This document shows, one piece after another, positions 1-64,000 of a DNA stretch of 64,000 nt. Position 1 is the first letter of the stretch. Each line of letters starts with the position of its first letter. Under the pieces are notes generated by a model. The model ran no database searches and had not been told where the DNA came from. It saw nothing but the letters and a program-made list of their open reading frames with translations. Source of the DNA: Lentisphaera marina (GTDB taxonomy: Bacteria > Verrucomicrobiota > Lentisphaeria > Lentisphaerales > Lentisphaeraceae); assembly GCF_028745505.1 (NCBI RefSeq), contig NZ_JAQZZL010000001.1, positions 558,001-622,000 on the forward strand, in the 5' to 3' direction. A program made the translations under genes and the position numbers.

Positions 1-1
1 C

Positions 2-826
2 TCAACCATTGTTCAAATAACCGTTAAAAATCTTCTAATTGTATTTATTTTAGTTATTGCCACTTTTTATTGCTCAAGTGCCTTGCCCAATATTCTTAAA
101 GTTTTCATCCTCAATAAATTATCTTTCGATCAAGGTCAGAAATTCACCATCGTCACCATCCTTCAGTACCTAATTTTTACTGCGGGACTTTTTTATGCTT
201 TTGAAAAATTAGGCCTTAATTGGTCGGAGTTACAATGGTTGGTTGCTGCTCTTAGTGTTGGCTTAGGTTTTGGCCTCCAAGAAATTGTCGCTAATTTTGT
301 TTCGGGACTCATAGTCTTATTTGAACGTCCTTATCGTGTGGGAGATATCGTCACAGTAGGTCAAACCAGCGGAACTGTATCAAAGATTCAAATACGTGCG
401 ACAACTATACGTGATTGGGATAGGCGCGAGCTAATTATCCCTAACAAGAGCTTCATTACAGGAGAGTTCATAAATTGGTCTTTATCCGACTCAATTAGTC
501 GAGTGGTCATCGCCTTGTCCATTGCACTCGATTCGGATGTTCAACTTGTGCACAAAATCCTTAAAGATATTGGAGACCAACACGAAAATACTCTTGATGA
601 TCCGGCTCCTCAAGTTTTCATGACGAATATGTCTGTTGACGGCTTCGATTTTGACTTAAGAGTCTTTGTTCCTGCGAGTAAATACCGACTCAGTACTAAA
701 GATCAACTTCTGGCTAGCATCTATCAAAAATTCAATGAACATGGAATTAAGCTAGCTAAGCCCGGGTATTCCATTGAATTACAAGAGAACAATAACTCTT
801 CTCTCCCTATAGAAAAGCCCAGCTAG
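2..826 (+). CDS. MscS/MscK-type mechanosensitive channel, 5' end outside window
   Basis: Mechanosensitive channel of the MscS superfamily (KefA/MscK-like part), an inner-membrane pore that vents solutes on osmotic downshock. The reading frame is open from base 2, so the gene begins before the window; a TTG at 83 is only an internal codon in a membrane segment. Visible in order: two hydrophobic helices, the pore-lining helix with small residues (VAALSVGLGFGLQEIVANF), the beta-domain (ERPYRVGDIVTVG, then IIPNKSF), and a C-terminal alpha/beta domain. About 274 residues are seen. The extra upstream helix suggests a larger MscK/YbdG-like protein rather than minimal MscS. Family call firm; subtype uncertain. 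Confidence 0.9.
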   Translation, partial: STIVQITVKNLLIVFILVIATFYCSSALPNILKVFILNKLSFDQGQKFTIVTILQYLIFTAGLFYAFEKLGLNWSELQWLVAALSVGLGFGLQEIVANFVSGLIVLFERPYRVGDIVTVGQTSGTVSKIQIRATTIRDWDRRELIIPNKSFITGEFINWSLSDSISRVVIALSIALDSDVQLVHKILKDIGDQHENTLDDPAPQVFMTNMSVDGFDFDLRVFVPASKYRLSTKDQLLASIYQKFNEHGIKLAKPGYSIELQENNNSSLPIEKPS

Positions 827-840
827 TTCATCCATAAAAA

Positions 841-867
841 AGCCCTTAAGTCAAAAACTTAGGGGCT
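841..867. terminator. Hairpin downstream of MscS-type gene
   Basis: AGCCCTTAAGT pairs with ACTTAGGGGCT around a short A-rich loop, 15 bases after the channel stop codon and preceded by an A tract. It fits a Rho-independent terminator for the plus-strand gene, though the T tract after the stem is weak. Confidence 0.6.
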
Positions 868-876
868 TAAACTAAG

Positions 877-1047
877 TAAAGTTTCACGATTATCCACTCA
901 AGCGTGACAGCTTATTTATACGCCGTTCCTTCAAAAGGGTAAAACTTCTCAAATATAACTTTTATGGTTAAAACAATAGCCTAAGTTATGCTCAGTGCCT
1001 TTAGCACAATCAAATCACATCGTTAAGTGGATAATCGAATAAAGTTT
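877..1047. mobile_element. MITE-like element with inverted ends and 8-bp target duplication
   Basis: A 155-bp non-coding insert (885-1039) with 17-bp imperfect terminal inverted repeats (14 of 17 match; perfect core CGATTATCCACT at 887-898 and its complement at 1026-1037). It is flanked by identical 8-bp repeats TAAAGTTT at 877-884 and 1040-1047, as expected for a target-site duplication. No ORF lies inside. It sits in the short gap between two convergent genes. The parental transposase family is not identifiable from the ends alone, and no full-length relative is in the window. Confidence 0.6.
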
Positions 1048-1050
1048 TAA

Positions 1051-1686
1051 TTATTTATCTTCAGCGATGTCTTCTGTTTTTTCTGTATTTGGCTCATCCT
1101 CTACTTCACTCTCGGCACATTCAATTTCTTTGTCTTGATCACAGTTGTCCGAACAAGAATAACAGGCTTTATTTGCTTCTGCTTCAGCCACTGCAATGGC
1201 TTCAATGGTTTGTAAACTTTTCTCAAAAAGCTCTTTATAGTCTTCTGTTGTCGCACCAGTATTAAAAGCCATTTCATTGATACGGTAATTCAGTTCACGT
1301 GCCAAGCGTAAATAGCCAGGAGAAGGCTCATGACTCACTCCCTGAACATTATCACCTAAAGTTCTTAACACACTCGATAACTGTGCTGAAGGTTCTGCAA
1401 TAATCCAAAACTTACCACCGCGTTTGATAATATGAGGCCCATCATTTTTTTCGGGTAAACGTTGAACCTGACTCATTTCAATTTCATCATCTAAAACAAC
1501 TGGTTCAGAGTTGATCACTTCTTGAGTCTCTGCTTTTTCTTGAGCGTCATCACTGGCTTGTGATTCTTCTACAATTACAGGACTTGCCTCTTCTACATTT
1601 GTTTCTTCATCTCCGCCAAACATTCCACATGAAGCCATGAAAAAAACAGAACTACTTAAACAGATTTTTCTTATTACTTGTTGCAT
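1051..1686 (-). CDS. Putative lipoprotein with cysteine-rich acidic tail
   Basis: 211 aa. The N terminus has a basic start, a hydrophobic stretch and a lipobox-like FFMASC, so it is probably a lipoprotein anchored at Cys20. A long acidic linker (Glu/Asp/Ser rich, about residues 24-75) follows, then a conserved-looking globular part (about 85-170: GGKFWIIAEPSAQL, helical after). The C-terminal 45 residues are acidic and contain five cysteines (ACYSCSDNCD... and EIEC). I do not recognise the family and infer only an envelope location. It is monocistronic, and its upstream neighbour on the same strand ends at a terminator. Confidence 0.75.
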   Translation of the reverse strand: MQQVIRKICLSSSVFFMASCGMFGGDEETNVEEASPVIVEESQASDDAQEKAETQEVINSEPVVLDDEIEMSQVQRLPEKNDGPHIIKRGGKFWIIAEPSAQLSSVLRTLGDNVQGVSHEPSPGYLRLARELNYRINEMAFNTGATTEDYKELFEKSLQTIEAIAVAEAEANKACYSCSDNCDQDKEIECAESEVEDEPNTEKTEDIAEDK

Positions 1687-1784
1687 TTTTTACCTCTTAT
1701 TATTTAATCAGATTTAGAGTAATTAAATATAGTTTTTGAAAAATTTATTAGAAACTTAAATTTAATTTTAAGCTAAATAAGCAC

Positions 1785-1814
1785 AAAAAAGCCCTCTATA
1801 CAGAGAGCTTTTTT
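1785..1814. terminator. Bidirectional terminator between sulfatase operon and lipoprotein gene
   Basis: A-tract, stem AAGC(C)CTCT, loop ATAC, AGAG(A)GCTT and T-tract: a symmetric hairpin 16 bases past the stop of the downstream sulfatase on the minus strand. Confidence 0.8.
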
Positions 1815-1830
1815 GAAAAACTTAAACGTT

Positions 1831-3522
1831 TTATTTTTTAGGTGCCATCATGGATACTTTAAATAGCTGCAGCATCTTTTTTGTTTCAGGACGTAAGTTG
1901 TGAATTCCTTCATAAGGAATACCATAAGTCGGCTTGTTATCAGGGTACTTCATCTTGCGCATCATGTGACGTTTTGCGATATTCGCAAACTGACCCCCAG
2001 CCCAAGGACCATATTGGATAGAGTCAATCGGACGTTCCTCTCTTGAGTCACGGTAGAGGTCGAAGATTTTAGCCGCGATTGGATTCTCTCCTGGAGGGGG
2101 TAAATGCATTTTATATTTATTCTTAACGATAGATTTTAATGCAATCCCTTCGTAAACAAATACATAATCGCGGCGACCATGAGTTTCGCCTAAGAGCAAT
2201 ACACCACTTTGATCAAAACCATCGATAATGCGATCGCGAGGAATGGCTTTTTCAGCACCTGCTAAACGCGCCAAAGTTGTGTACAAGTCAGAGACGTGAA
2301 ACATATCTTGTGCACGTGAGCCTGGCTCTATAACACCTTTCCAACGCATGTATGCATTCACACGTACGCCACCTTCTAAATGATCAGCTTTACCACCACG
2401 GTAAATACGGTCATTTTGTCCAGAAGGTCCCGCGTATTGCATGAAAGGACCATTGTCGCCCATGACGATAACAAGTGTATTTTCTGCCAAGCCAAGCTTA
2501 TCAATTTCATTAACAATATCGCCAATCCATTGATCACATTCAACAATTGTTTCGGCTACAGTACCACCATTTAAGGTTTTAAATTCTCTATTTTCTCTAA
2601 CGAAAGATAAAGGGAATAAAGGCCAGTAATTGAGGAAGAATGGCTTGTCTTGCTTAGCTAAACGACGCAATTCCTTAATTGTGTTGGCTTGGTAACGCTC
2701 ATTCATGGCGCGGTATTTCGCCTGACTCCACTGCTCACCCGCTTTAAGGTCCACTTCGTGAAGTTTGCCATCTTTACCTTGCTCAACCCCCGTAACCATA
2801 TCGGAGGGGTCAGCCACAAAGCTACTATCTAAAGTAAAAGTTTGTGCCGCGCCATTGTGCTGAACACCTGTAATAATATGCTGGCGCTCACTATCTTTGT
2901 GCATAATTGCCAACTGACCCTGTTGGTGAATCGGGAACTCCGCATGTTCAAAACCTTGATTATTAGCATAAGATTGTTCAAGCTCACCAAGGTGCCATTT
3001 ACCAACATGTGAAGTTGTATAACCTGCTTTCAATAAAAGCTCTGGAAGTAAAACTTCATCACCGGAAAGACCTTCACCTGAGATGGTTGCCTTAGCTTCC
3101 ACCATACCTGTTCTCACTGGATGACGACCAGTCATCATCGCCACTCGAGTTGGAGTGCAAGACGGTTCGGTGTACATACGCTGAAGACTCAGACCTTCCG
3201 TAGCAAACTTGGAAATATGGGGTGTGCTATAGCCACGAACCACGTCCATATCAGGCATGCCTATTTCACCGAAGCCAAGGTCATCGAGAAGGATGTAGAC
3301 AATATTGGGTGCCTTACCGCCATTTTTTTTCATGAAGGTTTCGAGTTTTTTCTCAATCTTCATGTCATCTTTGGCCCACTTCTCAGCATTTTGTGCTTCA
3401 AGTAAATAATATTCCGCATCGCGAACAATCGGCTCTTCTGCCTGTACGTTTGTACTTGTTGCAAAGATGGCGGAACAAGCCATCAAAGCAAACTTTCCAG
3501 CTTTTGTAAATTTCATCATCAC
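1831..3522 (-). CDS. Secreted sulfatase, Cys-type (S1 family), downstream tandem copy
   Basis: Type I sulfatase: hydrolyses sulfate esters, probably of a marine polysaccharide or glycoside (substrate not predictable here). 563 aa with a signal peptide ending near NVQA-EE. Metal-binding Asp pair in VYILLDDLGFGE (residues 75-86); catalytic formylglycine motif C122-T-P-T-R with downstream GRHPVRTG; HVGKWHLG and VMGDNGP motifs complete the active site. Cys at the catalytic position means activation by a formylglycine-generating enzyme. Three ATGs in a row open the gene; AGGAG lies 2, 5 and 8 bases from them, favouring the second or third. It lies 18 bases downstream of a clear paralogue, so it arose by tandem duplication and is co-transcribed. 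Confidence 0.93.
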   Translation of the reverse strand: MMMKFTKAGKFALMACSAIFATSTNVQAEEPIVRDAEYYLLEAQNAEKWAKDDMKIEKKLETFMKKNGGKAPNIVYILLDDLGFGEIGMPDMDVVRGYSTPHISKFATEGLSLQRMYTEPSCTPTRVAMMTGRHPVRTGMVEAKATISGEGLSGDEVLLPELLLKAGYTTSHVGKWHLGELEQSYANNQGFEHAEFPIHQQGQLAIMHKDSERQHIITGVQHNGAAQTFTLDSSFVADPSDMVTGVEQGKDGKLHEVDLKAGEQWSQAKYRAMNERYQANTIKELRRLAKQDKPFFLNYWPLFPLSFVRENREFKTLNGGTVAETIVECDQWIGDIVNEIDKLGLAENTLVIVMGDNGPFMQYAGPSGQNDRIYRGGKADHLEGGVRVNAYMRWKGVIEPGSRAQDMFHVSDLYTTLARLAGAEKAIPRDRIIDGFDQSGVLLLGETHGRRDYVFVYEGIALKSIVKNKYKMHLPPPGENPIAAKIFDLYRDSREERPIDSIQYGPWAGGQFANIAKRHMMRKMKYPDNKPTYGIPYEGIHNLRPETKKMLQLFKVSMMAPKK

Positions 3523-3540
3523 TCCTAGTTTGATTTAAAA

Positions 3541-5226
3541 TTATTTCTTAGCTTTTGGTGGCATTTTTGGCTGCCAAGAAGCAAATGTCGCAGCAGTCTC
3601 TTTACTCTCGGGACGTAAGTTCGCAATACCTGAATAAGGAACACCTTTGCCGAGTGGTCTATGGGGGTACTGCATTATTTTAATCATGTGACGTTTTGCC
3701 ATATCCTGGAAACTAGCTCCTGACCATAATGGAATGCCCACATGTGGGTTTTCTTCTCTTGGATCACGCAAGACATTGTAAGTATTTGCGGCTGCACCAG
3801 GAACGCCTGGAGGTGGCAAATGCATTTTAAATTCTTGCTTAACGATTGAACGTAAAACTTCATTTTCGTAAATGTAAACGTAATCGCGACGGCCGTGGTG
3901 ATTACCATTTAAAAGCAAAGCTGTTTGGTCAACACCATCAATAACGCGGTCACGGGGAATGTACTTTTTGGCATTTGCGACTCTCGCAAAAGTTGTGTAC
4001 AAGTCGGAAACATGAACGATGTCACCAGCCTCACTCCCCGCTTTGATTCCTGCAGGCCAACGAACAAAAGCATCCACACGCACACCGCCTTCGAGGTGAT
4101 CGGTTTTTCCGCCGCGATAAATCAATTGACTCAAGCCAGACATGGTTGATGAGTAATGACGCATAATACCATTATCTGCCATGAAGACAATCATGGTGTT
4201 ATCAGCAATACCTAAATCATCAACTTTCTTAGTAATTTCGCCAAACCACACATCAATTTGCTGAAGCTTCTCAGCCATGGTTCCACCATTGCGAGATTTT
4301 GCTTGGCCATCGTGAGTGAAGTTTAAAGGCCATAGGGGCCAGTATTGAAAAAAGAAAGGTTTATCTTTTTTAGCGAGGGAATCGATCTGTTCAAGTGCTT
4401 GACGCTGGTAACGGTGATTCATTTTGATGTAGTGAGCCTGAGTCCATTGCTCACCAGCTTTGAGGTCAACTTCATAAGCCTGTCCACCACGTTTAGCTTC
4501 TACGCCAGTAACTAAACCGCTAGGACGAAACTTTTTGTCGAGTTCATATTCATTGGATTGTGTACTGCGATCGTAACCAAATAAGTTATTTGCACGTGCC
4601 GAATCTGGGCTCATCAAAGCTAATTGAACTTGTTGGTGTAAAGGGAAAGCCGCGTAATCAAAGCCTTGATTATGTGGATAGGCTTCTTCAATATCTCCCA
4701 TGTGCCATTTACCCACGTGAGACGTATTATAACCCGCCGACTTTAGAACTTCGGCAATCGTGACTTCAGAGGTTCCTAAGCCTTCGCCTACTAGCGCTAC
4801 TTTCACTTCCTTGAGGCCTGAACGAACTGGATGACGTCCCGTCATGAAAGCTGTTCGGGTTGGTGTGCATGAAGGTTCTGTATACATGCGGTGAAGGGTC
4901 ATGCCCTGCTTGGCGAATTTATTAATGTTGGGAGTATCGATACCCGTCACAAAATTCATTGCACGGTTGCCCATCAGGCCATAGCTCACATCATCGATGA
5001 GCACATAAATAATATTGGGACTCTTACCCTTATTCGATTTCCGAATTTGATCCAGTTTATTGTCAAGTTGGATATCTTCTTTATCCCATTTTTCGCCGTA
5101 TTGCATACGTAGAAAATCGTACTCACCATCGTAAACCAAGGCATCTTCTGCACTCAAGCTATTAGCACAAGCTAAGGCTCCTAAGCCCAGTACTAAATGT
5201 TTGAATTTTTTATAAGTTTTTTTCAT
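3541..5226 (-). CDS. Secreted sulfatase, Cys-type (S1 family), upstream tandem copy
   Basis: 561 aa paralogue of the following sulfatase, with the same architecture: N-terminal hydrophobic signal (LVLGLGALACANSLSAED), metal site IDDVSYG, formylglycine motif C120-T-P-T-R then GRHPVRSG, HVGKWHMG and MADNGI. The two share long collinear blocks (MYTEPSCTPTR; DLKAGEQW; GGVRVxAFVRW; KMHLPPPG), so they are recent duplicates that may have split substrate range. First gene of the pair; its upstream region is interrupted 63 bases before the ATG by an IS1380-family element, which may have separated it from its native promoter. No porin-type gene is in the same operon. Confidence 0.93.
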   Translation of the reverse strand: MKKTYKKFKHLVLGLGALACANSLSAEDALVYDGEYDFLRMQYGEKWDKEDIQLDNKLDQIRKSNKGKSPNIIYVLIDDVSYGLMGNRAMNFVTGIDTPNINKFAKQGMTLHRMYTEPSCTPTRTAFMTGRHPVRSGLKEVKVALVGEGLGTSEVTIAEVLKSAGYNTSHVGKWHMGDIEEAYPHNQGFDYAAFPLHQQVQLALMSPDSARANNLFGYDRSTQSNEYELDKKFRPSGLVTGVEAKRGGQAYEVDLKAGEQWTQAHYIKMNHRYQRQALEQIDSLAKKDKPFFFQYWPLWPLNFTHDGQAKSRNGGTMAEKLQQIDVWFGEITKKVDDLGIADNTMIVFMADNGIMRHYSSTMSGLSQLIYRGGKTDHLEGGVRVDAFVRWPAGIKAGSEAGDIVHVSDLYTTFARVANAKKYIPRDRVIDGVDQTALLLNGNHHGRRDYVYIYENEVLRSIVKQEFKMHLPPPGVPGAAANTYNVLRDPREENPHVGIPLWSGASFQDMAKRHMIKIMQYPHRPLGKGVPYSGIANLRPESKETAATFASWQPKMPPKAKK

Positions 5227-5288
5227 GTCTTTATCTAAGTCCTATCTTCATTTTTCACTGCTTGTTAATTTTTTTAATTAATGAACAA

Positions 5289-7086
5289 ATTAACCTAAAA
5301 AAAGCAGTTCATGGCTCGCAGGATCTATAACTCCTTGAATAATATGCCAATAGAACATTCAATAAAATCACCTTTTAGGTGAATGAAAAAATGCGATATT
5401 TGTCTGACAAAAATTAATCTCAAAAGGAGTTTAAATGACAAATATCGCACCCCAGTTAAATTCAATTGAAACGAGCGAAATTCAAGTGCTCGAAGAAGTA
5501 AAAGTGAGTGCCATGTGTGGAATCACCAAAGTTGAATGGGATAATGAAAAGCCAGTGACACCTGTAGGACAATTAGTCTTTTTTTCACAATATCTTAAGT
5601 GTAGTGAACTCTTTCGAAATTGGGTGACCAGCGCTCCGCTATCTTACACAAGTAATAATGCTCCCGCACCTAAAGATATTTTAGGAACAGTGCTGTTATC
5701 CGTGCTTCTTGGACATAAGCGATATTGTAATGTTGAACAAATTTTTGGAGATGAAGTGAGTGCAAAAGTTTTGGGAATCAATAAGATATGCAGCGATGAT
5801 TCGACAAGACGTGGGATCAAAAGGCTGGATGAAACTGATGCACTTGAATGGTTAAATAATTGCTTGAAGCATAGTTGGGAACCCATGTTAGAGAGGGCTT
5901 GGATACTCGATATAGACAGTACGGTAAAACCAGTTTTTGGTAAACAAGAAGGGAGTGCAGTTGGTTATAATCCGAGTCGTCCAGGTCGACCAAGTTTTAG
6001 TTTTCATAGCTATTTTATTGCCAATACTCGAATAACTCTAGGCGTGGAAGTACACCCAGGGAATGAACATGCTGGTAGCCATGCTCTACCAGGGTTGTTT
6101 CAATTTATCGATCAACTCTCAATTGATCAACGGCCCAATTTCATTCGAGGAGATGTTTCCTATGGTAGTGAGTCCATGATACTTCAATGTGAAGCGAGGC
6201 AGCAGCCATATCTTTTCAAGATCAAAAAAAGCCCGAAAGTGAAAAGCCTTATCAAGTCCCTTGAAAGTTCAAATCCTGAATGGAAGAATGCAGGTCAAGG
6301 CTGGCAAGGTCATGTAACAGAACTGCAGCTAAGTGGCTGGAGTTGTAAGAGAAAGGTTTTGATTTTACGCCGACAACATAAAGAAAAACTTCCTACAGAA
6401 GTAAAAAAACTCACAAAAAATACTACGCAAGACCAAGTGCTATTTCCTGAGATGTTTAACAAAAATCTGCCTAAATGGGAGTATGCACCTCTCGTAACAG
6501 ATCTAGAAGATTCAGTTATGGCCATTGCGCAACACTATCGAGACCGCGGCGATTGTGAAAACAATTATGACGAATTCAAAAACCAATGGGGCTGGGGAGG
6601 TTTTACCAGTAAAGATCTTAGTAGCACAAAAATAATGGCTTCCATTGTTGCTCTAGTTTCCAATTGGTGGAACATATATTCAAGGTTGATTATACCTCAA
6701 AAGCATGCCGAAGCTATCACTAGTCGACCTCTACTCTTAGATGCTGTCGGGGTTATGATTCGTGGCAAAAGGGAACGACGAATAAGGTTATCAACTAATA
6801 ATAAGGCCGCTAAAAAAATCGCCTTAGCGACTCAAAATCTAGTTCATTTCTTAAACCGTGTAACTGCGGAGCAGTTCGAACCCCTAGAGCGCTTGAAAGC
6901 AATAATCAGGCAGGCTTTTATCACTTTTGAAATAGCTGAGTCGCTATCACCTCCAAGATTATTAGAATAAAGACTTCGACCTTCTAAAATCTCATTATAC
7001 AGACACTATTTTGACAACCTTATCTTCATTCTGATTGAGGTTGAGGCGACCCTCTGCTCAAGTTCAACTGCTTTTTTTAGGATTAA
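5289..7086. mobile_element. Complete IS1380-family insertion sequence with 5-bp target duplication
   Basis: The element runs 5294-7081 (1788 bp). Its ends are perfect 16-bp inverted repeats: CCTAAAAAAAGCAGTT at 5294-5309 and the complement at 7066-7081. The target duplication ATTAA is at 5289-5293 and 7082-7086. IS1380-family ends characteristically start CCT and make 4-5 bp duplications. One intact transposase fills the middle. The intact coding frame and perfect ends suggest a recent, possibly active copy. It lies between divergent genes, 63 bases upstream of the tandem sulfatases. Confidence 0.93.
5435..6970 (+). CDS. IS1380-family transposase
   Basis: 511-aa DDE transposase. Recognisable IS1380 signatures: the first acidic residue in WILDIDSTVKPVFGKQEG, then GYNPSRPGRPS, LGVEVHPGNEHAG, the second Asp in FIRGDVSYGSE, and the family hallmark YRDRGDCENNYDEFKNQWGW carrying the catalytic Glu. 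The start ATG has AAAAGGAG 8 bases upstream. Length is typical and no frameshift is seen. It catalyses excision and insertion of the surrounding element. Confidence 0.95.
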   Translation: MTNIAPQLNSIETSEIQVLEEVKVSAMCGITKVEWDNEKPVTPVGQLVFFSQYLKCSELFRNWVTSAPLSYTSNNAPAPKDILGTVLLSVLLGHKRYCNVEQIFGDEVSAKVLGINKICSDDSTRRGIKRLDETDALEWLNNCLKHSWEPMLERAWILDIDSTVKPVFGKQEGSAVGYNPSRPGRPSFSFHSYFIANTRITLGVEVHPGNEHAGSHALPGLFQFIDQLSIDQRPNFIRGDVSYGSESMILQCEARQQPYLFKIKKSPKVKSLIKSLESSNPEWKNAGQGWQGHVTELQLSGWSCKRKVLILRRQHKEKLPTEVKKLTKNTTQDQVLFPEMFNKNLPKWEYAPLVTDLEDSVMAIAQHYRDRGDCENNYDEFKNQWGWGGFTSKDLSSTKIMASIVALVSNWWNIYSRLIIPQKHAEAITSRPLLLDAVGVMIRGKRERRIRLSTNNKAAKKIALATQNLVHFLNRVTAEQFEPLERLKAIIRQAFITFEIAESLSPPRLLE

Positions 7087-7127
7087 ATATTGATCCCCTG
7101 TGGGGCATAACAAAAAATTATGCTGTT

Positions 7128-7141
7128 CAATTTGCGCAATT
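7128..7141. promoter_or_regulatory. Near-palindrome CAATTTGCGCAATT, shared with 14220-14233
   Basis: The 14-mer CAATTTGCGCAATT lies about 120 bases before the -35 of the putative outer-membrane gene at 7339. The same 14 bases occur in the other orientation at 14220-14233, between the AraC regulator and a homologous outer-membrane gene. The core is nearly palindromic (AATT-GCGC-AATT), which suits a dimeric regulator. Operator function is inference. Confidence 0.35.
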
Positions 7142-7261
7142 CATGCCTTTTTTAAGCAGAATTTAATTTATTTAACGTAAATCATGAAAGTCCCTACTAC
7201 TAAAGTGAAATTCTACTTCACTTTGGTAAAATGATGGGTGCAACAAGTTCACTCAACTTAA

Positions 7262-7290
7262 TTGACACTTTGAACTAGAGTACTTAACTT
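7262..7290 (+). promoter_or_regulatory. Sigma-70-type promoter for gene at 7339
   Basis: A perfect -35 TTGACA (7262-7267), a 17-base spacer and a -10 TAACTT (7285-7290). Transcription would begin near 7297, giving about 40 bases of leader before the GGAG ribosome site at 7325-7328. This supports a translation start near 7339 rather than at the GTG at 7378. Confidence 0.55.
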
Positions 7291-7338
7291 ATGAGTAGAT
7301 TTCTTTTTTAACCCTAAGGTGCATGGAGTAAAGTAACT

Positions 7339-8208
7339 ATCAAAAAATTATTATATATCTTACTCTTTTGTTCCCTTGTGATAGAAGCTCAAGAGGAAGA
7401 AAAAAACGATAGTTTTCTAGAAGGTATTTATAGAGATCTCAATATTTTTGACCGCTTAGAAGATGAATCGCGCCCGCAAATGATTAATCCGCGCGAAGCT
7501 GAGAACCCCTTCACTCATCTGGTCAATTTCCCCATTCAGTTTAATACACATCGAAATACGGGACAAAAAAATGAAATGATGAACGTGCTCAATATCAAGC
7601 CCCAAATTCCGTTCATTTTAAACGACGATTGGTATGTACTAACTAAGACAGATATTCCCATCACAACTCGTGGGACAGAAAATCGTGATCATGGTTTGGG
7701 AGATATCGTATTTACAACTTGGTTTTCCCCCATAAATGATAAGCATTGGGCTTGGGGAGCAGGCCCCTCCATCATTTTCCCCACAGCAACGGATACTAGC
7801 CTAGGATCTGATAAATGGTCAGCAGGCCCCTCCTTCGCATTTGGTTATATCGATGATACTTGGTTTGTAGGGAGTTCTTTTACTAACTTTTGGTCACTAG
7901 GCGGAGAAGGCGATAGAGAGGTTAATTTTACAAATATTCAGCCAGTTATCAGCTATAAACTCAACCCAAAATACTACCTAGTGAGTTCTCCCCTCATCAC
8001 TTCTAACTGGCGCTTAGATGGAGAAACCTGGACGGTCCCATTAGGTGGTGGCCTTGGCCGGATGTTTAAATTTGATCGTCATGTTGTCAGCCTACAATTT
8101 CAAAGCTTCTATAATGTCATTCATCCCGACCACGAGGCCGAATGGAGCACTCGCTTCCAACTCCAGTACTTCTTCCCCAAAAAGCGTAAAGCCTTCTTCG
8201 AAAAGTAA
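7339..8208 (+). CDS. Putative outer-membrane/secreted protein ('neuromedin U'-type annotation), possible ATC start
   Basis: A homologue of the protein at 14309, often annotated in bacteria as 'neuromedin U' or 'transporter'; function unknown, probably a beta-barrel. Shared blocks: NPFTHLVNFPIQFNT, GLGDIVFTTWF, WAWGAGPSIIFPTATD and VPLGGGLGRMF. The first standard start is GTG 7378, but the frame stays open upstream and encodes a good signal peptide (IKKLLYILLFCSLVIEA) beginning at ATC 7339, with GGAG ten bases before it. The paralogue begins TTG-AAA-AAA-TTA at the matching spot. So either ATC initiates, or the start codon mutated and the gene is impaired. With ATC, 289 aa. It was divergent from the sulfatases before the IS insertion. 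Confidence 0.7.
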   Translation: MKKLLYILLFCSLVIEAQEEEKNDSFLEGIYRDLNIFDRLEDESRPQMINPREAENPFTHLVNFPIQFNTHRNTGQKNEMMNVLNIKPQIPFILNDDWYVLTKTDIPITTRGTENRDHGLGDIVFTTWFSPINDKHWAWGAGPSIIFPTATDTSLGSDKWSAGPSFAFGYIDDTWFVGSSFTNFWSLGGEGDREVNFTNIQPVISYKLNPKYYLVSSPLITSNWRLDGETWTVPLGGGLGRMFKFDRHVVSLQFQSFYNVIHPDHEAEWSTRFQLQYFFPKKRKAFFEK

Positions 8209-8230
8209 TTTAGTGATGTTAATTAATTTC

Positions 8231-9448
8231 CTAAAGTTTATAATTGACTGAAACAGTGTAGAAATTTATGTAGTTATCGTAATCGCCGCTGAGAGTATTT
8301 CCGCTATTAATACCATTTGTTTGGCTAATATTAGGAGAGCCTAGATCAACGTGCTCAAAAGCAAAACCTATGGTCATTTTTTCTGAATATTTATATTCCG
8401 TACCTATACCATAACGATGTATATTTCCCGTTGGTAAATCTGCCGTACGGTTGGAGGTATCCATCATTGCAGAGTCATAATGGTAACCACACATGAGCAA
8501 CCAATCTGAATTTAAATTATATTCAAAGGCAATACCTGCTCCCCAAGTATCATCGAGCTCTTTATCAACACCAAGCCTATTACCGTTAATATCTGTGGGC
8601 ATTTCACCAAAATCCGACCATTCCTGCCAATTAGCAGAACCTAAAATCGCTAAATCTTCATTTAATTGATGTCTCACACCAAATAAAACTTGTTGAGGCG
8701 TGTTAATTTCCACATCGACTTGAGGAGAAAAACTTGGTACAAAATTACTCGCTTTAATAGTATCATCAAAATCATGTTCAATTTTTGAACGATATGTCAA
8801 ACCAAAACGTGTTTTATCGTCAGGTTCATACATGAGTGAGACTATGCTACCCACCGCTAAGTCTTCATCTTCAACTTCCAAAGTGCCATCTCCTGGCCCC
8901 AAAGTATTAACTTTCATTTCAATATCCACAGTCGCGTAATCAAAAACTATACCAAAACCCACGGACCATTTATCATTTATTTTAAAGGCTAAACTGGGAG
9001 TTAAATTTATACTCTGCAAAGAAATTTCCTGTATTTGATACCGTCCAGCCCAGCCCGTAGGGTAATCCAAACCCAAACCAAAATGGCTATTGAGAGTCAG
9101 ACCAAATTTCACATCTTCATTAAGGCTGTGAACATAGCCCATAAATGGCACCCCAAACTGTCCCCCTGCATTGCTTGTATCAGATCCACCAGGAACTGAA
9201 TTACCATCATCTTTAAACTCAAATCCTGCATCCATGAGACTTAGACCACCCGTGATATGATCTCCTTCTAAATTAGTCATTGCCGCCAAGTTCAGTGCAG
9301 ATGTTGACGCATCTCGGTCATGAGTTTGATTAGCTACACCTGCTGAACCGACACTAGATGCCGTCGAAAACTCCGATAAATCCAATCCGCCAGCAAATGC
9401 TGTACTGGCACTTAAAAACAAAGTTGTTGCAATAAATTTTTTTAACAC
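8231..9448 (-). CDS. OmpP1/FadL-family outer-membrane transporter
   Basis: 405-aa outer-membrane beta-barrel of the FadL/TodX family, which imports long-chain fatty acids or other hydrophobic compounds. Signal peptide MLKKFIATTLFLSASTAFAGG. The N-terminal hatch region follows (FSTASSVGSAGVANQTHDRDAST... LNLAAMTNLEGDHITGG), matching the FadL pattern of Ala/Asn/Pro-type 'NPAAL' regions, then alternating amphipathic strands ending in the aromatic-hydrophobic NFYTVSVNYKL. The gene is convergent with the preceding gene (22 bases apart). Substrate is not predictable. Upstream spacing suggests its own promoter. Confidence 0.85.
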   Translation of the reverse strand: MLKKFIATTLFLSASTAFAGGLDLSEFSTASSVGSAGVANQTHDRDASTSALNLAAMTNLEGDHITGGLSLMDAGFEFKDDGNSVPGGSDTSNAGGQFGVPFMGYVHSLNEDVKFGLTLNSHFGLGLDYPTGWAGRYQIQEISLQSINLTPSLAFKINDKWSVGFGIVFDYATVDIEMKVNTLGPGDGTLEVEDEDLAVGSIVSLMYEPDDKTRFGLTYRSKIEHDFDDTIKASNFVPSFSPQVDVEINTPQQVLFGVRHQLNEDLAILGSANWQEWSDFGEMPTDINGNRLGVDKELDDTWGAGIAFEYNLNSDWLLMCGYHYDSAMMDTSNRTADLPTGNIHRYGIGTEYKYSEKMTIGFAFEHVDLGSPNISQTNGINSGNTLSGDYDNYINFYTVSVNYKL

Positions 9449-9575
9449 GTTTTTTCTCCTATTTGCAAATATCGCTAAAGTTAATGTGCCAAGAGGACTT
9501 AGACAATTTATTTGGGCTTTGTTTTAGAACTTATTTGTAAGCTTATTGAATCTCATCATAGATTAGTCTCTTGAT

Positions 9576-9965
9576 TTACTCTTCTTCCTTATCCAAAGCT
9601 TTTAAAACCTGTAAACCAACTAGCCCAAAACCAATTTCTAGAATCATGTAAAGGGATAAAAGCCAATGGGGTATTCCATCCACAAGGATGCTGAGTAAGC
9701 GACCTGCAGCTAAACCAAACATAAAAACAATTAAACTATAAACTGCTGGGCGCGTGAATTTTTTATTTTTAACTCCCATAAACCAAAAGCATACCAATGC
9801 CAAGTATAAGCCCATTACAGCTCGAAAAATATGTACTCCATTTGGGGCCTCCACTTCTAAACCAAACATCATTTTCATCGTTTTAGCTGGCATTAAACCA
9901 TAACCTAGTGCTATGGGAACTAAACCAACACAGGCTATCATTAAAAAGATCTTTGCAAATTTCAT
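9576..9965 (-). CDS. DUF4345-like small membrane protein
   Basis: 129 aa, four predicted membrane helices (residues about 5-25, 45-63, 72-92, 98-120), with the DUF4345-type pattern of a conserved arginine in 'HIFRAVMGLYLALVCFW' and 'AAGRLLSILVDG'. Function unknown. Last gene of a three-gene minus-strand operon, one base after the stop of the preceding gene, with a GGAG ribosome site inside that gene's end. Family assignment is from pattern only. Confidence 0.75.
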   Translation of the reverse strand: MKFAKIFLMIACVGLVPIALGYGLMPAKTMKMMFGLEVEAPNGVHIFRAVMGLYLALVCFWFMGVKNKKFTRPAVYSLIVFMFGLAAGRLLSILVDGIPHWLLSLYMILEIGFGLVGLQVLKALDKEEE

Positions 9966-9966
9966 T

Positions 9967-11037
9967 TTATTTCTCCTTATTATTTTCTCTACTTTTTTGG
10001 TTAAAAAACTGTTTACATAATTTTATGTTTTCACTGTGATACACTTTAATTAATAAGCTTGAAATAAGGATGAACGCAATGCTTAAAGCATGACCCCAGC
10101 TTAGCTCATTATATAATGACAAGAAATTTATAAATAAAACACTATCCACGGCAATAGTTGCTAACAAATAAACATAGCTTTTCTCTAAGCTCTTAATAAG
10201 CATAACTTCATTTTTAGATAAGCTTATTCTATTATAATTTATAATGAAAACTTGCATTGCGAGACTTGTTAAAAGGGCGTATACAACTTGCTCTAACTTA
10301 CCCATCGAAATCATTTGTGATATGATTACTAAAATAATGCACATAATGATAAGCAATTTGAGAATCAAGGAATTTTCATCCAAAAACCTCTTAGGTGGCA
10401 TACCGTATTTGGCAATTTCTTGTGATTCTATCATTTCGATTTTATTTTTTTGATTAACTCTCTTTGCCATACAACGTGCAACAGAACTAACTTCCACGGG
10501 CTGCTGTTTTTTAAGAGCTGGGAATATCGCTGCAAGGGTTTTTAATACTACATAACCCAATTCTTCTGCTATTCTAAAATCTTGTCTATGGGCCCCACAT
10601 AGTAAGGTGGGACGATAAATAGTTAAACGGTCAATGTCAATTTGCTTGACGGCTTCCTCAAGTTCTCCCTTAACTTTCATATAATTCATTTTTGCATGTG
10701 GATCTGCCCCCATCGAACTTTGCAGATGAACTTCAGGAATACTTTTGTTATTTGCCCACTGACAAATTTTAAAAATTAAATCAAAGTCAACTTTGCGAAA
10801 AGCTTCTACTGAACCAGCTTGCTTAACGGTTGTTCCAATACAGATGAAGGCTGCATCACAAGCTAAATCAAATGATTCCATGACTTCATTAAAGTCTATA
10901 ACTTTTAATTTACTATGAGTCCAATCTAAGGGTCTACGACTTGGACAGTAAACTTCTGTCCAAAAGTCATCTTCGCACAATACTTGGGCAAGTTCTCGTC
11001 CTGTTGCACCGGTTACTCCAAAAAGTATGGCTCTCAT
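9967..11037 (-). CDS. NAD(P)-binding oxidoreductase (HTATIP2-like) fused to a four-helix membrane domain
   Basis: 356 aa. Residues 1-210 form an atypical short-chain/NmrA-like Rossmann domain of the HTATIP2/TIP30 kind: GVTGATGRELAQ nucleotide loop, CIGTT, LQSSMGAD, an active-site-like Y-x-x-x-K (YMKVKGE) and IYRPTLLCG. Residues about 222-340 are a separate hydrophobic region with four membrane helices and no recognised family. Usual relatives are about 210-220 aa, so the C-terminal half is an addition. It overlaps the upstream gene by four bases (ATGA). Substrate unknown; the fusion suggests a membrane-tethered reductase. Confidence 0.75.
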   Translation of the reverse strand: MRAILFGVTGATGRELAQVLCEDDFWTEVYCPSRRPLDWTHSKLKVIDFNEVMESFDLACDAAFICIGTTVKQAGSVEAFRKVDFDLIFKICQWANNKSIPEVHLQSSMGADPHAKMNYMKVKGELEEAVKQIDIDRLTIYRPTLLCGAHRQDFRIAEELGYVVLKTLAAIFPALKKQQPVEVSSVARCMAKRVNQKNKIEMIESQEIAKYGMPPKRFLDENSLILKLLIIMCIILVIISQMISMGKLEQVVYALLTSLAMQVFIINYNRISLSKNEVMLIKSLEKSYVYLLATIAVDSVLFINFLSLYNELSWGHALSIAFILISSLLIKVYHSENIKLCKQFFNQKSRENNKEK

Positions 11038-11507
11038 TTTTCTTTGACCTTGATATCGTTGGAATGTTTTTCTTGAAACTCTTCGGCTTTCTCTAAGTAT
11101 GAATCTATGTTTAAATATTTATCCAAATTAAATACAAGTGTAGCTAAATAAAAAACACTACACCACAAGAGTGTGAAGAAGGATAAATTCATAAATGTTC
11201 TTTTGAAATTTCCTCCTAATTTTTTTGCTAAAATTGCATAAGTAGGAATACCTATAAAAATGGGTGCTAACAATGCCGCATTACGCTCACCAAAACGAGT
11301 CCATAGTTCCTCAAATTTCATCATTTTTTTTGACATTGGCTTCTTTTTTGTGTTTAAAGAAAAAAACCATGATCCGGCATACCACACTTTGAGCCCCACT
11401 AAAATTGCCGGAACAAAGTTATATATCAACATTTCCAAAAATGAAAACCCCAAGACCGCTGCAATTATGGGGCCTGTGTATGTTTTCCATGTACTAAGTA
11501 GACACAT
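11034..11507 (-). CDS. Hypothetical integral membrane protein
   Basis: 157 aa with about four membrane segments (residues 8-28, 28-45, 78-98, 107-125) and a charged C-terminal tail. The loop KKMMKFEELWTRFGERNAALLAPIFIGIPTYAIL recalls small DedA/multidrug-export-like membrane proteins ('RFGERNALLLAP'), but I cannot name the family. First gene of a compact operon with the reductase-fusion and DUF4345-like genes, so the three products probably act together in the inner membrane. Confidence 0.7.
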   Translation of the reverse strand: MCLLSTWKTYTGPIIAAVLGFSFLEMLIYNFVPAILVGLKVWYAGSWFFSLNTKKKPMSKKMMKFEELWTRFGERNAALLAPIFIGIPTYAILAKKLGGNFKRTFMNLSFFTLLWCSVFYLATLVFNLDKYLNIDSYLEKAEEFQEKHSNDIKVKEK

Positions 11508-11551
11508 TAATAAACTAAATAATATGTAGTTTTCTGTGTTAATTGGAACTC

Positions 11552-11590
11552 AAAAAAAAATGCCATCATTTCTGATGGCATAGCTTTATT
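11552..11590. terminator. Terminator after sulfatase at 11590
   Basis: ATGCCATCA-TTTC-TGATGGCAT (11560-11581) with an A tract on one side and a T-rich flank on the other. It serves the minus-strand sulfatase, whose stop is 9 bases away. Confidence 0.75.
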
Positions 11591-13107
11591 TAATTTTTAC
11601 TTTCAACTCGAATTGTATCATAACTCAAGCCTGCGGGATTATTACTCGCGCCTTTCTGTAGAGGGTATTTCCCAAGTGTCATTTGGAATTTCTTAATATG
11701 AGTGGCCGCTGGTGCTATTAACCACATATTATCCGCCATCCAGCGTACGTACATCCCCGCTTCTTTTGGGGCTGTTTCAAAAGGATCTGCATATAAGTTA
11801 ATTATTTCAGGTAATGCAGAAACTGATCGAGTCGCAGTGAATTGATCGCCATCTTCTTTGGCAAAATTAAGTTTCCATTCTTTCCAGCGAATGGCGTTTA
11901 GTTGACCTGAAGATGAGAAGTAGAAGAAAGCTTCTCTAGGGGGTGTTTTAGTTTTTCCTGTTAAAAAGGGGAGAAAGTTAAAACCGTCAGGATGAATTCT
12001 CCAGGTTTTTCCATTGGCTTTATAACCACCCTTTAGCTTTTCAACAATTTTATCTTCACCTGCTGCTGCCAATAGAGTCGGCATCCAATCTTCATGAGAC
12101 ATCATTTTATTGATGCGAGTTCTCGCTTTAATTTTTCCAGGCCATCTAATTAAACATGGTCCCCTAAAGCCACCTTCATTTGTCGTTCCTTTTTCACCAT
12201 TAAAGGGATTCGTTCCACCGTCAGGCCAAGCGACTTTTTGAGCTCCATTATCAGTGGAATAAATAACAATAGTATTATCCGCAATGTCCAAATCATCGAG
12301 TTTATCTAAAAATTTACCTATATGTAAATCGTGCTCAAACATCCCATCTGGATATATCCCTACACCTGTAGCTCCGATATATTTTTTTTGCTGACGAGTC
12401 CACACGTGCATTCTGGTTGAGTTATACCATATAAAAAACGGCTTCTTAGCTTTGTGTGCGCGATCAATAAAATCTAAAGAAGCATTTAGCAGGTCTTCAT
12501 CCACTGTCTCCATTCTCTTACGAGTTAGTGGACCCGTATCTTCTACCTTGCCATCTGAATTAGATTTAATAACTCCCCTAGGTCCAAATTTTTTATGAAA
12601 CTCTTTATCTTTTGGGTAATAATATGTCTCAGGTTCTTCTTCCGCATTTAAATGATATAGATTACCAAAGAACTCATCAAAACCATGATTAGTTGGTAAA
12701 TGTTTGTCTTGATCTCCTAAGTGATTTTTACCAAACTGTGCCGTCACATAACCTTGTTCTTTGAGTAAATCGGCAATTGTGGGTGTCCAAGAAGGAATTC
12801 CATGTAAAGAGCCAGGTAAACCGATAGAAAGTAAGCCTGTACGAAAAGGTGATTGACCTAATATAAATGATGCACGACCGGCAGTACACGATTGCTGAGT
12901 GTAATAATGTGTGAACATAGCCCCTTCTTCAGCTATTCGGTCTATATTGGGTGTTTCATAGCCCATTATTCCATTTGAATAAGCACTTATATTCGTTTCT
13001 CCTACGTCATCACCCCACATGACCAATATATTTGGTTTTTCCTGTGCTGATATAACGGTAGTCAATAGACCACCACAAAGCAGTTTTAAACTAGATGAAA
13101 GCTTCAT
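11590..13107 (-). CDS. Secreted arylsulfatase, Cys-type (S1 family)
   Basis: 505-aa sulfatase. Signal peptide (SLKLLCGGLLTTVISAQE), metal-binding Asp pair in MWGDDVGETN, formylglycine motif C74-T-A-G-R, GKNHLGD, and STDNGAQ for the second metal/sulfate site. The C-x-A-x-R version and the sequence around it resemble arylsulfatase-A-like marine enzymes rather than the tandem pair at 1.8-5.2 kb, so this is a separate lineage. A (frameshifted) AraC-family regulator lies 187 bases upstream on the same strand, which suggests substrate-induced control. Cys indicates maturation by a formylglycine-generating enzyme. Confidence 0.93.
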   Translation of the reverse strand: MKLSSSLKLLCGGLLTTVISAQEKPNILVMWGDDVGETNISAYSNGIMGYETPNIDRIAEEGAMFTHYYTQQSCTAGRASFILGQSPFRTGLLSIGLPGSLHGIPSWTPTIADLLKEQGYVTAQFGKNHLGDQDKHLPTNHGFDEFFGNLYHLNAEEEPETYYYPKDKEFHKKFGPRGVIKSNSDGKVEDTGPLTRKRMETVDEDLLNASLDFIDRAHKAKKPFFIWYNSTRMHVWTRQQKKYIGATGVGIYPDGMFEHDLHIGKFLDKLDDLDIADNTIVIYSTDNGAQKVAWPDGGTNPFNGEKGTTNEGGFRGPCLIRWPGKIKARTRINKMMSHEDWMPTLLAAAGEDKIVEKLKGGYKANGKTWRIHPDGFNFLPFLTGKTKTPPREAFFYFSSSGQLNAIRWKEWKLNFAKEDGDQFTATRSVSALPEIINLYADPFETAPKEAGMYVRWMADNMWLIAPAATHIKKFQMTLGKYPLQKGASNNPAGLSYDTIRVESKN

Positions 13108-13294
13108 AAAATCCCTTTATTTTTGTTTGACTCAGATAAGGTATTACATCAGCATTAGAGAAACAAACGAAAAATAGTTCACAACTGATTTTTCTTGGAT
13201 TTTTCTTGGATTTTTATTAAGTTAAACTCAAATCTAGCTTAGAATACTGTAATTATTTTTAGTAGTGACCTCTAATAATTATAGGTGAATTCTG

Positions 13295-14171
13295 TTAACG
13301 ACTCTTAAGTGTTTGGCTCATGCTTTCGCCAAAATAGCGTTTATAAAATTGGCCAAAATGGGAGATGTGTAAATTTTCAAATTTTACTAAAACACTAGAT
13401 ATTTGCCTGTCTTTTAAATTTAAAATATCATGTCTTATTTTCATTAACTTCATTTTCTTAAAATAGGCTGCGGGAGAATTTCCAAAATATTTTCTAAAGC
13501 TATTTTCAAAACTTCTACGACTAACTTTAAACTTTTGACACATATCTGTAACTGCGAGGTCTAAATATATATTTTCTTTGAGATAGGGGAATACTTCTTT
13601 TACAAAAAAAACTTTTCATTAAAGCTGGTGACTCAGAGTTTCCTGAAATACTGTGAACTTGAAAAAATGTATCCATAAATTTTTTTAAAGCTTGGTCGAC
13701 GCAAGTCGAGGGATCACTTAAAACCGAGTGCACCGTTTCTGACCAAAATTTTAAATCGTATTGATGATACAAGAATACTTTATCTTTTAGCAGAAGTTCA
13801 TAAGCTTCATTTTTTTTTGCCATCATCGCAAAAGTTTCTACTTTAAAAACAAAATGTAATTCATCAAATTTTCGTGGAAAACAAACACTGGTTGAGGCCG
13901 TGGGTGTTATTAAAAACATTTTTGACGCCTCAGTCCCATTTAACCTATACTTATCACCATTTGTATTTAAAGGAATGCATAATTGATAGTCTTGGCTATT
14001 CAAATTTGCGACGGCATCTATCTCGTTAACCGTGTAATAAATATTTCCCAGCTTTCCCCCACGAAAATTCAAAAATGTGTTCCATTGAAGGTTCTTACCT
14101 GGAATTAAATCGAGCTGTAATAAGGATTGATTTTCTAATAAACTATCGACATCTGTAAGTGATATTTTCAT
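13295..14171 (-). pseudogene. AraC-family transcriptional regulator with a +1 frameshift in a T8 run
   Basis: The N-terminal ligand-binding-like half (14171 to about 13610) and the C-terminal HTH half (continuing to 13295) are in different frames. They join perfectly if one T is removed from the run of eight (plus-strand A8 at about 13604-13611): the frame then reads MKSFFVKEVFPYLKEN... into LDLAVTDMCQKFKVSRRSF and the second AraC signature FGQFYKRYFGES. As written, translation enters a wrong frame and stops about 20 codons later. This may be a null mutation, a phase-variable homopolymer, or a sequencing error. The gene lies between a sulfatase (same strand) and an outer-membrane gene (divergent), which it probably controls. 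Confidence 0.8.
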
Positions 14172-14219
14172 CCAATGAATATGAATCAGCTGTGGGCTAT
14201 TTAAAGTTTATAAGCATAA

Positions 14220-14233
14220 AATTGCGCAAATTG
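14220..14233. promoter_or_regulatory. Near-palindrome AATTGCGCAAATTG between AraC gene and outer-membrane gene
   Basis: Exact complement of the 14-mer at 7128-7141. It lies 49 bases upstream of the AraC regulator start and 76 bases upstream of the divergent outer-membrane gene at 14309. Position and symmetry suit a regulator site controlling both promoters; that role is inferred. Confidence 0.35.
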
Positions 14234-14308
14234 GATAATGTAAAAACGTTTGTATTAGCTCACAGTCTACTGTAGCTTTTGTGCTAACAATAAACTGAGG
14301 CGTGTATT

Positions 14309-15085
14309 TTGAAAAAATTAATAAGTCTATTTTCTTTATTGAGCCTATTGAATCTTCAAGCTAATGAAGAGGATCTAAAACTGGCAAAAGAGTCCCAAAA
14401 CCCCATAGGTAACCTGATAAGTGTTCCTTTTGAGCTTAACGCTACACCTGATAATGGTACGGAAGATGGTGATATTTATACCCTCAATGTCAAGCCCGTA
14501 TATCCCGTCGCCTTAGACGAAGACCTCACACTCATAAATCGCTTAACCATACCCTTCTCCTATCAAGAAAGCCTGTTCCCAGGGCAAGGATCCGACCAAG
14601 GCTTAGGAAATATTACCTATCAAGGTTTTTTTGCTCCCAAAACTGAAAGTGGCCTTCTTTGGGGTATAGGTCCTGCTTTTTTGTTCCCTACTTATAGCAA
14701 TGATCGCTTTGGCGACGATGCTTGGGCAGCAGGTGCGGCTGCAGTTGTTTTGGCTCGACCTGGAAACTGGTTAGTCGGTGGCCTCGTTCAGCACCTGCAA
14801 GATTTCGCTGGTGATGATACTTTCAGTCAATCTCTCTTTCAGTACTTTATCAATTATAACTTTGAAGATTTCTACCTCACTTCGACTCCAACTATGATTT
14901 ATGATTGGAATGCCGATAGTGATAATGCCGCAACCATTCCTGTGGGTGGTGGTATCGGCAAATTATTCCGCTTTGGAAAAATGCCAGTAGATATTAGATT
15001 TCAAACTTTCTGGAATGCCGAACGCCCTGAATATACGGGTGAATTCACTGCGCAATTACAAGTTAAATTCCTCTTCCCTAAATAA
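14309..15085 (+). CDS. Putative outer-membrane protein ('neuromedin U'-type annotation)
   Basis: 258 aa, TTG start with GAGG eight bases upstream, signal peptide KKLISLFSLLSLLNLQANE. Typical family features: NPIGNLISVPFELN near the N terminus, DQGLGNITYQGFF, WGIGPAFLFPTYSND, IPVGGGIGKLFRFG, and a C-terminal strand ending LQVKFLFPK. Proteins of this type are widespread in marine Gram-negatives and often labelled 'transporter'; function is unknown, with an outer-membrane barrel likely from the alternating strands. It is divergent from the AraC regulator and 18 bases upstream of a second beta-barrel gene, forming an operon. Confidence 0.8.
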   Translation: MKKLISLFSLLSLLNLQANEEDLKLAKESQNPIGNLISVPFELNATPDNGTEDGDIYTLNVKPVYPVALDEDLTLINRLTIPFSYQESLFPGQGSDQGLGNITYQGFFAPKTESGLLWGIGPAFLFPTYSNDRFGDDAWAAGAAAVVLARPGNWLVGGLVQHLQDFAGDDTFSQSLFQYFINYNFEDFYLTSTPTMIYDWNADSDNAATIPVGGGIGKLFRFGKMPVDIRFQTFWNAERPEYTGEFTAQLQVKFLFPK

Positions 15086-15103
15086 CATAAGGCCTTTTTA
15101 GCT

Positions 15104-15877
15104 ATGAAACTAAGATACTTAATCCCCCTCAGTTTTATGTTGACTTCACCTTTAATCGCCGAAGAGTATGACTCTGTAGAAAAAGCCCCCAAAGGCAAAC
15201 ATAAAATTGGCGTCTATGGCTGGGTTCCAAAGGTTGACGCCGACTCGACAGTCGACGGTGGTACCGCTCCTATTGATTTAAGTGCCAAAGATGTTCTCGA
15301 TAATTTATCTGGTGCTTTTTCTGGTCGTTATGAATACCTTCGCCACGACAAGATCGGATATTAAGGTGATTTTCAATGGGTTAACATAGAGAAAAATGAT
15401 GCTGATGTTGGCTCACTTGGACTCGACGTCGATATTGAACAAATAACAGCCGACCTTGGTATGTTCTATCGCCTCAATTTACGCAATGGAGCTTTTTTCG
15501 ACACGATGCTTGGTATTCGTTATGTTGACCTCAAACAAAAAATTGACGTCACACCTCCTGGTCCCATCCCTACACAAAATTTAGGTGGGAGTGAAGACTG
15601 GGTCGAACCCGTAATTGGTGCTCGTATAGGTCTTCCGATGACCGAGACATTAACTTTTATTATGCGTGGCGACTACGGTGGCTTTGGTGTTGGCTCAGCA
15701 GCTGATAAAAATTACAATGTAATCGTTGCAACTGAATGGGCTTTCGATGAACAGTGGTCTACTATTCTAGGTTGGAAGTATAATTACCTTGACTACTCGA
15801 GGGGAAGTGGAGCAGACGAATTTGGCTTTGATGGTAGCTTCTCTGGTGTCATCGCCGCTTTAACTTATAGTTTTTAA
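15104..15877 (+). pseudogene. Outer-membrane beta-barrel gene with in-frame TAA
   Basis: A single frame of 258 codons interrupted only by TAA at 15362-15364 (after residue 86). Upstream: signal peptide (MKLRYLIPLSFMLTSPLIAEE) and KHKIGVYGWVPKVDADSTVDG. Downstream in the same frame: GDFQWVNIE, then barrel strands to a C-terminal aromatic ending (FSGVIAALTYSF). Both halves look like one OmpA-type/'outer membrane beta-barrel' protein, so a single substitution (for example TAC/CAA to TAA) explains the break. As written only the first 86 residues would be made; reinitiation could start at ATG 15461. Co-transcribed with the gene at 14309. Confidence 0.75.
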
Positions 15878-16000
15878 TTTAGTTATAGTTTTGTAACTGC
15901 ATATTTTATCTCAAAAAAATAGCTTAGCCCTTGATAAAAATTTTAATAATTTCTATTGGTCATACATAGTATGTCAAAATAAAACTAGGAAAAACCAACA

Positions 16001-16726
16001 ATGAAACAAATACTTACACTTTTAATCACTTCACTCTTATTCTTTTCTTGTAGTCAGACCGATCAATTTAAAATTGATGAAGACACCAAAAGATCTGGTT
16101 TTCTAGGATCTTATGATCAACTGACTCCAGGAGATGAAGATGAGGAAGAAATAAACTCACGCTACATCGCAAAAAATATTGATTGGAAAAAATATAAAAA
16201 AGTTAAAATCAATCCAATTGAAGTTTGGGCAGGAAAAGAATCTGAAATCAAAGAGATGGACAAAGAAGAACTTAAAAGCCTCCTTTCCTACATTCATGCA
16301 GAAATGCGCAAAGAACTTGTGAAAAGTTTTCAGTTAACTGAACAAGCAGGACCTGATGTTCTCGAAATTAGCGTCGCTATGACAGATGGGGACTCCTCTA
16401 ATGTAGCTTTAGACACTGTATCCACTATTTTACCTATCGGTCTCGCTATTTCTTTTGTGAAAAAATTTGCGACTGGCACGCACATGCAAGTGGGTGAAGC
16501 TCACATGGAATTTGAAGTTAAGGACTCTCTTAGTCGTGAACGTTTAGCTGCAGGTATAGATGCACGTGCAGGTACAAAAGCACTCAAGGGAAAATTTGAC
16601 AAATGGAATGACGTCAAAGAAGCTTTTGAATTCTGGTCTTATAAAATGAGATACGAGCTCGTTGAGCGCGGTGCAGGTAAAGCTACAGAAGAAGATCTTG
16701 AAGAAATGGAAGATAACAAAGAATAG
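16001..16726 (+). CDS. DUF3313-like lipoprotein
   Basis: 241 aa. Lipoprotein signal with lipobox LLFFSC (Cys17). The following TKRSGFLGSYDQLTPGDEDEE and VDxxKYKKVKINPIEVW-like block match the DUF3313 family pattern (SGFL-x-x-Y-x-x-L). A hydrophobic helix near residues 142-158 (TILPIGLAISFVKKF) and a C-terminal acidic stretch follow. Function unknown; likely periplasmic face of the outer membrane. Monocistronic, with a clean terminator downstream. Confidence 0.8.
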   Translation: MKQILTLLITSLLFFSCSQTDQFKIDEDTKRSGFLGSYDQLTPGDEDEEEINSRYIAKNIDWKKYKKVKINPIEVWAGKESEIKEMDKEELKSLLSYIHAEMRKELVKSFQLTEQAGPDVLEISVAMTDGDSSNVALDTVSTILPIGLAISFVKKFATGTHMQVGEAHMEFEVKDSLSRERLAAGIDARAGTKALKGKFDKWNDVKEAFEFWSYKMRYELVERGAGKATEEDLEEMEDNKE

Positions 16727-16747
16727 GCCTTCAACACTCTGAATTTT

Positions 16748-16777
16748 AAAAGCCCTTCTCCATGAAGGGCTTTTTTT
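16748..16777 (+). terminator. Rho-independent terminator after lipoprotein gene
   Basis: AAAAGCCCTTC, loop TCCAT, GAAGGGCTTTTTTT: strong stem and T tract 22 bases after the stop codon. Confidence 0.9.
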
Positions 16778-16934
16778 ATGTCAAAAAGTAAAATATACTC
16801 AGATTTACCTAAGAGCTTCCTCGACATTTTATTTAGATATTAAGTCTATTTTTATTTTACTAGCTAAAGCTTTTTCCAATGCTATTTTCGGCTCAAATAA
16901 AATAACAGTATATGCTGAAACAATTTATATTATA

Positions 16935-16962
16935 TTGACATATTCGAATGTATGCATATACT
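16935..16962 (+). promoter_or_regulatory. Sigma-70-type promoter of the metH gene pair
   Basis: A consensus -35 TTGACA (16935-16940), a 16-base spacer and a -10 TATACT (16957-16962). Transcription would begin near 16969. This excludes the upstream in-frame ATG at 16948 as a start and supports ATG 16990. No cobalamin or SAM riboswitch fits in the roughly 20-base leader. Confidence 0.75.
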
Positions 16963-16989
16963 TCGGCAAAAATAAAGGATAAGTCTATA

Positions 16990-18000
16990 ATGACTAGTAA
17001 TCAAAAAATCAGATCCATTTTAAAAGATCGCATTATGGTCCTGGATGGTGCTATGGGCTCTATGCTTCAGGGTTACAAATTAAAAGAAGATGACTTTCGT
17101 GGAGAAAGGTTTAAAGATCACCATCTCCCACTTCAAGGTAACAACGACCTACTCTCAATCACACGTCCAGACGTCGTTCAAGAAATTCATGAAGCCTATT
17201 ATGAAGCGGGCGCAGACTTCGCTACAACTAACTCTTTCTCAGGGACAACCATAGCACAAGCCGATTATGAACTGGAAAGTGCCGTCTATGAAATCAATTT
17301 TCAATCTGCACAATGTGCTCGTAAAGCCGCTGATAAATATACTGAACTAACCCCAGATCAACCACGTTTTGTCGTTGGCGGTATGGGACCAACTAACCGC
17401 ACGGCATCAATTTCTCCTGATGTCAACGATCCGGGTATGAGACTTGTCACTTTTGACGACCTTAGAATTGCTTATTATGATCAGGCTAAAGGACTTCTCG
17501 ATGGTGGTGCAGATGTACTAATGGTTGAAACTGTCTTCGATACCCTTAACTGCAAAGCGGCTATCATGGCTATCAAAGAGTTGGAGGAAGACATTAAAAC
17601 AGACATTCCAATCATGGTTTCTGGGACGATTACCGATGCTTCAGGTCGCACCTTAACAGGTCAAACTGTTGAAGCATTTCATGCTTCGGTAAGACATGGT
17701 GATTTGCTCTCCGTAGGTTTAAACTGTGCTCTGGGTGCAAATGAAATGTACCCCTATATTAATCGTTTATCGAAGATTAGTAGTTTTGCTATCTCCGCAC
17801 ACCCCAATGCTGGCCTTCCTAACGAGTTTGGTCAATACGATGAAACGGCAGCAGTTATGGCACCTCAAGTAGAGGAGTTTATTAAAAATGGTCATGTGAA
17901 CATTATTGGCGGTTGCTGTGGAACAACACCCGATCACATTACAGCTTTTAAAAAACTTGCTGATCAATACAAACCACGCCAAGCTCAAAGCTTAGTTTAA
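16990..18000 (+). CDS. metH: Methionine synthase, homocysteine-binding module (separate MetH subunit)
   Basis: 336 aa containing only the first module of cobalamin-dependent methionine synthase: a homocysteine S-methyltransferase TIM barrel. Visible: [33 protein letters not shown] and zinc ligands in GLNCALG and [10 protein letters not shown]. coli MetH is about 1227 aa in one chain; here translation stops at a TAA and the remaining modules are in the next gene, 11 bases on, with its own GGAG. Start chosen at 16990 because AAAGGAT lies 9 bases upstream and the promoter overlaps the alternative ATG. The two products must assemble to transfer methyl from methylcobalamin to homocysteine. Confidence 0.93.
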
Positions 18001-18011
18001 GGAGATTTATT

Positions 18012-20702
18012 TTGGAAAAACAAGTCCCAGATATGATTCTTTCCGGTTTAGAGCCGCTCGTTGTCGACAAGAACACAGGTTTTGTAAATGTCGGTGAGAG
18101 AACAAACGTTACAGGTTCACGTAAATTTGCCCGCTTAATTCTCAATGAAGAATACGAAGAGGCGATAGCTGTAGCTCGCCAACAAGTCGAAGGTGGAGCC
18201 CAAATCATTGATATCAATATGGATGAAGGTATGCTCGATGGTGAAAAAGCCATGGTTCGTTACCTCAACCTCATAGCTGCTGAACCCGACATTGCCCGTG
18301 TACCCTTTATGATTGACTCCTCCAAGTGGGAAATTATTGAGGCAGGTCTTAAATGCGTTCAAGGTAAATCTATCGTGAACTCTATCTCTTTGAAGGAAGG
18401 TAAAGAACCTTTCGTTGAATACGCCAAAAAGATAAAAATGTATGGTGCTGCAGTCGTTGTTATGGCCTTTGATGAAAAGGGCCAAGCCGATACTTATGAT
18501 CGTCGTATTGAGATCTGTAAGAAATCTTACGATATCCTCGTCAATGAAATTGGCTTCCCCTGTGAGGACATTGTTTTTGACCCCAATATTTTCCCTGTTG
18601 GTACAGGTATAGATGAGCACAACAACTATGCTGTGGATTTTTTCGCTGCCACAAAATGGATTAAAGAAAACCTCCCTGGAGCTAAAGTTTCTGGTGGTCT
18701 TTCAAATGTAAGTTTCTCCTTCCGCGGTAATAATATTGTTCGTGAAGCCATGCACTCAGCTTTCCTTTATCACGGTATTCAAAATGGCCTTGATATGGCT
18801 ATTGTGAACCCAGCTATGCTCGAAATTTACGACGATATTCCAAAAGACCTCCTCGAGTATGTAGAAGATGTTCTACTCAATCGTAGATCAGATGCAACTG
18901 AACGCCTTCTCGACTTCGCAGAAGGACTTAAAGGCAAAGACGGTAAAGTCAAAAAAGTTGCCACACTTGAGTGGCGTAAAGAAGATCTCCAAAGTCGAGT
19001 TACTCACGCATTGGTAAAAGGTATAACTGAATTTATTGAAGATGATGTAGAAGAAGCACGACAGGCAGTAAATAAACCTATTGAAGTTATTGAAGGCTAC
19101 CTCATGAATGGCATGAATGTGGTTGGTGATCTTTTCGGTAGCGGAAAAATGTTCCTTCCACAAGTTGTGAAATCCGCTCGTGTTATGAAAAAAGCTGTAG
19201 CTTACCTGCTGCCCTACATTGAAGAAGAGAAAGCTGCTTCTGGTGATGTGTCCACTAATAATGGCACCATTATTATGGCGACCGTAAAAGGCGACGTTCA
19301 CGATATTGGTAAAAATATTGTAGGTGTTGTTCTCTCCTGCAATAACTTCGAAATTATTGACATCGGCGTTATGGTCCCACCTGAAAAAATTCTTGATGCA
19401 GCAGAAAAACACAATGCCGACATCATCGGCCTCTCCGGTCTCATTACTCCATCATTAGACGAAATGGTGACACTTGCATCGATGATGCAGGAACGCAAAA
19501 TGACTATCCCTCTGCTCATTGGCGGTGCTACTACTTCCCGTGTTCACACTGCAGTTAAAATTGATCCAGAGTACGACGGAACAGTTGTTCACGTTGTTGA
19601 TGCATCTAAATCCGTTCCCGTAGCATCAAGCCTTCTTTCCGACGATTTACATGACGACTTTATTGCTGATATTAAAGTCAACTACGATAAGGTACGCGAA
19701 AATCACGCTAATAAGCACAATACCAAAGCTATTATGCCCCTGGAAACAGCTCGTGCAGGAGCCATACAAGTTGACTGGTCCGACTTCAAAGTTGAAAAAC
19801 CAAGCTTCACTGGTGTGAAAGTTTTCGAAGATATAGAACTTAGCGAACTCCGCAAATACATCGATTGGTCACCATTTTTCAAGACATGGGATCTCCATGG
19901 TCGTTACCCAAAAATTCTCGAAGACGAAGTTGTGGGTGAAGAAGCTAAAAAATTATTTGCCGATGCCAACAAGATGCTCGACGAAATTATCGCCGAAGGC
20001 TGGCTCACGGCAAAAGCTGTTGTTGGTTTCTTCCCCGCTAATAAAAAGGGAACGGACGACACTGAACTCTATACCAGTGGTAGCCGTAGCGAAGTTCTCG
20101 AAACTCTTTGCCACATCCGTCAGCAAACAGAAAGACTCAAAGCTGAATCACCTTTCATGAGCCTAGCTGATTTCATCGCGCCAAAAGGTCATAAAGATTA
20201 CATGGGTGCATTCTGTGTGACTGCAGGTATTGGCTGTGAGGAAAAAGCCAAAGAATTCGAAAAAGATCACGATGATTACAATTCGATAATGGTCAAAGCC
20301 CTCGCAGACCGTTTTGCTGAAGCCTACGCAGAGATGATGCACGAAAAAGTTCGTAAAGAACTTTGGGGCTACGATAGCTCTGAAAGCTTGAGTAATCAGG
20401 AGCTCATTCGCGAAAAGTACCGTGGTATTCGACCTGCCCCAGGCTACCCTGCCTGCCCAGAACATACTGAAAAAGCCAAACTCTTTAGACTACTTAATGT
20501 TACTGATAACATAGGTGTAGAGCTTACAGATTCTTTCGCCATGTTCCCTGCTGCATCTGTCAGTGGTTGGTACTTTGGTCATCCAGAATCTCGCTATTTT
20601 GCCGTAGGTAAAATTGGTGAAGATCAGGTTGCGGATTACGCAGAACGCAAAGGTATGGAACTCAAAGATGCTCAACGCTGGTTGAATCCATTACGGGGTT
20701 AA
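18012..20702 (+). CDS. metH: Methionine synthase, folate/cobalamin/AdoMet modules (separate MetH subunit)
   Basis: 896 aa holding the rest of MetH in order: pterin-binding domain ([25 protein letters not shown], about 25-300), four-helix cap (about 330-415), B12-binding Rossmann domain with D428-V-H430-D-I-G433 (His430 is the cobalt ligand) and [13 protein letters not shown], then the AdoMet-dependent reactivation domain (about 570-896; [34 protein letters not shown]). TTG start, preceded by GGAG seven bases away. It uses methyltetrahydrofolate to remethylate cob(I)alamin. The cut lies between the Hcy and folate modules, a natural hinge in MetH. Operon with the Hcy module; terminator downstream. 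Confidence 0.93.
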
Positions 20703-20721
20703 AAACAACTTTAATCTATTT

Positions 20722-20747
20722 AAGCCGAGTTTTACTCGGCTTTTTAA
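20722..20747 (+). terminator. Terminator after metH pair
   Basis: AAGCCGAGT-TTT-ACTCGGCTTTTT, 20 bases past the stop codon; good stem and T tract. Confidence 0.9.
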
Positions 20748-20843
20748 CTATTAGATAATAATTCAAGTATAAGCAGTTTAGGGTTTATACTTACTTAGTA
20801 AGTAGATTATTGTATTTTTGAACACCATTTTCACGGATGAAAA

Positions 20844-21500
20844 ATGAAAAAAATAAGTTTAATAATCATAATTTTTACAAGCTTTATCACAAAAGCGGAG
20901 GAGCTCGGCTATTTAAACTGGACCACCTTTTCTACTAAAGTGGACGATGTGAAACTGAGTTTATTTTTTGATAACCGCTTCCGCGATGGCGTGGATAAAC
21001 ATTATTTTCGCTTTGCTTCACTAAAAGTGGCTTACCCTATTCACGATAACTTTGATATCGGCTTTAATTACAGTCGATACGATTCAAAAGCTATTGATGG
21101 TGACTGGAAATATGGTCGTCGGTATGAGTTTGAACTCAACCCGCATTACACCTTTAAAAATGACTGGAAACTCAGCCTTAGGAATCGTTTAGAGTTACGT
21201 CGAATTGAAGATAAAGGTAGCGACAACACAAGATCCCGCCATCGACCAAGAGTTGACATCCCCATAGAAACTAGATGGAAAGCTTTCAAAGGTATCTTTA
21301 TGAGCAATGAATTTTACATTGATTATAATGATTCAACGCGCTGGGTACAGAGTGATTTTCAACCTTTTGGACTTAATTTTCTCTTAGCAAATAATATATC
21401 TTTCTCTGTTTTTTACATGGATCAATATCAACGTTCCAGTGGAACTTCTAGCTGGGACTCTAATGCACTCATAGGCACTTCTTTAACAATAATCTTTTAA
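20844..21500 (+). CDS. DUF2490-like outer-membrane protein
   Basis: 218 aa with signal peptide (KKISLIIIIFTSFITKAEE). The rest is an alternating beta-strand pattern with the DUF2490 features: LGYLNWTTFSTKVDD at the start, LSLFFDNRFRDG, WKYGRRYEFELNPHYTFKNDWKLSLRNRLELRR in the middle and FSVFYMDQYQRSSG before a C-terminal hydrophobic strand ending in Phe, the outer-membrane sorting signal. Function unknown. Its stop is followed after two bases by the next start, so the two are co-transcribed. Confidence 0.75.
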   Translation: MKKISLIIIIFTSFITKAEELGYLNWTTFSTKVDDVKLSLFFDNRFRDGVDKHYFRFASLKVAYPIHDNFDIGFNYSRYDSKAIDGDWKYGRRYEFELNPHYTFKNDWKLSLRNRLELRRIEDKGSDNTRSRHRPRVDIPIETRWKAFKGIFMSNEFYIDYNDSTRWVQSDFQPFGLNFLLANNISFSVFYMDQYQRSSGTSSWDSNALIGTSLTIIF

Positions 21501-21502
21501 AA

Positions 21503-21916
21503 ATGCACGAATTCCAAGAAAAAATCAAAACATCCAAGCAACAAATGAGCTCTCTAAAAGGCTTCCTTGTTGCGCTAATTATTTTTGTACTCCTTGTTGC
21601 AGGAGCCAACCCAATAAGCTCTTGGTTAGCTGAAAGTGGCTTTCATAAGAAGAATGTTAAACAAGTGTATTTTGCGGCGGGGGTTAAACGCAATTTGCTG
21701 AGTTACGAAAGCGCACAGGAGCTCTACAAACGCATCATTAAAGAATTTCCTGAGCAAAGCGAGGCCGCTTTTTATCAAATTGCTTTTTGTTTAGATCGAC
21801 AAGGACATAAACAAGAAGCTAGAGAGGCTTATTCCAAATACCTCAATGATTATCCTTCGGGCCAATACTCAGAGAAAGCACAAAAAAACCTCAAAGAACT
21901 AATGTCTTTGAGGTAA
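21503..21916 (+). CDS. Membrane-anchored TPR protein
   Basis: 137 aa. One membrane helix (about residues 21-43), then a coil and tetratricopeptide-like pairs resembling the C-terminal YbgF/BamD type: VKRNLLSYESAQELYKRIIKEFP, SEAAFYQIAFCLDRQG, EAREAYSKYLNDYPSGQYSEKA. It probably sits at the inner membrane with the TPR domain in the periplasm and serves as a protein-protein adaptor. No specific partner can be named; it directly follows a DUF2490-like gene. Confidence 0.65.
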   Translation: MHEFQEKIKTSKQQMSSLKGFLVALIIFVLLVAGANPISSWLAESGFHKKNVKQVYFAAGVKRNLLSYESAQELYKRIIKEFPEQSEAAFYQIAFCLDRQGHKQEAREAYSKYLNDYPSGQYSEKAQKNLKELMSLR

Positions 21917-21938
21917 ATCTTAAGATTAATGATTCTGT

Positions 21939-22235
21939 TTAGGATTTATTAACCATCTTCATAATTTGATCTTTATATTGCCAACCGAAATAAATGATCG
22001 CCCCTATAATGGCCAACTTTATAACAAGCTTAATGAAGCCACCTTTTTCCTGCCCACGATAGACTTCCATATTAGCATTCGTTCTGGCATGTCCTTCGGC
22101 ACAGCTAGTCGAACAAAAATGACTTCCTTCTAATGTAACAGTGCATTCATCACAAACAGGTTTACGACAACTTAAGCATAAAAAGGCAGCAGCCCTATCG
22201 GTGTGATTTAAACAAACTTTATCTGCAACTGACAT
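21939..22235 (-). CDS. B-box-type zinc-finger membrane protein
   Basis: 98 aa. Residues 7-45 carry eight Cys/His in B-box spacing (CLNHTDRAA... CLSCRKPVCDEC... HFCSTSC), a zinc-binding module found in many bacterial single-pass membrane proteins. A membrane helix follows (about 66-82, IKLAIIGAIIYFGW) and a short basic tail. Function unknown; the finger would face the cytoplasm. Monocistronic. Confidence 0.75.
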   Translation of the reverse strand: MSVADKVCLNHTDRAAAFLCLSCRKPVCDECTVTLEGSHFCSTSCAEGHARTNANMEVYRGQEKGGFIKLVIKLAIIGAIIYFGWQYKDQIMKMVNKS

Positions 22236-22375
22236 GTGAACTCCTCGTTTGGTTTAAATATATGATAAAACGATAAATTCCTTGAAGCAAGATTTTTGTT
22301 AAAAACATTTTCTTAATAAAATAAATTTTGAAAATTTATTACAATGAAAAGAATAATTTTACTCCAAAATATGAA

Positions 22376-23431
22376 TTAACCTAAAAGTTCTTTTGCTGCT
22401 TGGCTTATTTGATTTTCTAAATTGTTCATGCAGATCCATTCGTCGCAATGACGTTGGTAGCAGGCTAAACATTTAGCTTCTTGGGAACGAATCACTCGAG
22501 CATGATTTCCCCAAGGACCGACGCGAGTCGGCTGAGTGGGACCAAAAATAACGCATACGGGACGATCTAAGGCACTGGCAATATGGCCCACAGCTCCCTC
22601 ACTCGCAATTGTGAGGTCGGCTAAACGTATGAGTTCTTGAAGTTCTTGAATATTCGTACAACCAGCTAAATTCCAAATACTCTTAGCAAATTCTGGTTCG
22701 AGTTTAAAGTCAATTATTTCACGATTAATGACATCTTTTTTATCAGGTGTACCAATAAAAATGAATTGCGCTTTTGGGAAATCTTCTTTTATCATTTGCG
22801 CTGATCGCAAATAGTTTTTTACTGGGTAATCCTTTGTCTCCCAAGAAGTGTAAGGACTCATGAGAATGACTGGCTGATTCTTATCTTCTAAGGCCTCATT
22901 TAATTTTTGTGGCAACTTTATTTTTAAAATTTCTTCACCACCCTCTTTCAAATAAATCTTTGGAAAGAACTTTTCTGCATCAATTCCCGCTAAATTGAGA
23001 GTTCCCTTGAGCTCGGCAATCGCATGATCATTTTTATCGGCGTTTTTGAAACCTTTGAGAAAGGGCTTTTTTCCTTTGACAAACTTCTCTTTGGCGCGAC
23101 AAAAGTAGAGGAAAAATATACTGCGTTCAATTCCCTGTAAGTCGATAGCTAAATCATATTTCTCTTTGCGAACTTCGCGAAGAGAAGTCAAAAATTGTGC
23201 CATCACTGAGAAAATATAGAAAAAGGATTTTTTCATTTTCTGAGAAACGAGAACTTTGTCAAAAATAATCAACTTATCAATATGGGGATTGTGTTCCACT
23301 GCCAACTTACATGATTTATCTACCATGAAGTGAATTTCTGCTTCGGGATATTGAGCTCGAGTGGCTTCAACTGCGAGACTCGAATGAATCACATCTCCCA
23401 GAGAAGTTTGTTTTATTAAAAGGATTTTCAT
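22376..23431 (-). CDS. Glycosyltransferase family 9 (heptosyltransferase-like)
   Basis: 351 aa. GT9 enzymes add heptose (or related sugars) from ADP-heptose to LPS core in the cytoplasm. N terminus KILLIKQTSLGDVIHSSLAVEATR is the GT9 signature; later VILMSPYTSWETKDYP, FIFIGTPDKKD, LIRLADLTIASEGAVGHIASAL and PVCVIFGPTQPTRVGPWG form the donor-binding domain. C-terminal cysteine cluster (KCLACYQRHCDEWIC) is usual for WaaC/WaaF-type relatives. The exact acceptor is unknown. It implies a Gram-negative envelope. Isolated gene beside repeat-rich DNA. Confidence 0.88.
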   Translation of the reverse strand: MKILLIKQTSLGDVIHSSLAVEATRAQYPEAEIHFMVDKSCKLAVEHNPHIDKLIIFDKVLVSQKMKKSFFYIFSVMAQFLTSLREVRKEKYDLAIDLQGIERSIFFLYFCRAKEKFVKGKKPFLKGFKNADKNDHAIAELKGTLNLAGIDAEKFFPKIYLKEGGEEILKIKLPQKLNEALEDKNQPVILMSPYTSWETKDYPVKNYLRSAQMIKEDFPKAQFIFIGTPDKKDVINREIIDFKLEPEFAKSIWNLAGCTNIQELQELIRLADLTIASEGAVGHIASALDRPVCVIFGPTQPTRVGPWGNHARVIRSQEAKCLACYQRHCDEWICMNNLENQISQAAKELLG

Positions 23432-23740
23432 AAGGCACTATACAAAGCAAATTCTGTAGTTCAATTAGGTGTTGCCACAGGAAGTGTTGCCATACGGGAT
23501 GCTGACACATAGGAGGTAGATATGGTTTAAGTAATTTAGGATAACAAATAATGAAGGTTTTTCACAAACGAGGGAGCACTGCCCCTCGAGCACCCCGTAA
23601 GGACTTGCCAGCCCTTAACCCGGCGGTTCGGTTTTTGCCACAAGGGACAGAGAGTGCATAGAACAAAAAAGTTGAAATAGACTCATCCACAGATGGACTC
23701 AGATTAACACAAAAGAAACTGCCAACTAATTTCTAAGCAC

Positions 23741-23772
23741 TTTTTAAAATGCAGGAAGGATTCCTGCGCTCC
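23741..23772. repeat. REP-like palindrome, copy 1
   Basis: TTTTTAAAATGCAGGAAGG continuing through a palindrome (GCAGGAA-GGA-TTCCTGC) to GCTCC. Nearly identical to 25361-25393; the two flank the IS110-family transposase gene. Such short palindromes occur as dispersed repeats and are known targets of some IS110/IS1111 elements. Confidence 0.6.
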
Positions 23773-23859
23773 TATAGTAGTCCAAGTAATTAAATAGATA
23801 AATATAATGAGGGGGTCTGGGGGAGAAATTTTAGAATTAAAAAAGGAACATATAAATTT

Positions 23860-24010
23860 AATTATTCTCGGTACGAATTGGCGCTCCTGTCTTTGAAAGA
23901 CTTTCTGGGCACTTCGACCGGGAATGATTATCAGCAAGACGAATACTCAGAAAGCTTCCACCACGAATGCTATAGGAATTTCGCACGCTGACTTTTAAAT
24001 CTATATATTC
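23860..24010 (+). ncRNA. Candidate IS110 bridge (seek) RNA region
   Basis: IS110-group elements are known to transcribe a structured non-coding RNA from the end upstream of the transposase. Here the 150 bases before the gene contain nested complementarity: TCTCGGT near 23866 with ACCGGGA near 23916 (one G-U-type mismatch), an inner hairpin GTCTTTGAAAGAC, and further short stems. The coordinates are approximate because IS110 elements lack inverted ends. Inference by position and structure only. Confidence 0.3.
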
Positions 24011-24023
24011 CTAAGGAGTAAAA

Positions 24024-25283
24024 ATGTATTATACAAGAACTAAAAAGCCATCTGAATACTCAGTTATTATTGCGATTGACTGGGCTGATCAAAAGCATGA
24101 TCTACGAATCCTTCGGGATTGTGAAGAAGAATGTAAAGTTATCAGTAGTGATTTACTTACGCTCAAAAAATTCTTTAATGAACTCATACTTGAATCTGTT
24201 AATGATCCCATCGCGGTTGTCATCGAAAGCTGCCAATCTGCACTGATGAATTTATTGATATCCATTAGTGAATTTGATGTCTATACAGTTCACCCGACCA
24301 CTTCTTCGAAGTTTGCTAAAACATTCCATCTTAGTGGCGCGAAAAGTGACCGAGCAGATACCAAATCATTACTTGAACTATACTTAAAACACCCTGATAA
24401 AGTTAAAAGAGTAGACGAATCTTTTTCAAAAGGAAAACTGAAGCGACTGAATATAAAAAGGCGTGATTTAGTAAATGATAGAACTCGTTTAACTAATCAA
24501 CTCACTGCATTGTTGAAGATCTATTATCCAAATGCACTCAAAGTCGTGGGGAATCATTTATATGCAGACATGTTTCTAGATTTTTTGGATAAATATCCAA
24601 GCCCGCAGGATATCATTAATGCTCATCAAATCGGCATTACTAAATTCTTTAACAAACGCAGTACAAGCCATACAAAAACAAAAGTGAGGGTTCAAATATT
24701 ACGCGCTTCTGTTATTGTTGTTAATGATGAAGATGAGGTGGATTACTACATATTTGAGATACAACAATTCTGCCACAGAATCCGGAGTTTAAATAAGGTT
24801 ATTAAAGCTTATGACGAAAAAATTGAGCAAGCTTATAGGGAAAATGAAGATCATGAAATATTCCAATCATTTCCAGGAGCAGGTCCTAGTATCGGACCAC
24901 GTCTTATGGCCTTCTTTGGAAACGATCGAGAAAAATTTCAGTCTGTAAATGAGGCTCTTAAAATCAGTGAAATAGCTCCTGTGACAATTCAGAGTGGGAA
25001 AATGAATATTGTCCGAAGACGTTTTTTATGCGACAGGTTCACTCAACTTAGTTTTGTTGAGTTTGCCAATAATTCCATAAGGTCATCAATATGGGCACAT
25101 GAATTTTATTATCATAAGAAAGCTCTAAACATACCTCACTTCACAATACTTAGAGCTTTGGCGTACAAATGGATTCGTATCATGTACAGTTGTTGGAAAA
25201 CGAGAACTCCATATAATGAAAAGACCTATCTAGAAGTATTGGAGCAGAGGCGACCAGCATGGTTTCAGAAATTCGTTAATTAA
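24024..25283 (+). CDS. IS110-family transposase
   Basis: 419 aa. N-terminal RuvC-like DEDD domain (VIIAIDWADQKHDLRI with the first Asp; VVIESCQSAL; KSDRADTKSLLEL carrying later acidic residues) and C-terminal Tnp20 domain (FQSFPGAGPSIGPRLMAFFG, with the serine later in the domain). Length and order match IS110 recombinases, which use RNA-guided site-specific insertion without inverted repeats or target duplications. A strong AAGGAG precedes the ATG. The frame is intact. Element boundaries cannot be fixed from this copy alone. Confidence 0.92.
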   Translation: MYYTRTKKPSEYSVIIAIDWADQKHDLRILRDCEEECKVISSDLLTLKKFFNELILESVNDPIAVVIESCQSALMNLLISISEFDVYTVHPTTSSKFAKTFHLSGAKSDRADTKSLLELYLKHPDKVKRVDESFSKGKLKRLNIKRRDLVNDRTRLTNQLTALLKIYYPNALKVVGNHLYADMFLDFLDKYPSPQDIINAHQIGITKFFNKRSTSHTKTKVRVQILRASVIVVNDEDEVDYYIFEIQQFCHRIRSLNKVIKAYDEKIEQAYRENEDHEIFQSFPGAGPSIGPRLMAFFGNDREKFQSVNEALKISEIAPVTIQSGKMNIVRRRFLCDRFTQLSFVEFANNSIRSSIWAHEFYYHKKALNIPHFTILRALAYKWIRIMYSCWKTRTPYNEKTYLEVLEQRRPAWFQKFVN

Positions 25284-25684
25284 TCTCGAATTCTAGTTGT
25301 AAGTGCACTCAGAAAAGCCCAGCTAAAACCATTACTTATTTTAGGTAAGTTTTCTTTCAGTTTTTAAAAATGCAGGAAGGATTCCTGCGCTCCCAGCAAA
25401 AAAACTCAGCGCCACTGCGGCTCGGCGTGATAAACCCTAATCTAAAAGATGATAATTTTTAAAAATCTGCAGGGCGTGGTCCTATCTGCAGTGAGCCTGC
25501 GAAGGATCTGCAAACGAAGCAGACTTACTACTTCCAAAATTCTACCTGCTATCCTCTTAAGATTTACTAATAGACAAAAAATGTTAGGGACTTTTTAATC
25601 TGAGCTTTGGGCACGTTTGCGGAGATCGCAAAGTCATGTAGATTAGGAGATTTTTGAAACCCCTTTTATATTGGAAAATTTTTT
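25284..25684. other. Repeat-rich intergenic region between IS110 gene and folD
   Basis: No gene seen. Contains the second REP-like palindrome (25361-25393), a GC-rich patch (25405-25435), and short repeats of CTGCAG/TCTGCA around 25467-25520. Part may be the right end of the IS110 element. The folD promoter must lie in the last 100 bases, but I do not see a consensus one. Confidence 0.5.
25361..25393. repeat. REP-like palindrome, copy 2
   Basis: Differs from 23741-23772 by one extra A in the leading A run; same orientation, with the same GCAGGAA-GGA-TTCCTGC palindrome and GCTCC tail. Confidence 0.6.
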
Positions 25685-26572
25685 ATGGAAGAAAAGTTGA
25701 TTCGCGGCAAAATCATTGCCGACGAAATTATTAGCGAACTTCGCGAAGAAGTTAATTCACTCAAAGAAAAGAGTGGCAAGGTTCCCGGTTTAGCAGTTGT
25801 ATTGATTGGCGAAGACCCCGCTTCTAAAGTTTATGTAAATTCAAAAGAGAAAATGGCCAATTCACTTGGCTATCACTCAGTTAAAATAGTTTTGCCCATC
25901 GATGCGACACAAGAAGCTGTTTTAGCTGTTGTCGACGAACTCAATAATGACCCTGCTATACATGGCATTTTAGTTCAATCCCCTCCTCCTCCTCAAATTG
26001 ATGAAGAACAAATAATTCTCAATATCAATCCAAAGAAAGATGTCGATGGTTTTCACCCTTCAAATGTCGGTCTTGTTTTCACTGGTGCCAAAGATGGTTT
26101 CCCTCCCTGCACTCCTTGGGGTTGCTTAGAACTTCTGAAACGCAGCAAAGTTGAAACTAAAGGCAAGCACGCCGTTATTGTCGGTCGCTCCAATATTGTT
26201 GGAAAGCCCATGGCATCTTTAATGATCCAAAAAGGCGTTGACTCAACTGTTACTATTTGTCACTCAAGAACCGCTGATCTAGGCGCAGAAATTCGCCGTG
26301 CAGACATTGTCATTGCTGCAGTTGGTATTCCTGAATTCATTACTGGTGACATGGTCAGTGAAGGTACAGTTGTTATTGACGTAGGAATCAACCGCGTTGA
26401 TGATGAAAGTCGCCCACGTGGCTACCGTCTATGTGGTGATGTTGATTTTGATTCAGTTGCACCAAAAGCGGCGCTCATTACTCCTGTTCCAGGCGGCGTC
26501 GGTCCTATGACTATTGCCATGTTAATGAGCAATACTCTACTTGCCTTTAAACGGATAGAGAATATTGGGTAA
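25685..26572 (+). CDS. folD: Bifunctional methylenetetrahydrofolate dehydrogenase/cyclohydrolase
   Basis: 295 aa. FolD oxidises 5,10-methylene-THF (NADP-dependent) and hydrolyses the product to 10-formyl-THF in the cytoplasm, feeding purine and formyl-Met synthesis. Seen: active-site Y-V-N-S-K (YxxxK, about residues 51-55), DVDGFHP, VIVGRSNIVGKP at the dinucleotide fold, VIDVGINRV and the C-terminal PVPGGVGPMT. The usual VQLPLP is here VQSPPP, a small departure near the folate pocket. First gene of a four-gene run whose members overlap (folD-pcnB-PBP5-like-holB). Confidence 0.95.
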   Translation: MEEKLIRGKIIADEIISELREEVNSLKEKSGKVPGLAVVLIGEDPASKVYVNSKEKMANSLGYHSVKIVLPIDATQEAVLAVVDELNNDPAIHGILVQSPPPPQIDEEQIILNINPKKDVDGFHPSNVGLVFTGAKDGFPPCTPWGCLELLKRSKVETKGKHAVIVGRSNIVGKPMASLMIQKGVDSTVTICHSRTADLGAEIRRADIVIAAVGIPEFITGDMVSEGTVVIDVGINRVDDESRPRGYRLCGDVDFDSVAPKAALITPVPGGVGPMTIAMLMSNTLLAFKRIENIG

Positions 26573-27806
26573 AACTGATTTTAACCCACGATTGGACCGC
26601 GGCGCGGTTCAAATCATCAGTCGATTGCGAGATGCAGGCCACGAAACTTATTTAGTGGGTGGTGCGGTTCGCGATTTACTTGTGGGTGAAAACCCCAAAG
26701 ATTTTGATATCTCTACAAGCGCAACTCCCGAAGAAGTCAGCTCAGTTTTTGGTAAACGAAAAGCTAGAATTATTGGTCGCCGTTTTAAAATTGTTCACGT
26801 TTATGAACGTGGCACGCTTTACGAAGTCTCAACTTTTCGTCGAACTCCCAATGAGAAAGAACGTTCAGCACGTCCAAGTGATGATGGTGAAATTGTTTGG
26901 CGCGATAATGTTTGGGGAAGTCCAGAGGAAGACGCCAATCGTCGAGACTTTACTGTAAATGCACTCTTTTTAGACCCCACAAATAAAAATAATATCATCG
27001 ATTATTGCGGTGGTGTTAGTGATATAGAAGACAAAAAAGTTCGCTCACTTGGCGACCCCATGATTCGTTTTACAGAAGATCCTGTAAGGATGCTACGGGC
27101 CGTTAAACTTAAAGCTCAATATGGTTTTGAATTTGAAGCTGATGTTGCGCAAGCGATTCGTGAGCTAGCTCCAAAAATTACTCAAGTTTCTCAAAGAAGA
27201 CTTTACGAAGAAATTTTAAAAATCACTTATAAGCCCTACATGGCGAAAACTATGGATGCTTGTCATGAAGCAGGTCTTTTAGAACATATCATGCCCAATA
27301 TTTCCGACATCCTTTCCAGTGAAGATAAAAATACTTACCTCAACATTCTCAATGAAAGAGATTTTTTGATTACTAAAGGCGGAACTTTATCACGTGCTTA
27401 TTCACTACCTATTTTAGCTTATCGTTATATTGAAAAGCGTTTGAACCCTGGTTCTAAGTTTGGTGATCATTGGGAACACCGTGATGGTATTGATAAAGAA
27501 TTGCGCCAAGCAGTTAACGACTTTATGAAACCTCATAACATGACGCGCATTATTGCTGCTCGAGTAAAAGATGTGATGATGATGCAAGGTCGTATTTTAG
27601 CCAATAAAAATATTAATAAGATACGTCGCCACCCTGAATTCTTTTACGCTGCCCTACTCTACCGCACCATGGCTCCCCATTTAGGCTGGCCTGAAGCTGA
27701 CTTTTTACCTGAACCACGCTTGAGTTCACATCATAAAGCAGGCCAACGACCAAAAGCAAAAAAGCGTCGCAATCCAAGAAGTAATAGAAAACCACGCGAA
27801 CAATGA
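26565..27806 (+). CDS. pcnB: Poly(A) polymerase I (PcnB-type nucleotidyltransferase)
   Basis: 413 aa, TTG start overlapping folD by eight bases. Class II nucleotidyltransferase: YLVGGAVRDLLVG, catalytic Asp pair in PKDFDISTSATP, then GRRFKIVHV, the signature that separates PcnB from CCA-adding enzymes. RDFTVNALF, EDPVRMLRAVKLKAQYGF and RRLYEEI follow. The basic tail (KAKKRRNPRSNRKP) matches RNA-binding C termini of PcnB. It adds 3' A tails that speed RNA decay. The next gene overlaps its stop (ATGA). Confidence 0.9.
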   Translation: MGKTDFNPRLDRGAVQIISRLRDAGHETYLVGGAVRDLLVGENPKDFDISTSATPEEVSSVFGKRKARIIGRRFKIVHVYERGTLYEVSTFRRTPNEKERSARPSDDGEIVWRDNVWGSPEEDANRRDFTVNALFLDPTNKNNIIDYCGGVSDIEDKKVRSLGDPMIRFTEDPVRMLRAVKLKAQYGFEFEADVAQAIRELAPKITQVSQRRLYEEILKITYKPYMAKTMDACHEAGLLEHIMPNISDILSSEDKNTYLNILNERDFLITKGGTLSRAYSLPILAYRYIEKRLNPGSKFGDHWEHRDGIDKELRQAVNDFMKPHNMTRIIAARVKDVMMMQGRILANKNINKIRRHPEFFYAALLYRTMAPHLGWPEADFLPEPRLSSHHKAGQRPKAKKRRNPRSNRKPREQ

Positions 27807-28816
27807 GTAAAATTCCGAAGCCAATTTTAATAACTTTGCCGATTTTAATTTTGGCTATTGCTATTTATTTTTCGGGTCAATATTTACAAAAAAAAGCTAA
27901 TACTCAGTTTTCTAAGACGGAAGTTAAAAAGATTGCTCCGCTAAAAAAACCAGCTCCCTTCAAAAAAGTTGAAGTCGAAAAATTTAAACGTTTTAACATT
28001 GCTGATAAACATAAGAATGAAAAATCAGCTTATCGTTTTCCTTCGACAAGAAATGTTCGAGCCGGATTAGTTTTCGAAATGAATGCAGGTAAGACCTTGT
28101 GGTCAACAAATGCTAATAAATCCGTACCTATTGCATCTCTAACCAAGTGTTTAACTGTTTTAACTGTTTTAGATCATATTAAAGAAAACCCTCAATATAG
28201 CTTATTGGATCAAGTTCTGATCTCTAAAAGCTCAATGAAAACCTCTTCGAGTTCTTTCTTGAGGAAATACCCAAAAGATACCATTAGTGTAGAAGAATTG
28301 CTCGTTTCAGCCATGGTGAAGAGTGCTAATGATTCCTGCCAATTAATTGCTGAGCATTTTGGCAAGGGAGATCCTAAAGTTTTTATTGCTATGATGAATA
28401 AAAAGGCGCAGCAATTGGGGATGACTCAAACAAAAATGTCTAATGCTCATGGGCTCCCTTTTGATCGTAGTAGACCTGACTTAGATAATCACTCATCCAT
28501 GAGTGACTTACTTCATCTCATAAGAAAAAGTATAAACGATTATCCTATTATCTTAAAATGGACTTCAAAACGAGAAGTTTTATTGCCTAGTAGCTCACAT
28601 AAAGCTGTAAAATTAGGTAATACTAATCCCTTGTTAGCTGTAAAAGGCGTCAATGGCTATAAAACGGGTTTCACCTTGAACGCAGGCTGGTGTCAAATTT
28701 TAACGACTCGCGCAAATGGAAAGTTTTACTTCCTTGTTATTACGGGTTGTCCCAATAAAAATACTCGAGACGTCACCATGCGAGCTTTAATGAACTGGGC
28801 AGTGAGAGTTCCATGA
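27803..28816 (+). CDS. D-alanyl-D-alanine carboxypeptidase (PBP5-like, family S11)
   Basis: 337 aa. N-terminal membrane helix (residues 7-24), a basic linker (about 30-75), then a penicillin-binding S11 domain with all three motifs: S112-L-T-K115 (nucleophile), S174-A-N176, and K287-T-G289. It trims the terminal D-Ala of peptidoglycan stem peptides in the periplasm. Unlike E. coli PBP5 there is no C-terminal amphipathic anchor, and the N-terminal helix appears uncleaved, so it would be tethered at the other end. Overlaps pcnB by four bases and the next gene by four. Confidence 0.9.
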   Translation: MSKIPKPILITLPILILAIAIYFSGQYLQKKANTQFSKTEVKKIAPLKKPAPFKKVEVEKFKRFNIADKHKNEKSAYRFPSTRNVRAGLVFEMNAGKTLWSTNANKSVPIASLTKCLTVLTVLDHIKENPQYSLLDQVLISKSSMKTSSSSFLRKYPKDTISVEELLVSAMVKSANDSCQLIAEHFGKGDPKVFIAMMNKKAQQLGMTQTKMSNAHGLPFDRSRPDLDNHSSMSDLLHLIRKSINDYPIILKWTSKREVLLPSSSHKAVKLGNTNPLLAVKGVNGYKTGFTLNAGWCQILTTRANGKFYFLVITGCPNKNTRDVTMRALMNWAVRVP

Positions 28817-29796
28817 ATTACCAAACTTTTCTCGATGACAAAGTTTCATCTTATATTCTCAATTCTCTAAAATCTAATATGTCAGGACAAGCCTGGTTGG
28901 TTTCTGGGGCCGATATCGATTATTTGAATCAGTTTGTCGAAGGCTGGATAGATGTAATGATCTGCTTAGATAGAGCTGAAGATGGAACTCCCTGCGGTGT
29001 ATGCGAAGCCTGTAAAAGGCGCCAATTGGGTATTTATAACTGCAATACCCTAAAACCTCTTTCACTATCACGATCTATCCTTACTGATCACTTACGTCAA
29101 TTCCTTGGAAAATTTGCTTTTAAGCCTCTTCCTTGGGAAATTAAGATAGGAATCATCTACGAAGCAGACTGTATGCTTGAACAAGCACAAAATGCTTTTC
29201 TAAAGACTTTGGAAGAACCTCCACCACAAACATGTTTTTTTCTAATTTCTAATAAAGCTGATTCACTTCTCGATACCATCCGATCGCGCTGCCGTATTTT
29301 AAACTTAAATCGCGAAAGCTTTTCTTACCTCAATAAACCTTGGTTTTCTGAATTAGAGCAAATTTTACAATCAGTTAAGCCTGGAAGTGGAATTAATAAT
29401 GCCTGGATTGGGGGAAATCAATTAAACAATTTGATTGCTTCTCTTCGCACTCAAGCTGAATTAGAAGTCATGAATGATTTAGAAGGTGAAGAAGAAAACG
29501 AAGACGAAAAAGCTGGCGATAGAAAAAAGCGTTTAGAACTCGCCATAAAGACAAAAAGTTTAGAAGAAAGAGAATCTTTAATAAATGCTTTGGAACTTTG
29601 GTTCTGTGATTTATTAAAGTTGAGTCAAAAGCTAAGTTCTAGTCAATGTTTTCAAATACCTTGGGCTGCAGATATTTGCTGGGATAGAGCACTAAAATCT
29701 TTTGAAGATTTTCAAGATTTAAAGAGTCATTTAAAGTCACCAATGGGCCAAAATGAGGCTATTATTAATTTTATGTCAAGATTATGCAAAGCTTAA
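28813..29796 (+). CDS. holB: DNA polymerase III delta'-like clamp-loader subunit
   Basis: 327 aa. Part of the clamp loader in replication. Seen: zinc-module-like cysteines (CGVCEACKRR), the mid-domain II-YEADCMLEQAQNAFLKTLEEPPPQTCFFL and the SRC motif (DTIRSRCRIL), as in DnaX/HolB relatives. No functional Walker A is visible at the N terminus (GQAWLVSGADID), as expected for delta' rather than tau/gamma. An acidic insert (EGEEENEDEKAGDRKKR) precedes the C-terminal collar domain. Last gene of the overlapping operon with folD, pcnB and the carboxypeptidase. Confidence 0.85.
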   Translation: MNYQTFLDDKVSSYILNSLKSNMSGQAWLVSGADIDYLNQFVEGWIDVMICLDRAEDGTPCGVCEACKRRQLGIYNCNTLKPLSLSRSILTDHLRQFLGKFAFKPLPWEIKIGIIYEADCMLEQAQNAFLKTLEEPPPQTCFFLISNKADSLLDTIRSRCRILNLNRESFSYLNKPWFSELEQILQSVKPGSGINNAWIGGNQLNNLIASLRTQAELEVMNDLEGEEENEDEKAGDRKKRLELAIKTKSLEERESLINALELWFCDLLKLSQKLSSSQCFQIPWAADICWDRALKSFEDFQDLKSHLKSPMGQNEAIINFMSRLCKA

Positions 29797-30062
29797 TTTT
29801 TCGATTTGATCAATTTAAATCCATAAGTTTTCAATAGTCTTATCAACAAGTTATTAACAGGCTTCTTTTTACTAGCATAAAATAAATAATTTTTCATAAA
29901 CTAATAATAATAAACATCTTACAAAATATAATACATTAATGTAATAATCGAAAATTAAAATAATACAAAACTGTTAACAGTAATAAAGTACTTATTTATC
30001 AAGACTTTGTGACAATACAAATAATAATAAAAACAGACTAATTTTAAATAAAGCTTAACATA
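29797..30062. other. A+T-rich intergenic region with promoter-like sequence
   Basis: About 270 bases with no gene. AAGTTATTAACAGG at 29848-29861 recurs (complement) at 35571-35584 in another A+T-rich gap; a DnaA-box-like TTATCAACA overlaps it just upstream. It must contain the promoter for the 30063 operon, but none stands out. Confidence 0.4.
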
Positions 30063-30575
30063 ATGAAAAATAATAAATTAAAATTGCGTTCATCAGCTGA
30101 AAGAGGAAATAAAAAAGTTATTTTCATTGAGCGTGACCTATTGATAAACTATGAGGGTCCAGCCTGTTTCAGATCTGTAGATTATCAGTTAAATGATAGC
30201 CATTTAGAAAGTTTTTTATCTTCTGAATATGCTAACTTAGATATCATTATCATTCATCACGCTAAAGAATTAGCCTTAGCTCAACAAACTTTGGATCAAT
30301 TAAATTCTATTGACCACTCTCTGAAAGAATCCATAATTAACAAGTACCCCAATTTACTTGATCAACTCAATTGTATTCATCATCAAGATGCCGATGGTAA
30401 CGAAGCTTTATGCGTAAGTTGCTCCTGTCACCCTAGTAAAGGTGGTTTATTTTTAGATGCCGCCGTAAAATATTCTTTAAGCTTGAGCCAATCTTATTAT
30501 TTATATATAAAAGAAGAATTTGCGGAAGTCGCAAAACGCTACGGAATAAGTACTTTAAAGATAGAAAATATTTGA
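30063..30575 (+). CDS. HAD-superfamily GmhB-like protein lacking catalytic residues
   Basis: 170 aa. Fold relatives are D,D-heptose-1,7-bisphosphate phosphatases (GmhB). N terminus KKVIFIERDLLINYEG aligns with 'LDRDGTIN': the nucleophile Asp is Glu23, with Asp25 kept. The zinc loop is complete: C104-I-H106-H, C120-S-C122, followed by HPSKGGLFLDAA in place of RKPxPGMLLxAA. Motif IV 'GD' is replaced by IK (149-150). So the scaffold and zinc site remain but phosphatase chemistry is doubtful. It is 10 bases upstream of an Lrp-type regulator and in the gcvP neighbourhood. It may act as a binding or regulatory protein; that is inference. Confidence 0.65.
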   Translation: MKNNKLKLRSSAERGNKKVIFIERDLLINYEGPACFRSVDYQLNDSHLESFLSSEYANLDIIIIHHAKELALAQQTLDQLNSIDHSLKESIINKYPNLLDQLNCIHHQDADGNEALCVSCSCHPSKGGLFLDAAVKYSLSLSQSYYLYIKEEFAEVAKRYGISTLKIENI

Positions 30576-30585
30576 AGGATAAACC

Positions 30586-31038
30586 ATGAGTAATTCAAAA
30601 GAAGTTATTGACCCTTTAGACTGGGAAATTATTGAGAAACTCCGCGAAGATGGACGCTCATCGAATTCCGCTATTGCTCGTGAACTCAATATTACAGAAG
30701 GTACTGTAAGGCACCGAGTTAAACGCCTCACCGAAAAAGGTATTTTAAAAATATCCGGCGCCGTTAAACCTGGTTATGTTGAAAAAGAACTACTTGCCGT
30801 TTTGGGCGTAAGTATTTCTGAATCAAGTAAACTTCGCACTGCTTTTGAAAAAATTACTAAACTCCCCGAAGTACGCACAACTTTTATTACTTCAGGTCGT
30901 TATGACTTCATGATTGTCGTGGCTGTTCGTGGTAACCGCGGGCTCATTAATTTCTTAACGACTTCTATTGCAGGTGTAAAAGAAATTGTTAATACAGAAA
31001 GTTTTATCGTTTTAAAAACCGATAATTACTGGATTTAA
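30586..31038 (+). CDS. Lrp/AsnC-family transcriptional regulator
   Basis: 150 aa. N-terminal winged HTH (LDWEIIEKLREDGRSSNSAIARELNITEGTVRHRVKRLTEKGIL, residues about 9-52) and a C-terminal RAM/AsnC ligand domain (about 65-145; VRTTFITSGRYDFMIVVAVR). Members sense amino acids and form octamers. It sits between the degenerate HAD gene (same operon) and gcvP, so glycine or one-carbon metabolism is a reasonable target, by analogy with Lrp control of gcv in enterobacteria. GGAT-type ribosome site upstream. Confidence 0.9.
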   Translation: MSNSKEVIDPLDWEIIEKLREDGRSSNSAIARELNITEGTVRHRVKRLTEKGILKISGAVKPGYVEKELLAVLGVSISESSKLRTAFEKITKLPEVRTTFITSGRYDFMIVVAVRGNRGLINFLTTSIAGVKEIVNTESFIVLKTDNYWI

Positions 31039-31069
31039 GAAACTGAGTATTCAATAATTTAGTTTCTTT
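31038..31069 (+). terminator. Weak hairpin after Lrp-type gene
   Basis: AGAAACT and AGTTTCT pair across a 16-base loop, followed by TTTA, directly after the stop codon. Weak stem, so termination may be partial. Confidence 0.4.
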
Positions 31070-31211
31070 AATATGTCTGTTTTTATTCTCTAAACACAAG
31101 TTATAAACGACTTAGCAAAAACATCTTAAATTTATTTTTTTTGACTCGAAAAAAGCTGTTTTCTGTATATGATTCTGTACAGTAAAATTATATATTAAAC
31201 GAGATCAATTA

Positions 31212-34193
31212 ATGAATTACGACCCTCAGGTAAACAAGCGCGAAGCGGCTAAGCATTATATCCCTGCAAGTGACGCAGATATCCAAGCCATGTTAGATCA
31301 TTTAGGCTGTGAAACTTTTGAAGATTTATACTCCCACATTCCAAAAGATGTTCGTTTTGAATCAGACATAAACATCCCAAAATCAAAGACTAGTGATGAC
31401 ATTATTTCCGAAATGTCTGCTATCGCCAATAAAAATAATATTCGTACTTCATTCATTGGTGATGGTTTAAAAGCTTATAAAGTTATGGATGTAGCAGGAC
31501 CAGTCTTAAACATTCGTAGTCTCACAACTTCATACACACCTTATCAGCCTGAACGCTCACAAGGTACTTTAATGACCCACTGGATTTATCAGAGTCTTTT
31601 ATCACAACTCACTGGTTTCGAAGCTGTCAATGCTTCAATGTATGACCGTGCTACAGCTTTATTTGAAGCCATTAAATGCTCAATGAGAATTTTAACCAAG
31701 CGCAATAAAGTTTTGGTTTTTGATAGTATCTATCCTGGCGACCGCGAAGTTCTTAATACTCATGCAGAGCACACTGGTTTAGAAATTATTTGGGTAAAAG
31801 GAAATAATTTCTCTAAAAATGGAAGTATTGGCTTAGACGAATTAAAGGCCGCTGCTGCTGGAATTGAAGATGATATTGTTTCTGTAGCTTTCCCACAAAT
31901 TAATAATGTTGGTACAGTTGCTAAAGTTGATGACATTACTGACTACGTTCACGAAATCGGCGCACTCGCCATTGCTGTTATTGATCCTCTTCTCATTGCC
32001 ACAGGTGGATTAAAAGCTCCTTCTAAATATGGTCAAGAGGGTGCTGACATATTTGTAGCCGAAGGTCAACACTTAGCTATTGGTCCCAATTTTGGTGGAC
32101 CTGGACTCGGTATTTTCGGTATTCGTTACAACGACAAATGCAAAAAGTTTATCCGAGCTACGGCAGGACGTTTTGTAGGTGATGCTAAAGATATTAATGG
32201 TCGCGACTGCAAGCTCATTATTCTATCTACTCGTGAACAACATATTAAACGCGAAAAAGCTAACTCAAATATTTGTTCAAACGAAGCTTATATTGCCACT
32301 GTTTGTGGTGCTACCATTTTAAATCGTGGTGATAAAGGTCTTCAAGAAAGTGTTGAAATCAGCCGTAATTTAGCTCTTAAATCAGCCGAAGTTTTAAGTT
32401 CATTCAAAGGTGTTGAATTAGCTTTCCCTGAAGCTGCATTCATGAACGAATTCACACTTAAACTCGATACAAGTGTTTCTAAACTGATTTCTTCTGCTTT
32501 GGAAAGTGATTTACAAATTGGTGTTAATGTTTCAGATAGAATTGAAAAAGATTCTGATAGTTATCTCATGCTTTGTTTCACTGATTTACATAGTGAAAAT
32601 GACATCAGTAAATTAGAAGAGTTCTTCTCTAATCATTTTGAAAAGGCTGACAACAATTTCAAACCAGTTGCTTTACCAGCATGCCAACTCAGAGAAGGAG
32701 AAGCGGGAATTGCTCATTATTCAGCTCAAGAAATCGAAGATTACTACAAGGAACTCGGTACACAAAATGTGAGTCCAGATAATGCTATTTATCCTCTTGG
32801 TTCTTGCACAATGAAGTACAATCCTTACCTAAATGATTACGTTGCGGCTTTCGATGGTTTTGCTAATGCTCACCCGCAAGCCCCAGAGAGTGATGTTCAG
32901 GGTTGTTTAGAAGTTATTTACGAAACTCAAGAATATTTTAAAGCCATTACTGGTTTACCCGGAGTAACAACTCAGCCACTTGCGGGTGCTCAAGGCGAAC
33001 TTGTCGGAGTAAAACTTTTCCAAGCCTATCACCAAGATCGCGCTGAGAAGCGCGATATAATTCTCATTCCAAAAACGGCCCACGGAACTAACCCTGCGAC
33101 TGCAGCTGTTGCTGGTCTAGTTACTAAAAAGTTTAATGGCATAGTTGAAATTGAATCAACTGAAGATGGCGAAATGGATTTCGACCGCCTTAAAGAATGT
33201 GTTGATGAATATGGCGAAAGAATTTTAGGTGTTATGGTTACTAATCCTAATACATCGGGAATCTTTGAAACCAAATTTGCCGCCATGTCAGAGCTCATTC
33301 ACTCAGTTGGTGGTCTCGTTTATATGGATGGGGCTAATATGAATGCTATTGCCGCTTGGATTGACCTTGGCAAAATGGGTGTTGATGCCGTTCACAATAA
33401 TACTCACAAAACTTGGTCCATTCCTCATGGTGGTGGTGGCCCTGGCGATGCTTTTGTAGCCGTTAGCGATAAATTAATCCCCTTCCTTCCTGGCATTCAG
33501 GCCGTAAAGAAAGCTGATGGACAATTTGAAATTGCTCACGCTCCTAAGTCTATTGGTTCTTTCCACCGTCACGAAGGTAACTTTGGTCATAAAGTTCGTT
33601 GCTTAACATATTTAAAAGCTCTTGGGCACGATGGTGTTAAACGCATGGCAGCTGTAGCTGTTTTATCTGCTCGCTACCTCTTTAGCCGCTTAGAAAATAA
33701 ATTTTGCGTTCTCCCTACGGGCAATAAACGCGACAAAGTGATGCACGAGTTTATTCTAACTTTACCTCAATCTACTTTCGATAAAATTGTCGAAGCAGGT
33801 ATTCCAAAAGCTCTAGTTATCTCACGCGTTGGTAAACTTTTCTTAGACTTTGGTTTCCACGCACCTACAGTTGCTTGGCCAGAGATGTATGGCCTTATGA
33901 TTGAACCTACTGAATCATATACTAAAGACGAGCTCGATCGTTTTGCTGACGCAGTATTGGCCTTATTTGATCTAATTGATGAAAACCCCAGAGTTCTTTT
34001 AACAGCGCCACATTTTACGCCTATTGATCGTGTAGATGACTTAACTGCTAATAAAAGACCTGTGATGGCTGAAACTATTTCAGAACTACCAGAAGTTCTT
34101 CCTAACCGCTTTAATTTAGATAAAATTTGGGCCATGGATATACCAACGGTAAAAGAGACTATTTTAAAAGCACATGAAGATGCAAGAATTTAG
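31212..34193 (+). CDS. gcvP: Glycine dehydrogenase (decarboxylating), fused P-protein subunits 1 and 2
   Basis: 993 aa. P-protein of the glycine cleavage system: PLP-dependent decarboxylation of glycine with transfer to the H-protein. Residues 1 to about 455 match GcvPA (YIPASDADIQAMLDHLG; TPYQPERSQGTL; NASMYDRATALFEA), about 490-993 match GcvPB (YPLGSCTMKYNP; GAQGE; HGTNPATAAVAG; MDGANMNAI) with PLP lysine K733 in NTHKTWSIPHGGGGPG. Sequence of both halves is of the two-subunit (Thermus/Clostridium) kind, so it is a head-to-tail fusion rather than the E. coli type. No gcvT or gcvH adjoins. Preceded by an Lrp-type gene. Confidence 0.93.
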   Translation: MNYDPQVNKREAAKHYIPASDADIQAMLDHLGCETFEDLYSHIPKDVRFESDINIPKSKTSDDIISEMSAIANKNNIRTSFIGDGLKAYKVMDVAGPVLNIRSLTTSYTPYQPERSQGTLMTHWIYQSLLSQLTGFEAVNASMYDRATALFEAIKCSMRILTKRNKVLVFDSIYPGDREVLNTHAEHTGLEIIWVKGNNFSKNGSIGLDELKAAAAGIEDDIVSVAFPQINNVGTVAKVDDITDYVHEIGALAIAVIDPLLIATGGLKAPSKYGQEGADIFVAEGQHLAIGPNFGGPGLGIFGIRYNDKCKKFIRATAGRFVGDAKDINGRDCKLIILSTREQHIKREKANSNICSNEAYIATVCGATILNRGDKGLQESVEISRNLALKSAEVLSSFKGVELAFPEAAFMNEFTLKLDTSVSKLISSALESDLQIGVNVSDRIEKDSDSYLMLCFTDLHSENDISKLEEFFSNHFEKADNNFKPVALPACQLREGEAGIAHYSAQEIEDYYKELGTQNVSPDNAIYPLGSCTMKYNPYLNDYVAAFDGFANAHPQAPESDVQGCLEVIYETQEYFKAITGLPGVTTQPLAGAQGELVGVKLFQAYHQDRAEKRDIILIPKTAHGTNPATAAVAGLVTKKFNGIVEIESTEDGEMDFDRLKECVDEYGERILGVMVTNPNTSGIFETKFAAMSELIHSVGGLVYMDGANMNAIAAWIDLGKMGVDAVHNNTHKTWSIPHGGGGPGDAFVAVSDKLIPFLPGIQAVKKADGQFEIAHAPKSIGSFHRHEGNFGHKVRCLTYLKALGHDGVKRMAAVAVLSARYLFSRLENKFCVLPTGNKRDKVMHEFILTLPQSTFDKIVEAGIPKALVISRVGKLFLDFGFHAPTVAWPEMYGLMIEPTESYTKDELDRFADAVLALFDLIDENPRVLLTAPHFTPIDRVDDLTANKRPVMAETISELPEVLPNRFNLDKIWAMDIPTVKETILKAHEDARI

Positions 34194-34215
34194 AAACTAA
34201 ACTATTAGTTATTAT

Positions 34216-34245
34216 TAAAAAAGGCTCCTATATGGGGCCTTTTTT
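34216..34245 (+). terminator. Terminator after gcvP
   Basis: AAAAAAGGC(T)CC-TATAT-GG(G)GCCTTTTTTG: bidirectional-looking hairpin about 25 bases after the stop codon. Confidence 0.85.
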
Positions 34246-34315
34246 GTGTATGATATTATTGATTTTATTAAGTTTAGAAAGTTTATTAAAATATAAAATA
34301 AAAATGAGAGGAAAA

Positions 34316-34747
34316 ATGAATCGTAAAAATTTTATATTTCTAAGTTTATTAGCTTTACCTCAAACAAGTATTTTGGCGGATCAAAATATTAAAAAGAAAA
34401 TTAAACAAAAGATTAAGCAGAAGACGACAAAAAAAACTCCTGCTAATAAAAACAACAATAATAAGCATAAAAATCATAATAAGAACAAAAATAATCAGCA
34501 CAATAAAAAAGACCAAAAACGAGATCTCAATCTTATAGGTAAGATAACTACCCATGAAGATAATGGCACAGTTAACTACCGACTTGTATCAAATAAAACT
34601 TATACAATATCACGAAGTCTAGAAGATAAAGTTGAAAATTTTTTAAATAAAAAAGTAAATCTATCTGCAACAGTTTACGATGATAGCATTGTTGAAATAA
34701 AACTTATTAAGGTCGTTCAAGAAAAAAATAAGTCTGAAAATAAGTAA
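34316..34747 (+). CDS. Secreted Lys/Asn-rich protein of unknown function
   Basis: 143 aa from ATG 34316, chosen because GAGAGG lies six bases upstream and a signal peptide starts there (NRKNFIFLSLLALPQTSILAD); an earlier ATG at 34232 would begin inside the gcvP terminator. Residues 25-70 are low complexity (Lys, Asn, His), then a compact domain (RDLNLIGKITTHEDNGTVNYRLVSNKTYTISRSLED... VNLSATVYDDSIVEIKLI) resembling a small beta-barrel/OB-like fold. No family recognised. Probably periplasmic and very basic. Confidence 0.6.
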   Translation: MNRKNFIFLSLLALPQTSILADQNIKKKIKQKIKQKTTKKTPANKNNNNKHKNHNKNKNNQHNKKDQKRDLNLIGKITTHEDNGTVNYRLVSNKTYTISRSLEDKVENFLNKKVNLSATVYDDSIVEIKLIKVVQEKNKSENK

Positions 34748-34813
34748 TAAGCTTTAGACTTCATAAAATAAGTAGTAAGTAAGCCTATTTGTATTCAAAT
34801 AACTTATTAAAAC

Positions 34814-35248
34814 TTACTCATGGGGAATCGGAGCAGTTAAATAGAAACGGCTTATTTCAGCCTGTATTAAGTCGCCATCCTCACGCTCTAGAATATAAAA
34901 ACCTTCCATTGTTCCAAAGGGAGTGTCTAGTATTGAAAAGCTCGTGTATTTGTAGGACTCACCAGGAGCAATAAAAGGCATTTCACCTACAACACCTTCG
35001 CCGCGAATAATTTTTTCTTCACCATCAGAATTAATCACTTTCCACATTCTAGAACGCAGTGTCACACCTACTGCAGATTCATTTATAATTGTGATTTCAT
35101 ATGAAAATAAAAATCGTTTTTCTTTTTCAGATGAATGATAAGGCTGATACACAGGATCAGCTATTATTTTGATACCTTCTGTAATGTTTTCTGATGAGAC
35201 CTTATTCACGATATTTTCCTTTGTTAAGCATGTATCAATATATGCCAT
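34814..35248 (-). CDS. apaG: ApaG-like protein
   Basis: 144 aa. ApaG/F-box-associated fibronectin-like fold. Signature pieces: FLFSYEITIINESAVGVTLRSRMWKVINSDGE, VVGEMPFIAPGESYKYTSFSILDTPFGTMEGFY. Normal length is about 125, with a short N-terminal addition here. The gene is tied to cobalt/magnesium phenotypes in enterobacteria; biochemical role is unsettled. Monocistronic, convergent with the Lys/Asn-rich protein. Confidence 0.88.
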   Translation of the reverse strand: MAYIDTCLTKENIVNKVSSENITEGIKIIADPVYQPYHSSEKEKRFLFSYEITIINESAVGVTLRSRMWKVINSDGEEKIIRGEGVVGEMPFIAPGESYKYTSFSILDTPFGTMEGFYILEREDGDLIQAEISRFYLTAPIPHE

Positions 35249-35736
35249 AATAAATACTTTCTAAAAAGAAATCACTACTTATCTAAAAATAATAATAAGA
35301 AAGTTTATCTCTCCAAAATATGTCTTAAGTCTAATATATAAAAGTATTATGTTTATTTAATATTTAGTATATATAGGGTCTGTTTATAGTGTTGATAAGA
35401 TTTTATCTTATTATAATTACAATACTTTATAAAATTTTTTGCTTGTTGATTAAGTTGTTAGTTACTGTTGTTTATTTCTGTTAGTAAGTCGCTTTCTTAT
35501 TTCTCGACAAAGTTATCAATAGAGTTCTTAACATTATGAACAGCTATTATGGACAAGTTCTAAACAAGTACCTGTTAATAACTTTTTTGAGACTTATGAG
35601 CATTTATGCTCTTTAATTTATCTGTTAAGTTGAGCTTTTCCTCATGATTTATATACCATCTGATTTAGCTATATAAAAAGACTGCTGTAATTTTTGCTTA
35701 ATATAATAATTTATTTTGATAAAAATTGGATAAAAA
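35249..35736. other. 488-base A+T-rich gap upstream of asnS
   Basis: No gene found in any frame. It holds TGTTGATAA (35390-35398, complement of a DnaA-box-like TTATCAACA), CCTGTTAATAACTT (35571-35584, also near 29848), and several short inverted repeats. A leader RNA for asnS is possible, but no terminator-antiterminator or T-box is evident. The asnS ribosome site is weak. Confidence 0.4.
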
Positions 35737-37116
35737 ATGCTTTTAATTAAAGAATTAGATAAAAGTAAAATCGGTGAATCAATAAGTTTAGCTGGTTGGT
35801 TGAGAACTAAACGAGATTCTAAAGGTGGTTTTTCTTTTTTAGAAATTAACGATGGTTCATCCTTTAAAGGAATTCAGATAGTAGCAGATCAAAGTTTAAG
35901 TAATTATGAGGATATAAAATCTTTACATACGGGTGCGTCATTAAAGGTCACCGGAAAGCTCGTTGAATCACAAGGTAAAGAACAAGCTTTTGAACTTCAG
36001 GCTGATTCAGTGCTCATTTATGGCAATACGGATCAAACTTACCTCCTTCAAAAAGGCAGAATTAATTTCGAAACATTGAGAGAGTCAGCTCATTTGCGTT
36101 GTCGTACCAATAGTTTTGGTGCAGTGATGCGAGTTCGTAATCAATTGAGTAAAGCAACTCACGATTTTTTCCAGAGTCGTCATTTCTTAAATTTACATAC
36201 ACCTATTATAACTGCATCTGATTGTGAAGGTGCTGGACAAATGTTCCAGGTAACAAGTTTAGACCTAGAAAACTTACCAAAAACAGATTTAAATAAAGTT
36301 GATTACAAAAAAGATTTCTTTGCCAAGAAGACTCATTTAACTGTAAGTGGTCAGCTCAATGGTGAAACTTATGCCTGCGGTATGGGCAGAATTTATACTT
36401 TTGGCCCAACTTTTAGAGCTGAAAATTCCAATACCTCACGTCACCTAAGTGAGTTTTGGATGGTAGAACCCGAAGCCGCTTTTTTTGAATTAGAAGAAAA
36501 TGCGGACCTCGCAAGAGATTACCTTAAGTATTGTTTTAAAAGTATTTTAGATACTTGTGAAGGTGACTTAGAGTTCTTTGATAAACGAATAGAGAAAGGC
36601 ATTATTAGTAAATTAGAAACTTTATCCGAAGCTGAATTCACCAGAATTACTTATACAGAAGCTATAAAAATTCTAGAAAAATCCGGCGCTAAATTTGAGT
36701 TCCCTGTTTATTGGGGAGTTGACCTTCAGAGTGAGCACGAACGTTATATAACTGAGCAAGTTTTTAAACAACCAGTTATTGTTACTGATTATCCAAAAGA
36801 TATAAAGGCTTTCTATATGAAGCTTAACGATGACGAAAAAACGGTGCGAGCAATGGATGTTCTTTGTCCACATATAGGAGAAATTATCGGCGGAAGTCAA
36901 AGAGAAGAAAATTTAGATTTACTCTTAGCTAGAATGAATGAATTAGACATTAATCCAGAGGATTATTCTTGGTACCTCGATTTACGTCGCTATGGATCTG
37001 TTCCTCATTCAGGTTTTGGTTTAGGATTCGAAAGGTTAGTTCAGTTCTGCACTGGAATGAGCAATATTCGTGACGTAATTCCCTTTCCTCGTACACCAAA
37101 AAATGCCAAATTTTAA
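35737..37116 (+). CDS. asnS: Asparaginyl-tRNA synthetase
   Basis: 459 aa class IIb synthetase. N-terminal OB anticodon-binding domain ([25 protein letters not shown]), then catalytic core: motif 2 [21 protein letters not shown], the Asn-type active site, and motif 3 [26 protein letters not shown] is the AsnRS form (AspRS has different residues), and length fits. Attaches Asn to tRNA-Asn in the cytoplasm, so the organism does not rely only on indirect transamidation. Downstream O-antigen-ligase gene begins 33 bases on. Confidence 0.95.
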
Positions 37117-37149
37117 TGATATCAAAGAAAGTAAATTAAGGTAAACTAT

Positions 37150-37976
37150 TTGAAAAATAATTTTATAGAAATGAAAGCTTGGATGAAAAAATACCCGCTC
37201 CAAGCGATTCTTTTTCTTTTAGCTTTTTTAGCTTATCCATTAGTTTTGATATCCCCTCAGGGAGTGACTTTATTCCGCGAAGTATTTATGTTTCGTCTGC
37301 CTATGGAATTACTCATGTCAGGGCTCAGTTTATGCTGGATCATAAAAAACAGTGATAAACTAAAATTAAATAAGTTTTCATCCTATTTAATTATGGCTTT
37401 TGTGGGATCTGCCTTACTTAGCTTTTTACTCAATAAGTCACATGCTGCCGATTTACTCATTAGTTTAAATTTTATTTCAGTCATGATTTGTGTGGCGGCA
37501 AGTTTTAGCAATGAAAAGTATCGACCTGGAGCGTTGTTTTTCACCTCCCTCTTCTTTTCTATTATCTTGTTGATTAACCTAATTCATTATTTTGCTTTCA
37601 ACTCTGTTGTTGGAATAGCAGGAAATAGAAATTGGTTCTCGGCTATTTTATGTACTTGTCTCCCCTTCTTTCTTCATTTTTCTCTAACTTATATAAAAGA
37701 TAAAAAATTAAAGTTTGGCTTAATACTTGTCGTCGCTCTACTGACCCTAAAAGCCCTTTTAGTGGCTTCGTCTAGAGCGAGTTTTTTGGCTTTAATTCTA
37801 TTAATACTTTTCTTTATAATAAGAAAACTAAATGGGAAAACAAAATTAATCATTTTATTAGCTTTGTTCTCTGTACCTTTATTAGTGCCAAAATTATTTC
37901 CTGCAAAATATGAGAAGTTTCTACTTAATGATATTAGGAAAGAATTGTGGACGAGCAATGTACATTTAATAAAAAA
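37150..37976 (+). pseudogene. O-antigen ligase/Wzy-like protein, 5' part, cut by ISL3-family element
   Basis: First half (about 275 codons) of a polytopic membrane protein, TTG start with AAGG eight bases upstream. Several helices (residues 18-36, 50-66, 78-94, 100-115, 125-150, 155-180, 185-240) lead to the Wzy_C-type stretch LVASSRASFLALILLI. The frame runs into IS DNA and stops 7 codons later. Removing the IS and one ATAAAAAA copy joins HLI-K-NNLLGVGQGNF without a frameshift, giving an 807-aa protein. Such ligases transfer or polymerise surface polysaccharide at the periplasmic side. Probably inactive as it stands. Confidence 0.85.
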
Positions 37977-39438
37977 GCCTCTTCGCACTTATCTGTAAAA
38001 GTTCACAAAATCTGCCGAGTTTTTAGATTAGGCAAATCAAATATTTTGAGTATGAGATATTCTTCATCTCGGTAACCATATGCCTGCCTTGTTAACCAGC
38101 CGATTTTATTATTAAATCCTTCCATAATGGCCGACGTTATTTTTGTTTTCCAAAAAGCTAAAATCCCCGTGGCATGCTTGCGGATTGTTTTTGCCATAGA
38201 AATTAGTTCAGGAACTTCACTGCAGTCAGCTTTTTCACACCAATATTGCAATGCATTTTCAACGAAAACCAAATCTTTGATACGATAAATCCTTCTCAAC
38301 GCTTCTTTTAAAGCGTATGTAATACCCAGCTCTGAAAACAAGCTGCAACATTGTTTTATTTCAGCTTGAGCGGTTTCTTCAAGGTCTTCATTATTTCTGT
38401 TAAACTTCCATCTCAGGCCTTTGATTTCACCCCTGTCTTCATCTTCCAGTTCTCTGGAAATTCTTCTTCGAACTTTATTCAGCCTCTCATTCATAAGTTT
38501 GATGACATGAAAGTGATCATAAACAATTATAGAATGAGGTAAATTAGCCTTAATCCATGCTGTAAAAGATGGAGCTAGATCCACAGCGACAAACTCAATG
38601 TTCGCTTTACTGGATTTTAGTTTTTTCATAAAACCATCTAGGCACTCCCCCTTTTTTCCTTTGCCTACAAATAACGTAGCCCCACTTTTTAGATCTCGGA
38701 CAATTGTCAAATAGCCTTTGTCGCCAATTCGTTTTCCCATATGGATTTCATCGATACCAATAGAACTGATATGTTTCAACGGGACTTTACTGTATTTCTT
38801 ACTCAGATATGTTTTTTCAACCGCTTTAACTGTATGCCAATTTAGCTTGAAATATTTAGCTAAACTTTGAATACACATGTGCGCTCGTAGCTCTATGATA
38901 TGCCTTTCTAATACTTTTGTGATTCTACTTTTAGAACTTGAAATGAACGAAAGCTTCTCCATTAAATATGAATCACAATCATGACAACGGACTCTATGCA
39001 TTTGTACACAAAACAAAGTCTTTTTTGTGCCCACGGGTAATGATTTTATAAAACGAATACCTGTGGCAGTTGCGGTCACATCGGCACTGTTGCATTTGGA
39101 ACAGTTAAAGGTCTTTTTTTTCGACATATATGAATAATCAGTTCATTGCCTTTGTATTCAAAGCGCTTGTGCTCGTATCCAATAATTCCGTGTGTATGTT
39201 GATGTAGACTGCTTGACATGTTTTCTCCTTTTTGTAGTAATTAAAGAGAGATGTGCAAGCAGTTTTTTGTATTTGAAACCTTTGGTTTCTGCCCGCTGGC
39301 GAAGCATTACGCCAGTAAAGCAACTGAAGATCAAATCTTTATCCGTATAAATAACGAGCTTGCGAGTGGCTTTATGCCGGAGCAAAGGTTTGAACGAAGG
39401 CGGTAGTTTTACAGATTTCTACGAAGAACCATAAAAAA
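37969..39438. mobile_element. ISL3-family insertion sequence with 8-bp target duplication
   Basis: Element 37977-39430 (1454 bp). Ends start GCCTCTTCG on the left and, read inward, GGTTCTTCG on the right, with ATCTGTAAAA conserved ten bases further in on both sides; ISL3 ends are typically GG(C/T)TCTT. The target duplication ATAAAAAA is at 37969-37976 and 39431-39438. One intact transposase on the minus strand; 300 bases at the right end are non-coding, with a few chance frames. Confidence 0.93.
38003..39127 (-). CDS. ISL3-family transposase
   Basis: 374 aa. N-terminal zinc finger (FNCSKCNSADV... VRCHDCDSYL), HTH region, then DDE domain: GIDEIHMGKRIGDKGYLTIV with the first Asp, EFVAVDLAPSFTAWI with the second, IIVYDHFHVIKLMN, and the C-terminal TSAIMEGFNNKIGWLTRQAYGYRD with the catalytic Glu. 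These are ISL3 hallmarks. Frame intact, ATG start. Opposite in direction to the gene it interrupts. Confidence 0.95.
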   Translation of the reverse strand: MSKKKTFNCSKCNSADVTATATGIRFIKSLPVGTKKTLFCVQMHRVRCHDCDSYLMEKLSFISSSKSRITKVLERHIIELRAHMCIQSLAKYFKLNWHTVKAVEKTYLSKKYSKVPLKHISSIGIDEIHMGKRIGDKGYLTIVRDLKSGATLFVGKGKKGECLDGFMKKLKSSKANIEFVAVDLAPSFTAWIKANLPHSIIVYDHFHVIKLMNERLNKVRRRISRELEDEDRGEIKGLRWKFNRNNEDLEETAQAEIKQCCSLFSELGITYALKEALRRIYRIKDLVFVENALQYWCEKADCSEVPELISMAKTIRKHATGILAFWKTKITSAIMEGFNNKIGWLTRQAYGYRDEEYLILKIFDLPNLKTRQIL

Positions 39439-41035
39439 TAACTTATTGGGTGTAGGTCAGGGAAATTTTAAAAAGTCATTTCCGAATTACGCTCAAGAAG
39501 GCTATAAAAAGCATTTAATAAACTCTGATGAAACAACGCATCCACATAATCAATTTATGTTTATTACTATTGAAAATGGTATAATCTCTTGCTTATCACT
39601 TATTATTATTTGCTTACTATTATTAAATAAATCTAAGCTAGCTGATAGAGATGAATGGCCTTTTTTAGCTGCTTTTTTCATTCTTTTGATTCAAGGTTTT
39701 TTCGATAAAGTTTTAGAAATGCCACCAATGTCAATGACCCTTGGTTTATGTGCGGCTTATCTATGGAGAAATGAACTCAGTTTTAAAGTCTGTGATGGCT
39801 GTCCCAACAGGAAAAAATATTTAAGTTATGCATCAGCAATATTTGCTCTGCTTATATCCTTACTTTTTATTCGAGATACCCTAGCTCATTTAAAGTATAG
39901 AGAAGGCTTCATCATTTTTAAGAACCTTAAAAAAGAAAAATATGATGAGGGCCGTGCTTTATTAGAATCTGCTGTGAAGTATAAAGCGAGAGGTTTAGAT
40001 TATAAATACACTCTGATGCGTGCTTATGGGCAATCTTTAAATTTACCCGAAGAAGCTTTAAAAGAAGCCTTAGAAATCAGTGAAATATCTCCGAGTTATA
40101 AGAGAATTAATCGTCACTTAGCTAATTTCTACACAGCCAAAGGTGACTTAAATAAAGTGGAGTTTTACAGAGAAAAGGATCTCTTTGATTTTCCTTGGGA
40201 TATCAATACAATTATAGAGCTAATAAATAGTAAAGTTCGCCTGGGTAAAGTTCAAGAAATAGAGGCTTTAGTCAATGAATTAGATGAAGTTACCGAAGAT
40301 AGATTTTTAGCTTATGCAAAATATTATTTTAGTGATTTAAATGAATTTAGGGATAAATGGCAAAAACAAGAGACTTACAAAAAATGGTATTTGTTAACAA
40401 AAGAACGACTTAGGGCTTTACAATTTAATGAAAGTGAGGACAAGTTTTTTAACTTATCCAATAAATACCCAGAACTTAAATCTTATTATACTTATGGTTT
40501 TAATAAATTGGATGCTGAATTCTGGTTAGAAATGCAGCAAATAAATAAAGTCTTTGCTCATAAAAATGTGGATCAAATTTTTGAGGATTTTAAAACCAAG
40601 TACTCAATAAATAATGAGCTTAAATACACTTCTCCAAAAATTTCATTAAAGCAGAAGCAATTATCTTCAGTCTCATATTACTCACTTATAGCTGTAGCCC
40701 TCAGACAAAAGGGCATTTTAAGCTCTTTGATGATGAAAGCTGATATGTGTGTTGGGCTAGTTTATATAAATGATCAGCAAACAAAGGTTTTTGATACTTC
40801 GATAAGATCTTTAAATGAAGAAGATAAAAAATTAGATCTGTATAGTTTTTATTATCCTCAGAATTGCTCTTTAAGAAATTATCTGTTATCAACAATTTTA
40901 AATAGTGATGGTCAATTTTATGAATTATCGCCCTGGCCTATTGTAGATATAATCAACTTTAATAAGGCTAGTGGTCTACGAGTAAAGTCAGTCATTCCCC
41001 ATCCCTTTGCAGAAATGAATGAAAAACTAAAATAA
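39439..41035 (+). pseudogene. O-antigen ligase/Wzy-like protein, 3' part with TPR-like C-terminal region
   Basis: Second half of the interrupted gene. It begins with the Wzy_C active-site loop (LGVGQGNFKKSFPNYAQEG... ETTHPHNQFMFITIENG), three more helices, then from about residue 130 a soluble helical region with TPR-like repeats (EEALKEALEISEISPSYKRINRHLANFYTAKGDLNKVEFY). Without the first half it lacks most membrane helices, so it is unlikely to work even if translated from an internal start. Ends one base before the TatD-like gene, so they were co-transcribed. Confidence 0.85.
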
Positions 41036-41036
41036 G

Positions 41037-41756
41037 ATGTTTTGGAAAAAACATCATTATTTATTGAGTGATGCTCATTGTCATTTATTGGATTTTGAGG
41101 AATTACCTGAAGTTGAGTTTCCTACTTTTTGTGTGACGACTCGGCCAGAGCAGTTTTGCGAGGCTCGCAAATTAGCTGAAAATAATCCTTTAATAAAAGC
41201 AGGCTTGGGTTTATTTCCCCTTTATATAAAGGATGAAAAAGCTGATTTATTGGCTTTTGAAAAGGAACTTAAAAATACCCGCTTCATTGGTGAAGTGGGC
41301 TTGGATTTTACTGTTGAAGAAAATTTGCAAAACTCGCAAATACGTGTCTTTCAAAAAATCCTCGATTTGACTGAAGAAAAAGACCATTGTGTTTTAAGTC
41401 TTCATTCTCGACGTTCAGCTGAAAAAGTCATGGAAATGATAAAAGGTAGAGAAGCTACTTTTATCCTGCATTGGTACTCGGGGCCTTTAGAATTATTAGA
41501 TGATTTGAGTGAAAATATCTTTTTATCCCTAAATCCAGCGATGATAAAATCGCGTACGGGAAAGAAGATTTTGAGGAGCATTAGCTTAGAAAATATTCTC
41601 TTAGAATCAGATGCACCTTATGTAAAAATGAAAAATGGTGAATACGGCTCTTTTTTGACTTCTCGTGTGGTGGATTCACTAGCTTTAATTCGAGGTGTTT
41701 CTGCATTAGAAATCTTGCAAAAAATTAACGAAAATTACCATAAGGTTTTTGATTAA
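41037..41756 (+). CDS. TatD-family metal-dependent hydrolase
   Basis: 239 aa. TIM-barrel nuclease/hydrolase family. Metal ligands: SDAHCHLLD (HxH), GEVGLDF (Glu), SLHSRRS (His), FILHWYSG (His) and LESDAPY (Asp). The LHWYSGPLELLDDL... SLNPAMIKSRTGK segment is closer to the TatD variety used in Qat defence loci than to housekeeping TatD, but no qatA, qatB or qatC lies nearby. Shorter than TatD (about 260). Start ATG one base after the previous stop. It may act as a 3' exonuclease; substrate not shown. Confidence 0.85.
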   Translation: MFWKKHHYLLSDAHCHLLDFEELPEVEFPTFCVTTRPEQFCEARKLAENNPLIKAGLGLFPLYIKDEKADLLAFEKELKNTRFIGEVGLDFTVEENLQNSQIRVFQKILDLTEEKDHCVLSLHSRRSAEKVMEMIKGREATFILHWYSGPLELLDDLSENIFLSLNPAMIKSRTGKKILRSISLENILLESDAPYVKMKNGEYGSFLTSRVVDSLALIRGVSALEILQKINENYHKVFD

Positions 41757-41862
41757 TTTTCTTATATTTCAAAAAAGCTAAGGTTTTTTTGTGCTTAACT
41801 AACAAGTTTGAGCTTGTGTGCTAAATTACGCGCGAATTTTTTATAAGCTTAAGGAAACTAAT

Positions 41863-44562
41863 ATGTTGAGTTCAAAAGAGATTAGACAGAGTTATTTTGA
41901 TTTTTTTAAATCAAAAGATCACACTTTGGTATCTTCGGCCAGTTTAATGCCAGATAGCCCCAACCTACTTTTTACTAATGCAGGAATGAATCAGTTTGTT
42001 CCCATTTTCTTGGGAGAAAAAAAGTGTCCCTATACTCCAGGTAGAGCCACAGATACACAAAAATGTATCCGTGCAGGTGGTAAGCACAATGACTTGGAAG
42101 ATGTGGGAATGGATACTTATCACCACACTTTCTTCGAAATGTTGGGTAACTGGTCCTTTAATGACTACTTCAAAAATGAAGCTATTGAATACGCTTGGGA
42201 ATACTTAACAAATATCTGTAAGATCCCAAAAGAACGTTTATATGCAACCGTTTATCAACCCGATAAATCTATTGGTGATCCCTCAGAATTTGACCAAGAA
42301 GCTTATGATATATGGGCTAAAATATTTAAGTCTGAGGGCTTAGACCCAGCTATTCATATTGTTAATGGCGACAAAAAAGACAATTTTTGGATGATGGGTG
42401 AAACTGGTCCCTGCGGTCCTTGTACTGAACTTCACATCGATTTGACTCCTGCGGGAGATACTAAAGGTTCTTTAGTAAATATGGATACAGATAAATGTAT
42501 CGAAATTTGGAACCTCGTTTTCATTCAAATGAATGCCAATCCAGATGGGACTTTCTCAGATCTACCGACCAAGAATGTCGACACGGGAATGGGCTTCGAA
42601 CGTTTAGCTTCTATCATTTTAAATACCAAAAATTTTACTGATTTCAACGGTATTATATCAAATTATGAAACGGATATTTTTACTCCTATTTTCGATAAAT
42701 TAACTGAGATTTCTGGAAAAAAATACACTTCTACTCTACCAGAGAAAAATGAGCTAGGTGATTTTGTTGCAGCTAATGATCAAGAAATGGTGGATATAGC
42801 TTTCCGTGTAATAGCGGATCACATTCGCACACTTTCTTTCTCAATTGCGGATGGTATCCAACCAGGTAATGGTGATCGCAATTATGTATTGCGTCGTATT
42901 CTTCGTCGTGCAGTTCGTTATGGTAGAACTATTGGTTTAGAAAAGCCTTTCTTCTATGAATTAGTCGATACTTTAGCAGATCAAATGGGTGAAGTATTCC
43001 CTGAATTGGCCAAAGGTCGTCAACATGTTAAAACAGTAATTAAGAGTGAAGAAGAAGCTTTTAATAGAACTCTTGATCGCGGTATCAACCTTTTTGAAAG
43101 TGAAATATCAAAACTCAAAAAAGGTAATTCTATTTCAGGTGCTTTTGCTTTCCGTTTAGCTGATGAACAGGGTTTTCCTCTCGACTTAACTGAACTTATG
43201 GCTCGTGAACAGGGCTTTAAAGTTGATGTGGCTGGTTTTGAAAAACTGATGAATGAACAACGCGAACGTGCTCGTGCAGCTCAAAAGAAAGAAATAATTT
43301 CTCTTTCTGAAATCAAGACAACTGAGCCTACTGAGTTCATTGGTTATGATGAAGAAAACTCAAACGAAGCTCAAGTTAAAGAAGTCATCAAAATGAAAAA
43401 TGGTTTAGCTGTTATTTTTGATTCTTCAGTTTGTTATCCAGAAATGGGTGGTCAAGTGGGTGATAGCGGAACAATCACTGCTGGCGGTAAACTTTACCAA
43501 ATTAAAGATACGCAAAAAAATGGCGATGCAACACTTCATTACTTAGTAGGTGATGAAGCTCCTGAAGAAGGAGAAAAAGTTATTGTATCCTATGATATTG
43601 AGCGCCGTAATAAAATTAGAAAAAATCATACAGCAACTCACTTATTACACAAAGCTTTACAAGATCTATTAGGTGAGCACGTGGAACAGAAAGGTTCTTT
43701 AGTGGCTGCTGATTATTTGCGTTTTGACTTCTCTCATCATCAAGGTTTAAAAGCTGATGAAATAGAAAAATTAGAACTTTTAATCAATGAAAAAGTGATT
43801 AAAAACTCAGCAGTTGAAACTCATTTAAAGAATATTGATGATGCTAAAGCAATGGGAGCTATGGCACTCTTTGGAGAAAAATACGACGATGATGTACGAG
43901 TCGTTAAGATTGATGACTTCTCTTTAGAACTCTGTGGTGGAACTCACGTTAAGCGTACAGGTGATATTGGATTGTTTAAGATAACTTCAGAGGGTTCAGT
44001 TTCTGCCGGTATTCGCCGTATAGAAGCTATTACTGGAATGGATGCGGTTAAATACGCCCTAAATTCTAATAATTTACTTCAGAACTTAGCTGGGGACCTA
44101 AAGTGTAAAGTCGATTCGATTCCTGAGAGAGTCACAAAGCTTTCTAGCAATGCTAAAAGCCTTCAAAAAGAATTAGATGAGGCTAAATCTAAATTAGTTG
44201 CTTTAGAGGCAGATTCCCTATTAGAAAAGGCTGAGGATATAAATGGTATCAAAGTTCTTATGCTCAAAGTGGATAATGACGCAGCAACATTAAAAGACAT
44301 GACTCATAGCCTTCGCAAGAAAATAGGTTCAGGTATAGTTGTTTTTGCATCTGCCGCAAATGGCAAGGTTGTCTTAACTAGTGGCGTATCTGATGATTTA
44401 ACCAAGCTAGGGTTTAAAGCTGGGGAAATTGTCAGTGTGGCTGCCAAGCAAGTCGGTGGTGGAGGCGGTGGTGCCCCTACTTTTGCTCAGGCAGGTGGAC
44501 GTATGCCAGAAGCTATTCCATCAGCTTTTAAAGCCGTTAAAGAGCTTATTGAAAGTAAATAA
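41863..44562 (+). CDS. alaS: Alanyl-tRNA synthetase
   Basis: 899 aa from ATG 41863 (AAGGA nine bases upstream; an earlier in-frame ATG at 41818 would add 15 residues not typical of the family). Class II core: FTNAGMNQFVPIFLG, GGKHNDLEDVG, FFEMLGNWSFNDYF, GPCGPCTELHID, GMGFERLAS. Editing domain zinc site HTATHLLH and CGGTHVKRTGDIG. C-Ala domain with oligomerisation helices and the glycine-rich VGGGGGGAPTFAQAGG. Full length, intact. Terminator downstream. Confidence 0.96.
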   Translation: MLSSKEIRQSYFDFFKSKDHTLVSSASLMPDSPNLLFTNAGMNQFVPIFLGEKKCPYTPGRATDTQKCIRAGGKHNDLEDVGMDTYHHTFFEMLGNWSFNDYFKNEAIEYAWEYLTNICKIPKERLYATVYQPDKSIGDPSEFDQEAYDIWAKIFKSEGLDPAIHIVNGDKKDNFWMMGETGPCGPCTELHIDLTPAGDTKGSLVNMDTDKCIEIWNLVFIQMNANPDGTFSDLPTKNVDTGMGFERLASIILNTKNFTDFNGIISNYETDIFTPIFDKLTEISGKKYTSTLPEKNELGDFVAANDQEMVDIAFRVIADHIRTLSFSIADGIQPGNGDRNYVLRRILRRAVRYGRTIGLEKPFFYELVDTLADQMGEVFPELAKGRQHVKTVIKSEEEAFNRTLDRGINLFESEISKLKKGNSISGAFAFRLADEQGFPLDLTELMAREQGFKVDVAGFEKLMNEQRERARAAQKKEIISLSEIKTTEPTEFIGYDEENSNEAQVKEVIKMKNGLAVIFDSSVCYPEMGGQVGDSGTITAGGKLYQIKDTQKNGDATLHYLVGDEAPEEGEKVIVSYDIERRNKIRKNHTATHLLHKALQDLLGEHVEQKGSLVAADYLRFDFSHHQGLKADEIEKLELLINEKVIKNSAVETHLKNIDDAKAMGAMALFGEKYDDDVRVVKIDDFSLELCGGTHVKRTGDIGLFKITSEGSVSAGIRRIEAITGMDAVKYALNSNNLLQNLAGDLKCKVDSIPERVTKLSSNAKSLQKELDEAKSKLVALEADSLLEKAEDINGIKVLMLKVDNDAATLKDMTHSLRKKIGSGIVVFASAANGKVVLTSGVSDDLTKLGFKAGEIVSVAAKQVGGGGGGAPTFAQAGGRMPEAIPSAFKAVKELIESK

Positions 44563-44583
44563 TATTTACTTATAGAGCCAAAG

Positions 44584-44614
44584 AAAAAGCCGAGTTATTT
44601 AACTCGGCTTTTTT
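44584..44614. terminator. Bidirectional terminator between alaS and amaP-like gene
   Basis: AAAAAGCCGAGTT-ATTT-AACTCGGCTTTTTT: perfect stem with A and T tracts, serving both converging genes. Confidence 0.92.
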
Positions 44615-44635
44615 GTAGACTTGTGAAATGAATGA

Positions 44636-45142
44636 CTAAGCTAACTCTTCAGCTTTATCATCGATCTTATCTATAAGTTTTTGATTTTGTTTTTCCAAAG
44701 TTTTTTCTTTGGTTTTAAAATCTTTTACGATGATGTCTACTTTTTCTAAGTTATCTATTCCCAATCTCTCTGAGACTTGTTGGAAAACAATATCATGAAT
44801 CATTTTAACTGTCTCGGTTACATTGGCTCCAGGAGGAACGGATATGTAAACGGTAAGAAAGTGATTAGCTTTTTTACTATAAATAAAAACTTTTTGAACT
44901 TGAGCCTGAACTCGTCCAGAAAGAACTTTATTTATGAAGTCAGATATAGCTGTTTGATGAATGAGTACATCGCCCCTTTCACCCTTGATATAAACCCCTT
45001 TGGGTTTTCTAGATTTTTTCAAAAAGGAAAGGAATCTAACAAAAATAACAAAGAGGATTCCAACGAGAGTACCTAAATAAAATTTAATTGAGGGGTCGTT
45101 GGAATTAGCTATATCAGATAAGTGTTTGAGCAGATCTTGCAA
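44636..45142 (-). CDS. AmaP-like membrane anchor (alkaline shock response)
   Basis: 168 aa. One membrane helix (about residues 20-42), then a Gls24-like cytoplasmic domain (DVLIHQTAISDFINKVLSGR... VYISVPPGANVTETVKMIHDIVFQQVSERLGIDNLEKVDIIVKDF) and a coiled-coil tail. In Firmicutes AmaP tethers Asp23 to the membrane; the same pairing is seen here. TTG start directly adjoins the stop of the Asp23-like gene, so translation is coupled. Function in Gram-negatives is little described. Confidence 0.75.
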   Translation of the reverse strand: MQDLLKHLSDIANSNDPSIKFYLGTLVGILFVIFVRFLSFLKKSRKPKGVYIKGERGDVLIHQTAISDFINKVLSGRVQAQVQKVFIYSKKANHFLTVYISVPPGANVTETVKMIHDIVFQQVSERLGIDNLEKVDIIVKDFKTKEKTLEKQNQKLIDKIDDKAEELA

Positions 45143-45553
45143 TTAAGCTTCTTCCTCAGCTGATTCTTCTACAATATCTTCAACTTTGACAATATTGTGA
45201 ATGCGAACATTTACAGAGCTTACTGTTTGGCCCGTCATCTCTTTGATAGAAGTAGTTACTTTTTTCTGGATGTTCTCAACAACTTTTGGAATGAAAACAC
45301 CATACTTAATAACTAAATTGATCGTAACAGTGATATCAGAGCTTTCTTCATCAATGTCTATGTGAATGGGGCTATCGCTCGTTTTTTTACCAATAAGGTT
45401 AGCAAGTCCACCGACAATGCCTGAATTAGCAAATTGAACAACTTCTTCGATTTCTAATACAGTGCTACTAACAATAGAGCTGTAAACATCTTCAGAAATG
45501 TGAATACCATTTACAACAGAATTATTTATATTTACATCATTTGATTCAGACAT
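45143..45553 (-). CDS. Asp23/Gls24-family envelope stress protein
   Basis: 136 aa. Asp23/Gls24 (DUF322) pattern: GIHISEDVYSSIVSSTVLEIEEVVQFA, GGLANLIGKKTSD, ITVTINLVIKYGVFIPKVVENIQKKVTTSIKEMTG, VNVRIHNIVKVED, with an acidic tail. Such proteins coat the membrane through AmaP in Gram-positive bacteria. Here it lies 14 bases after accB and immediately before the AmaP-like gene, linking fatty-acid synthesis and envelope maintenance in one operon. Confidence 0.88.
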   Translation of the reverse strand: MSESNDVNINNSVVNGIHISEDVYSSIVSSTVLEIEEVVQFANSGIVGGLANLIGKKTSDSPIHIDIDEESSDITVTINLVIKYGVFIPKVVENIQKKVTTSIKEMTGQTVSSVNVRIHNIVKVEDIVEESAEEEA

Positions 45554-45567
45554 AAGAACTCCTTTAC

Positions 45568-46011
45568 TTAACTTGGTTTAATTTTGATGATTGCTTGACC
45601 GTACTCTACCGGAGTTCCATTATCAACTAAAATTTCTACAACAGTACCATTTACTTCAGATTTAATTTCGTTCATTACCTTCATAGCTTCAACAATACAA
45701 AGAGTTGAATCCACAGTAACTTCGTCACCAACCTTGATGTATGGTGCTGAGTCTGGAGAAGCAGAAGCATAAAAAGTTCCAACTAATTCAGAAGTAACAA
45801 TTTCTAAGCCTTCATCAGAACTAACCACAGGAGCGGATGCTGCAGGGGAAGCCGCAGGAGCAGAGGCTACAGGAGCTGCAATGGCTTGTACAGGAGCTGC
45901 AACAGCGCCTTTAAGAGTAATGCTAAAGGCATCACTTTCAGTATAATCGATTTCAGAAAGTTTGTATTTCTCTAAAATTTCTGCGAGTTTTTCGATATTT
46001 TCAAAGTTCAA
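45568..46011 (-). CDS. accB: Biotin carboxyl carrier protein of acetyl-CoA carboxylase
   Basis: 147 aa. N-terminal helical part (NFENIEKLAEILEKYKLSEIDYTE), an Ala/Pro/Ser linker (about 35-66), then the biotinyl domain: STLCIVEAMKVMNEIKSEVNG, with the biotinylated Lys in EAMKV, thumb loop and GTPVEYGQAIIKIKP. Carries CO2 for malonyl-CoA synthesis. Usually followed by accC; here the next genes are instead Asp23 and AmaP-like. First gene of this operon. Confidence 0.95.
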   Translation of the reverse strand: MNFENIEKLAEILEKYKLSEIDYTESDAFSITLKGAVAAPVQAIAAPVASAPAASPAASAPVVSSDEGLEIVTSELVGTFYASASPDSAPYIKVGDEVTVDSTLCIVEAMKVMNEIKSEVNGTVVEILVDNGTPVEYGQAIIKIKPS

Positions 46012-46103
46012 AATAGGTCTCCCTTTTTAATAAATTTTCAGTTTAAAAACGGGTCTAATCTAATATGAAAATAAGTATTAATCAATCTAGGTGAATGTAT
46101 TAA

Positions 46104-46742
46104 TTAATCTAAATCTGAACTATAGGTTATTTTCTTGTTATTCCCTTCGTGTACATGCATGTAATAGCTCTTGTTTACATACTCCATAGCATGAGCATCA
46201 TCAGTGACAGATAAGTCATTGTCAATAACATAATTTATAGCTTCTTTTAAGTCATTACAATAGAATATTTGTGGCGTTTCAGCAGCGGTTAACGTGTCTC
46301 GTTTTAAAGTCTTAATTCCTTGCTCACCTTTTATTTTGATGGTGTCACTAACTTTTTTACAAAGAATAGCACCGCCATGTTTAAAAGCGGATTCAAAAGT
46401 TTCTTTAATTAGATTGGAACTTATATAGGGTCTAGCTGCATCGTGTACGGCAACTAAAGCATTGCTAGGACACTGACTTAAACCATTTAAAACAGAGTGA
46501 TAGCGCTCTTGACCACCTTTGGCTATTTTAACTTTATCGAATTGATTTTCTTTGAGTAAATCTAAAAATGTACTTTCCTCACTTTCAGATAAAACGACGA
46601 CAATGTTTTCTTGATTGACGACTTGTGAGAATTTTTCTAAAGAATGTAAAAAGACTTCTTTACCATCGAGTTTAACCAAAAGTTTGTTAGCTCCGAAGCG
46701 AGATCCCGAACCTCCACATAATAAAACAACAGCTTTTTCCAT
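46104..46742 (-). CDS. ispD: 2-C-methyl-D-erythritol 4-phosphate cytidylyltransferase
   Basis: 212 aa. MEP-pathway enzyme making CDP-methylerythritol from CTP and MEP in the cytoplasm. Nucleotide loop AVVLLCGGSGSRFGANKLLVKLDGK, GGQERYHSVLNGL, VAVHDAARPY, and C-terminal LTAAETPQIF and SVTDDAHAMEY. Slightly shorter than E. coli IspD. ATG overlaps the upstream stop by one base (TAATG), so it is translated from the same message as the two upstream secreted proteins, an unusual partnership. Confidence 0.93.
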   Translation of the reverse strand: MEKAVVLLCGGSGSRFGANKLLVKLDGKEVFLHSLEKFSQVVNQENIVVVLSESEESTFLDLLKENQFDKVKIAKGGQERYHSVLNGLSQCPSNALVAVHDAARPYISSNLIKETFESAFKHGGAILCKKVSDTIKIKGEQGIKTLKRDTLTAAETPQIFYCNDLKEAINYVIDNDLSVTDDAHAMEYVNKSYYMHVHEGNNKKITYSSDLD

Positions 46743-48493
46743 TAGGGTTTAATTCCATATATGTTGCTTATGCTCTCGCAAAAAGAAGGATAATCTTTAC
46801 TAAAGCAATAACGATACACATCGTATAATAAGCGGCGATCATAATAATTTTTTGGATCTAACTTGCTAGAAAATATTTTGTCTTCAATAAAATCAATCAT
46901 GCTTTTTTCATCATTCTTTTCTCTCAAGCAGTTAAAAATTTTATACCTTAGTGAGGCCGCATAAATTTTATTTTTGGGCAAGTTTTTATAAATACTCAAT
47001 GCTTGGTCTAAGTACTCATCTTTATTTTCCAGGCCATAAAGTAAAAAGAGAAAGTCAGCACATTTCCCAGCAATAAAGGGGTTGGGACTATTGGGGTCGA
47101 GTAAGTTTGCGGATTCCGCAAATTTAGCACTTTGACTTAGGTAAACGGAGCGTAAAAAGAGGTGTTGTTGATAAAGGTACTCATCTTCGGGAAATTCACT
47201 TTGCGTGTATTGGTAGTTATTATTGCGAAAGTTTAAAATACCTTCGAGTGCTAGGAGGTTTTTATTTTCCTTATCGCCATCTTCTAGTTTTATTTTATTT
47301 CCTTCATTAAAATCATGATATAAAACGTAGCGATGCGAAGAGCTGCTAGGATTTGATTTCCATATATCTAAAGCTTTTTGTTTATCATGCTTATAGATTA
47401 ACCTTCCATAATTATTGACGACTTCGGGATCTTTTTTATCGACGTAAAAATCAAGCTTTTGAATATTTTCGTAGAGTTCTAAGTTTGTATATTGCAGGTA
47501 GTTTATGTAAGCAAGTAGAATCTTTCTTTCACTCAATAATTGATCTCGGTAAGAAAAGATTAAACTAAAACTATCTTTCTTTTGCAGACATGAAACAAAC
47601 ATATAATAAAGGTATTCCTCCTTATTATAATCTTTGTAGAGTTGTAGAAATAGCTCAGGATTTCTTTCTATGCTCGCTTTTATAAAACAAAAATTTTCTT
47701 TATTACTCGAGTTTAATGCTATGAGTTGATTTAAATCATTTTGACTTATTTTACCAGATTGACTCAAAGAAATTAACTTTTCAAAAGAATCGGTATTTGT
47801 AAAAGATTTATACATTTTTTTAGAATAAAGTTCGTATTTATCCTCTCTAAAATAATCGCCATTTACCATTTTTCTGATGTCTAAAATTTTACAGTTATGG
47901 ACAATGAAATCTTTAATATCATCGGCAATCATTTCTTTGTGGCTCTTTAATATTTTATAAGCTTCGAGTAAAGACATCCATTGATAATGATTATTGGCAC
48001 TTCGCAAATCTTGGAAGTTCTTGATTATGTGAGAATTTATTTTTATGATGTCTTTTTCTTGGACTAAAAAATAGAGTTGATAAAAAGGACTTTCTATAGA
48101 GTCAAAATCATCGAGATTGAGGAGTCGACTTAAATCGCTCTTTGGCGAGCTCTTTTTACCTTTTTTAACGTTGATATAATCAATTAATTCTTGGTTCTTT
48201 AAAGTATCATCTAAATGATCAAATTTACTAAGAGCCAAATGACAATAGTTCTTTAAGTAATTTACATAATCATCTTCAATTCGTGTAAGCTGAATAATTT
48301 CTAAGGATTTTTCATATTTATTCTGACGAATTAAAGTTTTGAGGTAAGATCTAAAATGTTCAATCTTTCCATCTTTTTCCCAATACTTCTTATAGAGTAC
48401 TTCTGCTTCAGCATAGTTTTTATCATTGTAGGCATAATCACTTGTCCAAGCCTGTGCCGTGAATAACAAAATTATTGAGATAAATTTATTCAA
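46742..48493 (-). CDS. Secreted TPR-like protein of unknown function
   Basis: 583 aa. Signal peptide (MNKFISIILLFTAQAWTSDY) then helical repeats, clearest at the N terminus: DKNYAEAEVLYKKYWEKDGKIEHFRSYLKTLIRQNKYEKSLEIIQ. The rest is helix-rich with many aromatic residues and no recognised domain; a short Cys-containing stretch ends it. Probably a periplasmic protein-binding scaffold. It overlaps its upstream neighbour by eight bases and ispD by one. Confidence 0.65.
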   Translation of the reverse strand: MNKFISIILLFTAQAWTSDYAYNDKNYAEAEVLYKKYWEKDGKIEHFRSYLKTLIRQNKYEKSLEIIQLTRIEDDYVNYLKNYCHLALSKFDHLDDTLKNQELIDYINVKKGKKSSPKSDLSRLLNLDDFDSIESPFYQLYFLVQEKDIIKINSHIIKNFQDLRSANNHYQWMSLLEAYKILKSHKEMIADDIKDFIVHNCKILDIRKMVNGDYFREDKYELYSKKMYKSFTNTDSFEKLISLSQSGKISQNDLNQLIALNSSNKENFCFIKASIERNPELFLQLYKDYNKEEYLYYMFVSCLQKKDSFSLIFSYRDQLLSERKILLAYINYLQYTNLELYENIQKLDFYVDKKDPEVVNNYGRLIYKHDKQKALDIWKSNPSSSSHRYVLYHDFNEGNKIKLEDGDKENKNLLALEGILNFRNNNYQYTQSEFPEDEYLYQQHLFLRSVYLSQSAKFAESANLLDPNSPNPFIAGKCADFLFLLYGLENKDEYLDQALSIYKNLPKNKIYAASLRYKIFNCLREKNDEKSMIDFIEDKIFSSKLDPKNYYDRRLLYDVYRYCFSKDYPSFCESISNIYGIKP

Positions 48494-49847
48494 AACCTAA
48501 AGCATCCATTTTTTCTTTAACAGAATTTTGCTGATTCTCATTCAAGCCATCAAATATAGTTTTATAAATGAAAAAACATTCTACATAGGCTATTGGATCT
48601 TTTTCCCCAATGCGGTCATAAGCTTCATAAAAATCACTAAGATTAAGTTCTTTGCTTTTTAAGCTCTCCACAAAGGCTTTGTGTGATAAGCTTTCATCAA
48701 TGATTAAGTTTTGCTCTTGTAGGCGCTGTGAGAGTCTTTTATAGGGGCTCTGAACTTGATCTACATTTATGTCGAGCATTATTTTAATTTTATCTTGGAG
48801 CAGTTTAATATCTTCGTTTTTAGAAAATTTTTCTTCATCTGCATTTATTAATAGATAGGCTTTTCTAATTTCATTTATCAAAATAAACTGAATAGCTTTG
48901 TAGTAAATAAAACTCTCTTTAAAATTTTCATCACTTTCTGTCTCAGGCAAAATCTCATCAAAACTTTTGCTGTGATCATAAACAAGTTTTATGATCATAT
49001 ACCGCAAGTTATTTATCTTCTCTGGTTCTACTTTTTCTGCGAACTTCGCAAAGCTAGTTTGATCAATTTCACTGGCTTTCAAATTGATGATTTTTTGCAC
49101 TAAATAAAAGCTTTTTTCTTGACTCAAAATTAGATCAATTTCTGCTAACATGGAAAAGTAATGTTCCTCTTTTTCATATAGGTCCAGAAGCATATATGAA
49201 TACTCAATTTCGTACTCTAATTCATTGCGTTTTTCGAGCAACTTTATCTTTTCAGAAATACTCATTTTTACACCACTAGCAATGATCAAATCCATGAGCA
49301 ATTTCTTGCCTTTTTCGGAGGCCTGATTAATCATTCTTTTTAAATAAATAATATTGCCTTTTTCGTAGTTATATTTAATGAATAATTTCTTTTGATTTTC
49401 ACTACTTTTAAGCTTTAAAATGAATGGGTCCATATAGCTTTTATAATTGTGGAATGCTTGATAAATAAAATAATCATAGACGAATTGATTATTAATTTTA
49501 TCCTTTAATAAATCCGTCATTACCTCCTCATTTGACAGGTTAAGAGAGAGCTCTTTTAATATTTTTAAATCCTCGTCAACATAGTACTGCTTGTCGAAAT
49601 CTTTTTTGTTTTTTAAAAGATTCATAAACTGATAAAAATCTAAAATATCAATAAGTTTATTTTTTCGTAAATCTTTAATTTGTTCAATAATCGCTGATTT
49701 ATCTTTTTGATAAATGTAAGCCCATATGACTTTTTCTTTTAGGACATCGCTCTTGGAACTCTGTAACTCAATGTCACTAAGCGTATAGATTTTTGCATAG
49801 CTACTAAAGCTAAGACAAATGATTATAATGAGACTTTTTAAATTCAT
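48486..49847 (-). CDS. Secreted helical-repeat protein of unknown function
   Basis: 453 aa. Signal peptide (MNLKSLIIIICLSFSSYAKI), then a largely helical Lys/Leu/Glu-rich protein, possibly degenerate TPRs (EYSYMLLDLYEKEEHYFSMLAEIDLILSQEKSFYLVQKI). Same composition and probable fold class as the next gene, with which it overlaps by eight bases, so the two may work as a pair in the periplasm. First gene of the operon leading to ispD. Confidence 0.6.
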   Translation of the reverse strand: MNLKSLIIIICLSFSSYAKIYTLSDIELQSSKSDVLKEKVIWAYIYQKDKSAIIEQIKDLRKNKLIDILDFYQFMNLLKNKKDFDKQYYVDEDLKILKELSLNLSNEEVMTDLLKDKINNQFVYDYFIYQAFHNYKSYMDPFILKLKSSENQKKLFIKYNYEKGNIIYLKRMINQASEKGKKLLMDLIIASGVKMSISEKIKLLEKRNELEYEIEYSYMLLDLYEKEEHYFSMLAEIDLILSQEKSFYLVQKIINLKASEIDQTSFAKFAEKVEPEKINNLRYMIIKLVYDHSKSFDEILPETESDENFKESFIYYKAIQFILINEIRKAYLLINADEEKFSKNEDIKLLQDKIKIMLDINVDQVQSPYKRLSQRLQEQNLIIDESLSHKAFVESLKSKELNLSDFYEAYDRIGEKDPIAYVECFFIYKTIFDGLNENQQNSVKEKMDALGFE

Positions 49848-49881
49848 TTTACCAAGATAATTTTTTTTACTAGTACATCAT

Positions 49882-49925
49882 AAAAAAAGGACTTAAACCT
49901 CATTGGTTTAAGTCCTCTCATTTTT
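49882..49925. terminator. Terminator after the tubulin-like gene
   Basis: GGACTTAAACC-TCATT-GGTTTAAGTCC (49889-49915) with A tract before and CTCATTTTT after; 26 bases from the stop of the minus-strand GTPase gene. It separates the two minus-strand units. Confidence 0.88.
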
Positions 49926-49950
49926 CTTGCGTTTAATGAATTTTTTGAGA

Positions 49951-51048
49951 CTAAATTTTCCCTAATCTTTTTAGGATATTTTTGATCTCGCTGGCTTCAG
50001 TTCCCTCTTCTCTGGCAACTTCTTCAGCTTTAGTTTCCATGTTAACTGCTACCCTTTCCATCTTAGTATTTTGGTCTATAGATTTTTTGATTTTTTCACG
50101 TGTTGTTTCTTCAGCCACGCGGTTGTAATCATCTACCAATTCGGCAGGTTTTCTAGAGTATAAAAGCGACACAGTAATATGTGGTCTTTCCAAATTGGGG
50201 TTTCTTACGACGCTATAAATAGGCGTCACTTTTTGTGCATCAAAATGATCCAAAATATTGTAAAATACGGTGTGGTCATAATTTTCCGGTACTTCTAGTA
50301 GAAAGAGCGCTTCAATGGGAACATCGGGACGCAACATTAGTTCATTATAATTTTCTTCTAATTGCTCATCAAAATAACGATCAGGATTATAGTCGAAATC
50401 TGTAAAGTAGTTAAAGAATGATTTAGCCTTATAAGCTTCAAAATCTTCCCTATCAATGTGACCTTCTAACAATTCGTATTTATCACCTTTTTCAGGGATA
50501 CTATCCAAAGTACTTAAGCTATTGCATATGAGTTCGTTGAAAGCTTTTTCAGCCATTCTACCTTCATACTTGCACTTATTACTAAAGAGGAATGTGTTAC
50601 CAGTATTGGTACTATCAACGCCTTTCCACAATGGACCCTGGAGGAATTCTATAGTGTTGTTCACGTACTCACTAGGCTCTTTCTTGGCGTAAGGCAATAT
50701 AATAATGAACTGGGTTCTATTTATATCACTCACTTTTTCAAGTGATGATATATAACTCAAAACTTGTGAAGTAATACCATTACCTGTACCACCACCAGAA
50801 GAAGTAATTATCGCATTACCTTTGATAATGTCTAAGAGTTGACCACGCACACTATTAAATGCGGTCTTACCTATGTTTGGATCCTTTTTAGAACCAACGA
50901 GCTGACCTTTTTCGTTGTTTGTGTACGCCAAAATGCTATTAGCTAGGCCTAGCTTGTGCATTTCGACTTCTGATACATTTATTACTGTCGCTTCTTTACT
51001 TAAGCCAGATGCAAGTTTGCCGCCGGCTCCACCGATTCCTATTATCAT
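49951..51048 (-). CDS. Tubulin/FtsZ-superfamily GTPase (TubZ-like)
   Basis: 365 aa. Recognisable nucleotide loops: T1 IIGIGGAGGKLA at the very N terminus, T3-like VGSKKDPNIGK (51-61), T4 tubulin signature SSGGGTGNG (83-91), a T6-like FSNK (155-158) and a T7/synergy loop HIDREDF (197-203) keeping the DxxD needed to hydrolyse GTP of the neighbouring subunit. A second domain and a Lys-rich C-terminal tail (IKNILKRLGKI) follow. It lacks the long FtsZ N terminus and GGGTGTGAAP, so it is not ordinary FtsZ. It overlaps a TubR-sized wHTH gene by four bases, as in tubRZ operons. Role in DNA segregation is inference. Confidence 0.75.
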   Translation of the reverse strand: MIIGIGGAGGKLASGLSKEATVINVSEVEMHKLGLANSILAYTNNEKGQLVGSKKDPNIGKTAFNSVRGQLLDIIKGNAIITSSGGGTGNGITSQVLSYISSLEKVSDINRTQFIIILPYAKKEPSEYVNNTIEFLQGPLWKGVDSTNTGNTFLFSNKCKYEGRMAEKAFNELICNSLSTLDSIPEKGDKYELLEGHIDREDFEAYKAKSFFNYFTDFDYNPDRYFDEQLEENYNELMLRPDVPIEALFLLEVPENYDHTVFYNILDHFDAQKVTPIYSVVRNPNLERPHITVSLLYSRKPAELVDDYNRVAEETTREKIKKSIDQNTKMERVAVNMETKAEEVAREEGTEASEIKNILKRLGKI

Positions 51049-51371
51049 TTCACTGTCTCCAGGTAGTTGGATTTTAAAATATCAAATTTTTCACCTAATC
51101 GCATGAGAGCCTTGGCTCCATGTTCAGTTAAATATAAACTCTTGCGATTTCGTTGTTCTCTAAGTTCAATGAACTGTAGGTACTTTAAGGTCTCTACATA
51201 CGACACAGCACTTTGCTTCGTTCTGGTCACACCCGATAACTTAAGGTCATCAAACACATTAGTTATATTATAACCAGCTCGTTTATCCTCCGCTACCATA
51301 GTCCAATAAAGAACCAGGAAGTGTTGGTAATCAAGACCTTCTATCTGCTGTCTGTAGAGTTCATCATTCAT
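51045..51371 (-). CDS. Small winged-helix DNA-binding protein (TubR-like by size and context)
   Basis: 108 aa. Predicted winged helix: helix region FLVLYWTMVAEDKRAGYN, recognition helix near TRTKQSAVSYVETLKYLQF, wing IELREQRNRKSLYLTEHGAKALMRL. TubR of type III plasmid partition is about 105 aa with the same layout and binds centromere repeats upstream of its own gene. Its stop overlaps the start of the tubulin-like GTPase (ATGA). A MarR/PadR-type local repressor is the alternative. Ribosome site weak (AAGG about 20 bases upstream). Confidence 0.6.
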   Translation of the reverse strand: MNDELYRQQIEGLDYQHFLVLYWTMVAEDKRAGYNITNVFDDLKLSGVTRTKQSAVSYVETLKYLQFIELREQRNRKSLYLTEHGAKALMRLGEKFDILKSNYLETVK

Positions 51372-51420
51372 AATAGTCTTTAATTTAATGATCCTTATTA
51401 ATAATTCAATTAAGTACTGT

Positions 51421-51714
51421 GATATAATATATTTAAGTATAGTGAAGTTTAATATAGTGTGGTGTAGTTAACTTTAGTGTAGTTTGTTTATATATTGTAT
51501 ATAACTAATTTTATTTAAGTGGTTTATGTTTATGTGTTGTTACTTGTTTGTTTAGTTGGTAGTTTTCTATTGTTTTGATTGTTTTGATTGTTTATAGTGT
51601 AGTGTACTATAAATAATTATCTTCTATTAATGTAATTTCTTTATTGTTAATTATTTATGTTTTTTAATCATGGTTTATGTTGTGTTGTATATATATAGTA
51701 TAGTATACTACTAT
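51421..51714. repeat. Repeats of a TATAGTGTAGT-type motif upstream of the TubR-like gene
   Basis: At least five related units: TATAGTGAAGTTT (51438-51450), TATAGTGTGGTGTAGTT (51453-51469), TTTAGTGTAGTTT (51473-51485), TATAGTGTAGTGTACTATA (51593-51611) and a longer near-palindrome starting TATAGTATAGTATACTA (51694-51714). There is also a tandem TTTTGATTG pair (51570-51590). The strand bias (G and T on the plus strand) is strong. Position just upstream of the wHTH gene is where tubC centromeres lie; an autoregulatory operator is the simpler option. Confidence 0.45.
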
Positions 51715-51736
51715 GGAAATATAAACATAAAGACTA

Positions 51737-52119
51737 GTGAAAAAACGAGGCTCAGAAAGGGGCCAAAAAGGCGATTTAAACCAATCCGTTGACAAGTTCT
51801 TTAAAAACAGAAGAAATAACATTCTAGGGCCTCTAAAAGGCGTTCTAGAGCAAGATCGATAAATGGTCACAAAGACGATCTTGGCTACTGGGAAAAGCGA
51901 AGTTTTCTATGCCATGATTCAGCTAGTTGTGCGAAGCAAAACTAAAAAACAATAAATTGTATAAATACGACAATTCCAGAATTAAGCAAAAACCGAAAAG
52001 ATGCCTTGTCACAAGAAATCATTTTGATGAAATTGACTAAAGTGGAATACATCAAATTCAGGGCTAAAAAAGCGTCCTGGATAAACAGGCTGAAGAAAAT
52101 TTCTAAGGTGAGTTTATAA
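51737..52119 (+). other. Purine-rich stretch with three very short basic frames
   Basis: Between the repeats and the next gene the plus strand has successive short frames: GTG 51737-51862 (41 aa, rich in Lys/Arg), ATG 51863-51955 (30 aa, starting right after the previous TAA in the same frame) and ATG 52027-52119 (30 aa). No ribosome sites stand out and no family is recognised. It could be a decayed gene, a leader RNA or small proteins. A 68-codon minus-strand frame (51664-51870) crosses the same DNA. Confidence 0.25.
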
Positions 52120-52184
52120 AATTCAGGAACTCAGAAGAGAGAACTTAGAAATAAAAAATAGTGAGATTAGGAAAAGCAAAAGAA

Positions 52185-53618
52185 TCAAGATTTAAAATCG
52201 CTTGCTTTTAAGCTAAATTTTCTCATTTTTCCCTGAAGCGTACTGGGGTGTAAACCAAGTAAGTTAGCTGCTCCATCATCACCGTAAACCTTGCCTTTAC
52301 ACTTGCGCAATGCCTTGATGATTTGTTGCTGAACAGACTGGTCTAAATTAGCTGGTGGGCGCCCTACTTTACTGAGTTTATCATTATCATCAAAACTTGG
52401 AATTTTTAGCGTTCTTCCACGACTAGAGATTAAAGCATTTGTTAGAAATTCGCGGATTTCGCTAAAGTCATTCGACCAAGTTTGCTGCATGATATGTTGA
52501 GTAAAATTAGGTGTGATTTCAAGAATGGGAACACCGATGTTGTTAGCGATTTCAGCAACGAGTTCACGGAGTAACCAGAGCCAATCATCACGTCTTTCAT
52601 TGAAGTTTGGAAATGACAAATAGGAGTTTTGAAATGAGCTCTGAAGTTTGCTATCAAATTGAGTGCCATGTGACGAAATAATAATATTTTTTGCTTCGGT
52701 ATTTAGGCGAATTTTATTGTCGACCTTTGATAAAATTTCCTTGCACGCATCACTTGCTAAAGACTCGATATTTTTGAGGTATAAACTACCGCCATTAAGC
52801 TTGTACCACAGGCCTGAATTTTCGTCTCCAAAGAGCTCAGAAAAATGCAGTTCTTCAGGGATATTAGAACAGTCAAATACTTCAAAGCGTTTGCTCGCAG
52901 ATCCCGACCTAGCATGGATGTGACGAGCACAAAGTTCACGACCACTTCCAGGTGTTCCATCAATCCAAAACTCAGATAATCTAGGCGCTAAAACAGAGAG
53001 CTGAGTCCATAGCTCTTTCATGACAGAACTTTCGCGAATAAAGGGTTTTGCACCACGGAAAGAATTTTCGTTTTGACGGTCGCGTAATTCGCTCCAGGCA
53101 CGTCGAGAAGCACTAGCAGTTTTGTCGAGTTTTTTGGCAAAAGAAAGTGTGCTAGAAGCTAGTGGACAAAGTTGAGAAAATAGCGTTTCCCAATAGGCTG
53201 CTTCAGTCTTTTCTGCGAGGTATAAATTGAGAAAGCCATTAACTCCTAAACGATCAAATAATGGCAGTACAATGACTTGTTCCGCGCCCATTAAAAAGGC
53301 TTTTCTAACTTCGATCATTTCATCATTTTCTTCACTAAAATCTTCGATGACAAAGGCCGTTTCATCTTCAATTAATTCACTAGCTAAAGAGTTGTCTAAG
53401 CGTCTATCAAAAAGGCTTGTGCTACCCTCCCCTTCTAGTTTTTGGTAGCAATAAACTTCGAAGTTTTGAGTCTTTCTAAAGCCCCAACTGAGCTCCATTA
53501 GAGGCATTGATAAGAGTCTATTTAAGGCTTCACCAACACTTAAAGCAAAGGCTTCTGGACGACTGTTGAACTGCAAGTTCTGCAGTATTTCCATGGGGAT
53601 TATTTGGTTCTTTCTCAT
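52185..53618 (-). CDS. NtrC-type regulator with degenerate AAA+ domain
   Basis: 477 aa. N-terminal GAF-like sensor (about 20-165), AAA+ domain (about 195-400) and C-terminal Fis-type HTH (AANLLGLHPSTLQGKMRKFSL). The AAA+ core is decayed: Walker A is G221-TPGSG-R-E with the essential Lys as Arg, the sigma54-contacting GAFTGA loop is absent (ELFGDENSGLWYKLNGG in place of ELFG-x-x-x-GAFTGA), and Walker B is LYLKNI. So it should bind DNA but not remodel sigma54 holoenzyme with ATP. Possibly a repressor or sigma70-type regulator. Upstream of the mini-frames and tubulin-like cassette. Confidence 0.75.
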   Translation of the reverse strand: MRKNQIIPMEILQNLQFNSRPEAFALSVGEALNRLLSMPLMELSWGFRKTQNFEVYCYQKLEGEGSTSLFDRRLDNSLASELIEDETAFVIEDFSEENDEMIEVRKAFLMGAEQVIVLPLFDRLGVNGFLNLYLAEKTEAAYWETLFSQLCPLASSTLSFAKKLDKTASASRRAWSELRDRQNENSFRGAKPFIRESSVMKELWTQLSVLAPRLSEFWIDGTPGSGRELCARHIHARSGSASKRFEVFDCSNIPEELHFSELFGDENSGLWYKLNGGSLYLKNIESLASDACKEILSKVDNKIRLNTEAKNIIISSHGTQFDSKLQSSFQNSYLSFPNFNERRDDWLWLLRELVAEIANNIGVPILEITPNFTQHIMQQTWSNDFSEIREFLTNALISSRGRTLKIPSFDDNDKLSKVGRPPANLDQSVQQQIIKALRKCKGKVYGDDGAANLLGLHPSTLQGKMRKFSLKASDFKS

Positions 53619-53867
53619 TTTTAAAACCTTTAATTTTAATTATTATATTACTTATATTAAGTGAAAAATACTTAAATACAAGTGTTTTTGTATTTAGTTA
53701 CATATAATTGTAAACTCAAAATTAGACTTATATAGATAAATATAGTTTATTTTAATTATTTTTTTAATTATAATTAAAATTAAGTGTTTTTAAAAAATCT
53801 TTGTGATATAAACCTTTATCTTGAGTAAGTAAGAAAAAGCCCTAAGTTTTGAAAAAGAATTAATGAG

Positions 53868-54986
53868 ATGAAAATGAAAATAGTAGCCGATGACAGAATC
53901 CCTTATTTACAGGGAGCTTTAGAAAAATTTGCCGAAGTTAAATATATTGCAGGAGCCAAAATCTCTGCCGAAGACATGCGTGATGCGGATGTACTTATCA
54001 CCAGAACGAGGACGAAAGTCAACAGAGAACTTTTAGAAGGTTCACAAGTAAAACTCGTAGTAACTGCGACAATAGGACACGATCATATAGACAAAGATTA
54101 TCTTAAAGAAAAGGGCATAATTTGGAAAAATTGTCCAGGTTGTAACTCTGGTTCAGTTGCCACTTTTATCGCTTCTTTATTAGCGACTATGATGAGTGAT
54201 TATCAGTTTGAACCCAAGGGAAAAACATTCGGATTAATTGGCTGCGGAAACGTGGGAAAAAGAGTTAAAAGAGTTGCGGAAGCCATGGGCATGAAAGTCT
54301 TGGTAAATGATCCGCCTAGAGAAAGAGAAGAGGGCAGTGAACAATTTTGTGATTTATCAGATCTACTCGAACAATCCGATATAATTTCAATTCACGTTCC
54401 TTTTTATAAAGAGGGTGAATTTAAAACCTTAGAACTCATGGATGATGAGAACTTATCAAAAATGAAAAAAGATGCTTGGATAGTGAACTCATCGAGAGGT
54501 GGAATTATACTTGAGAAAGACCTTAAAAAATATCTCGATCAAGGAAAAATTAATGCTGTTTTAGATGTATGGGATGAGGAACCAAAGATAGATTTAGAAC
54601 TCATGAAAATGTGTAAAGTAGTAAGCTCTCATATAGCGGGTTATTCGGTGGATGGAAAGGCAAACGGAACCTCTATGTCAGTGCGCCATATTGCAGAATT
54701 TTTTGATTTAGATTTAAAGACTTGGCAAGCAACCAATTTGCCGTTAGAAAACAAAAAAATACAAGTAAAGAGTGGGCGCGATGGCTTAATTGAAGCGCTT
54801 AAAGAAGCCTACGATATTAAAGAAGATGATGAAAAACTGCGTTTTACACCAGAGAATTTTGAAATGAATCGAGGTCAATATGAAGCCCATAGGGACTTGG
54901 CGAATTATGAATTTGTAGGTGATGAAATCAACTGTAAAATGATAAAAGCAATGATGCCAGAAGCGGTGATAAAAAGAAATGTTTAA
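53868..54986 (+). CDS. pdxB: Erythronate-4-phosphate dehydrogenase
   Basis: 372 aa. D-2-hydroxyacid dehydrogenase of the DXP-dependent pyridoxal-phosphate pathway. Seen: KIVADDRIPYLQGAL, TRTRTKVNRELL, ATIGHDHID, GCNSGSVA, nucleotide loop FGLIGCGNVGKRV, NSSRGGII, DVWDEEPKI, SHIAGYSVDGKANGT with the catalytic His, and a C-terminal PdxB dimerisation-type domain. The tripeptide NSGS and 'HIAGYS' separate PdxB from SerA. ATG 53868 or 53874. Next gene overlaps its end by eight bases. Confidence 0.93.
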   Translation: MKMKIVADDRIPYLQGALEKFAEVKYIAGAKISAEDMRDADVLITRTRTKVNRELLEGSQVKLVVTATIGHDHIDKDYLKEKGIIWKNCPGCNSGSVATFIASLLATMMSDYQFEPKGKTFGLIGCGNVGKRVKRVAEAMGMKVLVNDPPREREEGSEQFCDLSDLLEQSDIISIHVPFYKEGEFKTLELMDDENLSKMKKDAWIVNSSRGGIILEKDLKKYLDQGKINAVLDVWDEEPKIDLELMKMCKVVSSHIAGYSVDGKANGTSMSVRHIAEFFDLDLKTWQATNLPLENKKIQVKSGRDGLIEALKEAYDIKEDDEKLRFTPENFEMNRGQYEAHRDLANYEFVGDEINCKMIKAMMPEAVIKRNV

Positions 54987-55449
54987 AAGACTCAACTTAT
55001 ATATATTAATGATTTGTTTAGCTAGTCTGAGCCAATCTTGTTTAGTTATTACAGCAGGTGCAGCAGGGGGATCATATGCGTGGTTCAACGGTCGAGTAGA
55101 GGAAAAACTGTATCATGATAAAGAACATGCTTATGATATAGCAAAGGCCTATCTCGGTACAGAAGGCGCAGAAATCACAAGTGATGATCAGGCTAATTAT
55201 AGATTGGAGGGGAAGCTTCAAAAAGAGAAGGATGGCAAAATAAATACCTACAAAATGAGTTTTATTTTTAAGGATTATGAAGCTTATAAACCTAAAGATT
55301 TATCGACAATGACGAAGTATCAAAAGGAAAAAATGGAGAAGGAAAAAGGCCTTAAAACTCTATTAATTTTTCAATATACTGATGGTATTAAACCACAATT
55401 GGATGAATCAAAGGCTCAATTAAATGCCTATTTAAACTTGCTTAATTAG
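54979..55449 (+). CDS. DUF3568-like lipoprotein
   Basis: 156 aa. Lipoprotein signal with lipobox SLSQSC (Cys21), then LVITAGAAGGSYAWFNGRVEEKL, a DUF3568 hallmark, and an alpha/beta domain with a Lys-rich middle. Family members are small lipoproteins common in Verrucomicrobia/Lentisphaerae and Desulfobacterota; function unknown. Overlaps pdxB by eight bases, suggesting translational coupling rather than shared function. Confidence 0.75.
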   Translation: MFKRLNLYILMICLASLSQSCLVITAGAAGGSYAWFNGRVEEKLYHDKEHAYDIAKAYLGTEGAEITSDDQANYRLEGKLQKEKDGKINTYKMSFIFKDYEAYKPKDLSTMTKYQKEKMEKEKGLKTLLIFQYTDGIKPQLDESKAQLNAYLNLLN

Positions 55450-55492
55450 TACGAAAAGAATAAAATAGTAAAAAAATTTAAGTGAACTAAAC

Positions 55493-57088
55493 ATGAATAA
55501 GCTTTTAATTATCGCGCTTTTACTTTGTCAGAATTTAGTATTTTCAGCGAGTAGTCGAGACATACAAATTAGTAGGAAAACGACTGACATACTTATCCAC
55601 GGTATTAAATTTAGGAATTTTTATCGTGCCGAAGCGGTAACGAAAAAGCCTTTGAAATTGAATACTTTTACGCGAACTTCCTCAAATCCAGATGTTCCCG
55701 TGAAACGCATTGAAGCCTTTAATTTAAATGATTTGTGGTTGAGTGAACAATTACTTGCCATTTATAAAAATGAACAAGTTGATATAGAGATTTATCAATT
55801 GAAATCACTGCGGCCCAGTGAGGATCATACTTTTGAGGTTAACGGGAATAAATTCATTGAAAAGTCTATTTATGATCAAGTTATTAGTGATCAACAAAAA
55901 GATGAAAGTTTTGTCAATAAGTGGTTTATGAATCTTGAGGATAGGGAAGTATCGCTGTTTGGTAAATTCGCACGCAGTAACCTACCCACCGGAGCACAGT
56001 ACATTTTATCAGATCAAGTTACTGGGCGTTATGGTTTTGTTATGACGAGCAAGGATAAACGTCAGTATTATATAAACATAAAATCTGTCTATGATGATTC
56101 GAGAAAATTAGAATCGGCAATCCTTACCTTTATGCGTTATTTTAAAATAAGTGAATCAAAGGAACTTAAGGCAAGTAATCAAAATTCTTCGACAAGACCT
56201 CGTGGTGATAAATCACCTCAATTTATGGAAACGGTTAATCGAGTAAAGAAAGAAGTTAGTGGCATGCCTGATTGGTGGTTTGCAGAAACTGATAATTATA
56301 TAATCAAATCAAACTTAAGTTCCAGAAATCGTATACTCGCTAAAAAAATTCAGGTTCAGGTTGAGCTAATGCGTAAATCTTATGAATTATTTTTGCCGGC
56401 AAATAAAGAAATTCAAGAAGTCAGTGTGATTACAATTCCAGCAACAAGAGAAGAATATCAGAATTACGTAGGAAATGGCATGGAATGGTCAGGAGGCATT
56501 TGGAGTCCATCTCGTCGTGAATTAGTTCTTTCTACAATGAATAGTGAAGCAAAATCCTCAGCCAATAAAGACTGGATTCTCGATGTCCTTAATCACGAAG
56601 CCTTTCACCAGTATTTGTTTTATGCTTTAGAGAAGGTGAGGGCGCCAATGTGGTTTAATGAAGGTCATGCCGAACTTTTTGCACACTCTAGTTTTTCTGT
56701 AGGGAGAATAAAATTAGAAGAAGATAAAAGGGGCTTAGCTAAGCTTTCTTCTATGATTAAATCTGGACGCATCGATTTTAAATCACATATTTATGCCAAT
56801 CACGAAGCTTACTACGCTGATAAGGACTTAAACTACCCCTTGGGCTGGGCCTTGTGTTATTATTTAAGAATGGCGGCGCCACTTTATAAAAACCGTAATT
56901 ACGATCAGATAATACCCAAAACCATTCAAGCTTTACGTGAAGGTAAGAGTCCAGATGAAGCTACAAAACTGGGTTTTTATAATGTCGACTTCGATCAATT
57001 TACCAAAGACTTTTGCATTTTTTGGCAGAGTAAATCGATGCGCTCCAAGGCAAACCGCACAAAAATTCTCCCTCAAAAAGTGAAGTAG
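55493..57088 (+). CDS. DUF1570-like secreted gluzincin peptidase
   Basis: 531 aa. Signal peptide (NKLLIIALLLCQNLVFSASS). C-terminal catalytic region carries HEAFHQY (HExxH zinc motif) followed by MWFNEGHAELFAH with the third ligand Glu, the DUF1570 arrangement. The N-terminal 220 residues form a separate beta-rich region of unknown type. Probably a periplasmic or secreted zinc protease; PVC genomes often carry several. Follows the lipoprotein gene after 43 bases. Confidence 0.85.
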   Translation: MNKLLIIALLLCQNLVFSASSRDIQISRKTTDILIHGIKFRNFYRAEAVTKKPLKLNTFTRTSSNPDVPVKRIEAFNLNDLWLSEQLLAIYKNEQVDIEIYQLKSLRPSEDHTFEVNGNKFIEKSIYDQVISDQQKDESFVNKWFMNLEDREVSLFGKFARSNLPTGAQYILSDQVTGRYGFVMTSKDKRQYYINIKSVYDDSRKLESAILTFMRYFKISESKELKASNQNSSTRPRGDKSPQFMETVNRVKKEVSGMPDWWFAETDNYIIKSNLSSRNRILAKKIQVQVELMRKSYELFLPANKEIQEVSVITIPATREEYQNYVGNGMEWSGGIWSPSRRELVLSTMNSEAKSSANKDWILDVLNHEAFHQYLFYALEKVRAPMWFNEGHAELFAHSSFSVGRIKLEEDKRGLAKLSSMIKSGRIDFKSHIYANHEAYYADKDLNYPLGWALCYYLRMAAPLYKNRNYDQIIPKTIQALREGKSPDEATKLGFYNVDFDQFTKDFCIFWQSKSMRSKANRTKILPQKVK

Positions 57089-57099
57089 GGGAAGAAAAT

Positions 57100-57260
57100 A
57101 TTTATAGCGAAGTTCACGGAACCGTAGGCTGGTGTATAGCTGAACTTAGTGGTGGCGACAGAAAATTAAGGAAGTGGATCTTTTTAGCCGCTTTTTTACC
57201 TGACTTAGATGCCATTAGTTTTTTCTGAGGCTACCACATAGTATCTTCAAAAGATTTGGT
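57100..57260 (+). pseudogene. Remnant of a YdjM-like metal-dependent membrane hydrolase gene
   Basis: From about 57112 the frame reads VHGTVGWCIAELSGGDRK then LRKWIFLAAFLPDLDAISFF, a TGA, then GYH. HG-x-x-G-W-x-A and FLPDLDAI are typical of the N terminus of DUF457/YdjM membrane-bound hydrolases. No start codon and no remaining 3' part were found before the IS1182 element at 57350. A decayed fragment. Confidence 0.5.
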
Positions 57261-57323
57261 TAAAAGATTTTTTTATTTAACCAAGTGTAGCTAAAGTTTT
57301 CTTATTTATGATAGTCGTAAAAA

Positions 57324-57349
57324 GAGCTCTAAGGTTACCCTTAGAGCTC
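57324..57349. repeat. Duplicated 26-bp terminator palindrome, left copy
   Basis: Stem GAGCTCTAAGG, loop TTAC, complementary CCTTAGAGCTC. Identical to 58920-58945. The original single hairpin, with A and T tracts on its outer sides, was the target of the IS1182-type element. Confidence 0.85.
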
Positions 57350-58919
57350 AGACTGTTGATAAACCCCCGTTTTTGTAACAGGGGTTTTCTTTTTGTACAG
57401 AAAAGCAAATATTTTATAATTTCAACAAAAGGTTCTTACAGTATGTAGAAATGTCTTGCAGGAGCTTGTTGGTGTTTTCTTGAGTGAAATTCTGCGTTCA
57501 TCAAGAAATGCAGTGCTCCTTTACGAAGCGATAGCAATTTTCTTCATATTTTGGCATGCGGCGGCTAAAAGACACTGCTCTTGAACCTTTTTAATTCCAC
57601 GCAATTTCGCATAACGGTGACCGTGTAATTGCTTTGAGTCAGCGAAACTCCTCTCCACGGTTTCCTGCCTTCGTTTATATAGGATTTTACCTTCTGGTGT
57701 GAGTCGGTTTTTCTTGATGCACTCTTTTTGATCCTCCCAGATATGTCGTGTGACGATCTTTGTGTGATTCGCACTTTTTGTACACTGGCTTCGCAATGAG
57801 CAGTTGGTGCAGGTTTTAGGGTTTGAAGCATATTCGCGGAAGCCTTCGCGAGTGGTTGTTCGATAAGGAAGTACCTGCTCTGCCGGGCAGGTATAGCTAT
57901 TGTCTGTAGAGTTGTAAATGAACTGACTTTTCCGGAAATAACCTTTAATATGGTTCGGGCGTCGATAGCTTATCACACCGAAAATATCTCGATCCACAAG
58001 TCCTTTGCAGATTCCCGCGGTGAAATAACCGGCATCTAAACCAACAGCTTCGACATTAAAATTAAACCGTTCAAGTTGGTGATCCAAGCGCTTGAGATAC
58101 GGGATACTGTCGTGAACATTTCCCGCGGTGACAAAACTGTCAGTGATAATATTAAACTTCCCATCGACAGTCCTGTGATCTAGATAGAAAAAGCCTTTGG
58201 GTTTACCATCCCTGACCATATAACCACTGTCTGGATCAGTGGTGCTGATCTTCGTTTCTTTAATCACCGGGCTACTATCTTTTTTTTTGAGAGGCTTCTT
58301 ATCATTTTGAGCTCGATCTTTCGCGATATCTTTATTGAGAACATCTAAATAATCTCGAGTCGACTTCTCAACGTCTTGCTTATCAAATTTATTCTTATTG
58401 GCATTAGCCTTTAAGTGAGTAGAGTCGGTATAAAGGTGCTTTCCATCGACAAGCTTACGCTCCATAGCTAAGAGAACGATCTCATCGAATATTTCTTGAT
58501 AAACATTGCTCTCTTGAAAACGACGGCGACGGTTTTGGCTGATGGTTGAGTGGTGCGGAATTTTATCCTGTAAGTTATAACCAAGAAACCAGCGATAAGC
58601 CATATTCATTTCTATCTCACGAATGAGTTGACGCTCGCTGCGAATACCAAATAGATATCCAATAAAAAGCATCTTAAAAAGAACGACTGGATCAACGCCG
58701 GGACGACCATTTGTTGGGCAATAGAGGTGTGCCACCTTGTGGTGAATGAATTCAAAATCGACAATGGAGTCGATCTTCCGCAAAAGGTGGTCTTGCGGAA
58801 CTAATTGCTCAAGGCAAACGAATTCAAACTCGGACTGTTTTGACTGTTTTTTAATCATTAGTCAATATAATTTAACCAATAAAAAAGTCCTCCACACGGG
58901 AGGACTTTGTCAACAGTCT
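57350..58919. mobile_element. IS1182-family insertion sequence in a terminator, with long palindromic target duplication
   Basis: 1570 bp. Inverted ends AGACTGTTGA(T/C)AAA at 57350-57363 and the complement at 58906-58919. Both sides abut exact copies of the 26-bp hairpin. IS1182 elements are known for variable, long palindromic target duplications. Internal hairpins sit at each end (57361-57392 and 58884-58908), likely shielding the transposase from read-through. Transposase intact. Confidence 0.92.
57521..58858 (-). CDS. IS1182-family transposase
   Basis: 445 aa. N-terminal DUF772 domain (LVPQDHLLRKIDSIVDFEF... GRPGVDPVVLFKMLFIGYLFGIRSERQLIREI), DDE catalytic residues in LYTDSTHLKANANK, AVGLDAGYFTAGI and the C-terminal RRQETVERSFADSKQLHGHRYAKLRG, plus a four-cysteine cluster (CPAEQV... 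CTNCSLRSQC). Typical of IS5-superfamily IS1182. No frameshift. Antisense frames inside were ignored. Confidence 0.95.
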   Translation of the reverse strand: MIKKQSKQSEFEFVCLEQLVPQDHLLRKIDSIVDFEFIHHKVAHLYCPTNGRPGVDPVVLFKMLFIGYLFGIRSERQLIREIEMNMAYRWFLGYNLQDKIPHHSTISQNRRRRFQESNVYQEIFDEIVLLAMERKLVDGKHLYTDSTHLKANANKNKFDKQDVEKSTRDYLDVLNKDIAKDRAQNDKKPLKKKDSSPVIKETKISTTDPDSGYMVRDGKPKGFFYLDHRTVDGKFNIITDSFVTAGNVHDSIPYLKRLDHQLERFNFNVEAVGLDAGYFTAGICKGLVDRDIFGVISYRRPNHIKGYFRKSQFIYNSTDNSYTCPAEQVLPYRTTTREGFREYASNPKTCTNCSLRSQCTKSANHTKIVTRHIWEDQKECIKKNRLTPEGKILYKRRQETVERSFADSKQLHGHRYAKLRGIKKVQEQCLLAAACQNMKKIAIAS

Positions 58920-58945
58920 GAGCTCTAAGGTTACCCTTAGAGCTC
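58920..58945. repeat. Duplicated 26-bp terminator palindrome, right copy (now the higBA terminator)
   Basis: Same hairpin as 57324-57349, followed by TTTT, 22 bases after the higA stop on the minus strand. It was probably the shared terminator between the hydrolase fragment and higBA before insertion. Confidence 0.85.
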
Positions 58946-58967
58946 TTTTCTATTATTGGTATAAATA

Positions 58968-59261
58968 TCAATAATGATATTGTTCAATAACTATATTTTT
59001 TTCAGCAATTTTCTCTTTAGCTTTTCGTATATCTTCTTTACTTTGAACGTTAACCCAAAATTGAGCTGAATTGCCAAAAAACATTGAAAACTTAACTGCA
59101 AATTCTGCTGTTATTCTGCTTTTATTATTTATAATATTCATTATTGCCGTTTGAGTTGAGCGAGTCTCTTTTGCCAAACGGTAGGGAGTTATTCCCATAT
59201 CATCTAAAAAGCCTTCTTTTAACAATGTTCCTGGAGTTATTCCTTTTAATTGTTTAGGCAT
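58968..59261 (-). CDS. higA: HigA-type antitoxin
   Basis: 97 aa XRE-family antitoxin of the VapI/HigA group: TPGTLLKEGFLDDMGITPYRLAKETRSTQTAIMNIINNKSRITAEFAVKFSMFFGNSAQFWVNVQS. The HTH lies in residues about 25-65. It neutralises the HigB RNase and represses the operon. AAGGAG seven bases before the ATG. Downstream of higB by 63 bases, in the usual toxin-first order. Confidence 0.92.
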   Translation of the reverse strand: MPKQLKGITPGTLLKEGFLDDMGITPYRLAKETRSTQTAIMNIINNKSRITAEFAVKFSMFFGNSAQFWVNVQSKEDIRKAKEKIAEKNIVIEQYHY

Positions 59262-59324
59262 TTTAATTCTCCTTCGTTGTTTTGTTTTTATACTGGAGGT
59301 GGGTGTGCCTCCTCCAGTAATAAG

Positions 59325-59603
59325 TCAATGATAATCTGTTATTTGCACTTTTTTTGGTCCTGAATCAGTCCAAATAAATTTGATCCGCCATTGTTTGTTT
59401 ATCCAAATTGCGTCGTACTCTTTGTCCTTACCGGTAAGGGCATGAAGTTTATTACTTGGAGGAAACCTTAAGTCATCATAAACAGCGGCATTATCTAAGA
59501 TTTCCAGTTTAATTCGAGCTTTATCTTCGAATGGTCTAAACTCTTTTACTGATTCATCATTAAAGAGTTTCTCTGTTTTTTTGCAACCAAAACTTAATAT
59601 CAT
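59325..59603 (-). CDS. higB: HigB-type toxin
   Basis: 92 aa RelE/HigB-fold ribosome-dependent mRNA interferase: SFGCKKTEKLFNDESV, then ARIKLEILDNAAVYDDLRFPPSNKLHALTGKDKEYDAIWINKQWRIKFIWTDSGPKKVQITDYH. 'YDAIWINKQWRIKF' and 'VQITDYH' are typical ends. First gene of the pair, strong AAGGAA upstream. Acts in the cytoplasm. Locus is orphan on the chromosome next to an IS. Confidence 0.92.
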   Translation of the reverse strand: MILSFGCKKTEKLFNDESVKEFRPFEDKARIKLEILDNAAVYDDLRFPPSNKLHALTGKDKEYDAIWINKQWRIKFIWTDSGPKKVQITDYH

Positions 59604-60024
59604 AGTGTTGGTTCCTTATGTTTAAATTTTTAGGCATGTGCTTGATTCCTACTGTTTTTATTGGTTCAGTTTGTTCAGAAAAATAAATTATCTTACATAG
59701 CATTGGGTCTTTTCTGCAAACCTACTATCTAAGTATACAACTAAAAATATAGTATTCAAATAAAATACTATATAAAAAATATAGTGTTATATTTTTTAGT
59801 GCGAAATTCGAATTCAGTATAAAGCCCTTTACTAGACCCACTTTTGCTAAGTGGTGGGCTTCACTAGCGTATAGAAATCTAAAAGATTTGTACAGGAAAC
59901 AATTATTGAACAATTCGAGGTGTTGCAATTGAGACTTAAATTTAAGAGTCAAAAAAATAAAACTTCCTTATCATCTTATTAACACGTATTTTAATACTAT
60001 AAAACATCGATAAGGAGATGAAAA
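59604..60024. other. Intergenic region between higB and dodecin, with A+T inverted repeat
   Basis: No gene seen. A perfect 10-bp inverted repeat ATATAGTATT/AATACTATAT with a 7-base loop lies at 59747-59773, followed by ATATAGTGTTATAT. It may be a higBA operator, though it is 144 bases from the higB ATG. The same TATAGT core appears in the repeats at 51.4-51.7 kb, which may be coincidence. Confidence 0.35.
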
Positions 60025-60234
60025 ATGAGCGATCATACATATAAAAAAGTAGAAATTGTGGGTACTTCACAAACAAGTATAGAAGATGCGGTAAATACAG
60101 CCTTAAAGAAGGCTTCTGAATCAATTCACAGTATGCGTTGGTTTGAAGTTAAAGAACTACGTGGAAACATCGATAAAGACCATGTCGATCATTGGCAAGT
60201 TACCATGCTAGTAGGATTTACCTTGGATGACTAA
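60025..60234 (+). CDS. Dodecin flavoprotein
   Basis: 69 aa. Dodecin: forms a hollow dodecamer that stores and buffers FMN/riboflavin. Family residues visible: YKKVEIVGTSQTSIEDAVNTALKKASES, then MRWFEVKELRG with the flavin-stacking Trp, and HWQVTMLVGF. Full length. AAGGAG five to six bases upstream of the ATG. Confidence 0.93.
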   Translation: MSDHTYKKVEIVGTSQTSIEDAVNTALKKASESIHSMRWFEVKELRGNIDKDHVDHWQVTMLVGFTLDD

Positions 60235-60243
60235 TTAAGCTAT

Positions 60244-60504
60244 TTATCTATTTAAGAGGCCATCTAAACCATTTTTTCTCAGGCTTAATTTGATCCAGAA
60301 TTGCCAAGAAAAATAAAAGACAAAACCGGCAAGAAAGAAGAGCACATTAGCCACAAGTATCTGCGAAGCTAGAAAGCCCTTGGGGATTTTTCCTTTTAGG
60401 GCCATGTCTATACTCGTATAGATAAAGTAGGCAGAGAAAGCAAACCATATGGCGGTTAACTTTAAGCCTAAACTCTTCAAAGTCTTAATTGTTTTTAATT
60501 TCAT
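60244..60504 (-). CDS. Small two-helix membrane protein, unknown
   Basis: 86 aa. Two predicted membrane helices (about residues 14-32 and 47-67) with positive flanks and a short tail. No family recognised. Convergent with dodecin (9 bases between stops). Nothing more can be said. Confidence 0.5.
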   Translation of the reverse strand: MKLKTIKTLKSLGLKLTAIWFAFSAYFIYTSIDMALKGKIPKGFLASQILVANVLFFLAGFVFYFSWQFWIKLSLRKNGLDGLLNR

Positions 60505-60585
60505 CCAAATCCTCTACATCAATGCTGTAGTATAATTTTAGATTTCTAAAATATAAAACTTAAAAGATGAAAAATTAATTAAATT

Positions 60586-62097
60586 TTAGGACTGAATACT
60601 ATGTAAGTACTTGTCAGCTTGGTTAGATACAATGACGCCGTAGTTAGCTGCACCAAGCCAGCCAGACATGATAATACCCACTGAGCCAGCATGGTAGAGA
60701 CCATCGATTTCTTTAGGCATTTGTGAGCTAATCTCAAGCCCCTCAAATTTAGTACCAAAAGAAGTGCCTTTTTCACTTAGCGTATAGTATTCTACTGTGC
60801 GAGGCGTACCGGCTTCGGCATAATCAATCTTTTCACGAATGCCAGGAACATACTTTTCTAAAACAGTAATGGTCTCATCAATCATTTTGTCTTTGGCAAC
60901 TTGGTACTCTTCATCACTGAGGTCATTCCAGTCGTCAAAGCGGGCGTTCATTGAAGCCACAATCGTGTAGCGATTATCGCGATCGGGGCGAATTTCTGGG
61001 TAATATACCGAGAAAGTACGGCTAGTGATATTCATGTCTACGAGTGCATCTGCATCGTATTCTGGGTGAGTGGAAGTGAAAACTAAATCACCAAAGAAGG
61101 GGATAGACTCACCCTTGCGAACTCCAAGGTAAACTTGAGTCGATGAAGTATTAACTTTGACATCATCTAATTGCTGAACAAATTCAGGACTAAAGTTTTC
61201 GCGTCCGACAAGGCGGTTAATAGTTGGGTGAATACCTGCGTTAGAGATCACACAGTCAGTTGTAAAAGTCTTGCCATTGACAGTAACACTTTTTACTTTG
61301 CCGTCTTCAGTATTGATTTTTTGAACGAGTGCTGAAGTACAAATATCGACACCATTTTCATTCATAATGACTTCCATTTTATCAATCATGTCATCTGTGC
61401 CGCCATGATAGATATAAACGCCTTTACTCATAAAGTTTGAAAAGACAATACCGTAGGAAATAGCCGGCTCATCTAAAGTTGAACCATTGGCATAAGTAAT
61501 GGGTTCCATGAGCAAACGCCAAACATCTGTTCTGTCGGGGAAGTACTTTTGGAAAAGGTCGCGGGTTGTCGAATTATCTTGGTCGTAGTAATTCATTTTT
61601 GCCAAGTGGTCATAGAAGGCAATAACTTGTTCGCGTTCAATTTTAAATTCTTCCACTAAGATACGAGTGAAATCTTCTCGTGTAAAAGTTGTGTCAATGG
61701 TGAACTGCGGATTGTCAAAACGAACTGATTTTACTTGATGAATATTGTCAGCTAATTCCTTGCTCCAATATTTGCGTAAAGTCTTTTTCATGCCAATGGG
61801 GAAGCCGTGAAGCGAGATATCAAAAATATGACCTGCACGCTTAAAGTACTGAGCTAAACCACCGAGGATGTAATGCTGTTCGAGTAAAAGAACTGAGTGT
61901 CCCTGACGCGCCATACAGTTAGCGGAAGTCATTCCCCCAAGACCAGAGCCAATAACGATGACGTCATAGTGATCTTTTGTGGCGTTTTTGAGGTGAGTTT
62001 CACGACCAACCTTAGTTTCGCGATGAGCGCGATCACGACGAAATTTGTGCGGTCTTGCACGACGAATATTTTCAGTATTCTCTTTATCTTCAGACAT
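60586..62097 (-). CDS. FAD-dependent phytoene desaturase/CrtISO/RetSat-like oxidoreductase
   Basis: 503 aa from ATG 62097; an upstream ATG (62232) would add 45 residues with no family match. Residues about 40-70 have the FAD dinucleotide fold [30 protein letters not shown] then [21 protein letters not shown], as in carotenoid isomerase/retinol saturase-type enzymes. C-terminal FAD signature [20 protein letters not shown]. The polar N terminus ([22 protein letters not shown]) is additional. No other carotenoid genes adjoin, so the substrate is unsure. Confidence 0.85.
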
Positions 62098-62253
62098 TAA
62101 GTTTTGACCTATTAAATTTTTTTGCTGAAGATAGGACAATTTTGTCAGTTTTCTATGGCACACTTTAAACAAGCTAAATAAAAAGGTGAAAGCGAATAAA
62201 AACTTTTCAAAAAAGCTTCTTTCGTTTAGCAATCATTGGCTTAAGTCGCTTTT

Positions 62254-63423
62254 TTAAACCCTTTTTTGAGCAAATAGCTCTCCCAAACTTTGCCATTCTT
62301 GCTTTATTTTATTGAAAATTTGATCTTCTAAAAAAACGTGTTTCTGTTCAAGGTAATCAGCTAAGAGGGGAGCAGGGTAGGGGCCGTGGTTTTGTCCATC
62401 GCGATAGATATAAAAGCTCTCTTGACCCCAACTGCGAATATTATCGCTGATGGAAGGCTCGGGACTTGCTTCAATTACGCGTTCTGCTGCTTTTTCAGGA
62501 AGCACTTCGTGAGCTTCTATTTTGCGTCCAGATTTTTTGTGGGCCTCAACTTTATTATGAAAGAAGCGCGAGACCGCAAGCCAGTCATTTTCAATGGGGT
62601 CGTAAATAAGATCTGTACCCTTAACATGCTTTGTTTGCATCATGCGATGCAGTAGATTTGCAGGAATGAGCTGCTCATCGAGCTCATTCACCTTAACTTT
62701 AAACTCTTTTGTTCCTAGACTGGCACAATAATCTTTCATTTCTTTAGTGAGATCATCAATCACAAAGCTTCCAAAGAAGTATTGAAACAAGTGGCTATTG
62801 TCTGCTCTTTGGAATTCAACGAGTTTAAGTTTTAAGAAAATAAAGGCTAAACTCATGCCACCAATGAAGCCCCCTAAATGGGCTCCATAAGCAATGCCAC
62901 CACCTCCACTGATAGCACCATAAATATCTCCAGCTAACCAAAAGAGTATGACCCAATAACCTGTGATTTGAAAGGTTCCTGGACGCAGACCAAATAAATA
63001 AAACATTTTGATTTGATTCATGGGGTAGAGAGCAAAATAAAAACCGATGACACCATTGATGGCACCACTTGCACCGATGGCGCCACGATCACTCATAAGA
63101 AGGTGAAAAATTCCTGCAGTGAGTGTGAAAAATAGATAAAGCCCAATGTATCGTCCATTGCCAATTTTTGAGCAAATGGCATTACCAAAGACCCAGAGAA
63201 ACATCATATTGAAAAACCAATGAAAAATATCTCCGTGGACTAATGCCGACGCAAACCAGCCTAAAGGTTCAGACCAAGATTGTAAAACAAACATTTTTTG
63301 AAGTTCTTCGGGGAATGATAACCACCAAAGAAAAGTAACAATTGTTGTTATTGCGATAATCGCATAATTCATCCACGGTATACGTGGGAAAAGTACATCT
63401 AAACGTACGGGTACTAATAACAT
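62254..63423 (-). CDS. Rhomboid intramembrane protease with C-terminal GYF_2-like domain
   Basis: 389 aa from ATG 63423, which has a strong AGGAGG six bases upstream (a longer frame starts at 63531). Rhomboid core: H68-x-x-x-N72 oxyanion pair, catalytic S119 in GAIGASGAINGV and H182 in YGAHLGGFIGGM, six helices. After about residue 210 comes a cytoplasmic part ending in a GYF_2/DUF4339-like module (FYIYRDGQNHGPYPAPLLADYLEQKHVFLEDQIF... WQSLGELF). Cleaves membrane proteins within the bilayer; the added module likely recruits a partner. The fusion is uncommon. Confidence 0.85.
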   Translation of the reverse strand: MLLVPVRLDVLFPRIPWMNYAIIAITTIVTFLWWLSFPEELQKMFVLQSWSEPLGWFASALVHGDIFHWFFNMMFLWVFGNAICSKIGNGRYIGLYLFFTLTAGIFHLLMSDRGAIGASGAINGVIGFYFALYPMNQIKMFYLFGLRPGTFQITGYWVILFWLAGDIYGAISGGGGIAYGAHLGGFIGGMSLAFIFLKLKLVEFQRADNSHLFQYFFGSFVIDDLTKEMKDYCASLGTKEFKVKVNELDEQLIPANLLHRMMQTKHVKGTDLIYDPIENDWLAVSRFFHNKVEAHKKSGRKIEAHEVLPEKAAERVIEASPEPSISDNIRSWGQESFYIYRDGQNHGPYPAPLLADYLEQKHVFLEDQIFNKIKQEWQSLGELFAQKRV

Positions 63424-63625
63424 CCTCAACCTCCTATAATTGATGATATAAGATGCCATAAAAACACTTAGATTGCAAGTGCTTACAATTCTGAAGTCCT
63501 CCAATACTCGAGTTTGTTTTCTAGAAAACATCTATAAATCACTGTAGGCCATGTCAATTATTGAACATGAGAAGTTATTAATAGAGCGAGTGAAAAAGGG
63601 TGGCCAAAAGATTTAAAGGAATGCT

Positions 63626-64000
63626 ATGCAGCGATTTTTATTACTAGTTTTATTATCATTAAGCAGCTTTGCGAAAGACAAGCCAAATATCTTAATGATT
63701 TCAGTCGATGACCTTAAACCAATGTTAGGTTTTTATGGTGATCCAATGGTGCAGTCACCTAATATTGATAGATTGGCGGAAAAATCTGCAGTCTACGAAA
63801 AGGCTTATTGTCAGCAAGCGGTTTGTGGAGCTTCTCGAGCAAGCATAATGACTGGCCTAAGACCAGATAATTCCCGTGTTTGGGAATTTCGTCAGCTCAT
63901 GCGTGAGCGAAATCCCCAAGCGATCACAATTCCAGAATACTTTAAATCGCAGGGTTATATGACCTGTTTTTCAGGAAAAATTTATGATTACCGCTGTGTT
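63626..64000 (+). CDS. Sulfatase (iduronate/choline-sulfatase-like), 3' end outside window
   Basis: First 125 residues of a Cys-type sulfatase. AAAGGA six bases before the ATG; signal peptide QRFLLLVLLSLSSFAKD. Metal Asp pair in NILMISVDDLKPMLG, formylglycine motif C67-G-A-S-R71 (C-x-A-x-R), then SIMTGLRPDNSRVW. The VDDLKPMLGFYG and C-G-A-S-R pattern is that of iduronate-2-sulfatase-like enzymes. Fourth sulfatase in the window and of a third sequence type. Runs off the window end. Confidence 0.9.
   Translation, partial: MQRFLLLVLLSLSSFAKDKPNILMISVDDLKPMLGFYGDPMVQSPNIDRLAEKSAVYEKAYCQQAVCGASRASIMTGLRPDNSRVWEFRQLMRERNPQAITIPEYFKSQGYMTCFSGKIYDYRCV

Follow-up and report, generated by a model that had tools for sequence, protein, structure and literature searches.

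Tubulin-type (type III) partition systems typically occur on plasmids and in phages, according to PMC5016525 and PMC7762940. In the accounts that these two papers give of the plasmid systems, the centromere (tubC) consists of blocks of repeats upstream of tubRZ, the operon is repressed by TubR and TubZ has a basic tail. TubZ is likewise treated as plasmid-borne in Firmicutes in the account of PMC9871819. As far as the available text of the open-licence literature searched goes, no report of TubZRC in the Lentisphaerota, or of the tubulin-driven partition of chromosomes, was found.

The window (the whole stretch of 64,000 nucleotides of Lentisphaera marina DNA that was analysed) carries a cassette that resembles these systems (Table 1). 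The earlier note had read it as a chromosomal or relic cassette for DNA segregation, or alternatively as a new tubulin cytoskeleton with its own regulator. By its order, fold, repeats and conservation, the cassette most probably belongs to the TubZRC kind, of which it would be a new, chromosomal form.

Table 1. Positions of the cassette features, and of one neighbouring landmark, in the window
Feature	Position	Strand	Basis
TubZ-like tubulin-superfamily GTPase, 365 aa	49951..51048	-	ORF, family alignment, profiles, structural comparison
TubR-like winged-helix protein, 108 aa, 4-bp overlap with the GTPase gene	51045..51371	-	ORF, profiles, structure
Main 5-bp array, ten AGTNN/ACTNN units; candidate centromere (tubC) and operator	51436..51485	.	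by eye; period analysis; window scan
Second block, three units, in register	51596..51610	.	by eye
Third block, three units, in register	51697..51711	.	by eye
Cumulative GC skew minimum in the window, approximate replication origin; neighbouring feature, outside the cassette	15575	.	GC skew

Results

The gene pair and its predicted folds

The coordinates, strand and length that the earlier note had given for the GTPase frame were confirmed by the ORF check, as was the winged-helix frame with its overlap (ATGA), and the GTPase motifs it had named (GIGGAGGK, GGGTGNG and the D199xxD202 pair) are all there. Residues G85-G89, G91, D199 and D202 are invariant in an alignment of 49 family members. The structural comparison that the note had proposed places TubZ as the nearest fold, ahead of FtsZ, with TubZ structures filling ranks 1-7; the seventh and lowest of these rows (25.4) is a tie with CetZ and FtsZ, and apo-TubZ 4ei8 (23.6) and PhiKZ TubZ (22.5) score below FtsZ. 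TubZ and FtsZ are tied in the sequence-profile comparison. The PF00091 profile matches the window GTPase weakly (18 bits, cut-off 33), while the GTPases of nine relatives pass the cut-off (G047 39.9, G039 39.3, G004 35 and six more barely). The Tubulin_2 profile reaches 9.6 bits on the window GTPase, below its cut-off of 27, and matches six of the 49 family members at E<=1 (best E 0.0034). NCBIfam and PHROGs gave weak matches only, for the GTPase and for the small winged-helix protein.

The C-terminal end of the GTPase is basic, with a net charge of +1 to +5 over the last 12 residues in 49/49 members; over the last 45 residues the charge ranges from -3 to +5. A short conserved peptide of the type D-[IV]-L-x-x-L-[KR]-R-L-G-K closes the protein; by eye it resembles the peptide DIPTFQRR at the end of FtsZ.

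For the small protein, TubR 4asn is the top match by sequence and by structure; MarR-like folds share this first structural rank, and Foldseek places TubR seventh, with zero matches at E<=0.001. The small gene lies directly upstream of the GTPase gene in all 56 readable loci of the 59 named, at a gap of -4 to +10 bp in 55 of them and 146 bp in one, which settles in the affirmative whether the pair is conserved together. It is present in 32 of the 59 class genomes, every one of which is a GTPase carrier.

The upstream array

The repeats that had been reported directly upstream of the pair are best read as tandem 5-bp units; eight units of the main array are exact and two imperfect. A scan of the 64-kb window for at least six of eight units returned this array as the sole match. 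The longest exact run within 500 bp upstream in the window is four units, which was equalled by 1 of 200 dinucleotide shuffles, and the strength of the array evidence lies in the relatives and not in the window alone.

Scanning 58 upstream regions (the window, two congeners and 55 named loci, some of them closely related) for exact ACT/AGT runs gave a mean longest run of 4.5 at period 5, with at least three units in 53 regions, at least four in 39, at least five in 18 and a maximum of 11. Means at the remaining periods between 3 and 12 were 1.1-1.4, except for the harmonic at period 10 (3.5), and 54 downstream control regions gave a mean of 1.07 and a maximum of 2. ACT/AGT ranks first among the 64 trinucleotides for period-5 runs. 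Five of the 58 regions have weak runs of fewer than three units (L108, L111, L114, which offers 137 bp only, L115 and L131). On sequence comparison, a tandem 5-bp array (ACTNN/AGTNN) is common to the class. In a 2.4 Mb sample from five genomes, arrays of at least six of eight units occur only at the two cassette loci that the sample included. A strict pattern of four ACTNN units had no match in the window's own genome (reversed control 3+5) because the window array mixes ACT and AGT. At several loci a GTGTAGTATAGTA-like site lies nearer to the gene than the array does.

Distribution and inheritance

The GTPase was found in 33 of 59 relatives, as a single copy in each (the G018 copy is one frame in two pieces). 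Across the phylum sample, a full-length match (E 1e-147 or lower) occurs in 36 of 387 genomes, 34 of them inside the class and two outside (G114 and G265). A further 24 weak matches (E 6e-8 to 8e-4) span the N-terminal part of the GTPase only and are interpreted as FtsZ. The phylum-sample matches do not include four further members of G114's genus (G060, G077, G079 and G159). The 59 named loci include Lentisphaeraceae, Oligosphaera ethanolica, Victivallales MAGs and a few records labelled Pontiellaceae, Kiritimatiellota or Verrucomicrobia. Where contigs are long, the cassette sits on replicons of 1.9-5.7 Mb, and no relative was found in the collections of viral contigs, plasmids and phages searched.

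A phylogeny of the GTPase had been proposed as a check, and in a family-internal tree built by a quick method from 34 sequences (29 from the 33 carriers, plus five more) the branching follows families: f1, f2, f3, f11 and f13 each form one clade with SH-aLRT support of 97-99. Three Kiritimatiellota-type rows are nested inside the tree, beside f18 and f4, a placement suggestive of transfer out of the class. In 13 genomes that encode both proteins, every one of the 78 pairwise comparisons gives a higher identity for the GTPase than for FtsZ (means of 56% and 34%), and the two identities correlate (r 0.89). Mean column identity is 58-61% for the GTPase and 40% for FtsZ, figures that are not like for like because the FtsZ alignment (A5, which leaves out row L043) included non-carriers. 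Judged by these comparisons, the cassette is conserved, single copy and strongly constrained. Its conservation, the adjacency of the pair, the family tree and the correlation of GTPase and FtsZ identities together indicate that it is inherited with the lineage.

Chromosomal position and ParB

The cassette lies approximately 10-50 kb from the GC-skew minimum in three of the four replicons that have a clear one. On contig C1 of the window's genome (G000) the sampled minimum falls at 548-685 kb, with the within-window minimum at about 574 kb, and the cassette is at 608-609 kb; on C1 of its congener G001 the minimum is at 2.68-2.72 Mb and the cassette at 2.7295 Mb; and in G114 the minimum is near 1.385 Mb, where dnaA is also found (1,385,867), with the cassette at 1.430 Mb. 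The cassette of G011, the fourth clear replicon, is 0.5-0.75 Mb from the minimum, and G006 has no clear skew. Because G000 and G001 belong to one genus, the support for the origin-near place comes from two independent lineages. In G000, G011 and G006 a long distance separates dnaA from the cassette, and in G001 the two are on different contigs.

Contigs C1 and C2 of both congeners each show their own rise and fall of skew, as if the genus had two chromosomes, and dnaA is on C1 in G000 vs C2 in G001, pointing to a rearrangement or an assembly difference. Elsewhere in the window, metH (methionine synthase) is split into 16948-18000 and 18012-20702, matching NF007024 positions 5-338 and 341-1227; an IS110-type transposase occupies 24024-25283, and a second transposase-like gene (by eye) lies at 57521-58858, about 6 kb from the cassette. 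Some Oligosphaeraceae have a protein-kinase-like gene (by eye) directly downstream of the GTPase (L013:2511-3539, L028:2681-3847 and L029:2681-3847).

The ParB profile TIGR00180 is over its cut-off in 2 of the 59 class relatives (8 of 59 at E<=1e-8) and in 96 of 145 of the phylum sample, 92 of them outside the class among the matches listed. ParB thus appears nearly absent from the class, yet common elsewhere in the phylum sample. G114 carries the cassette together with a ParB, which lies 1.3 Mb from the skew minimum. The cassette is missing in 26 of the 59 class relatives and nearly all of these are also without ParB, so that members of the class can live without either, and carrying the cassette is not their sole means of doing without ParB.

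FtsZ in the class

Class genomes carry a separate FtsZ gene besides the GTPase. By a definition adopted for this analysis, which asks for three retained signature glycines and an aligned C-domain, FtsZ is intact-looking in 24 of 26 non-carriers vs 14 of 33 carriers, and it looks damaged in the other 19 carriers, a pattern that is suggestive only because it involves about three clades. The damaged or unrecognised cases are the window's genus (3/3), G010 and all 15 carrier Oligosphaeraceae (f3); the FtsZ row of G044 scores 18 bits only and may not be FtsZ. The non-carriers that fail the criterion are G046 and G058, the latter a 79% complete genome where the cassette was not found.

FtsZ lacks the tubulin signature in all three genomes of the window's genus and is probably a pseudo-GTPase there; PF00091, even at E<=10, detected no tubulin in the genus besides the cassette GTPase. 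These genomes keep FtsA, and the GTPase is not beside ftsA, which in the window's genome is on contig C2 with the cassette on C1. The signature-less frames (L149:1165-2235, at about 1.962 Mb on G000:C2, L148 and L150) keep the end peptide LKVPTYKRLGIKV. In the Oligosphaeraceae (L143-L147 and L151-L153) FtsZ is often shortened to frames of 187-317 aa with the C-domain unaligned, and most retain the end peptide.

Two simpler statements were dropped. The window's genome is not without FtsZ, as a class-specific profile found a degenerate one (357-aa frame, E 1.2e-12), and the cassette does not replace FtsZ wherever present, given the carriers that retain an intact-looking copy. A reviewer's remark printed with PMC2474590 refers to a non-functional ftsZ homolog in Lentisphaera; PMC5147048 lists FtsZ for L. 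araneosa in one place and in another says that PVC members except Verrucomicrobia and Omnitrophica are without it; and the division cluster is counted as conserved in Lentisphaerota in the relevant section of PMC12283558.

Discussion

The preferred reading, to which a probability of roughly 0.6 is given, is that of a type III (TubZRC-like) partition system carried by the chromosome, whose origin region it moves. The likeness to TubZRC that the earlier note had seen held up in order, fold and repeats, through structure, profiles and comparison with relatives. Its suggestion of a role in DNA segregation is strengthened by the common centromere-like array, the origin-near place in three of four clear replicons and the near-absence of ParB. 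DNA binding, polymerisation, force and segregation by the cassette are what we infer from here. TubR-like dimers would bind and coat the tandem 5-bp array, a coating that could both repress the operon and provide centromere function. TubZ-like monomers would polymerise with GTP, and the filaments would hold or pull the array-TubR complex, probably via the basic end that is conserved at the C-terminus of TubZ, so that sister chromosomes would have their origin regions moved apart. Weighing against this reading are the class members that do without both cassette and ParB, the ParB of G114, the distant cassette of G011 and unclear skew of G006, the short runs in five upstream regions, the tied rankings of TubR with MarR-like folds and of TubZ with FtsZ, the FtsZ damage in many carriers and an array position that would equally suit an operator.

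A wider reading is held tentatively, at somewhat less than even odds: many Lentisphaeria chromosomes would be separated by a TubZRC that replaces a lost ParABS and, in lineages with a signature-less FtsZ, the cassette GTPase, as the only intact-looking tubulin found, may serve segregation and perhaps division too, much as a minimal mitotic apparatus would.

The FtsZ damage in 19 of the 33 carriers makes division the chief rival, in which the GTPase is a division tubulin taking over or sharing the work of FtsZ and the winged-helix protein and array merely regulate the operon. Such a role would agree with the contrast in FtsZ state between carriers and non-carriers, with the window's genus, where FtsZ has lost its signature, PF00091 found no other tubulin and FtsA is retained, and with an end peptide that recalls that of FtsZ. 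That likeness is short and by eye, however, the damage is confined to about three clades, and 14 carriers also keep an intact-looking FtsZ. The GTPase is structurally nearer to TubZ than to FtsZ and division leaves both the origin-near place and the 5-bp array unexplained, so that we regard it as unlikely. The new cytoskeleton with its own regulator that the earlier note had offered is kept as a rival, given the damaged FtsZ of many carriers, with TubZRC preferred. Lower still is the probability of a tubulin cytoskeleton that regulates itself and has some other task, in organising an organelle, the membrane or the nucleoid. The array, lying upstream of the operon, could be an operator alone, as plasmid TubR likewise represses its own operon in the account of PMC5016525, and the GTGTAGTATAGTA-like site is nearer to the gene in several loci; runs of up to 11 units are nevertheless long for an operator, and the origin-near place and the scarcity of ParB also argue against it.

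Type III systems being typical of plasmids and phages in the descriptions of PMC5016525 and PMC7762940, the cassette might be a relic or passenger of one of these integrated in the chromosome. Its lineage conservation in 33 of 59 genomes, a tree that follows families and the lack of any relative in the plasmid, phage and viral records searched disfavour a recent insert and make this origin highly improbable; the "relic" of the earlier note gives way to a conserved and strongly constrained single-copy pair. There is as little to commend an ordinary though divergent FtsZ. The GTPase shares with FtsZ the superfamily fold, the GTP-binding signature, the T7 acids and a short conserved C-terminal peptide, and the PF00091 match, weak in the window, passes the cut-off in nine relatives, but the same genomes have a separate FtsZ gene, FtsZ is a lower structural match than TubZ and the GTPase is not beside ftsA.

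The tubulin-type partition systems described in the sources cited serve plasmids and phages, and a chromosomal, inherited and origin-near one would be a new form. Should the TubZRC reading be true, the cassette would stand as a strong candidate case of bacterial chromosomes segregated by a tubulin, in a class whose members are nearly all without ParB. Two questions are opened to testing, namely chromosome separation without ParABS and the division of PVC bacteria with a decayed FtsZ, and the common 5-bp array offers a ready candidate binding site for assays.

The cassette resembles ParABS in its inferred task and origin-near place and differs in motor, adaptor and centromere. Some Clostridia also have a TubZ on the chromosome, with TubY, but as PMC7762940 describes them they have no chromosomal TubR and their segregation is thought to be ParAB-based, whereas here the chromosome carries a TubR-like gene and an array, and the class nearly lacks ParB. 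The closest likeness is to the TubZRC of Bacillus plasmids and Clostridium phage c-st, with which the cassette shares the order array - tubR - tubZ, a small winged-helix protein, a TubZ-like fold, T7 acids of the DxxE/DxxD type and a basic C-terminal end; the Bacillus TubZ chains compared have 382-414 residues vs 365 here. The Lentisphaeria array is also upstream and in blocks, like plasmid tubC in the description of PMC5016525. Partition centromeres are described in PMC7762940 as not conserved, while here the 5-bp unit is common to the class, and unlike the plasmid and phage systems this cassette is chromosomal, single copy, inherited with the class and origin-near in three of four clear replicons.
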